This document shows, piece by piece, positions 1 to 37,451 of a DNA stretch of 37,451 bases. Location: assembly GCA_027484965.1 (NCBI GenBank), contig JAIXRY010000016.1, positions 1-37,451 of the forward strand. The letters are read 5' to 3'. The stretch comes from a bacterium. GTDB lineage: Bacteria > Patescibacteriota > Minisyncoccia > Phycocordibacterales > UBA9973. The translations under genes and the position numbers were made by a program. The notes beneath the pieces were generated by a model, which did not search any database, was not told where the DNA came from, and worked only from the letters and a program-made list of their open reading frames with translations. The stretch's first letter is position 1, and the number at the start of each line of letters is the position of its first letter.

Positions 1-119
1 GAGCAGATTGCTGCTCACTGGTCAAGCCTTCTTTTAAAATAAGACCTAACTTTTTTCTGCTTTTAGCAATTTTCTCATCCCTTGAAATAGTTCTTTCTGC
101 TGCATAGCCTTCAAATTCA
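1..119. repeat. 119-bp terminal direct repeat, first copy (identical to 37333-37451)
   Basis: Bases 1-119 (gagcagattgctgctcactgg...ccttcaaattca) match 37333-37451 exactly. Confidence 0.97.
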
Positions 120-1666
120 TTTATAGGCTGCATAAGCTTGGCTATTTGTTCAGCTTGCTTTTGAATCACAATTTTCTTTAATAGGGATTGGTTTACCTTT
201 TCAAGCGAAGCACTTAAATCCCTATTGTTTACAGTATCTGCATTTACTTCTTTGAGGTAACCAGGGTATTTCTCCTTTAACTCATTGATAAGCTTTACAC
301 GTTCCTTTTGGTCTAGATTAACATCGTAAAGTCTTTGCTCCAGAACTAATAAAGAAACCTGCTCTTCTTCCATTGCAAGCCTTTCTTGCTCTAGTTTTTT
401 TGCTAAATCAATCTTTACCCAATCATCTAAAAGGTCAACTACATTTTCAATCCATCCTGAAACCTTAGAGTTAGAAAAGGCAGCTAAAACACCTTTTGAT
501 ATTCTTTCTAGTTTGGCTGCAAGGGTATCGTTTTTAGTATTGAATTCATTTAAAATTGAATCTTGGTTTTTCAATGAATCAGTTGCTAAATCAACCTTTT
601 CTTTAAGCATTTGAGTACTGGTACCTAGTTTCATAAAAACTTCAGAAGCACTACCACCTGATAATTCTAAATCTTGCAAAATCGTACCAAGCATTGTAGT
701 TGAAGCCTTAGATTTACTAGCACCTTCAATAACCTTTAAAAATGCACCATACAAGTCTGTATTTACCATTTCGGTAAATTCTTTTAATGGTACATTTGCG
801 AGGTTTGCAAAGCTTTTTGTGTCAGTGGTCATTTTCTGTAACATTTTTACTGTTGCAGTTCCACCCCTTTCTGCTGTGATTCCTAGTTCTTCCATCGTTG
901 CAGAAAGACCTAGTATTTGACCTGCTGTTAATCCCATTGGGCTAGCCACCCCACCAATTCTATTTGCAAAATCGCTTACAATAGGGGCTGTAGCTTGACC
1001 AGCTGCACTAAGTTCATTAATTGCATTTCCAAGCTTTAAAAAATCAACACCTACATCATTGCTTTTTAGATCTTTAATTGAATTTCTTAGCCCTCCTAGG
1101 GTTTTGGTCATATCTTGAATATTACCAAACTCATCGCCTAGTGCAACAAACAACTTATCAAAAGCAGCAACGGCACCAAGTAAGGAATCTTTTTCTATAC
1201 CTAATTGACCAAGAGCTGCTGCAAGCTCACGTAATTCTTGGGTGCTGGTACGTGTATCAATTAAAGAAAGTTGCTCATTAAATCTTTTTACCTCACTAGC
1301 GCTCATGCCAGTAGTTTTTCTGATATCCGCAAGGCTATCAGAAAGCTTGGCATTTTTAGAAATCAGGTTAGAAATCTGGCTTGTAATAAACTCAAAGCCG
1401 AAGGCTGCGATAGCTACCGCACCAAACGCTTTCAGTTCTTTAGAAATAGAACTGAAAAGCCCTTTGGTAGGCTTTAGCCGTGCGTTTAGCTTATCAATCT
1501 CAGATGTAACTTGCTGTAATTTTTTTGATTTTTGAGCAAACTCTGCTGTGGTAGGCTCTAGCCTTGCCAGCTCATTGCGCAACTGTGAAGCCGATAGTTT
1601 TAGATCGCGAAGCGATTTATTAGCTAAGGAACCATTTATAAAAACATCAACACTAGCCTTTGCCAT
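1..1666 (-). CDS. Tape measure protein, N-terminal part (continues across the window edge into 35543..37332)
   Basis: Open minus frame from ATG at 1666 (MAKASVDVFINGSLANKSLRDLKLSASQLRNELARLEP...) to base 1; missed by the ORF track because no stop lies inside the window on this side. In frame with 35543..37357 after closure. Confidence 0.9.
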   Translation of the reverse strand, partial: MAKASVDVFINGSLANKSLRDLKLSASQLRNELARLEPTTAEFAQKSKKLQQVTSEIDKLNARLKPTKGLFSSISKELKAFGAVAIAAFGFEFITSQISNLISKNAKLSDSLADIRKTTGMSASEVKRFNEQLSLIDTRTSTQELRELAAALGQLGIEKDSLLGAVAAFDKLFVALGDEFGNIQDMTKTLGGLRNSIKDLKSNDVGVDFLKLGNAINELSAAGQATAPIVSDFANRIGGVASPMGLTAGQILGLSATMEELGITAERGGTATVKMLQKMTTDTKSFANLANVPLKEFTEMVNTDLYGAFLKVIEGASKSKASTTMLGTILQDLELSGGSASEVFMKLGTSTQMLKEKVDLATDSLKNQDSILNEFNTKNDTLAAKLERISKGVLAAFSNSKVSGWIENVVDLLDDWVKIDLAKKLEQERLAMEEEQVSLLVLEQRLYDVNLDQKERVKLINELKEKYPGYLKEVNADTVNNRDLSASLEKVNQSLLKKIVIQKQAEQIAKLMQPINEFEGYAAERTISRDEKIAKSRKKLGLILKEGLTSEQQSA

Positions 1667-2099
1667 CTTTAGTTTCGATTCCAACTTTGACTGAAGACTC
1701 TGCAAACTTGGAAAATGCTTTTTCTACGATATTCTTCAGTGCTTCAATATTAGTACTGAGAACAGGTCTAACGAAGGGACGTTCTTTTCTGCCTTCTTTG
1801 CCAAAACCTTTGAATTTAGCGGTACCAGATTTAACCATTGGGCGAGGATAGCCACGCCCTACACCATACTCCATAAATATGCCCTTGGGAGGCATAGCAA
1901 AGCGAATCTTCTTAGGTATTCCATAGAAGTTTTCAACCTTAAAAGTGATGTTTTCACTTGTAGGGGTAAACTTCCTATCCTTTGTTCGGTCTTGGCTTGC
2001 CTTGGCCGCACCTGCTGCGATTTTTGCACGCACTTGCCTTGCCCAAGAATTTACATCCTTGTTAAACTGGGCAAGTGCTACGGCATCAAAATCGCTCAT
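1653..2099 (-). CDS. Putative head-tail/tail completion protein (HK97 gp10-like by position)
   Basis: 148 aa ORF immediately upstream of the tape measure gene, overlapping its start by 14 bp. Confidence 0.5.
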   Translation of the reverse strand: MSDFDAVALAQFNKDVNSWARQVRAKIAAGAAKASQDRTKDRKFTPTSENITFKVENFYGIPKKIRFAMPPKGIFMEYGVGRGYPRPMVKSGTAKFKGFGKEGRKERPFVRPVLSTNIEALKNIVEKAFSKFAESSVKVGIETKDGKG

Positions 2100-2102
2100 A
2101 GA

Positions 2103-2597
2103 TTAAGAAAGGTAATCAGCAGGATTAACTGTAAGGTTAATACTGTTTACAAAGTTAAAAGTGATGGTGTAACCAATCAGGTCATTTCTAATTTCTTGAA
2201 CTTCCCCTTCCCATTCTTTACCAGTAAAAAAAGTGGCAAAGCCACCTGGTTTACTGGCTTCTGCTTTTAGAGCTGCTACAACCTTTAAAGCGATAGGCTT
2301 TAAAGTGTCCACCAGGTTTACCAATTCGTCTGGATTCTTTGGCGAATGTGCTTGCACAATCGAAAAAGAACCACGAATTACTTCTTGATTAGAGCTTGCA
2401 TTCTTTCCATCGCCTTCAGATGAGAAAGGAAAAAGCACTAAGCAAGGGCTAGAAAACAGATCCTTGAAATTTCTTCGGGCATCAGGTAATGCACCATCAA
2501 TATAAAAGAGAAAACGTGGCTGTTCGGGTGTGTGAGCTATGCTCGCTAAACGAGCTGCTAAGTTTTCAAACCAAGATTTGTAACTACTGTAATTCAT
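2103..2597 (-). CDS. Putative minor tail/tail terminator-like protein
   Basis: 164 aa ORF in the tail module; TAATG stop-start coupling with the upstream gene. Confidence 0.4.
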   Translation of the reverse strand: MNYSSYKSWFENLAARLASIAHTPEQPRFLFYIDGALPDARRNFKDLFSSPCLVLFPFSSEGDGKNASSNQEVIRGSFSIVQAHSPKNPDELVNLVDTLKPIALKVVAALKAEASKPGGFATFFTGKEWEGEVQEIRNDLIGYTITFNFVNSINLTVNPADYLS

Positions 2598-3424
2598 TAT
2601 TTTCTACCCCTCCTGTTTTGCTTTTCTATTTCCTGTGCCCTTTTTTCGGCGTTTTTTTGCCTTTCAGTAAGGTTGAACACAACTTTACTTACTGATTCGC
2701 TTTCGATGGCTTTGTACTTTGTAAGATCCTCGCCAGCCATAAAGTGAATAATCTTGTACCATTCCTGTAGTGAAACTAAACCAGGGTTAATGTTTTCCGC
2801 TTCACCGCTTTTGCTTTTGTTAAACAATCCCTTATTAGACTTAATCAAGCGATTGCGAAACCTAGAAAAATAGCTTAGGCATTCAAGCAAGTAGCCAAGG
2901 CGAACTTGCTGAATATCATATTCACTGTTAGCCGTGTACATAGTCTTGAAAAGACTTTGTAAGTCGGCTAATTTACCGTGTTTAAGATACTGAAGGTAGT
3001 CGCTTTCTGATTTAATGTAGCTTTCAAAACTTTGAAAGGTGCATTCAAACAGCACTACTTTTTTCTTGCCACCTACTTTAATAGGTACCTCAAAAGAGCG
3101 CAAGTAGTTAGTAATTCCCTTGTCCTGATTTACAAAGTTATCTGCAACATCAGACAAAGCGGCAACCGCTTGTAAAGCATCGGTGCCGTAAAACATCCAT
3201 CTGGTTAACCGTTTAAAAAGCAGTGTAAACAAAAAGTTTACACCCTTTTTTTCGTTGGCTTTGGTTAATAAGAATATTAACTTTTTGCGAACGTAAGGCA
3301 CCACCCGCAAATGAATAATTTCGTTTGCGGTGGCTATTTCTTGATGAGAAAGTTCCTCCCAAGAAGTAGCAAAAGGTACCTTTCTTTTAAGGCCCCAAAA
3401 GTTGAAAAGCAAATAACTATTCAT
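2597..3424 (-). CDS. Hypothetical phage protein of the portal-tail module
   Basis: 275 aa ORF, coupled by TAATG at both ends. Confidence 0.6.
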   Translation of the reverse strand: MNSYLLFNFWGLKRKVPFATSWEELSHQEIATANEIIHLRVVPYVRKKLIFLLTKANEKKGVNFLFTLLFKRLTRWMFYGTDALQAVAALSDVADNFVNQDKGITNYLRSFEVPIKVGGKKKVVLFECTFQSFESYIKSESDYLQYLKHGKLADLQSLFKTMYTANSEYDIQQVRLGYLLECLSYFSRFRNRLIKSNKGLFNKSKSGEAENINPGLVSLQEWYKIIHFMAGEDLTKYKAIESESVSKVVFNLTERQKNAEKRAQEIEKQNRRGRK

Positions 3425-4032
3425 TATTTCAACTGAAGGGAGATGCCTACAACTGGAGCCTTGTAAACGATATCATAACCTGCAAGGATAGCTGCCCTGT
3501 GCTTAGATTGGTAAAGTAGGTATGGTGACATACCGCTTTTACCTATCGGCATCAGGTGCAGCAACAAGCCAGCGTGAAGGCTTCCTGATGGTGGTACCTT
3601 CACTTTTTCAGTGATGGTAACCACCGAAGATTTTGTAAACAATTTATAATCTAACTTTCGACCAACGAGCTTGCAAAAGCGAAGAGTGTCGTAAGTATTC
3701 AGCTCTAGTAAAGTATCACGGTAGCGCGTGTAAAACACCGCTTCTGTGAGATACTGTTTAACAAAAGAAGCCGAATCAGCAGCTTGTATGATCGTATCGT
3801 GTACTTGCTTTTTGGGCAAGGTAATTGGTTTAGAATAAACCAATTGAGGCACCAGTTTAGGCACCTCTTTTACAATAGTATCGTAAATGGTATCAGTTTT
3901 TACGGTTCGTTCTACAACCTCACCAATCCCTGCAGGTTCCTCATTTTTCTGAGTAGTTGAACATCCTTTACCTAAAAAGAATGCCAATAGGATAGCTAGA
4001 ATAGCTATCAGAATGATATTTAACTTGCTCAT
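3424..4032 (-). CDS. Membrane-anchored protein, spanin-like candidate
   Basis: N-terminal TM segment (IILIAILAILLAFFLGKGC), then an extended polar region; follows the endolysin with a 4-bp overlap. Confidence 0.4.
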   Translation of the reverse strand: MSKLNIILIAILAILLAFFLGKGCSTTQKNEEPAGIGEVVERTVKTDTIYDTIVKEVPKLVPQLVYSKPITLPKKQVHDTIIQAADSASFVKQYLTEAVFYTRYRDTLLELNTYDTLRFCKLVGRKLDYKLFTKSSVVTITEKVKVPPSGSLHAGLLLHLMPIGKSGMSPYLLYQSKHRAAILAGYDIVYKAPVVGISLQLK

Positions 4033-4559
4033 ATATAGCGTGAAATTTTATAAATTGTTTTTTTTGGTCGGCGTTTACGATAAACGCCATCGCCTTCACG
4101 GCTCCCTGCTTGGTTCGTGTTGCCTTCAACGGTAACATAGAACCTTTCATTTTCACTGTGTATAAAGCCAACGTGACCGATTCGGTTTAAGTTGGTGTAA
4201 AACAACCCGAACACATCGCCACGCTGAAAGCTGTAATCGGTACCTTGTCCACGAGTGTAAACAGTGTGGATATTCCTAAAAAGTGCAGGGGAGTAAGCAT
4301 TTTTAGGATTCGGAATACCGCAATGGGTAAAAGTCCAGCACACGAAAGCAGCGCACCAAGGTTGCCCTTTTGGCATCTTGGTAACTGCTAAGTAAGCTTC
4401 AACTGCTTTACCGTCGTTTCTACCAGAAGCTTCACGAACGTGAAGCTGTGATAGGTAAGTTTTTTGTACACAATCTTGCTTATCCTGCTTTATAGCAAGG
4501 TTTTGAGCGCAAGCAAGAAAGCTGCTAAATAGCAGAAGAAAAAGAAACAGAAGGCGCAT
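4029..4559 (-). CDS. CHAP-domain endolysin with N-terminal signal sequence
   Basis: MRLLFLFLLLFSSFLACAQ signal; CHAP-like signature PWCAAFVCWTF...GDVFGLFY...GHVGFI...VEGNTN. Confidence 0.82.
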   Translation of the reverse strand: MRLLFLFLLLFSSFLACAQNLAIKQDKQDCVQKTYLSQLHVREASGRNDGKAVEAYLAVTKMPKGQPWCAAFVCWTFTHCGIPNPKNAYSPALFRNIHTVYTRGQGTDYSFQRGDVFGLFYTNLNRIGHVGFIHSENERFYVTVEGNTNQAGSREGDGVYRKRRPKKTIYKISRYI

Positions 4560-4843
4560 AGTTTTTGAATTGAGGTTAATTGGTGAACAGTAAATATTTC
4601 TTCATCAAAGCAAGACTGCCAGAATTCATAGAGAAAAGGGAAGTTTACTTTAATACCTATGAATACAACCACATTAGCTACAAGCACCACCACAATAGCG
4701 TAGGCGATAGCCTGTAAAATAGAAGGATCGAAGCTTGCTGTAGTTGGATCAAACCAACGAAGCAAGATTGGCGAAAGAAAGAAGATTGCTAAGGCAATCG
4801 GTAAGCCTAATAATTCAGGCCATTGTTTTAGAAACTTTATCAT
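4490..4843 (-). CDS. Putative holin (multi-TM membrane protein)
   Basis: 117 aa with three hydrophobic segments; directly upstream of, and overlapping by 70 bp, the CHAP endolysin. Confidence 0.6.
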   Translation of the reverse strand: MIKFLKQWPELLGLPIALAIFFLSPILLRWFDPTTASFDPSILQAIAYAIVVVLVANVVVFIGIKVNFPFLYEFWQSCFDEEIFTVHQLTSIQKLCAFCFFFFCYLAAFLLALKTLL

Positions 4844-5130
4844 TTTTCTAGCTTGGTTACACGATTATTAAGGCTTTCAAATTGGGTATTGATGGTTTTT
4901 AGGTGCATATCAAGCACCTCTTTTGTTACCATTTTTTCAATCTGTTTAGAAAGATCATCTTGCTTAAGCTGGATAGACTGAACATCTTTTTGAAGCAATA
5001 CAATCTTTTCATTGTTGGCATTTATAGACGTTCCCACCCAAATAAGCAAGGCGATAACGATAGATTGTAAAATCGGTATTACCGATTTTTGCAAGCTTGA
5101 TGAAATTGGAGCGTTAGGGTTTTCAGACAT
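4840..5130 (-). CDS. Small membrane protein with one TM and a coiled coil (XhlA- or i-spanin-like)
   Basis: TM (VIPILQSIVIALLIWVGTSI) followed by heptad-rich VLLQKDVQSIQLKQDDLSKQIEKM...LNNRVTKLEK; 4-bp overlap with the holin-like gene. Confidence 0.5.
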   Translation of the reverse strand: MSENPNAPISSSLQKSVIPILQSIVIALLIWVGTSINANNEKIVLLQKDVQSIQLKQDDLSKQIEKMVTKEVLDMHLKTINTQFESLNNRVTKLEK

Positions 5131-5133
5131 TTT

Positions 5134-6075
5134 TTATAGTGCTACTGTTCCTCTTGATGGCGAAAATGGCATGCTCTCTGCGCTTGTTGTAGGGACAGCA
5201 AGCCCAAGATCTTCGGCATTATCTTTTAGCAACTTTTCAAGCTTAAAGCGGCTGCTCTCAGCTGCCTTGCTTAAAGCGGCAACGGTGTTGCCAATCATAT
5301 TTAGATCTCCCTGCCTACGTGGTGAAGCCATTAGGCTTTCGCTGAATGGATAAATGAAAACACCCATTTCGCCAACCTTTACAGGAAGCTCTAAAAGTCC
5401 AGAAGCGGTAGAAAATAAAGCTAGATAGCTGCAAGCATGATACTTCACCATTTTCTTTACTGAAGTATCAGAATCAGGTAATTCTAGCAACTCATTATAA
5501 AGTGCATTTCCAAGCCATTCATTGATAGCCATTTCGTGGCGTTCAATGATAGGCTGCAATGCAAAGAAAGAAAGCATAGATCCTGAAAGGCTATGGTATC
5601 TTTCAAAATTAGCAAGCAAGGGTAACAAGCTTTGCTTGGGAGCAAACGAAGTGAAGCTTTCACTGTTCAAGTAAAGGTGCGAAAGCACCGATTCTAAGGC
5701 GTTGAAACCAGTATTGCGCAATTCTTCGCGCAATGCGTTCAACCTAGAATCAGAAGCGGACTTTTCCGATTCTGAACTTGTAACAGTGATACCACCTTGC
5801 GAAATCATTACCGATTGCCCTTGAATCAGGTCAGAAAAACAAATGTTGCCAATTGCCAATTGGCAAAGTGAAAGCAACTCCTCGAATTTTTCGAACTGTT
5901 CAGTTTCAGGATCTGGTTCAGCTGCGTAGGCTCTGATTTCTGAAAGCAAATCAGAACCTAATAAGCGGCCAAGGTATTTAACCTCGCAAGCATTAATATT
6001 TATTGTGTGGTTAGCTGGATCAAAAGAATCTGCAACGGGTACCACCTTTTTAAAATCGCCATCTCTGAAAATCAT
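5134..6075 (-). CDS. Putative head-tail connector/virion protein
   Basis: 313 aa ORF immediately downstream of the portal gene. Confidence 0.45.
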   Translation of the reverse strand: MIFRDGDFKKVVPVADSFDPANHTININACEVKYLGRLLGSDLLSEIRAYAAEPDPETEQFEKFEELLSLCQLAIGNICFSDLIQGQSVMISQGGITVTSSESEKSASDSRLNALREELRNTGFNALESVLSHLYLNSESFTSFAPKQSLLPLLANFERYHSLSGSMLSFFALQPIIERHEMAINEWLGNALYNELLELPDSDTSVKKMVKYHACSYLALFSTASGLLELPVKVGEMGVFIYPFSESLMASPRRQGDLNMIGNTVAALSKAAESSRFKLEKLLKDNAEDLGLAVPTTSAESMPFSPSRGTVAL

Positions 6076-6086
6076 ATTTCTAGGTG

Positions 6087-7391
6087 TTAAAGTCGTTCTG
6101 AAGGTTTTATATTATCGGTAGTAACTACCTGCTCACGGTGAAGCCAGAAACGAGCTTTCCAACCGTTGTATTTTGCCACAAAGTCCAAGACCTCGCAAAT
6201 AGATTCAGCGATTGGTGTCATCGATATTTGCAAAATATTGATGGCGACTCGCTTATCTGAACCGCTTCCCGTGCTGTTGTTGTTCTTCCCTGGTATCGTT
6301 CCCATAATCGTAGGATCTACGCCAGTAGCCATAAGCAAGTGGGTACTTGCTTCTTGGCTATCTTCAATATACTTACCGTCAATTTTGGCTTTGTCTAGCA
6401 ATTCAATTTTCCAATCATTGAATTCTTTACCCAAGTGTTGATCATAGGAAAATTCTGTAAAAATGGTTGAGCCACTTTTTTCAACACCAGTCAAGCTATC
6501 GGCAAGCTTTTTATAAAACTCCTCTTTTTTAGCCTGTTTTTGTTCTGGAGTTTTATCAGTCCAATCTTGAAAAGCAGATTGCCAATAACCTGAAGGCACT
6601 TTAATGTGATACTTTACATCAAACTGATTTTCTAAAGCAGCAACCTTAAAGTTTGGAATAAGCTGCGCAAGCTTTAACCAGTTGTTTCTAAGTACCGGTT
6701 GCCAAAACGGTTCTTGGTACAACTCACTTCCTGGTGTATCATCGTGAAGCGGATAGATATACCTAAATCCATCGTTGCGAAGGCGAAGGGATTCGGCACT
6801 TTTAAAGTACGGATCAATAGCAGGGTATTTAATAACCCTTGAATCAGTTACCGAAGTAACATTTGCCCAATCAGCATTCAAGTAAACATAGTTGTACCTA
6901 CCTGTTTTTTCGTCTTGCTTGGACCATCTGCAATTCTTTGCAGATTGTACGGCAAGGCTTACAATTTTGCTACGATCTGGCGAAAGCACGATTTCAACAA
7001 AAGCATTGCCCAGAATAATCAAGTCCCCAGCAGCTTCAGCAATGTACCTGCGAATATTACTATCTTCTAAAAAGGTGTTTATTTCCTCGTTATCCTCACA
7101 TTCATACAAATAGTTGCCACTTTTCTCTCTGGTTCTTTTGCCATAGCATAAACCATTAGCGATTAAGAAATCCCTTTTTTTACCTAAAGCAGCGCTTAAA
7201 ACATCGTTACTTTTTACTGCTGCAATAACTGACTGCGGATAAAGATTATCCGCATCGTACCAAGGGGCGATTTCGCCAGTAGTTTCAGGCTTTTTGAACG
7301 CAGTATTTGGAGCTTGTTTGGCAACATCCTTAAAGCCTTTAGTTGCCGAATAAACACCAATTTGAGCATCGTCGCTTATTAATAATTCCAT
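6087..7391 (-). CDS. Portal protein
   Basis: 434 aa; PWYDADNLYPQSVIAAVKSNDVLSAALGKKRDFLIANGL...AAGDLIILGNAFVEIV... typical of Bacteroidota phage portals. Confidence 0.75.
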   Translation of the reverse strand: MELLISDDAQIGVYSATKGFKDVAKQAPNTAFKKPETTGEIAPWYDADNLYPQSVIAAVKSNDVLSAALGKKRDFLIANGLCYGKRTREKSGNYLYECEDNEEINTFLEDSNIRRYIAEAAGDLIILGNAFVEIVLSPDRSKIVSLAVQSAKNCRWSKQDEKTGRYNYVYLNADWANVTSVTDSRVIKYPAIDPYFKSAESLRLRNDGFRYIYPLHDDTPGSELYQEPFWQPVLRNNWLKLAQLIPNFKVAALENQFDVKYHIKVPSGYWQSAFQDWTDKTPEQKQAKKEEFYKKLADSLTGVEKSGSTIFTEFSYDQHLGKEFNDWKIELLDKAKIDGKYIEDSQEASTHLLMATGVDPTIMGTIPGKNNNSTGSGSDKRVAINILQISMTPIAESICEVLDFVAKYNGWKARFWLHREQVVTTDNIKPSERL

Positions 7392-7724
7392 TTATAGCAG
7401 TACGGTTTTACCGTTAAAAGAAGTTATCAAGTGAATTTTAACTTTTCTGATCTCGCCACTTTCTAGGAATAGAATGTTGCGAGTTCTATTTATTGAGTGG
7501 TTCGGGGCTTTGATAGATTTATTAGCAATGCCTTGTCCACCTTTTTCAATTTTTACGAAGCTGTTAAGCTTACCGCTGTTTTTTGCAAGGATTCCTTTTT
7601 TGCACTCAATCACTTCACCTTTAAGGGTAACCCAACGAATCTGAAAAGGCACTGCCTTCCCCTCATCGTCGTATCGTTCCATTTCCTTTAAAGCAGCCTT
7701 AAGGCTGATTGCACCCTTTGCCAT
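7392..7724 (-). CDS. Small hypothetical protein upstream of portal
   Basis: Start trimmed from 7817 to MAKGAISLKAALKEMERYD at 7724; the upstream extension reads as low-complexity intergenic sequence. Confidence 0.6.
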   Translation of the reverse strand: MAKGAISLKAALKEMERYDDEGKAVPFQIRWVTLKGEVIECKKGILAKNSGKLNSFVKIEKGGQGIANKSIKAPNHSINRTRNILFLESGEIRKVKIHLITSFNGKTVLL

Positions 7725-7790
7725 ACTCAAACATCGGAACGATAGAAAAAATAAAAAGGGACAATTGGTACAAGAAAAAGTAAAAAGCAA

Positions 7791-7798
7791 TACCTTTG
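7791..7798 (+). promoter_or_regulatory. Candidate Bacteroidota -7 element (TACCTTTG) for the plus-strand unit
   Basis: Matches TAnnTTTG; TTG at 7765-7767 gives a longer than usual spacer (23 bp). Confidence 0.35.
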
Positions 7799-7928
7799 AG
7801 CCAAGGTAAGCCACCACCTTTAACGGAGTAAAACGACCATACTACTGAAATGGACTCAAACAACACTAAGGCACCAACTGCCCACACTTTTTTAGTACAT
7901 CAACCCATCACCTTTACCGTTTACAGAA

Positions 7929-8261
7929 ATGAAAGGCTACTTGCTAGTATCAAGCGAGCTGGATGTTCCACGCTATTTGCTGAACCAACGCCCTTACCCA
8001 ATTTTAGAGTTTGGAAAAACAGGACTAGACGAAAATCTTAAGCCAGTATACGGGTACCGTGTTATTTCCTGTTTTCAAAAGCCAGATCTTTCAAACGAGA
8101 TTATGCAGCGAAGCTTTGAAAAGATTTTGCAGAAGGCAAGAATCGGATTCAGAGCGGAGCTAATCACTTACTACAGAGATTCAAGTTTGTTTGCCTTGGA
8201 TCTAGTAAAGCTTATGCCATTTATAGACAGTGAACAAATAGAACATCTGGCAAAGTATTGA
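7929..8261 (+). CDS. Hypothetical protein (plus-strand accessory unit)
   Basis: 110 aa ORF on the strand opposite to the structural genes, downstream of a candidate promoter. Confidence 0.6.
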   Translation: MKGYLLVSSELDVPRYLLNQRPYPILEFGKTGLDENLKPVYGYRVISCFQKPDLSNEIMQRSFEKILQKARIGFRAELITYYRDSSLFALDLVKLMPFIDSEQIEHLAKY

Positions 8262-8312
8262 GCAAAAGGTTTAGAGTAAACTGCACATTTGGCAGGTTCG
8301 TTCTAAAACCTT

Positions 8313-8356
8313 TTTTACATAATCAATGTAAAACAAGACAATATGCCTTGTTTTAC
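8313..8356. promoter_or_regulatory. Overlapping inverted repeats between plus-strand genes
   Basis: GTAAAACAAG(8328-8337)/CTTGTTTTAC(8347-8356), and TTTTACAT(8313-8320)/ATGTAAAA(8326-8333), sharing bases. Confidence 0.5.
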
Positions 8357-8420
8357 AGTTTCGTTTGGTTGGTATTCTTTTTGAATCTAAGTATTTGTCT
8401 TAAACAAAAAAAGAAAAGAT

Positions 8421-8957
8421 ATGAATACCTACCCTGGACAAAGGCCAAAACCAGATTTCTATAAATCTAAAGTAGAAGAAATCAACAACTTCATTGCTTC
8501 ACTAACAAAAAAAGATCTTGTCAATATTGATGATATGATCAAAAAAGTAAGCGATGATTTTTTGTTTAAGCATGTAACTATAGATTTCGAAAGCATAAAT
8601 TTTGAAACTAAAAGTTCTGAGATGCAAGATGAATCGAATGGGCAAATCTTTCCTGCTATTTACCTAAAGTTTAAAATACTAGGAAGCGGAGAGTTTTATT
8701 ATTTTAACAATTACCTTTCAGGAAAGTCAAATTTGTTTGATTGGGATCCTCAAGGAGTTGTTTTTGATGTAACCCTAACCAAACCATCTATAGAGGAAGG
8801 CCTGCTTTTAAAGTACATTTCAGAAGTTTACGAAAGCATCAACACCAGAGTTCGAGGTTTTAATGATCTTCTGGATCAGCAAAACGGTTCAATTCTAGCA
8901 ATCGCTAAAGAAGGGATAGAGCTTAAGAAAAATATTTTTGATTCACTCCCACAATAG
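8421..8957 (+). CDS. Hypothetical protein (plus-strand accessory unit)
   Basis: 178 aa ORF, good coding character, ends just before a strong terminator. Confidence 0.65.
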   Translation: MNTYPGQRPKPDFYKSKVEEINNFIASLTKKDLVNIDDMIKKVSDDFLFKHVTIDFESINFETKSSEMQDESNGQIFPAIYLKFKILGSGEFYYFNNYLSGKSNLFDWDPQGVVFDVTLTKPSIEEGLLLKYISEVYESINTRVRGFNDLLDQQNGSILAIAKEGIELKKNIFDSLPQ

Positions 8958-8966
8958 TTAGTTCAA

Positions 8967-8990
8967 AAAAAGCCCCTAAAGGGGCTTTTA
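8967..8990. terminator. Bidirectional intrinsic terminator between convergent genes
   Basis: AAAAGCCCC-TAAA-GGGGCTTTT: GC stem with A-run on one side and T-run on the other. Confidence 0.85.
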
Positions 8991-9257
8991 TATTTTAGTG
9001 CCTTTACTATCAATGATAATATCAAGTTGCTGAATCACAGAAAGAAGCTCATCCTTAGTTTTTGCCTTACTTCCTTGATTAGATAAGTATCTAACTTTCT
9101 GCTCAACTATATCCTTTTTTCTTAATTGATATAAGGCGTTTTTTACATAATCTTTCCTGATAAAATCACTGTAACCAAGCACGAATTTAAAAAAATCACC
9201 CACTTGAGCAAAAATTGCCCAAGTGATAACTTTTATAAACCTATAGGTATTTTTCAT
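8988..9257 (-). CDS. Hypothetical small protein, partner of the PUA-like gene
   Basis: 89 aa; starts 4 bp after the 370-aa gene; hydrophobic N-terminus. Confidence 0.6.
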   Translation of the reverse strand: MKNTYRFIKVITWAIFAQVGDFFKFVLGYSDFIRKDYVKNALYQLRKKDIVEQKVRYLSNQGSKAKTKDELLSVIQQLDIIIDSKGTKI

Positions 9258-9261
9258 TTAA

Positions 9262-10374
9262 CTAGATTCTTTGATTATGCCGTAACACTAAATCTGATAT
9301 TTCCCTGTTTACTATTTGCATTTGCTCATACTGACCAGTATCTGCTAATCTTAACATCAGCTTAGATTTTTCGGCAATAGCAAGTTCTAAACCTTGATCA
9401 CGTTGTTGAACCCTTTCTTGAGGCTCAATTCTAGCTAGTTGATTATCTAGATTGCTCTCCAAAGGTAAGAAAGTTTTTATCTCTTTATCTTGGTGGCTTT
9501 TTCTTAAGTAGTAAATAATTTTAAAGAAAGCAGTATAAAGTTTTGCTGAGACATCAACCGTGTTTGCGATCACAGTTGAAAGATCAACTAAAAACGATAT
9601 TACACCTTCTGAATTTATGTTAGATTCGGTGAAAGCTTTTTTTCTAAAGACATTCATTTCATCTAAGCCGTATAAGGTACTGTAGCTTAGAATATCATCA
9701 ATAAATTCTTGGAAACCATCAGCACTTATTCTTTCAACATTTACAACCAATAGAGATAAGTTTAGGATGTTACCCTTTTTGTGGATTGGAAATGCCAACC
9801 TTTCAAGGTGTTTCTTTTCATCCTTAAGAAGATTTAAGGTTTTTCTATACTTGAACAGATTTTGAAGCTTAATAGGCAGATGCTCCCTTGCAATATGTTT
9901 AACCTTCCAATCAACATTAATGCGTTTTAGGTATTCACATTTATCCTCTTTGTCAAGATTAGTTTCCTCATAAACTAAAGAGGAGACTACGCCAACAGAA
10001 AAAGTATAAGAAGCTCCGTCTGGAATTATGACAAGATCACCAATAGAAACATCTGTTATAAAAGTCTCTAGTAATGAAGCTATATACTCGATTTCTCTTT
10101 TAGATCCATTGAAATTAGTGCTTAATTCAGCAACTAGTTTTCTTTTACTATAGTTTTCAGAACCCATCACAGCCTTTAAAAAAGGCAGCGTAAATTGATT
10201 GTGTCCAACTGCGATAAATCCAAAATCTACAAAATCATTGTAATGCTTTCCTACTGTTGTTCTAACAAAGTAGGACTTAGAATTGCTATCTATTTCATCA
10301 ATAGAATCAGAAAGAGAGTATAGTGCATTGTAGAACGGTAGATTTTCGGAAAAATGATTTACTAATTCAGGCAT
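9262..10374 (-). CDS. Protein with N-terminal PUA/EVE-like domain resembling the accessory domain of Mrr-type restriction proteins
   Basis: SYFVRTTVGKHYNDFVDFGFIAVGHN...VSIGDLVIIPDGASYTFSVGVVSSLVYEE...YLKRINVDWKVKHIAREHLPIKLQN resembles [W/F]xVRAG..G....DF...G.VAIGW...GD.VV.....Y.VG.V......R.V.W. Confidence 0.5.
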   Translation of the reverse strand: MPELVNHFSENLPFYNALYSLSDSIDEIDSNSKSYFVRTTVGKHYNDFVDFGFIAVGHNQFTLPFLKAVMGSENYSKRKLVAELSTNFNGSKREIEYIASLLETFITDVSIGDLVIIPDGASYTFSVGVVSSLVYEETNLDKEDKCEYLKRINVDWKVKHIAREHLPIKLQNLFKYRKTLNLLKDEKKHLERLAFPIHKKGNILNLSLLVVNVERISADGFQEFIDDILSYSTLYGLDEMNVFRKKAFTESNINSEGVISFLVDLSTVIANTVDVSAKLYTAFFKIIYYLRKSHQDKEIKTFLPLESNLDNQLARIEPQERVQQRDQGLELAIAEKSKLMLRLADTGQYEQMQIVNREISDLVLRHNQRI

Positions 10375-10554
10375 AGTGTGTGTGTTTTCATTGCAATTAA
10401 CTATAAAGAAAATTACAAATGCAAGATATGCAAGAAGTTAAAAACAAATAAACCCTTTCAAAATTGCAAGCCAAACCGAAGCTTGCAACATTTGAAACGC
10501 CAAGCAAAGGCACCTTTTTAATTCAGTGCCTTGCCTTTGCCCTTCAGGTTCTTT

Positions 10555-10578
10555 GCTACTTTCTTCCAAGAAAGTAGC
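10555..10578. other. Perfect 11-bp hairpin
   Basis: GCTACTTTCTT-CC-AAGAAAGTAGC. Confidence 0.7.
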
Positions 10579-10611
10579 CAAAAAAAAGCCTACCCTTTAG
10601 CGGATAGGCTT
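10579..10611 (-). terminator. Intrinsic terminator downstream of the ArdC-like operon
   Basis: Minus strand: AAGCCTATCCGCTAAAGGGTAGGCTTTTTTTT, stem followed by T-run. Confidence 0.75.
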
Positions 10612-10631
10612 ATTTATTGGTGTGTACTGGT

Positions 10632-10967
10632 CTAGCTTACTTGCTTCTGGCTAAATAGATAAGCAAGGGGGAAAAACTCATATTCTTTGAAATCGTCACT
10701 ATTTGCAAGTGGCTTTTCTTTGTCTTTGCCTTTTCGAGGTCTGCCCCAGAACAAAAGGGCTTTTTCTCCTTTCTTCACTTGCTTACCCATTTCTTTCCAG
10801 CCTTGGTAAGTATTAAATTCGAAATGCCCCTGCTCTGCATATACAGCTTTTAAAGCTTCGTTTACGCTTCCTAGTTCGTTGTGTAAATCCCTTTTTTTAA
10901 CCTGCTTAGAAAGTTGAATAAGAAATTTCTTATTCTCTATATACTGCGGTGAATTAGCCATTTGCAA
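10632..10967 (-). CDS. ArdC N-terminal-like (ssDNA-binding/antirestriction) domain protein
   Basis: FNTYQGWKEMGKQVKKGEKALLFWGRP...EFFPLAYLFSQKQV resembles the ArdC N-terminal signature; no protease domain follows. Confidence 0.6.
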   Translation of the reverse strand: MQMANSPQYIENKKFLIQLSKQVKKRDLHNELGSVNEALKAVYAEQGHFEFNTYQGWKEMGKQVKKGEKALLFWGRPRKGKDKEKPLANSDDFKEYEFFPLAYLFSQKQVS

Positions 10968-11157
10968 CCTCCTTTCTTATTACAATTTCATTATTTAGGA
11001 ACTGTATTTGAACACGGTCACCAGGGCTAAAGCCTGCGTTTTCTAGCTGCCTACCCTCTAACAAAAGGATAGGCAAGGCAACATATTTAGAAAGGAATAA
11101 GAAAGTTTTAGATTTACGGGCTACCATCTTGCGCCCTACTTTTCTGCTCGTTACCAT
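10954..11157 (-). CDS. SymE-like / AbrB-fold small protein
   Basis: VALPILLLEGRQLENAGFSPGDRVQIQFLNNEIVIRKE resembles the SymE toxin-like pattern I.L.G.WLe.AGF..G..v.v.....I.I. Confidence 0.6.
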   Translation of the reverse strand: MVTSRKVGRKMVARKSKTFLFLSKYVALPILLLEGRQLENAGFSPGDRVQIQFLNNEIVIRKEVANG

Positions 11158-11501
11158 TAGATAGAAAAATTGGCTATTTGCTCGTTTAACAGGTCTAATT
11201 TGGTAGTGCTGATATCCGCAAGGTATTCAGAAAGCAACTTTATAAGTGCCTCATTAGTAAGCGAAAATTCAATGCTTCTAAAGCCTGAATTAAAAGTAAC
11301 TCTTAATGCCTCTTTTTCCTGACCTGCTGTTATTTCGTCTACTCTATCATTGTAAGCCTTTACATCATCAACAAGCTTTGATAGGTTAGCCTTTTGCCTC
11401 ATTAGGCTTTGAAGCTTAAAAAATTGTTGTTCTTTTTCAGCTAATAAACTGGCTGCGGTTGGTGTTGCATCTTTGGCAACTGCTAATTTAAGATTTCCCA
11501 T
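11157..11501 (-). CDS. Hypothetical coiled-coil protein
   Basis: 114 aa; first gene of the ArdC/SymE-like operon. Confidence 0.6.
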   Translation of the reverse strand: MGNLKLAVAKDATPTAASLLAEKEQQFFKLQSLMRQKANLSKLVDDVKAYNDRVDEITAGQEKEALRVTFNSGFRSIEFSLTNEALIKLLSEYLADISTTKLDLLNEQIANFSI

Positions 11502-11779
11502 TTTTATTTATGGTTGTTTTACCCCGTCTTAGGTGGTGGCTTACCTTACTTTCGTTACACTAAGTTACAAACATAATAGCCTGAAAACAAGTAATTTAAC
11601 AAAAATATTACTGTTTATTTGTCTGATTTTCAGCGTTTTAAGCTGACAAACTGACACAATAAACAAGTAATAGCACACAAAAAATGCCGCCTCGCCCTAT
11701 CGTTTGCAGCAATTGCAGGGGTTAGGGGGTTGGATATATGAGCGGATGCCCCTCTCTCGCTTTCACAATTAAGCATAGG

Positions 11780-11852
11780 AAAGCCCCATTGCAAGCAATG
11801 AGGCTTTAATAGCCAAAGGCTTTAAACGCCTTATACGGCGTTTATGAAAGCC
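11780..11852. other. Two adjacent hairpins in a long noncoding gap
   Basis: AAAGCC-C-CATTGC-AA-GCAATG-A-GGCTTT (11780-11807) and GGCTTTAAACGCC-TTATAC-GGCGTTT-ATG-AAAGCC (11818-11852). Confidence 0.65.
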
Positions 11853-11918
11853 GAACCCGTCCCCTAGTGGCGTAGGCTTGGAAGTTGGAAACTACAAGCT
11901 GAGCCGCTAGCGTTTACA

Positions 11919-12044
11919 TTACTGCAATTGCAATAAGTATTTGAATAGCAATTCCATGAAGCCCTTTAGGGTTTCATTGATGATACATTCAACGTAAGGA
12001 TTAGGGTTTTTAGTTTTGGTTTTACGCTTGTTGCGTTTAGCCAT
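11919..12044 (-). CDS. Small basic hypothetical protein (41 aa)
   Basis: MAKRNKRKTKTKNPNPYVECIINETLKGFMELLFKYLLQLQ; trimmed from the 73-aa track ORF starting at 12140. Confidence 0.35.
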   Translation of the reverse strand: MAKRNKRKTKTKNPNPYVECIINETLKGFMELLFKYLLQLQ

Positions 12045-12148
12045 TGTAAAAAAAGTTTTGCTGCCACTATTGGGCGAAGGTGCTGGATGACAAAAGCAAT
12101 CCAGTGGTTGAAGTGTACTGCAGGTATTGCAGCACTTCACAAAGGTAA

Positions 12149-12177
12149 GTAGGTAATTGCAAATTGCAATTACCTAC
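12149..12177. repeat. Near-perfect palindrome overlapping the terminase stop codon
   Basis: GTAGGTAATTGCAA-A-TTGCAATTACCTAC: 14-bp arms with a 1-bp spacer. Confidence 0.7.
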
Positions 12178-13819
12178 CCATAAATACAGGCTCGCTTACC
12201 TCTGTGCTACCAATCATTAAGTTTGCCATTTTAGCTACTAGAATAGTATCAGCGGCATCGGAGAAGTGAGTAGTACTTCTTTGGTCTACTTCCTTGTGTT
12301 CATCTCCTTTATCTTTACCAACGCCCTTATTGGTTTCTTTTATCTTGGCATTTTCCATTGAAGTAATAAGCCAATGGCAATTATTGCGGTTAAAACGTGG
12401 CAATGGATCAGAATACCCATCACCTTTAAGGATATTGTTCCAAAGCTCATATCTATCTGACTGCCTAGGTGTTTGACCTATGTAAACTGAGTTAACACGC
12501 CATCCATACTTACGGAATGCCTCTTCTACTGAATCTTTATAAGTGCTTGTTATGTTAGCATAAGCAGCCTTTGCAGTGTGGTCGTAATAGAAGTTAACCA
12601 CTTTAGTAGGGTAAGTATCATAGTAGTTACAGAACAATTGTACAACATCTTGAATAAGACCTGGGTGAGTACGGTAAAAGCAATTCAGAAAGCGAAGCTC
12701 TCTGTACTTGCCTTGGCCAAGGTGTTCTTGTGCTACAACTATTGTATTAATTGAACCACCATAATCGCAAGCAATATCAAGTGCTTTAGATTTGTTTACA
12801 TCGGCATCGTGTTTCCAATTAATGTTTGCAGCTTGACTGAAGTCATAACCCATTGCATCTAAGAAGCTGTTATCATTCATCGAATAGTAGTGCTTATCAG
12901 GCTCCAGCATTGGATAAAAGTCTAGTCCGCCAGTGTTAAGCCTTTGGTTTAATACTGAAGTTTGGTAAGCCATTGGGCTCATATCACGTTTCCAACGCCT
13001 TAGCGTTGCTTCTCCAAGTACTTCAATGTTATCGTAAGAACTGAACTCAGAATAGTAAAAAGTTTTACCTCTAAGTTCACGAAGCATTTTATTAAGCTTT
13101 AGTATATCAATTTGGGCTAAACGCTGCTTAGTAGTGTTTAGCTTGGGTATTTCACCTTGTAAATACATAACCTGTAAAGCTATCTTCCTAATTAAGGCAA
13201 CAAGCTTTACATCCATTTTTTTTTCGTTTGCAAGCAGCCACATACCTTCTTTAGTTGTAGGCATATCAGAAGTAAACAAGCCACCTTGATACTTGGGATT
13301 GCCCTCAAAATGTTGCCTATTACCACGAATAGAAGGGAGAAACTCATCGTCTAGTTTCTTAAGCTTTAGGAATTTAGCCTCATCACCATAATACCAATCC
13401 ACTGAAATACCATTACTACTACCAGGGCGGTCTTGAGAAACCAAGTATATACCAGATCCATTGTACCAAGAAATGTAATATTTAGGATCTATTGGCGTAG
13501 TGTAGGCCTTAGGAAATTTAAACTTCTTAAGTGGCTTTCTTCCAATAAAGAAGTGAACATCACGAACGAAGCCCATTGCCTCCCATTGTGCAACTAATGG
13601 TGGCAAAGTTCTAGTAAGTAGTTGGGAAAAAGTTGCGCCAACTATTGCGCCATTACTACGAGGCATTTCAAGTATACAGCTTAAACAATGCTCAACACCA
13701 GGACCAGTAGTTTTACCGGTACCACGTCCCCAAATACAAGTTGCGGTATGCGGCTTTATTAGGCTGTATTCGTATTGAGCACGATTAAGAGTAATTATTT
13801 TATGTTCATTACTGCTCAT
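12170..13819 (-). CDS. terL: Terminase large subunit
   Basis: 549 aa; Walker A-like CIWGRGTGKTTG, downstream DWYYGDEAKF, and nuclease-like ALDIACDYGGSINTIVVAQE. Confidence 0.85.
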   Translation of the reverse strand: MSSNEHKIITLNRAQYEYSLIKPHTATCIWGRGTGKTTGPGVEHCLSCILEMPRSNGAIVGATFSQLLTRTLPPLVAQWEAMGFVRDVHFFIGRKPLKKFKFPKAYTTPIDPKYYISWYNGSGIYLVSQDRPGSSNGISVDWYYGDEAKFLKLKKLDDEFLPSIRGNRQHFEGNPKYQGGLFTSDMPTTKEGMWLLANEKKMDVKLVALIRKIALQVMYLQGEIPKLNTTKQRLAQIDILKLNKMLRELRGKTFYYSEFSSYDNIEVLGEATLRRWKRDMSPMAYQTSVLNQRLNTGGLDFYPMLEPDKHYYSMNDNSFLDAMGYDFSQAANINWKHDADVNKSKALDIACDYGGSINTIVVAQEHLGQGKYRELRFLNCFYRTHPGLIQDVVQLFCNYYDTYPTKVVNFYYDHTAKAAYANITSTYKDSVEEAFRKYGWRVNSVYIGQTPRQSDRYELWNNILKGDGYSDPLPRFNRNNCHWLITSMENAKIKETNKGVGKDKGDEHKEVDQRSTTHFSDAADTILVAKMANLMIGSTEVSEPVFMGR

Positions 13820-14378
13820 CCTGTTTCAATAGCTTAGTTTTCATTTCCTCAAATTCAACTGTTATAGCTTCTAATTCAGAAGGCAAATAATCTTGCACAT
13901 TAGCAGAAGCCATAGGCGCCATTACAATTACTGGAGTAACTAAAGCAGTTTGTTCTACATCTGGTCTGTCTGCTCTAGTAAGCTTCATAATAGCCATTGC
14001 AACTTCTTTAATTTCGATTGGATCCTTATTTTGCTTTGCTAGTTCCATTGCATAACAAAGATCATCGTAGAGCTTATTTCTGCTAAATGCTGCAAGTGCA
14101 GAACTGCTGCTAAAAACAAGCATACAGTCACGGATTAGCCTTTTTATCATAATATCCTTTTTATCGGATAAATCAGGCACATTTTTCTTTATTGCACTTA
14201 TGGCTTTTGGTCCACCTCCAAACCTATTAACATAAGGATTAATCAAGTTTAATAGTTCAAGTCTAGCCTGCAGGTATGCAGGCAGTTCTTCACTTGTAGG
14301 GTGATCAACATAGTTTGCAAGCCTTTCTAAAGTTTCAGCATCGTTAGGACGTCCAGCACCCCTTTTTAAATTACTCAT
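13809..14378 (-). CDS. Hypothetical protein of the terminase module
   Basis: 189 aa directly upstream of terL (11-bp overlap). Confidence 0.5.
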   Translation of the reverse strand: MSNLKRGAGRPNDAETLERLANYVDHPTSEELPAYLQARLELLNLINPYVNRFGGGPKAISAIKKNVPDLSDKKDIMIKRLIRDCMLVFSSSSALAAFSRNKLYDDLCYAMELAKQNKDPIEIKEVAMAIMKLTRADRPDVEQTALVTPVIVMAPMASANVQDYLPSELEAITVEFEEMKTKLLKQDEQ

Positions 14379-14652
14379 CTAAATCTTGCTTCTTTTTAAT
14401 CCAGTTTAATAAAGTGTTTTGAGCGGGTACTGAACCACGGAAAGCATTCTTCTGGATGCTTTCCCTAAGCCTTACCTCTGTTAAGGCTCTGCCCTTAGCA
14501 AATGCCCTATAAATAGGGCTTTGCGTATTTTTTAATTCTGTTTTTAGATCCGCTTCTGACCAATCGAAAATCAAGGCTATATCTTGAATTGAAAGATATA
14601 GGCCAGCATACTTTTCAAGGTCTGCAAGCTGATTAGCTGTACAGGTTTTCAT
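14371..14652 (-). CDS. Putative small terminase-like HTH protein
   Basis: 93 aa; LSIQDIALIFDWSEADLKTEL... HTH-like; position upstream of terL. Confidence 0.5.
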   Translation of the reverse strand: MKTCTANQLADLEKYAGLYLSIQDIALIFDWSEADLKTELKNTQSPIYRAFAKGRALTEVRLRESIQKNAFRGSVPAQNTLLNWIKKKQDLDE

Positions 14653-15223
14653 TTATCTTAGTAAGGAGTTGTTCTTCGTAAAAATCGGCAATTGCAGTAT
14701 CTACGAAAAGACAACCGCTTTCTAACCTATGCGCTGCGGTTAGGTTGTGGCTACCTACATAAGTAACTGAACGGGTTTTACTTCTCATTACCAATATTTT
14801 GGCGTGACAATTGGCATAGCCAAGTGTTGCGAATTCAGTAATGAATTGAGCAACTTTAGGCTTGCGAATTGGAAAGCGCGCATCAATCAATAAAGCGAAG
14901 CTATTGATGAGGCCGCTTTCGATATAATCCCGAATAGCCCTTAAAGGCTGTTCAGAAATTGAATAGGTGCTAGCGATTACATCGCTTGCGCCATCCACTT
15001 CCACGAAAGCAAGTAGCAACTCATGTAAAGAAAAACGACCTACAGTAGTGAAGGGCAATAGCCCTTCGTGTGTAGGTAGTTTTTCAATGAGCTGCTTTGC
15101 TTGTTGCTTTCGGATATCGGCTTCACCTCCTGAAAAAGACAAGGAACCGATTAAGGAAGTAACGGAATCGTTACTTTCCTCATCGGCTCCAAGTGTCGCC
15201 AAATCATTAGCGTTGAAAAGCAT
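14633..15223 (-). CDS. Phospholipase D-like (HKD) family protein
   Basis: CHAKILVMRSKTRSVTYVGSHNLTAAHRLESG fits a single HxK...GSxN motif. Confidence 0.7.
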   Translation of the reverse strand: MLFNANDLATLGADEESNDSVTSLIGSLSFSGGEADIRKQQAKQLIEKLPTHEGLLPFTTVGRFSLHELLLAFVEVDGASDVIASTYSISEQPLRAIRDYIESGLINSFALLIDARFPIRKPKVAQFITEFATLGYANCHAKILVMRSKTRSVTYVGSHNLTAAHRLESGCLFVDTAIADFYEEQLLTKINENLYS

Positions 15224-15230
15224 GAACTTT

Positions 15231-15977
15231 TTACTTTAAGTCACGTTTTTCAACCTCTGCTTGCAAGGCATCAAGTTTAGATTGCCATTCTGTAAGCTTG
15301 TCTTGATCCTTAGGATCTTTCTTATATTTTGAAACTGAACCACGTGCAGTTGCTCTTTTCTTAAGCAATTCCACATCGCTTAATGCAGCTACATCTAAAG
15401 CACCTTCTTTTTTTTCGTCTGATTCTTTAGGAATAGCATTGTTTGCCTTGGCAAATTCAATGTTATTCCAGTGCACCTGCATTTTTTCAGAGAATGCGGC
15501 ATCTATTGATACTGCAAGCTCTGCAAGTCTTGCTGAGCTTTCCCCACTTTCAAGGGAATTAGCAAGGTCCACCATAATAGCATGGTCGGCACCAGATTCT
15601 TTATAAATAGCCTTCCAGCTCTCACTTTCGGCTTTAATGTAGGCTTTTACCTCATCGCTAAGTTCTTTTGGTGCACTTGCACCACCTTCGCCAGAATTAT
15701 CAGATTGCTTACCTTGGCCAGTAGTTGGCGTGGTATCTGCATTTTTAGGTGAACCACTAGGTTCAGCCTTAGGATCAATTTCAGGGATAGCGATATCGTT
15801 ATCTTTTAAAAGCTTTTCGAGCTTATAATTTACATCGTCGTGCTTACGCCTACGCTGCAGGTACTGCAGGTAGGTTTTGTTCTTGTAATACTTGGCATAG
15901 AGTTGAATACCCTCGTCAATATCACGCTTTGATTCGGGAAGCGTTAAATAGGCTTTTACGTCTGAAAATTTTTCCAT
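15231..15977 (-). CDS. Hypothetical phage protein
   Basis: 248 aa, charged, low-complexity middle. Confidence 0.6.
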   Translation of the reverse strand: MEKFSDVKAYLTLPESKRDIDEGIQLYAKYYKNKTYLQYLQRRRKHDDVNYKLEKLLKDNDIAIPEIDPKAEPSGSPKNADTTPTTGQGKQSDNSGEGGASAPKELSDEVKAYIKAESESWKAIYKESGADHAIMVDLANSLESGESSARLAELAVSIDAAFSEKMQVHWNNIEFAKANNAIPKESDEKKEGALDVAALSDVELLKKRATARGSVSKYKKDPKDQDKLTEWQSKLDALQAEVEKRDLK

Positions 15978-16033
15978 TGGTAGATTATTGTAGTTGCGTT
16001 GGCATTTACCTAAGTGATTAGGTTACAATGATA

Positions 16034-16053
16034 TTTACTGCAATTGCAGTAAA
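16034..16053. repeat. 20-bp perfect palindrome
   Basis: TTTACTGCAATTGCAGTAAA. Confidence 0.8.
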
Positions 16054-16084
16054 AAGGGACAGCCCTCGCAAGGCGAAGGCTGTC
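16051..16084 (-). terminator. Intrinsic terminator
   Basis: Minus: GACAGCC-TTCGCCTTGCGAG-GGCTGTC followed by CCTTTTT. Confidence 0.7.
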
Positions 16085-16130
16085 AATGTTCAAATACACA
16101 CACTATTTAAAACAATTCTCTAAGTTTAAC

Positions 16131-16718
16131 CTATTGGAAAAGGTCGGTTCTTTCTACTGCTGCCCCAGCACCTACAGGATTTTCCATAAAGGCGCCTTCA
16201 AACACTGGAGAAGCTGCACTACCTACAGACTCAAAACTGAAGGTAAAGCTTTTATCATCACCACGAGCGGCACCGCTGCCACCGCTAGAATCTACCAATT
16301 GAGCAGGGAAGCTACTTGTACCAAACATACGAATTTGACCATCTCTATCCCTTACAAAGAAGATATAGCTGCCATTTTTGATTTTGGAAATAAAGCCCAA
16401 TGCTTCCTTGGTATTACCAGGGATAGCGAACTCCAGCATATTTTCAACGCCTTTGCTTTTGTTGCCACCAACAGTTTTAGTATCAAGCTTAACTGTTTCA
16501 GGAATCGCTTTAATCTTGGTGAATACCTTGCCTTCTTTAGTTACAGCATCTGCCGTTATAGTAGCAAGGTTAGCAATGCTTCCAACGCCTAAAGGATCGC
16601 CTAAAACAGGTACTGGAACCGTTTCAAGATCAGCAACCGCAATGATTACGATGTTTACATCGTTACCGGGAGTGTTATTCCCAGCATCGTCTAAAATAAT
16701 ATCAATTAACTCTGCCAT
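16131..16718 (-). CDS. Putative virion protein (tail tube or head decoration candidate)
   Basis: 195 aa, beta-rich, Ala/Gly/Val-rich, immediately downstream of the major capsid gene. Confidence 0.45.
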   Translation of the reverse strand: MAELIDIILDDAGNNTPGNDVNIVIIAVADLETVPVPVLGDPLGVGSIANLATITADAVTKEGKVFTKIKAIPETVKLDTKTVGGNKSKGVENMLEFAIPGNTKEALGFISKIKNGSYIFFVRDRDGQIRMFGTSSFPAQLVDSSGGSGAARGDDKSFTFSFESVGSAASPVFEGAFMENPVGAGAAVERTDLFQ

Positions 16719-16735
16719 AGAATTTTAAAGGTTGA

Positions 16736-16768
16736 AATGAGTTGTTAAGCGATGCTTAACAACTCATT
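16736..16768. promoter_or_regulatory. 15-bp inverted repeat between capsid gene and next gene
   Basis: AATGAGTTGTTAAGC-GAT-GCTTAACAACTCATT. Confidence 0.7.
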
Positions 16769-16788
16769 AGTTTAAATTGTGGATTAGG

Positions 16789-17763
16789 CTACGCAGGGAA
16801 ATACTTTACAGTATCAGCACCGAAGCCAGCATTAACGCCAGCGCCTTCGTTAACACGAACGAATACAAATTCGTGAATACCAAAACCAATACCTTCGGTA
16901 AAGTCCCAGAACATCTTAACAGTGTAATCTTGAACTTGCGCCATGTAACGACCTGCTGTGTTATAAGGCATAATCAAGTTATCCTTGATAGTAGCAAAAA
17001 GGGTACGTGTACCCGTTAAGCAATCAAGTGGGTACAACTTCATATTTGTAGGGAAAACGGTTACATCGTCCTTACTGTAATCCACCATTGTACCTTCTTC
17101 AGCTCGCTTAAGAATCATGTATTCTTGATACGTTTGGTGATCGCAGAAGATTTGACACATAGGAGCTGCCAACTTAGGAATTGCTAATGCAAACTGATTT
17201 ACTACATCAAAAGCATTGGAGCTAGTAATAGCAGGTGTAGGTACCTTATACATTCTACCACCAGCACCAACGCCAGCGGTCATTTGTGTAACAATACCAT
17301 CTAAGTTACTAACAGCAGTAGTTCCAACTGCATTGTAAACGCCTTTACCAATGTAGATAAGATCACGTTCTTGCACCACCTTTTGAGCAATCAAATTAGC
17401 TACCTCAGTAACGATTTGCTGTTCGTTAGGAGCCTTGGTATCGTCGTTTTTAGCAGCTAAATAAGTGCCACGGAAATCATCGACAGTAAACGGAAAGTTT
17501 ACCTTAATTGGGCGAACAGGAATAGGTTGAGGCTTAATAAGCAAATCGCCTTTTGCTCCCCAAGTTGATGTAAACGGAGCGGTAAGCTCTGTTAACAACA
17601 TGTTACTTGGAATGTAGGCGTTGATAATACCAGGTACCTTTTTTGCAAAACGCAAAATAGAGTACTGGTTGTCAGTCGTTAAAACGGCTGACTTAAGTTT
17701 TAGTTCAACCGTACTTTTCGTTTTGTTGAACGCTGCTGCAATGTCGGTTACGTCTAAAGCCAT
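16789..17763 (-). CDS. Major capsid protein
   Basis: 324 aa following the protease/scaffold gene; MALDVTDIAAAFNKTKSTVELKLKSAVLTTDNQYSILRFAKKVPGI... Confidence 0.7.
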   Translation of the reverse strand: MALDVTDIAAAFNKTKSTVELKLKSAVLTTDNQYSILRFAKKVPGIINAYIPSNMLLTELTAPFTSTWGAKGDLLIKPQPIPVRPIKVNFPFTVDDFRGTYLAAKNDDTKAPNEQQIVTEVANLIAQKVVQERDLIYIGKGVYNAVGTTAVSNLDGIVTQMTAGVGAGGRMYKVPTPAITSSNAFDVVNQFALAIPKLAAPMCQIFCDHQTYQEYMILKRAEEGTMVDYSKDDVTVFPTNMKLYPLDCLTGTRTLFATIKDNLIMPYNTAGRYMAQVQDYTVKMFWDFTEGIGFGIHEFVFVRVNEGAGVNAGFGADTVKYFPA

Positions 17764-17783
17764 AGCTTGTAATTATTAAAAGT

Positions 17784-19112
17784 TTAGTTGATCTCAGATG
17801 CAAAAGCTGCAAACGCATTTTCTGAAGTTTCAGCTCCAGAACCATTAGGGTTGCCTTGCAAATCGGTAGGCTTACCTTCAATTACTGACTTTGCAGTAGC
17901 AAGCTCTTTTGATAATGCCACTAAAGCAGAATCGCTACTTGCTTTTTCAGCCTTTAAGCTTTCCAATTCAGCTTTTAAGGCGGTTTCACTTGCTATTTTG
18001 GCGTTAAGTTGCGCTTGCAACTCTTCACCTTTCTTGTTAGCATCTGCCAACATTTCGGCTGTTATCTCCGTTTCGCCATTGGCATCAGCTGCGGAGCTTT
18101 TGCCAGATAAAAACGATAGAAATCCCCAACCTTGAACTTTGCTATTTGGGAGCTTCATTGTATTACTGTTTGATTGATTGCTTTTAGATAATTCAGATTT
18201 AGTTCCACGAACGAAATCAATGGCATCCTGAAGGGTGCCGATTTCGTCCACTAAACCTACTTCTATGGCATCTTGGGCCATAAAGATTCTGCCGGTAAAA
18301 ACAGGCTGATCCGCTGTTTGCGGTCTTACTGTTTTTACGTGGTTAATAAACTGCTGTGCATGTGGTTTAAGAATACTTTGCTTCATAAGATCCGTATTAC
18401 CAGCTTCTAAAGCATTATACTCCTCATTCTTCTGTGTACTTTGAGGAGCGTAAACCGTTACACGTTTTAACCCTGTTTTTTCCTGATAGCCACGGCTATC
18501 GGTATAGGTCATCATAGTGCCAATGCTTCCAACTAAGGCAGTAGCGTTTGAGGCAAATACCCGATTAGTAGAAACACCTGAATAAAGTGCTGCGCTTGCC
18601 ATTAATCCATTAGCAAAAGCCGCTGAAGGCTTTTGCAAATTGGAAATTATCTTAGCGAAGTTATCCAAGCCATCTACTGAACCACCAGGGCTATCAATAT
18701 CAAGAACAAAGCCTTTTACATTAGGCTCTGTATCTAATTGCATTAAAATCTCACCTATACTTTGAGTTCCAAGTGCACCGCAAAAATCATCTTTAATCAT
18801 TACGCCAGAAATAGGCACAACTATTACGCTGTTAGGCGTGATGTTGTTGGTATTGAGCATACCAGAAAATTCATAGTTAGCATTGCGCTGGTACCAATAG
18901 GTTACTTTTCCATCAGGTGCCACAGCATACGGCATTGCCGTATTTTGGGAAGGCGAAGTACTTAGAATTTTATCAGTTACATTATTGAAGTAGTCACTAA
19001 TCAGGTTGTGAAACTGATTAGCTGAATTTTCTTCAATGCACCAAGCACCAGATAGCAGCTTGTGGAGCTGCGTAATATTCAAAGGCACTAATTGATAAAC
19101 ATCTTTTTTCAC
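17784..19112 (-). CDS. S49 (SppA/ClpP-fold) head maturation protease with C-terminal scaffold-like region
   Basis: GFVLDIDSPGGSVDGLDNFAKII...AFANGLMASAALYSGVSTNRVFASNATALVGSIGTMMTY; C-terminus is coiled coil. Confidence 0.85.
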   Translation of the reverse strand: MKKDVYQLVPLNITQLHKLLSGAWCIEENSANQFHNLISDYFNNVTDKILSTSPSQNTAMPYAVAPDGKVTYWYQRNANYEFSGMLNTNNITPNSVIVVPISGVMIKDDFCGALGTQSIGEILMQLDTEPNVKGFVLDIDSPGGSVDGLDNFAKIISNLQKPSAAFANGLMASAALYSGVSTNRVFASNATALVGSIGTMMTYTDSRGYQEKTGLKRVTVYAPQSTQKNEEYNALEAGNTDLMKQSILKPHAQQFINHVKTVRPQTADQPVFTGRIFMAQDAIEVGLVDEIGTLQDAIDFVRGTKSELSKSNQSNSNTMKLPNSKVQGWGFLSFLSGKSSAADANGETEITAEMLADANKKGEELQAQLNAKIASETALKAELESLKAEKASSDSALVALSKELATAKSVIEGKPTDLQGNPNGSGAETSENAFAAFASEIN

Positions 19113-19150
19113 GCTGCAACTAACAGCCGTTTAAAACAAGAAAAAGGGAC

Positions 19151-19175
19151 AAAAAAAGCCCCTCAAACGAGGGGC
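19151..19175 (-). terminator. Strong intrinsic terminator upstream of the protease/capsid operon
   Basis: Minus: GCCCCTC-GTTT-GAGGGGC-TTTTTTT. Confidence 0.85.
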
Positions 19176-19209
19176 GAAGGTTACTGAGAGAGAGAAAATT
19201 AAGCAGTTA

Positions 19210-19578
19210 CTATTGTATTTGTGGCAAAACCAAGTCCTTGTTACGGCTTTGCACCAATCGGAACATTGCCGATTCGTGTTCCACAATACCAGCACCTAGA
19301 ATAATATCAATCTGATTGATAATATTAAATGAGCGTTCAACATCGTGGCTACTGATGGCATTATCCTTGGCCAATACAAACAAGCCAGCACGGCAATCTG
19401 TGCAAGCTTGCATCACCTCAATAGGTGAGTAAGTAGTGGCAAGGAAATCAATTACTTTTTCTTGGATGGATTTGTAAACAGGATTGTTTACATCGTTTTG
19501 TGCTTCTCTGAACAAATCTAAGTTGATAGGTTCAATAAACTTTGAAGCGGTGTTGTTCGTGTCGTTTCTCGTTGACAT
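19210..19578 (-). CDS. Hypothetical protein with structured leader
   Basis: Start trimmed from 19650 to MSTRNDTNNTASKF at 19578; the 24-aa upstream extension is read from structured leader RNA. Confidence 0.65.
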   Translation of the reverse strand: MSTRNDTNNTASKFIEPINLDLFREAQNDVNNPVYKSIQEKVIDFLATTYSPIEVMQACTDCRAGLFVLAKDNAISSHDVERSFNIINQIDIILGAGIVEHESAMFRLVQSRNKDLVLPQIQ

Positions 19579-19717
19579 TTTTTTGGATGTTTTAAATAAA
19601 GCCCTTACTGGTCGAGAAACGACACGACGGAGGTTTAGACGGACTTGCACCGTCCCTGTAAGGGCTATTTCTTTAATACCAGAAAATCTTTGGGATTTTC
19701 GTCGTAATCATTTCTCG
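19559..19717 (-). promoter_or_regulatory. Candidate cis-regulatory leader RNA with mutually exclusive stems
   Basis: Outer stem AGCCCTTAC/GTAAGGGCT (19658-19666/19600-19608), internal GACGG/CCGTC, and 13-bp complement CGAGAAACGACAC between 19613-19625 and 19559-19571 (codons 3-7). Confidence 0.6.
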
Positions 19718-19760
19718 AATGGCAATTACCTTAAAAACAAGTTAGCTTCCAAACCTTTTT

Positions 19761-20276
19761 TTAATCGACAAGTATAAATTTTTCAGCAGGCACCAACATT
19801 TTCTGTTGAATGGTGAAGTTAAGCACTCTGGTACCTTTAGCAGGTCCTTCACCGGTAAGCACCTGAAAAGACAGTGTACCAAAGCAATCAGCTTCGGCAA
19901 TCATATAAGCAAGCTCATTGTATGGTTTCGCCATACACCAGCAACCTTCATTTTGAATATTTCCAAGCAGCACAATAAGCTCATCGGTAGGCGCTGGAAT
20001 TTCCCCTTGAATGGTATGCATCCAATAAGTACCATTCTCATCGGTAACAGGTTCAATACTTAAACCACAATTAAAGTTTGGGCAGTGCATAGCAAGCCAA
20101 GGCAAACTATAATCAATTATAGTTTGCGCACTTTCTCCAGAATTAGATGGATTGTAAGCAAAATTTGAATTCAATGGATAATTTCCATATTGTTCAAAAT
20201 TGCGAGGGGTAATATAAAGTTCTACAATACCTGGTATTGAATCTTCATATTGTTTTTCAACTTCGATTAGGGGCAT
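19761..20276 (-). CDS. Hypothetical phage protein
   Basis: 171 aa ORF with good coding character. Confidence 0.6.
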   Translation of the reverse strand: MPLIEVEKQYEDSIPGIVELYITPRNFEQYGNYPLNSNFAYNPSNSGESAQTIIDYSLPWLAMHCPNFNCGLSIEPVTDENGTYWMHTIQGEIPAPTDELIVLLGNIQNEGCWCMAKPYNELAYMIAEADCFGTLSFQVLTGEGPAKGTRVLNFTIQQKMLVPAEKFILVD

Positions 20277-20323
20277 AGCTGCAAAAGGGACAAAACTCAG
20301 AATTAAGGGACAAAACGCACATT

Positions 20324-20785
20324 TTATAATTTAAATCCGTGGCGTTGCCAATGCTTTTTTAAAGCATCGAATTTTATGTAAACTTCTTCAGGATCGTACT
20401 TAGCTAGAAAGCTGTAAATAGTGTTGTGCTGTTCACCAGTCAAAGGATAGTGTACATTCATGTACAACATAAATTCTTCCTTGAACATTTCTTCCACCTG
20501 ATTATTAAATTCCCTTATTGCTATTTCTTTCATAAACGTGCTACCATTCCTCAAAAAGAAGGTATCAGTAAAAAAGAATTCCAATTCACAAGGGTATTTA
20601 CCTACTACATCCTGAATAGACTTGTTGCTGCGATTAGTTTTCATCGCAGCCAAAAGGTGGGAGCAAATACTATTCTTATTGCTTACGATAAGCGGCTTTT
20701 CGTCTGGCTTAAGTCTATTCTTTATATAGATATAAGCAGTACGCTTTAAGGGTACCTTAATAGGTATTAGGTTACTTGAATTCAT
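20324..20785 (-). CDS. Hypothetical phage protein
   Basis: 153 aa ORF preceded by the AAGTCGCCAAACTATG motif. Confidence 0.6.
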   Translation of the reverse strand: MNSSNLIPIKVPLKRTAYIYIKNRLKPDEKPLIVSNKNSICSHLLAAMKTNRSNKSIQDVVGKYPCELEFFFTDTFFLRNGSTFMKEIAIREFNNQVEEMFKEEFMLYMNVHYPLTGEQHNTIYSFLAKYDPEEVYIKFDALKKHWQRHGFKL

Positions 20786-20798
20786 AGTTTGGCGACTT
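20783..20798 (-). promoter_or_regulatory. AAGTCGCCAAACTATG start-site motif
   Basis: Same 16-mer as 24488-24503. Confidence 0.6.
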
Positions 20799-20813
20799 AG
20801 AACTCAAATATAA

Positions 20814-21101
20814 CTATTTAAGAGCTTCAGTAACCTTTGTAAAGAAATCAGCTACATTTTTTAAAGCCTTCATATACTCCGCTTCGTTGGTTTCTGCGTA
20901 AGCAGAAAGCAAATGCAGGAATTGCTGATCAGAAATACGGTCACGGGTTACAGTGTAGTTATATCCAATACTGCCATCACCAAGCGTGTATTTATCAATA
21001 CAAACGTAAACTTGCTGATAATCAGATAGAACCTTAACGAACTGCGAACCAAATAGAGGGGTTTCGCGCTTGAAATAAACAGGGAATTTGTGATTTTTCA
21101 T
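20814..21101 (-). CDS. Hypothetical phage protein
   Basis: Start trimmed to MKNHKFPVYFKRET at 21101; the track extension (MSERQKCQ...) is translated from the repeat array. Confidence 0.55.
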   Translation of the reverse strand: MKNHKFPVYFKRETPLFGSQFVKVLSDYQQVYVCIDKYTLGDGSIGYNYTVTRDRISDQQFLHLLSAYAETNEAEYMKALKNVADFFTKVTEALK

Positions 21102-21129
21102 AAGCGTATTGGGAATATGCGTTTTAGGG

Positions 21130-21351
21130 TTCTGACACTTCTGACGTTCTGACAACCTATGGTTATCAGATAGTTACGTGTCAGAACTTGGATTTTTTTG
21201 TCAGAAGTGTCAGAACTCCAAATTTTCTTTGGAGTTCTGACAACTTCTGACACTTCTGCCACCTTTACTACTGTATTTATTTACTTTTTTTATTTATTTA
21301 CTTAATTATTAGATAGTTACAAATCTTGTCAGAACGTCAGAAGTGTCAGAA
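21130..21351. repeat. Iteron-like array of GTCAGAA/TTCTGAC with nested inverted repeats (candidate origin or operator)
   Basis: 11 exact copies in 222 bp; 26-bp perfect inverted repeat (21130-21155/21326-21351); central 14-bp hairpin (21209-21222/21228-21241); AT-rich stretch 21265-21325. Confidence 0.85.
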
Positions 21352-21448
21352 GCCGATTTTGAGAAATTTGAAACGTTTTTTTATTTTGGTAAAAAAGAGT
21401 GAGTTAATCAATCAATTAACTCACCTATCTAATAGCCTCAATGCCTTT

Positions 21449-24400
21449 TTAAAAAGGCATTGGAGCTTCTGCTGTATCTACATTATCCGCAGTAGTAACA
21501 GAAGAATCAAAAATCTGATCTTCTAACATTGCATCAGAGGAACCCTTATTGTAGCTAACAACTGCTTTAATATCTACATCAAGCTCATTAAGGTCGAATA
21601 GGTAACCACTGGTTCTTTCTGGCCCAAATCGAACAGCAGAAACAGGTCTAACAAAGGCTTTACTAAGTTTTAGTTTATCTAGTATGGTTTGCTTAGGCAA
21701 ACCGATAGTTCCAAACATATTTCGGTGAATACCTAAATACTCATTGTGTATTTCGTTATACCGAACATAGATTTCGTTGCCTTTAATTATGTAGTGAAGC
21801 CCTTCTCTGATTTGTTTATTGGCAATTCCTGTATTGATACAATTCCAGAAGTTAGTAGTTTCTGAAACTGTGTGCATTTTTTTGGATTGATTGAGGCAAG
21901 AAACCTTAGCATAATCCCTAAACTGTCTAAGAGTAAAAGGGAATTGTAATTCCTTAGAAACAATCTTAAAAATGGCATCTAGAACAGCTACGTTGTTTAC
22001 CATTCTATCTGTGAGTTCAATTCCCTTAAATTCTTCTTTAAGCTCTCTGCTAGAATCTTTAAAAACATCTCTGAACTGTTCTTCAACTGCATTTCTAAGA
22101 TCAAGTAATTGGCACGTAACCGAAGTAATGTTAGCTTGTTGGAATTCTTGCATTAGCAAGAAGTTATCCCTTACTTCTTGGGTTCGCTCGTTTTTATTTA
22201 ATTCAAGCACAATCAACCTTTGAAGTAATGGATTATCGGTAGGATAATCATTACCGGTAACCATTACACCAGATGATATAGGTACGGTTTCCGTACCATA
22301 AGAAGAGTCTTTATTTGCCCTTTTGTAACCAAACCGATCCCATAAGCCTTTCAGCATATTGACTGTTTTATCGTTACCATTACGGAATTCTTCAAGACAA
22401 ATAACCAAGTTCTTAAACTGAGCCATCTCCCTTATTTTGGCTTTATCCGTGTTGGCATCACTGGATAAGTGCAAAGGATCCTGAGGCGTTCCAAACAAAA
22501 ATTGATTGGAACGTATCAGTTCACCTTTTCCAGATCCACCTTCACCATAGAGAAATAGCAAAGGGAAAAAGTTGTACTTGGCAAAAATGATATCAGAGAA
22601 TAAGCAGCTGATAGCAAATAGCATTGCAATCATTCCAGGATCACCGAAAACTTTATTGTGCATTGCTGCCCATTGCTTGAATTCAATGTTTCTAGCTTCA
22701 TACCTCAACTTCTTTTCATTATTGAAAAGCCCTGGATTGTTGTGGTATGATTTATTCCCCGCGGGAATGTAATAAGCACTATCCTTGATTTTAATAATCC
22801 CTTTTTCATCTGTAGGCAAGAATTGCTTATCCATATAAATGCCGTTGCAGAAGGCAAAAAAGCCATCGGCATTTTGCCCAAGTACATCTACTTGGCTACA
22901 GGATAATTCTTGCGCAAATAGTTTGGCTTTAATTCTTTGATGGTCTACAGCTGTACCCATAAAAAGGAAGTTTCCAGCACCTTCAACTAATTCTTTAAAG
23001 CTACCAAAGTTGGTAAGCGTTTTAGTTTCGGCATCAATCGTTTTAACCTTCCCTTTTATGTTGCGTAGCTCCAGCAATCTTCTTGCTGTTTTTCCACTTT
23101 CAATGTGGTAAAGTACCTTCATTGTAAAGTTGGAAAAGTGCTTACGAATAAATTTTTCACCTTTTAACTCAATCTTCCAATACTGATGATTGTATTCAAA
23201 GAATCCATATTCATCTAAATCATCTTTAGGATTGTAATCCTGATTGTAAGCACCTTTTGGAATCCATTCATGTCTACGAGATTCAAGGTCCTCATCGTCG
23301 TCAGAATCAGGTTCTGATACATACCTTTCTCTTTTTTTGGTAGGTTCCTTTGGTACAGGCTTTGGAGGTGTATTTAATGCCCAAGCTGGTAAGAACCTTT
23401 TAATTGTTACTGCAGAATTGTTTGGTTCTAGGATAGAACCAAAACCACTAGGCAGTTCAATTAAAGGTCTAAGGCCTTCAATGATATAATCTGCAAGGTC
23501 AGATTTATCAATCCGATCTTGCAAAAGGTCAATAAGGTGAACATTGGCATTTAATTCTTCCAAAAGAATAAATGCCTTTGGAACCTTTGGGTGGTACTTG
23601 TTGCCCTTGGCATTATACTTTTTACTATCCAATTCAACGGGTACCAACCTTTCAGGATCAGCATCACAAAGAATTAAGATAGGTGGACCATTTAAAATAC
23701 CAGAGCGAAGAAATTCATTTTTCTGAGCTCCGTTTTGTCCACGGCTTGCAATCCAGTTGTATTGAGGATAGAAAAAACTAGCAAGAATTGCTGTTTTTTC
23801 AGATTCTACCACAACAGTAAGCGATTTGTTAACATCGAATAGATGTTCACCAAATAAGCAGAACTGGTAAACTTCACCAGGGTTTCTGCCGGTTATAGAT
23901 CTAGGAAAAAAATCCTTATCCCTTTTTCCGTTAGAACCATATAGAACAGATTTTCTATTGTAAAGCTTGCCATCTCTATCAACAAATAAGAAGCAAGTCC
24001 AAAGCCTATTTTCTTTGTCCAGATAACCACCAACATTCCATTTTTCGAGGTGCTCCGCTGTAACGCCAAGCTGCAAAGCGAAATTATGAAAAGGTGTGTT
24101 ACTGATGCGCATAGCATCAGTAGCAACTTTAGGACTTGGCCACAAGACTACAGTCTTGGGCATAGGCACCTTTTCAATATTGAGCGGTGCCAAGTTGCTG
24201 AATTCAGCAGCTTGCTTTAAAGCTTCTTTAAAGTCGCAATTGTTCGCCTTGGCTATAAAATCAATAGCGTTTAAATTTTCGTTACCATCTGCAAAATCCT
24301 TATAATACCAAGTACCAGAACTAGCTTGAAACAAGTTAGAACTGGCATTTTTCTCATCCCGAAAAACGGACTTGAACAAAGTCCCTTTTCGGTACGGGTT

Positions 24401-24490
24401 AGGCAAGTGAGGGATAAGGCGGTAAAATATATCTAGGCCACCATCGGTGGCTCTTAGGATTTCTTCTTTATCAAGGTTATTAACACTCAT
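21449..24490 (-). CDS. Primase-helicase fusion (TOPRIM plus SF3/D5-like ATPase)
   Basis: 1013 aa; TVVVESEKTAILASF...ILILCDADPE (TOPRIM-like); FLYGEGGSGKGELIRSNQFLFG (Walker A), VICLEEFRNG, VMVTGNDYP. Confidence 0.8.
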   Translation of the reverse strand: MSVNNLDKEEILRATDGGLDIFYRLIPHLPNPYRKGTLFKSVFRDEKNASSNLFQASSGTWYYKDFADGNENLNAIDFIAKANNCDFKEALKQAAEFSNLAPLNIEKVPMPKTVVLWPSPKVATDAMRISNTPFHNFALQLGVTAEHLEKWNVGGYLDKENRLWTCFLFVDRDGKLYNRKSVLYGSNGKRDKDFFPRSITGRNPGEVYQFCLFGEHLFDVNKSLTVVVESEKTAILASFFYPQYNWIASRGQNGAQKNEFLRSGILNGPPILILCDADPERLVPVELDSKKYNAKGNKYHPKVPKAFILLEELNANVHLIDLLQDRIDKSDLADYIIEGLRPLIELPSGFGSILEPNNSAVTIKRFLPAWALNTPPKPVPKEPTKKRERYVSEPDSDDDEDLESRRHEWIPKGAYNQDYNPKDDLDEYGFFEYNHQYWKIELKGEKFIRKHFSNFTMKVLYHIESGKTARRLLELRNIKGKVKTIDAETKTLTNFGSFKELVEGAGNFLFMGTAVDHQRIKAKLFAQELSCSQVDVLGQNADGFFAFCNGIYMDKQFLPTDEKGIIKIKDSAYYIPAGNKSYHNNPGLFNNEKKLRYEARNIEFKQWAAMHNKVFGDPGMIAMLFAISCLFSDIIFAKYNFFPLLFLYGEGGSGKGELIRSNQFLFGTPQDPLHLSSDANTDKAKIREMAQFKNLVICLEEFRNGNDKTVNMLKGLWDRFGYKRANKDSSYGTETVPISSGVMVTGNDYPTDNPLLQRLIVLELNKNERTQEVRDNFLLMQEFQQANITSVTCQLLDLRNAVEEQFRDVFKDSSRELKEEFKGIELTDRMVNNVAVLDAIFKIVSKELQFPFTLRQFRDYAKVSCLNQSKKMHTVSETTNFWNCINTGIANKQIREGLHYIIKGNEIYVRYNEIHNEYLGIHRNMFGTIGLPKQTILDKLKLSKAFVRPVSAVRFGPERTSGYLFDLNELDVDIKAVVSYNKGSSDAMLEDQIFDSSVTTADNVDTAEAPMPF

Positions 24491-24503
24491 AGTTTGGCGA
24501 CTT
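24488..24503 (-). promoter_or_regulatory. AAGTCGCCAAACTATG start-site motif
   Basis: Identical 16-mer upstream of and including the start codons at 24490 and 20785. Confidence 0.6.
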
Positions 24504-24559
24504 TAAGGGCATGCAGTTTAGGTAGTAAATCAAAAAAAGTAAGGGAAGTAAAAAGTGGC

Positions 24560-25540
24560 TTAAATAGGCAGTTTATCAACTCTCATACGTTTGAATTCTT
24601 TAAAAGAAAGTGGCTCGCCATTTTCTTTAAGAATCACTTTCCAATTATCGCCTTGAGCGATTTCTGGTTCATTAATTTGAGCGGTATAGATTTCAAACAA
24701 CTGCTTTAAACTCTGTTCACGTTCAAAGTCTTGCTGCTCGCCTTCTTTAGCTTTCAGTTTGGTAAAGGCAGTGCAAGTGCCTTTACCATTAATTTCAACC
24801 CATTCTTTAGGGTAGTTTTCATCACCAGGTTCAAAGGAAAATGAAGCCAATAGAATATCACAATCATGGTTTACATTCTTCTGGCAATTGTCACAGAAAT
24901 GAGCAATAAAGCTCATTCCTTCTGTTCCGTTGCTTGGGCAGTAAGGTATTGGTTTAGATACAGAAACATCTTTATTCAATTTATTTAAAGGTGTTTTATA
25001 TCCCAGTCGGGCAGGGTGCTTAGGTTCGCCTTTTTTTGTGAGCTCTCCCAAGTGATATAATTCATCTGTTGGTAAGCTCTCTAATAACTTAACCTTACTT
25101 GCTTTTAAAACTGTATGCTTTAAAGCCAAATCTCCCCAGCAAAATATAACCTTAGAAATAGTTCGTACTTCAAACAAATGCTTAATTGTTGCAAGGTTTA
25201 TACCTTCAACAACTGGATCTACTTCGGTTGGTAAATCGTTGGGATTTGTAGCCCTAAAAGGGTACAAATTCATAAGTAACCAACCGCTACCAGGGCTAAC
25301 TTTCTGAGTAAACCGTTTAATCTTCTTAACGGTCATATCGTTTAATTCAAGGTCGGCAGTGCTTGGATTGGCACCAATCCAAAGCACATTATCAGACTTT
25401 GGATTAACACCAATCCAAAGAAGGTTATCGCTATAATCGTTTGGTTGCCCAAGTAAGAAGCGGTACTTATTTTCTGAATCAGTTGAACAAATCCTTGTGT
25501 TTTCACCGATTATATTCTTGGCGTGTTTAATCAGTTCCAT
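24560..25540 (-). CDS. DUF1643-like domain protein with C-terminal Cys-rich extension
   Basis: LLWIGANPSTADLELNDMTVKKIKRF...GWLLMNLYPFRATNPNDLP...FCWGDLA; C-terminal CDNCQKNVNHDC. Confidence 0.7.
   Translation of the reverse strand: MELIKHAKNIIGENTRICSTDSENKYRFLLGQPNDYSDNLLWIGVNPKSDNVLWIGANPSTADLELNDMTVKKIKRFTQKVSPGSGWLLMNLYPFRATNPNDLPTEVDPVVEGINLATIKHLFEVRTISKVIFCWGDLALKHTVLKASKVKLLESLPTDELYHLGELTKKGEPKHPARLGYKTPLNKLNKDVSVSKPIPYCPSNGTEGMSFIAHFCDNCQKNVNHDCDILLASFSFEPGDENYPKEWVEINGKGTCTAFTKLKAKEGEQQDFEREQSLKQLFEIYTAQINEPEIAQGDNWKVILKENGEPLSFKEFKRMRVDKLPI
25365..25436. repeat. Tandem 36-bp duplication inside the DUF1643-like gene
   Basis: GGATTGGCACCAATCCAAAGCACATTATCAGACTTT / GGATTAACACCAATCCAAAGAAGGTTATCGCTATAA; protein ...DNLLWIGVNPKSDNVLWIGANPST... 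Confidence 0.75.
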
Positions 25541-25545
25541 AGGAT

Positions 25546-25761
25546 TTAAGCTAATGGCTTTTTGTTTAGTTTTAATGTTGAGTACCTTACATATACAATT
25601 CTTTCTGCTTGATACTCCATTTCACAACTTTTACATTCAGTATTAATAGTGTCATCTAATCCAACAAAAGGAAGTTCATAAGCATCATTATCTTTAAATC
25701 CGCAATACGGACAAGTAAGATAAAGAGTTCGAGTAGTATTAATTGGTTTAGGATTTTTCAT
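25546..25761 (-). CDS. Small zinc-ribbon-like protein
   Basis: CPYCGFKD...CKSCEMEY; start trimmed from 25779 to MKNPKPINTTRT. Confidence 0.55.
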   Translation of the reverse strand: MKNPKPINTTRTLYLTCPYCGFKDNDAYELPFVGLDDTINTECKSCEMEYQAERIVYVRYSTLKLNKKPLA

Positions 25762-26029
25762 TGATTGCAAGCTTTTCAAGTTCTAAATCAATTACATCGT
25801 CAGTTCTACCTTGATCAAATTCTATTTTAAAGTATGAACCCTTTAGTGTTTTGTAATTTTGCATGTTTTCGGACAAGCAATAATTCTCTACTTCCAAAAT
25901 ACCATCAATGAAATTGATACGGTTTAAATGGTTGGAAAGGGAGTTGATTGCTTTTTCAGCTGATTCAGCTTCAATCTCTAATTCACAAATCATAGGAATT
26001 GAGATTGTTACGTTGATTGGGTATTTCAT
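25748..26029 (-). CDS. Hypothetical phage protein
   Basis: Start MKYPINVTISIPMICELEIEAESAEKAI; trimmed from 26059. Confidence 0.5.
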   Translation of the reverse strand: MKYPINVTISIPMICELEIEAESAEKAINSLSNHLNRINFIDGILEVENYCLSENMQNYKTLKGSYFKIEFDQGRTDDVIDLELEKLAINEKS

Positions 26030-26030
26030 A

Positions 26031-26633
26031 TTAGGATAGTGTGCTTTTAGATAACTCAATTGCCTTTTTAAGGGATTCTATATCACCAATTTCAACTCCG
26101 TTTCTGCAACAGAAATCAAGACTGCCACCAAGCTCTAAAGCACGGTCTTCTGTAATTTCTTCAACATCATCAGGTGCCTTATTACTTGGCTCGTGATGGC
26201 ATTTTGCAATAAACCCGTTATCGTCTTTAGTAAATCCAAAGAAGGGCTGTAATAAAAATCCTAGGTCAAAAAATCTAATATCATTGATATCGACATCTAA
26301 CTCAAAAGGAAAATGAAGCTGGTGCTTCTTTTTGGACTTAAACTCCCAGACTGTTGCATTTACGGAGTTAGAAAGCTTTTTGCTAATCTTAAACAGTTTT
26401 TCATCCATCGGATTTTCAGAAACAAAACCGTAAAATTTCTTGCTGAAATGTACTCTACTAGAATTGTAGCAGTGATAAACAGCTTGCTTTACTCCAAACT
26501 CATCGCATTTTGAAAGAAAATGCTCATCTGCTTTAAGCCATTTCTCAAAGAAAGAAATGAGCTTATTATAAGTTTCAGTTCCTTTTTTTACGTGCCATAA
26601 ATATGGCTTAACCTGGAATTTTTTTGTTGCCAT
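26031..26633 (-). CDS. Hypothetical phage protein
   Basis: 200 aa ORF. Confidence 0.6.
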   Translation of the reverse strand: MATKKFQVKPYLWHVKKGTETYNKLISFFEKWLKADEHFLSKCDEFGVKQAVYHCYNSSRVHFSKKFYGFVSENPMDEKLFKISKKLSNSVNATVWEFKSKKKHQLHFPFELDVDINDIRFFDLGFLLQPFFGFTKDDNGFIAKCHHEPSNKAPDDVEEITEDRALELGGSLDFCCRNGVEIGDIESLKKAIELSKSTLS

Positions 26634-26690
26634 TGTGTGTGTAGTTCAGTAAGGCTGTCCACCCTTTAAGGTTATGATTGTGTGTTAGAG

Positions 26691-27497
26691 TTATTCACAG
26701 ATGTTATAGATAGAAGTACAAGTGCTTTCATCTAGCTCAAACATTTTAATTTGGTCGGGTTTTGTAATGTGTTTAACTACTTCTTTAATTGAAGCAATTT
26801 TTTTACTTGGGATATAGTTAGGACCGCAAAAGGTTCTACCTATTTCAATCTCCATTTGGGCTATTTTTTCAATAATCTCAGGATAACTTAATGATATCCT
26901 TTTTATCTCTCCTTGATTACAGAATACACAAGGAAAGCAACCAACTCTTTTAAATCCTTTCTTGTATAAAGGATTAGGTTTTATATTATGCTTTTTATGT
27001 ATAATAAAAACCTCATCAGCAGTAAGTTCAAAAATAGGTCGAAACACAAAAGCGGTATTTCCTGCTTTTAACCATGCTCTAGTATCTTTAATTCTGTAGG
27101 CACCTTTCTCTAAACCAAAGTAATCAGCAAATACATTAAGCTTTGACCTTGCTCTGCTTTCATCCTTCCTTATACCTTGATAAATTTTGAATTCACCAGA
27201 TTGGGCTAAAAGCCAATCTACAAAAGGCTTGATTTTTAATTCACTTGTACAAAAGCGAGCATTAAGACTGGGAAAGCGTTTCTTTTTTCTTGCTAAATCG
27301 TAAAAGCCTAATTCAGGATAAAGCCTCGTTATTTTAATGTTTAAAGCGGTTTCCAGATACTCTAAATACTCGTAAGTTTCTTTTGCTTCATTACCTGTAT
27401 CACAAAACACCGCTGTAAACTCAACTCCTTGTGACCATAACAATATGGCAATAGCACTGCTATCTTTACCACCAGATATTTGAACAATCTTTCTCAT
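26691..27497 (-). CDS. PAPS reductase / adenine nucleotide alpha-hydrolase-like protein
   Basis: IVQISGGKDSSAIAILLW (SGGKDS PP-loop), RFCTSELK, RPIFELTADEVF, GCFPCVFCNQGE; start trimmed from 27512. Confidence 0.8.
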   Translation of the reverse strand: MRKIVQISGGKDSSAIAILLWSQGVEFTAVFCDTGNEAKETYEYLEYLETALNIKITRLYPELGFYDLARKKKRFPSLNARFCTSELKIKPFVDWLLAQSGEFKIYQGIRKDESRARSKLNVFADYFGLEKGAYRIKDTRAWLKAGNTAFVFRPIFELTADEVFIIHKKHNIKPNPLYKKGFKRVGCFPCVFCNQGEIKRISLSYPEIIEKIAQMEIEIGRTFCGPNYIPSKKIASIKEVVKHITKPDQIKMFELDESTCTSIYNICE

Positions 27498-27799
27498 TCT
27501 TGCCCCTCCCACTTATCTAAAAGTTCAAAAATCAGAAGGGTAATTATTGGCGCAGGAGGCGTATTAGCCTCAAAAGCCAATTGGTAAGAAGTATCAGGAA
27601 AAAGCGGCTCAAAGCTGCTTTGGTGCTTTTCCACTGCGATAACTTTGGCATAGCCAAGTTTATCGCCATCCTTGTTTCTAAGCTCTACCATATCATGAAT
27701 TTGATAGGATAGTTTTAGGCTATGTGCACATTTGAAATAGAAACCAATGTCCCAAAGCTTTCTTTCAGCATCGTTCAGTTTTACAACTTTATAAGCCAT
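27494..27799 (-). CDS. Hypothetical phage protein
   Basis: 101 aa ORF coupled to the PAPS reductase-like gene. Confidence 0.55.
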   Translation of the reverse strand: MAYKVVKLNDAERKLWDIGFYFKCAHSLKLSYQIHDMVELRNKDGDKLGYAKVIAVEKHQSSFEPLFPDTSYQLAFEANTPPAPIITLLIFELLDKWEGQE

Positions 27800-27903
27800 T
27801 GCGCCCCCCTTTCTTCCTTAAATCCCACTCCAGAACGGCAACTGAAACGATTAAAACAAACAATCCCCAAAGGCAAATTGCCAAAACACCATAGAATAGT
27901 TGG

Positions 27904-28317
27904 CTATTCATTTGGCACCTCCTTTACACGTTCTTGAAGTGGAAGCATTATAAAAACGCCACCTTTTTGAATAAGGAAGTTTAATACTGCTGTGGCATTA
28001 CTATTCTGTGCATTAGCAGATATTTCAATACTTGGGATTCCAGAAGTAAATTCAGGAACTTGATTTAAACAGTTTCTAAGTTTAAAACTGCTTGAAGTCC
28101 TTAATTCTTCAATATGAATTATAAAACTTCTCCAAGTGAAAGCTAAAGTTTCAAAGCTTTCATGTAGGTGCCTTAATTCATAGTGGTAAGTATTTAATTG
28201 CCAATCTGAACTATTAGCATATTGCAAAAATTCATCGAAGCTTTTTATTGGCCTGTAGTTCGGAATTATATTATCCATTTTGCAGCACCTCCATAATTTC
28301 TTCTGGCAAAACTCCAT
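27904..28317 (-). CDS. Hypothetical phage protein
   Basis: 137 aa ORF; internal Met (MDNIIPNYRPIKSF) also possible start. Confidence 0.5.
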   Translation of the reverse strand: MEFCQKKLWRCCKMDNIIPNYRPIKSFDEFLQYANSSDWQLNTYHYELRHLHESFETLAFTWRSFIIHIEELRTSSSFKLRNCLNQVPEFTSGIPSIEISANAQNSNATAVLNFLIQKGGVFIMLPLQERVKEVPNE

Positions 28318-28816
28318 TTCGGGTTATTACAGTGTATGTAATTACCGATACTGTTGGATTGGCTTTAAAAGGCATTTTAATCTCACCTTTAGCATTAATT
28401 TTATCCCAAAGCGATATATAGCTTTCCCTTGCTGTAGCACAAGATTTATTAGGGAATAGGTAGTTTTTGAAACTGCCATTCTCTAACCTTAAAACACCTT
28501 CTCTAATCGCATCGTATTCACTAATGAGGTCTAATTTTTCTTGACGAACCTCAGTAACCAATAGGTAAATACGAGCATGCTCGTTACGCATATATCTACC
28601 GGTAGGAATATACTTCCATTCGGTATCTTGACTTTCTCGAAATTGACCAATATACTTAAAAGCATCACCGTGAACTGCCTTGTAATAAGGTTCGTGCTGC
28701 CTAACTATATCTCCAACTTCCAATTTAGTATCAAGCCTACGGGTTTGATCTTTTATGCCTTGATAATTGGCAAGTGCCATATCTGCACTAAAATTCAGGC
28801 GCTTAATTTTTTTCAT
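28271..28816 (-). CDS. ASCH/PUA-like phage protein
   Basis: DQTRRLDTKLEVGDIVRQHEPYYKA...MRNEHARIYLLVTEVRQEKLDLISEYDAIREGV...SLWDKI matches the common phage ASCH-like pattern. Confidence 0.65.
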   Translation of the reverse strand: MKKIKRLNFSADMALANYQGIKDQTRRLDTKLEVGDIVRQHEPYYKAVHGDAFKYIGQFRESQDTEWKYIPTGRYMRNEHARIYLLVTEVRQEKLDLISEYDAIREGVLRLENGSFKNYLFPNKSCATARESYISLWDKINAKGEIKMPFKANPTVSVITYTVITRNGVLPEEIMEVLQNG

Positions 28817-28880
28817 AAGACAAACGAAGGGTTAAGGCTTATGAAAATAAGCCTAAGTTGAAACTGTATTTTGTTGGGGA

Positions 28881-29219
28881 TTAAGGGTTTATAATCTCTG
28901 AACGGTCGTTTACAACTAAGTAGTTGTTTTTTGGATTATAGTCCAAAACAGTTAAGGGCTCGCTTTCCTTTAAAATCCGTGTTTTATTATCTGCATAAAT
29001 AAACGGATTGATAAAGTTTCCAGAACTGATAGTTTCTTGGGCTAAATCAGTATCGTCATCTGGAAAAGGAAATACTTCACTTCTTAAAAAGGCTCCATCG
29101 TGCTTGTGCCTTAAAAAGGTTTCAAGTAAATATTTTCGCCCTGTAGCATTTTCTGCAACTATGGCTGTAGGCTCAAGTTTTTGAAATAGGTATCTGTATT
29201 CAGATGTATTTATAATCAT
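28881..29219 (-). CDS. Hypothetical early protein
   Basis: 112 aa ORF starting directly at an AAGTCGCC-ATG motif. Confidence 0.5.
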   Translation of the reverse strand: MIINTSEYRYLFQKLEPTAIVAENATGRKYLLETFLRHKHDGAFLRSEVFPFPDDDTDLAQETISSGNFINPFIYADNKTRILKESEPLTVLDYNPKNNYLVVNDRSEIINP

Positions 29220-29422
29220 GGCGACTTAGGGGTGAATGTGTGTAAGGTTTTAAAAGAAAGGGCTTGAATAATCAGAGGCCCTTTCTGCTGCTGGCGACTT
29301 CGGGAAGTTTTTATTATAACTATTAGGAAATAAGTATATCAATACCTAATTTTGCAATAGTTACTTTTATGTCTGGCGACTTAGGGGTGACTAAAGAGCC
29401 GTGACTTTAAATAGTTACGGCT
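29219..29422 (-). promoter_or_regulatory. Repeat- and hairpin-rich early leader region
   Basis: AAGTCGCCA at 29219-29227, 29292-29300, 29374-29382 (two extended to 17 bp TGGCGACTTAGGGGTGA), plus hairpins 29255-29286 and 29397-29422. Confidence 0.6.
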
Positions 29423-29644
29423 TTATTTTTTACAGATTGTTTCAATGATAGTTGTAAGTTCAACATCGCTAGTATTGCCGTTTAATACATTATCAATCAG
29501 CTTTATACCGCTAGGATTATTAAACTTAGGAAATAGAGTTATAATCTTTTCTCTTAAACCTTTAGGATAAGGTTTACAAGCCAGAACTCTATTTTTAAAG
29601 TGCTGGGTTGGTGTTTCTCGCTTGGTTTCTATTGTTGCTATCAT
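29423..29644 (-). CDS. Small putative DNA-binding (Cro-like) early protein
   Basis: 73 aa, divergent from the repressor-like gene; GLREKIITLFPKFNNPSGIKLIDNVLNGNTSD. Confidence 0.5.
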   Translation of the reverse strand: MIATIETKRETPTQHFKNRVLACKPYPKGLREKIITLFPKFNNPSGIKLIDNVLNGNTSDVELTTIIETICKK

Positions 29645-29652
29645 AAAATAAC

Positions 29653-29683
29653 TTGTTTTCTAAGTATTAACCACTTACTTTTG
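29653..29683 (+). promoter_or_regulatory. Candidate Bacteroidota promoter for repressor-like gene
   Basis: TTG(29653-29655)-N20-TACTTTTG(29676-29683), fits TTG-N19-21-TAnnTTTG. Confidence 0.6.
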
Positions 29684-29705
29684 ATGTGTAATTCATACTT
29701 GAATA

Positions 29706-29737
29706 CAAACGTAGTTGTTAACAAGTTAAAAACCAAA
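29706..29737 (-). promoter_or_regulatory. Candidate Bacteroidota promoter for early minus-strand genes
   Basis: Minus: TTTG(29737-29734)-N20-TACGTTTG(29713-29706). Confidence 0.65.
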
Positions 29738-29770
29738 CATAAACCACTTAAAAATCAACATTTTTAAAAA

Positions 29771-30226
29771 ATGAATGCAGAACAGCGTGTAAATCTGATG
29801 TTTATCCAGTCAGGAATGACCAAAAAAGAATGGTCTAGTATAATTGGGATTCACGAAAACAACATAATAGCTATTATTAAGGGAAGGAAAAACGCTACAC
29901 CTGCTATTATGAAGAAAATAGCTGAAGCTTCTCCAGAATATAACCCTGATTGGGTAATTCGAGGGCTTGGCGCTATGCTTACCGATGGCACTCCAGAGCC
30001 TTCGGTTGCAAATTCGGTTGCACAAAATGAACCTGAAAACGAGGCTATAAGTGTTAAAATGCTTGATTTTGTAATGAAGGAAAATGCTTATTTAAAGGCT
30101 AAACTAGACGAGGCACTCGCTATTATAGGTAATCAAGCAAGATTATCGGGAAAGCTTAACCTGCAACCGAATGCTGGTTATGCTAAAGAAGTAAAGTTCA
30201 TTCCTGAACTTGCTTCGGTTGCATAA
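29771..30226 (+). CDS. HTH phage repressor-like protein
   Basis: MNAEQRVNLMFIQSGMTKKEWSSIIGIHENNIIAIIKGRKNATPAIMKKIAEASPEYNPDWVIRGLGAM; HTH then C-terminal coiled coil. Confidence 0.75.
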   Translation: MNAEQRVNLMFIQSGMTKKEWSSIIGIHENNIIAIIKGRKNATPAIMKKIAEASPEYNPDWVIRGLGAMLTDGTPEPSVANSVAQNEPENEAISVKMLDFVMKENAYLKAKLDEALAIIGNQARLSGKLNLQPNAGYAKEVKFIPELASVA

Positions 30227-30388
30227 TCGGTTGCAGTAGGCTTTAAAATGCCAATATTTTAAAGCTAACCAGCTGAATACCAATAATTTGTTCGATTCCC
30301 GTACGGGCTACAAAACACTAGGTATTTAGCTGAAATACAACAGGTTACGACAAAACAGAGGCATTAGCCTCTTTTTTTATGCAACCGA
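30002..30388. other. Candidate attP region
   Basis: Core GTTCGATTCCCGTACGGGCTACAAAA (30290-30315), flanking IR CAGCTGAATACC/GGTATTTAGCTG (30270-30281/30321-30332), six TCGGTTGCA sites. Confidence 0.65.
30357..30378 (+). terminator. Intrinsic terminator between repressor-like gene and integrase
   Basis: AGAGGC-ATTA-GCCTCT-TTTTTT. Confidence 0.75.
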
Positions 30389-30414
30389 ATTTTCAACCCT
30401 TTACTACCTCGTAA

Positions 30415-31572
30415 ATGAAAGTTCTTTTTTGGCAGCGCAAGAATGCTGCAAATTCAAAGGGCTATGCTCCTTTATACGTTAGGCTTACTTTATCAGGTGA
30501 GCGATTAGAATGGTCCACTGAAATTTCATGCCCAATCAGCCATTGGCAGCCAAAGCAGCAACGCTGCAAGGGCAATAATGGCGAAGCGATTAGTATCAAT
30601 CAGCAATTAGAAACAATAAAAGCAAGGCTTTTATTGGCTGAAACGAAAATAAAACTAGAAAACGGTGTAATAAGTTTGGCAGAAATTCGCAAGAATTACG
30701 AGTACAAGCAGGAAAAAAGCCACAGTTACCAAAAGCTTTGTAGTGAATTTATAAGAATAAGGTCAGAAAGTGGGCTTTTTGCGCCAAATACAGAGCGAAG
30801 CGTTAAAGTAAGAATTGGTATGTTTTTAAACTTCTTAGCAAGCCAAGGAATTACGAATTTGAGAGTACCGAATTTAAAAACAGAAATGCTCTACCAGTTT
30901 CAAGACTGGTGCGATAAGCAAGAATATAGCCTAGTAGTAACTACTAGAGCTATCAGGCAAATCAGTTGTGTTCTAAGATTCTGCAAGGATCGTGGAATAA
31001 TAAACACCATACCAGAACTCAATTATAGGCCAAGAAAGATTTCAGGCAAGGAAATAATCTTCCTTACTGAAGATCAGATCCAGCGATTTAGCAACTTAGA
31101 AGTTGCAACGCTGGATGAGCAAAAGGCAAAGGATCTATTCCTTTGGCAAGTGTACACTGGTATGGCATACCAGGATGCACAAAACTTTAAGGTAGCCAAC
31201 ATTAAATATTTTAAGGAAAAGAAAGCAATTCTAATGCAGCGTCAAAAAACGTCAGAAACGTTTTTTGTTCCACTTTTCAAGCAAGCGGAAGACTTGTTGC
31301 TAAAGTGGAACAATTCTCTTCCACGCCTTACAAATCAAGGCTTTAATAGGATTTTAAAGCGATTAGGTAAGCGAATAGGTTTTGAAGGTAGCCTTACTAC
31401 GCACGTAGCTAGGAAAACTGCTGCAACCTATTGGATAAACAACGGAGTTGATTATAAAATTGTAAGCAGATTGTTAGGCCATAAAAATAGCCTCGTTACA
31501 GAGGCTATATATGCGAAAATCAGTGTTGAAACTATACTGAAAGAAACGGAGCATCTTAATAAGGCAGCATAA
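30415..31572 (+). CDS. int: Tyrosine recombinase/integrase (IntDOT-like)
   Basis: 385 aa; LTTHVARKTAATYWINNGVDYKIVSRLLGHKNSLVTEAIYAKI (HxxR...H...Y); Bacteroidota-type N-terminal arm-binding domain. Confidence 0.9.
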   Translation: MKVLFWQRKNAANSKGYAPLYVRLTLSGERLEWSTEISCPISHWQPKQQRCKGNNGEAISINQQLETIKARLLLAETKIKLENGVISLAEIRKNYEYKQEKSHSYQKLCSEFIRIRSESGLFAPNTERSVKVRIGMFLNFLASQGITNLRVPNLKTEMLYQFQDWCDKQEYSLVVTTRAIRQISCVLRFCKDRGIINTIPELNYRPRKISGKEIIFLTEDQIQRFSNLEVATLDEQKAKDLFLWQVYTGMAYQDAQNFKVANIKYFKEKKAILMQRQKTSETFFVPLFKQAEDLLLKWNNSLPRLTNQGFNRILKRLGKRIGFEGSLTTHVARKTAATYWINNGVDYKIVSRLLGHKNSLVTEAIYAKISVETILKETEHLNKAA

Positions 31573-34006
31573 ATAACTCAACCTTGGCCACATCCCTAAT
31601 TGGAAGTTCAATGTTGAACTTACGAATTAGGAAGTACCTATTTTCATAGCTAATCAGTCTATCCATTTTTACAAGGGTAAGGTCACCGATTGAAAGCAAA
31701 GCTTCAACGGTTACAATCTTACCCTTGTCTAATAAATTGAGGTACTCAGTGCCCAACTGCTTTACAATACCTTTTTCAGGATCATAATTCATTTGAAAGG
31801 CACTATCATAAGTACCGTCTGGGTACAAGTTATCAGAAGAACCAAAATTATATTCACCTCCAATACTATCTTCTGCAACCCCATTTTTAAACAGAAAACG
31901 AACTGCAAAGTCGTTCTTTTGGTTAAAGAACTCGCTGTAAAGCGGTTGTTTAACAAAAGGCACACGCCAAGTTTTGGCGGTGGGTGCTGAAGGAAAATCA
32001 GCACTATAAACAGTATCTACACCATCGTACATAAAGGTGCTGGAGGCACCTAGAGAATACTCATTTTTCGCCTCGTCAATTTCTATTGGTAAGAAATTGA
32101 GAGGACCAGGAATCCATTGAACTGTATTATCTTCCATGAGAGCATGGGTATAAAAACGGTTAAGGGAAGTAACCAAAGCATAAGAACCAATGCGCGCTTC
32201 TGTGTCCAAGTCAGCAACTTCAGCTACTGGATCAAGTAAAAACTCTTTATCAATATTCGGCACGAACTCACTTGTGAGCTCGTCAGAATCATCGAATGCA
32301 AAAGCAACCTTAAACCCTTCTTGGGTTGGTTGCTTAACGTTTACTATGCGCATTATTTTACCGTTCCAATCCCAAGCGTTAGCTTTGGCCTCATCGGTAA
32401 ATAAGGTTTTTAAGGGCCATATTTTGGCACTTGTCAAAGTTGGATGAAAATCCACGTATAAGAAAAAGAACTTCCTGATAGCATTCAGGAATTCTTCAAC
32501 AGAAATATTAGGCAGTTTACTTGCCAAGGCAATAGAAACTGCTGATCTATAAGTGTTGCTATTGTTTTGCGCAAGGGGCATCTCATCCAAAACAGGGTTA
32601 TAAAGTACTACCTTGCTTAGGTCTGAAAATCCAATTCCCAGGGCATCTTGAAGGTTAAAAACATTTTTACTTAAATCAATCCCTAAGTATTCAAATTGCT
32701 TATTAAGCAAATTGATAAGTCTAGGAAATCCAGAAGTATAAACGGTATCTAGAATACCGTTATAGTTTACATATCCCCTGTAAGGCTCAAAAAAGAAATC
32801 AGGGAAATTCTCGTTATCAATCCCAGCAGGATTGTAAACAGGGAAATAAGCCAAATCTGGATTATCTAATTCAGGGATTAGACCAACGGGCAAAATTTCA
32901 GTTAGTCTATCATTTGAAGCTTCAAAATAAGACTGTGAACCCGCTCTTATTCTATAGGTAGGATCATAACCTTCTCCACTCTCACCAACAATGCTATCTT
33001 CAGAAGATAAATTTAAACTAGCACCATTGTAAGTGGTTTCTGAACCAAAAATAAAGTTATTAAAACTGTTTAAAATGTTAACCTTCCTACCGTTTGTTTC
33101 AAGTTCAAATAGTATAATCCAAGCAACGCCATTCTTAAAGAATGGTATTGCTACAAGGTCACAAACTGAAACTAAGGTAGGATCTAGATAATACTGGCTT
33201 CCATCCATAGCAGTTTCAAAAGCAGAAGCGGAAACATCCGCTGCACTAAAGCCCAAGAATTCAGCTTGAGCGGAATTGGAAATAGTAATATTTCCATTAA
33301 TCAAAGCCTTGTACCAATAAAAGTTGGTATCACCAGGCTCTTCATAGGTTTTGTAAAACTTGCCTAATTCATGCTCAAAAGTTCTTGGATCATCAACAAA
33401 AGGAATATCAACCCTATAATTAATCCTTCTGCACAAGTCGGCAAACATATTATAGCCTTGATCGTTCCAATTTTGCTTTACAGTTAGGTAATAAGTATTG
33501 GCACTATTTTCACCAACTCCGTATTTTAATTCAAACCCATACAATCCTTCATATTGAATATTGGGTATAAAAGTAAAAGGAGGAATGTTAATTGGAGGAA
33601 CAGCATAAAACCACATTGAACTTCTTAGCCCAAAATCGTAATCAATTCGAACCCCATTAACTAGATTAATCTTTTCTTGCAACTTATCAGCCAAGGCGCT
33701 GGCAGCAAGTTGGAATGTGCATTTAATGCTCGTTCTACTTGACTCCAGTACCTTTAATTTTCCTTTCCAACTGAGTGCACCCGCTATTAGCAAAGTGGCA
33801 TCTAATGCCTCTTTGCGAGCGGTTGCTTCTAGAGTAAAAGGAAAATTGAGGGCTGATAAGTTTTCGTAAGTTGCGGGTACCTCGAATGGTAGTGTGAAGT
33901 TTGCAGTAATCAATTCATCCGTGAATAGATTGCTGTTAAGTTCAACTGAAAGGCTATCATCCACGATGATAGTCTTAGAATTAGCAAGTAGGATAATTTC
34001 GATCAT
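31556..34006 (-). CDS. Large tail protein (distal tail/receptor-binding candidate)
   Basis: About 816 aa, last gene of the tail operon; start trimmed from 34027 to MIEIILLANSKTIIVDDSL. Confidence 0.6.
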   Translation of the reverse strand: MIEIILLANSKTIIVDDSLSVELNSNLFTDELITANFTLPFEVPATYENLSALNFPFTLEATARKEALDATLLIAGALSWKGKLKVLESSRTSIKCTFQLAASALADKLQEKINLVNGVRIDYDFGLRSSMWFYAVPPINIPPFTFIPNIQYEGLYGFELKYGVGENSANTYYLTVKQNWNDQGYNMFADLCRRINYRVDIPFVDDPRTFEHELGKFYKTYEEPGDTNFYWYKALINGNITISNSAQAEFLGFSAADVSASAFETAMDGSQYYLDPTLVSVCDLVAIPFFKNGVAWIILFELETNGRKVNILNSFNNFIFGSETTYNGASLNLSSEDSIVGESGEGYDPTYRIRAGSQSYFEASNDRLTEILPVGLIPELDNPDLAYFPVYNPAGIDNENFPDFFFEPYRGYVNYNGILDTVYTSGFPRLINLLNKQFEYLGIDLSKNVFNLQDALGIGFSDLSKVVLYNPVLDEMPLAQNNSNTYRSAVSIALASKLPNISVEEFLNAIRKFFFLYVDFHPTLTSAKIWPLKTLFTDEAKANAWDWNGKIMRIVNVKQPTQEGFKVAFAFDDSDELTSEFVPNIDKEFLLDPVAEVADLDTEARIGSYALVTSLNRFYTHALMEDNTVQWIPGPLNFLPIEIDEAKNEYSLGASSTFMYDGVDTVYSADFPSAPTAKTWRVPFVKQPLYSEFFNQKNDFAVRFLFKNGVAEDSIGGEYNFGSSDNLYPDGTYDSAFQMNYDPEKGIVKQLGTEYLNLLDKGKIVTVEALLSIGDLTLVKMDRLISYENRYFLIRKFNIELPIRDVAKVELFMLPY

Positions 34007-35543
34007 ATAAAGCGTTGTTGTCGGCAAACTTGAAAGTAAACTTGATAAACATTAAGCCGTTAGGCTCGTCAGCGTTTTTAGAGCTTGCGCTAGTAATAAA
34101 AATTCTTCTACGCCTAAATAATATCAATTTAGAAGCAAGAATTTTCCTATAGAAAGGAAGCTGAACGCTGTTAAAATAACCTGTTGAACCTTCAAAATCT
34201 TGCGTAAAATTGAATTGATTAGTTATAGGAAAAATCCTTTGTTCGAGTCCAACGCCAATCGTTTGAGGCTTCTCCAAAATAGCAGTCTTGGTTTCAAATT
34301 CAAAGCCACCATTGAATTTTAATTCAATAGGTAATTCAGAAAAACCACCAAGGCCGTCTTCATAAATAAAGCCATCAAACGGCTCATTATTGAAGTAGTA
34401 ACTAACACCGTTGAACTTACGGCAGATAAATGAATCAGAGTAAGGATAAACATTGTTATCATCAAACTTAGCTATAACACTAAATTTTTTACCTAGAATA
34501 TCATTAAATGGCAATGCAGCTTCAGCAATATTTTGCTGAAAATACATAAAGTAAAAAGGTAGCTTTCGTATTTCAGTGTTAAATGCATCAAACAGCGAAT
34601 AATTAAAATTTGTATTCTGGATTGCCTTGTTACCTGATTGATCTAAAACTTCAAACATTAAGCTTTCTTCATTTCCATTTTCAAATACAAAAGTTGTGGT
34701 AAGATTGTCTTTAAAAGACTTTTCATATTGATTGCCCATATTAGTAAAAAGGCAAGCACCTTTTCTTAAAGAGCCAATCCAACCTTCTTCATTAGGGTAA
34801 GGAAAAATAGATCCTATCAAAGCTTGGTACCAAGTATGTTGCTGCAAGCAGTTTACAGAATACATTAAATCAGAATTGTAAACTTCTGATTCATCAGCAT
34901 TGGAAACTGAATATTTCCAAACTGCAGGGATTACCATCATTGCTTTATCAATTTGCTGAACTTCCTGAAGGTCGTTATAAGGAGTTCTTTCAATTTGTTG
35001 AATAACTTGATCAACACGAAGCTTGATTTGAAAGGCTCTGCCCGTTAAATCGCCACCATCTATAACAAAAGGCATTGTTTCAAACTCACCGATAAGCGTA
35101 TCGTTGAAAGTTTGACCATTATAAATATCAAATTTAGATTGAAAAATCTTCACTATAAATTTTTCATTGTTGTACACATTTTGAAGAATGTTACATTCTG
35201 AAAGCGCAGCCCAAATAGCAGGTTTAGAAAATACAACTATTACAATTCTTATATTACCAAAATCACTTGAATAGGTAAATTCATTGTAATAAATTCCATC
35301 AACTGGGTTTCTAAATTCCAAAAGAAAGGTAGCTTGATTTACTTGAATTAGTCTAAACCCATTTGATAAAGAGTTGATCATGCTAGTAACGATACTAGCA
35401 TCTTGGCTCTGGGTATCAAACTCAATGCTTAAGGTTTTGCGAGCTGCCAAACCATCAAAAGCAAACAAGTAACTTGGTTCGCTTACAGTGCCAATGTTTA
35501 GTACATTAAAAGGCTGATAATTACTTGTTATAATTGGTTGCAT
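33981..35543 (-). CDS. Tail protein (distal tail/hub-like candidate)
   Basis: 520 aa directly downstream of the tape measure gene. Confidence 0.6.
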   Translation of the reverse strand: MQPIITSNYQPFNVLNIGTVSEPSYLFAFDGLAARKTLSIEFDTQSQDASIVTSMINSLSNGFRLIQVNQATFLLEFRNPVDGIYYNEFTYSSDFGNIRIVIVVFSKPAIWAALSECNILQNVYNNEKFIVKIFQSKFDIYNGQTFNDTLIGEFETMPFVIDGGDLTGRAFQIKLRVDQVIQQIERTPYNDLQEVQQIDKAMMVIPAVWKYSVSNADESEVYNSDLMYSVNCLQQHTWYQALIGSIFPYPNEEGWIGSLRKGACLFTNMGNQYEKSFKDNLTTTFVFENGNEESLMFEVLDQSGNKAIQNTNFNYSLFDAFNTEIRKLPFYFMYFQQNIAEAALPFNDILGKKFSVIAKFDDNNVYPYSDSFICRKFNGVSYYFNNEPFDGFIYEDGLGGFSELPIELKFNGGFEFETKTAILEKPQTIGVGLEQRIFPITNQFNFTQDFEGSTGYFNSVQLPFYRKILASKLILFRRRRIFITSASSKNADEPNGLMFIKFTFKFADNNALYDRNYPTC

Positions 35544-37451
35544 TACGATGTGCCGAAAATTCTAGGGTTAACACGATTATTTGTAACAGGAATACCAGAA
35601 GGATAACGAGCATCTAAAGCATCGTCTAGGAACTTGGCTTGCGTTTGATACGAAAGAACTAACGCTTTTTCGCGTGGGTTCTGAAGTAGCATCTTAATAG
35701 CTTGTAGCTCTGTTAAAATAGCTAAGTCAAGGCTAGAAGTATTCAGCCTTGGTGGCATTTTCACTGTGCTACCACCATCGGCAAAAGCCGCCATTTTTGA
35801 GCTGCTTTTTCTACCAGTTCTGAAAGCTTCAATCATTCTTACAGAATCCGCTACTAGCGGTTCTGAAAGCAAATAGTTAGGCACAATATATTCGGCACCT
35901 TTTTCGCCTACTAGGGCGTAGTAAGGTTTAGAAACTACACCACCATCTGCAATACTGCCACCAGTTTGAGCAATACCAGGTATTGCCTTGGTGGCACCAC
36001 CAAGTGCAAATGCTGGTGGCTCGGGTGGTGCTTGGCTATCAATTAAAGCCAATTGGCTACCAGTAGTAATAGCAGCCAAAGCGATACCAATTACAGGCGT
36101 GAATTTGATACTTAGATCCATGGCTAGAAGAGCGCCTTTAATTAAGGCCTCAATTCTTGCCATCTGCTGCCTTTTCTCAAATAGAGCCACCTCCATTTGA
36201 TACTGTTTTAAGGCATACTCCTTTTCAATACGATCCTTTTCAGAATTATACTTTTCCTCAGTGATAGTCTTGGCATCAAGGCTATCTTTGAGGTGTTTTA
36301 ATTCAGCATTTTTTACCCTTTTCAACTCATTCATAGAGTTGTTATAATCAGCTTGTTGTTGGTTTGCGATAGCATCCAACATCATAAAAAACACGTTTGC
36401 AATATCATTTGCAGCCTGTACGGCTGCCTCTACCTCAGCTTGGTAGGTGTTTTCAGCCTGATTTTTAACATCTGCATAATATTCATTGGTAAGGTTTGCT
36501 TTATCCCTTAAAAAATTCTCATGCAGAATTTTTTGTTGCTCTACATCGTCTTTTGCAGCCTCCAAACGAATAGCATATTCGGTTGTAAGCTGTTTCATTC
36601 TGCCCTTAAAAAGGTCAGCTTCAGCGGCATTGTATTCTTGCGCGGTAGTGGCTTGCGCCTTTCTTCTCTCAGCTGTAGCCACTTCCAAAGCAGCCTCATT
36701 AGCAAGTTCTGTACTTAGTTCTTGTAAAAGTTCTTGCTGCCTTTCAGCGTGGTAGCCTTTTTCATCGGCTGCTATTTCCTCAAGCTTGCGCTTGTACTTT
36801 TGCATAGCTTCACTTTCAACCATAGAAAGCAGCTTTCTATCGCTTATACGCCTACGAGCTTCTTCAACCTCCCTGTCTGCTACGGTTGCAGCTTGCGCCC
36901 GTTCACGGTCGTATTTATCAACAATAGAGGCATTATATTCATCAACTGCCCTATCTTCAATAGCCCGAATTTCATCCAAGTATTTTTCATTACGTTTCTT
37001 GGCTTCTTTTAATGCCTTAGCTTCTGCTTTAGCCTTTTTTGAAGCTGCTTTATCATCGCCAAGTGATTTGTATTCTTTGGTTTCTCCGCTTGCTTTCTTA
37101 GGTCCAGAAGCTACATTTTCCTGCATCCCAAAGGCTTTTTGAAAATCAGCTTCATAGGTTTTCATTTGCTCTAAAGCTGCTTTTAAATCACCATTTCTAA
37201 GGTCTTGCGCTCTTTTAGCCCAATTACCAATTACAAATTGGTCTTGATCAAGGCTCGCTAACAATCTTTTTCTTTCAATCTCTAATTCTTCATTATCAGT
37301 AAACTGCTTATTTCTTAATTGCTCAATCAATTGAGCAGATTGCTGCTCACTGGTCAAGCCTTCTTTTAAAATAAGACCTAACTTTTTTCTGCTTTTAGCA
37401 ATTTTCTCATCCCTTGAAATAGTTCTTTCTGCTGCATAGCCTTCAAATTCA
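35543..37451 (-). CDS. Tape measure protein, C-terminal part (about 1151 aa in total with 1..1666)
   Basis: Long Ala/Glu/Lys-rich coiled coil plus hydrophobic region (ALIKGALLAMDLSIKFTPVIGIALAAITTGSQLALI). The track's Met at 37357 is internal; the frame continues upstream. Confidence 0.88.
   Translation of the reverse strand, partial: EFEGYAAERTISRDEKIAKSRKKLGLILKEGLTSEQQSAQLIEQLRNKQFTDNEELEIERKRLLASLDQDQFVIGNWAKRAQDLRNGDLKAALEQMKTYEADFQKAFGMQENVASGPKKASGETKEYKSLGDDKAASKKAKAEAKALKEAKKRNEKYLDEIRAIEDRAVDEYNASIVDKYDRERAQAATVADREVEEARRRISDRKLLSMVESEAMQKYKRKLEEIAADEKGYHAERQQELLQELSTELANEAALEVATAERRKAQATTAQEYNAAEADLFKGRMKQLTTEYAIRLEAAKDDVEQQKILHENFLRDKANLTNEYYADVKNQAENTYQAEVEAAVQAANDIANVFFMMLDAIANQQQADYNNSMNELKRVKNAELKHLKDSLDAKTITEEKYNSEKDRIEKEYALKQYQMEVALFEKRQQMARIEALIKGALLAMDLSIKFTPVIGIALAAITTGSQLALIDSQAPPEPPAFALGGATKAIPGIAQTGGSIADGGVVSKPYYALVGEKGAEYIVPNYLLSEPLVADSVRMIEAFRTGRKSSSKMAAFADGGSTVKMPPRLNTSSLDLAILTELQAIKMLLQNPREKALVLSYQTQAKFLDDALDARYPSGIPVTNNRVNPRIFGTS
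37333..37451. repeat. 119-bp terminal direct repeat, second copy
   Basis: Same 119 bp as 1-119; implies a circular or circularly permuted molecule of about 37,332 bp. Confidence 0.97.

Follow-up and report, generated by a model that had tools for sequence, protein, structure and literature searches.

The primase-helicase gene of the phage genome analysed here (a stretch of 37,451 nt, referred to as the window) lies on the minus strand (21449..24490, 1013 aa) and is followed past its end at 21449 by an intrinsic terminator (21398..21425, minus strand; 12-bp stem, 4-nt loop and T run), which closes the primase-helicase transcript ahead of an array of short repeats. The array begins 98 bp past the primase-helicase stop codon, so that the earlier placement of the repeats beside this gene (made in the sequence-only reading) holds and can be made more precise: the side is the downstream (3') one. 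The next gene downstream (20814..21101, minus strand) encodes a short protein without family match; its listed open reading frame begins at a TTG within the array (21155), and an alternative ATG at 21101 appears to be the likelier start, with which the array would be wholly non-coding. The array sits at the junction of the replication genes and the structural (late) operon, and a promoter-like site is predicted at 21332-21305, overlapping its first block.

On recount, every coordinate given earlier for the 11 exact copies of GTCAGAA/TTCTGAC in 222 bp (21130-21351) was exact. The whole window contains 17 copies (4.4 expected, sd 1.8), a number reached in 0 of 100 shuffles, and 6 of these lie scattered elsewhere, about as many as expected by chance; the array is also the densest 7-mer cluster of the window (next best 5 copies, shuffle maximum 5). 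The repeated unit, the iteron, is the 8-bp TGTCAGAA. Read in gene direction, the array opens with outer block 1 (21326..21351; GTCAGAA at 21328, 21336 and 21345), followed by an AT-rich block (21262..21325; 83% A+T as compared to 62% for the window) that is a proposed DNA-unwinding element, by inner block 1 (21235..21261; TTCTGAC at 21235 and 21245, and a one-mismatch TTCTGCC at 21254-21260), by inner block 2 (21180..21215; GTCAGAA at 21180, 21200 and 21209) and by outer block 2 (21130..21155; TTCTGAC at 21130, 21139 and 21147). The two outer triplets form the perfect 26-bp inverted repeat that had been described, extendable to 29 bp at 97% identity (21127-21155/21326-21354). The central hairpin (21208..21242), which comprises two facing iterons, is perfect as claimed, with arms of 15 bp instead of 14 (21208-21222/21228-21242, 5-nt loop), and its stem does continue past a bulge (21199-21215/21245-21261, 94%). 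The 10-mer AGATAGTTAC indeed occurs twice, at 21168 and, within the AT-rich block, at 21311. Folded as single-stranded DNA, the region reaches -55 kcal/mol, as compared to -16 +/- 3 in shuffles (z = -12).

The ends of the window overlap exactly over 119 bp (1-119 versus 37333-37451), indicating that the phage genome is circular and complete at 37,332 bp. Since its genes include those for an integrase (whose arm domain is of Bacteroidota type), an HTH regulator (a repressor-like gene at 29771), a head maturation protease (SppA-type) and a portal-like protein, together with tail-size proteins, we read the 37.3-kb circle as the genome of a temperate tailed phage; a PICI satellite was rejected on account of these virion genes and the integrase. 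The phage also carries a gene of the PAPS-reductase family (26691-27512; Pfam 3e-26). Its contig was assigned to a bin of 796 kb and 97.6% completeness, the relatives of which have genomes of 0.4-0.9 Mb. Given that the relatives of the phage genes belong to Bacteroidota, that Shine-Dalgarno sites are nearly absent from the phage genes (1/21) and that the phage stands apart from the rest of the bin in tetranucleotide profile (r 0.82-0.85, as compared to mostly at least 0.9), we consider that the contig was probably mis-binned.

The N-terminal region of the primase-helicase matches DUF6371 (toprim-like; Pfam 1.7e-16) and is accompanied by an AAA+ helicase domain with a Walker A motif (GEGGSGK, residues 649-655); its PHROG matches are 22657/1139. 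An AlphaFold2 model of residues 411-1013, built from 15 relatives (pLDDT 81), predicts at the C-terminus (approximately residues 900-966) a strand-strand-helix-helix-strand-strand order, i.e. a winged-helix topology. The best Foldseek matches in the PDB were SaPIbov1 Rep (8tch, E 4.6e-15) and SCCmec Cch (5dgk, E 1e-14), both spanning nearly the whole model at a TM of ~0.5-0.58 with large rmsd; the poxvirus D5/E5 helicases ranked behind them among solved structures, and the P4 alpha protein was not among the top fold matches listed. SaPI Rep/Cch were not reached when PDB sequences were searched with a profile, so the relation of the primase-helicase to them is one of predicted fold, and it is at this level that the protein would qualify as an initiator helicase of the SaPIbov1 Rep/Cch type with a C-terminal DNA-binding domain. 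A weak DUF927 signal was found in two members of the helicase family (Pseudomonas phage PMBT3, considered as a DUF927 comparison, was set aside because it is large and encodes a DNA polymerase of its own).

Searches of phage and plasmid DNA recovered no close relative of the window (a weak match to a Bacteroides phage, H41, was discarded, as it was confined to the AT-rich part and the region there is without array), and a contig scan of genomes with a single-protein query gave no match. Protein relatives of the helicase part were found in Flavobacterium, Cellulophaga and Porphyromonas phages, in fecal phage contigs, in Persicobacter replicons and, at 43% identity, in a phage reported from Microcystis; further ones belong to Bacteroidota genomes, where they lie in chromosomal prophages or on phage contigs. 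We scanned 38 helicase loci whose flanks were usable (from phages and prophages, of Bacteroidota in nearly all cases) through an unsupervised search for the densest 7-mer on either strand within 300 bp. At least 5 copies of one 7-mer were present downstream of the helicase in 31/38 loci, versus 2/38 within the gene and 2/26 upstream; the clusters start mostly 12-100 bp past the helicase stop codon, and in about six loci the array lies 1.4-3.4 kb from the helicase gene, indicating that strict adjacency is not universal. Inspection showed that the automatic matches at two loci (L030 and L074) were other repeats, confirmed that arrays are nevertheless present there, and added divergent arrays at three more (L013, L052 and L073), bringing the count to about 34/38; no array was seen in the flank examined of L022, L051, L078 and L079. 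The sequence-only reading would have been contradicted had the array been missing from relatives that keep the gene; analogous arrays, with other repeat sequences, are instead present in most of them. At seven loci fetched once the rule was formed, arrays were clear in three cases and degenerate in two.

Among the repeats located immediately past the helicase gene are GTTGAGA (phages 1H, 6H and laban6-1), GTAGGAA (four Flavobacterium prophages) and TCCAACA or TCCTACA (two fecal contigs). The phage reported from Microcystis (TCGGACA) and those of Porphyromonas (TCCAACA, TCCTACA) have their cluster 1.4-3.4 kb further downstream. The common order of blocks, in gene direction, is inverted iterons, AT-rich block, direct iterons, hairpin or palindrome, inverted iterons, spacer and direct iterons (<<< AT-rich >>> hairpin << spacer >>>); one locus (L034) has just two opposed sets around an AT-rich block, which is the plain PICI form. 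The iterons of the main group vary around TGTNNGAA (TGTCAGAA, TGTCCGAA, TGCCCGAA, TGTTGGAA, TGTAGGAA and TGTTGAGAA) and those of distant members depart further (TGTTCCAT, TGTTGTAA and TGAGGAAA). The layout and position of the array are conserved between lineages; the iteron DNA is not. The string TTAGATAGTTA occurs in the AT-rich blocks of both the window (21311) and the Porphyromonas phage arrays (L014/L024), either as a shared unwinding element or by chance in AT-rich DNA.

Several of these loci merit separate mention. Three contigs of one genome (G400; L052, L053 and L054) carry related helicases and the same AAAGTAAC iteron, one of the three arrays being more decayed than the others, and they may be prophages that share an origin type and reside together. 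The phage reported from Microcystis (L010, MZ447863.1) closely resembles a phage of a Sphingobacteriaceae bin (L026, JAUXNJ010000028.1), with 89% identity in the helicase AAA+ domain and the array at the same 2.8-3.0 kb distance; its true host may be a Bacteroidota bacterium living with Microcystis. In Flavobacterium phage 6H (L025, KC959568.1) the helicase frame, intact in 1H, is split in two, through either a sequencing error or a real frameshift.

Repeat clusters can also mark packaging (pac/cos) or partition sites, and the array could be one of these instead of an origin. We regard this as highly improbable, since the terminase-like gene (12170-13819, named from its own sequence and gene order, without PHROG match) lies 7 kb off, the window proteins scanned include no ParB-like one, and arrays occur also in chromosomal prophages and at the Persicobacter replicon loci, always with the helicase. 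Another explanation is that of a large operator, in which the iterons would bind a phage transcription factor controlling the late operon from the next gene onwards; the location of the array at the junction of the replication and structural operons, upstream of a gene that reads away from it, and the promoter-like site are in its favour. An AT-rich block between inverted sets is however not needed in an operator, and the genes downstream of the array differ among relatives, the helicase upstream being the constant partner. Moreover, GTCAGAA is absent between 23307 and 30761, including the intergenic region before the repressor-like HTH gene at 29771, which counts against an operator in general and led us to reject a lysogeny operator in particular.

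The divergence of the iterons bears on the same question. Across 28 loci, with iteron consensus strings assigned by hand from printed arrays and with Mantel tests that are liberal under shared ancestry, winged-helix distance correlated with iteron edit distance (r 0.46), and a correlation persisted once AAA+ distance was controlled for (partial Mantel r 0.21, p 0.006). In the reverse test, with the winged helix as control, AAA+ distance was not significant (p 0.29), and the winged-helix signal controlled for the preceding helical domain was borderline (p 0.055). We take this apparent tracking of iteron divergence by winged-helix divergence as supporting evidence only. It argues further against the operator, as the iteron sequence follows a domain of the helicase, and we consider that explanation very unlikely.

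Taken together, these observations point to the array as the origin of a PICI/SaPI-type replicon residing in a full temperate phage, for which the upstream primase-helicase would serve as self-loading initiator (a reading to which we assign a probability of roughly 0.88). That the repeats were a candidate replication origin had been proposed from the sequence alone, and this is now strongly supported by the arrays beside the same helicase in relatives and by the SaPIbov1 Rep/Cch-like fold; further support comes from the position of the array, apparently non-coding and placed after the terminator of the replication transcript. The initiator, which had been considered not obvious, is probably the primase-helicase itself, acting through its C-terminal winged helix, because its predicted fold best matches SaPIbov1 Rep and Cch, and the SaPI Reps recognise iterons downstream of their own gene. 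We infer the steps of binding, ring assembly, melting, priming and directionality as follows: the C-terminal winged helix would bind the 8-bp iterons, helicase rings would assemble on the oppositely oriented iteron blocks, the AT-rich block would be melted (with the central hairpin possibly extruded), the helicase would load itself on the opened strands (self-loading rather than loading of the host DnaB being expected since the initiator is an AAA+ helicase), and bidirectional theta replication would start once the prophage is induced or a cell infected. A point against this reading is that GC skew, uninformative as it was, does not turn at the array; its detrended extremes fall at 28.7 and 35.8 kb.

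An origin of this kind might have a second role, with the initiator using the iterons to repress transcription of the neighbouring operon or to set its timing. Initiator autoregulation is common in iteron replicons, and the position of the array just ahead of the late operon, together with the overlap between the promoter-like site and outer block 1, would suit such a dual site. On the other hand, the promoter of the initiator gene itself lies outside the array, and the array of several relatives lies kilobases from the helicase gene, so that we consider the dual site a possible but rather unlikely extension of the origin.

The closest parallel to the proposed origin is found in the pri-rep-ori segments of SaPIs and PICIs (e.g. 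SaPIbov1 Rep, EcCICFT073). The C-terminal domain of SaPI Rep recognises an iteron origin directly downstream of its own gene, and SaPIbov1 Rep and Cch (DUF927) are related proteins; for SCC elements no origin had been identified before the study of Cch2, which found a putative one downstream of cch2 (PMC7581432). In PICIs the origin directly follows the initiator gene on its 3' side and always has an AT-rich region with an iteron set on either side; their pri-rep-ori segments are capable of autonomous replication and drive that of a plasmid (PMC6092414). According to the PICI authors, no other known replicon is organised in this way. The window shares with these elements an AAA+ initiator helicase with a predicted SaPIbov1-Rep-like fold (SCCmec Cch being the second best fold match), the location directly 3' of the rep gene (shared by most relatives as well) and iteron sets flanking an AT-rich region, as also seen in the relatives. 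There are also differences: the phage and its relatives usually have four iteron blocks and a central hairpin, whereas SaPIs and PICIs have two blocks; the primase region is toprim-like (DUF6371) in the phage and of the archaeo-eukaryotic type in SaPIbov1; the window is the entire genome of a tailed temperate phage that encodes virion proteins and an integrase itself, and a PICI is a satellite; and the phage family occurs in Bacteroidota, as opposed to Firmicutes or Gammaproteobacteria. P4 alpha resembles the phage protein in uniting primase, helicase and (by proposal for the phage protein) origin recognition in one polypeptide, but P4 needs two separate repeat sites (ori and crr) and a P4-type ori/crr arrangement was rejected, as the window holds a single cluster (its next best 7-mer cluster having 5 copies). 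Classical iteron plasmids (RepA/RepE type) likewise combine iterons with an AT-rich unwinding region, yet rely on a small Rep that recruits the host DnaB, while the phage has 8-bp iterons in inverted blocks and a proposed self-loading helicase.

In the open-licence papers searched we found no description of such origins in Bacteroidota phages, and origins of these phages in general appear to be undescribed there. The shared layout offers a rule for finding Bacteroidota phage origins (inverted 8-mers around an AT-rich block just 3' of a Rep/Cch-like helicase), and cultured relatives exist in Flavobacterium phages 1H, 6H and laban6-1 and in Cellulophaga phage Ingeline. More tentatively, and with somewhat less than an even chance of being right, we propose that the SaPI/PICI replicon is not specific to satellites, that it may be common by descent to many Bacteroidota tailed phages in an elaborated four-block form, and that its fast-changing pair of iteron and winged helix may act as an exchangeable identity code, which would keep co-resident prophages from firing each other's origins.
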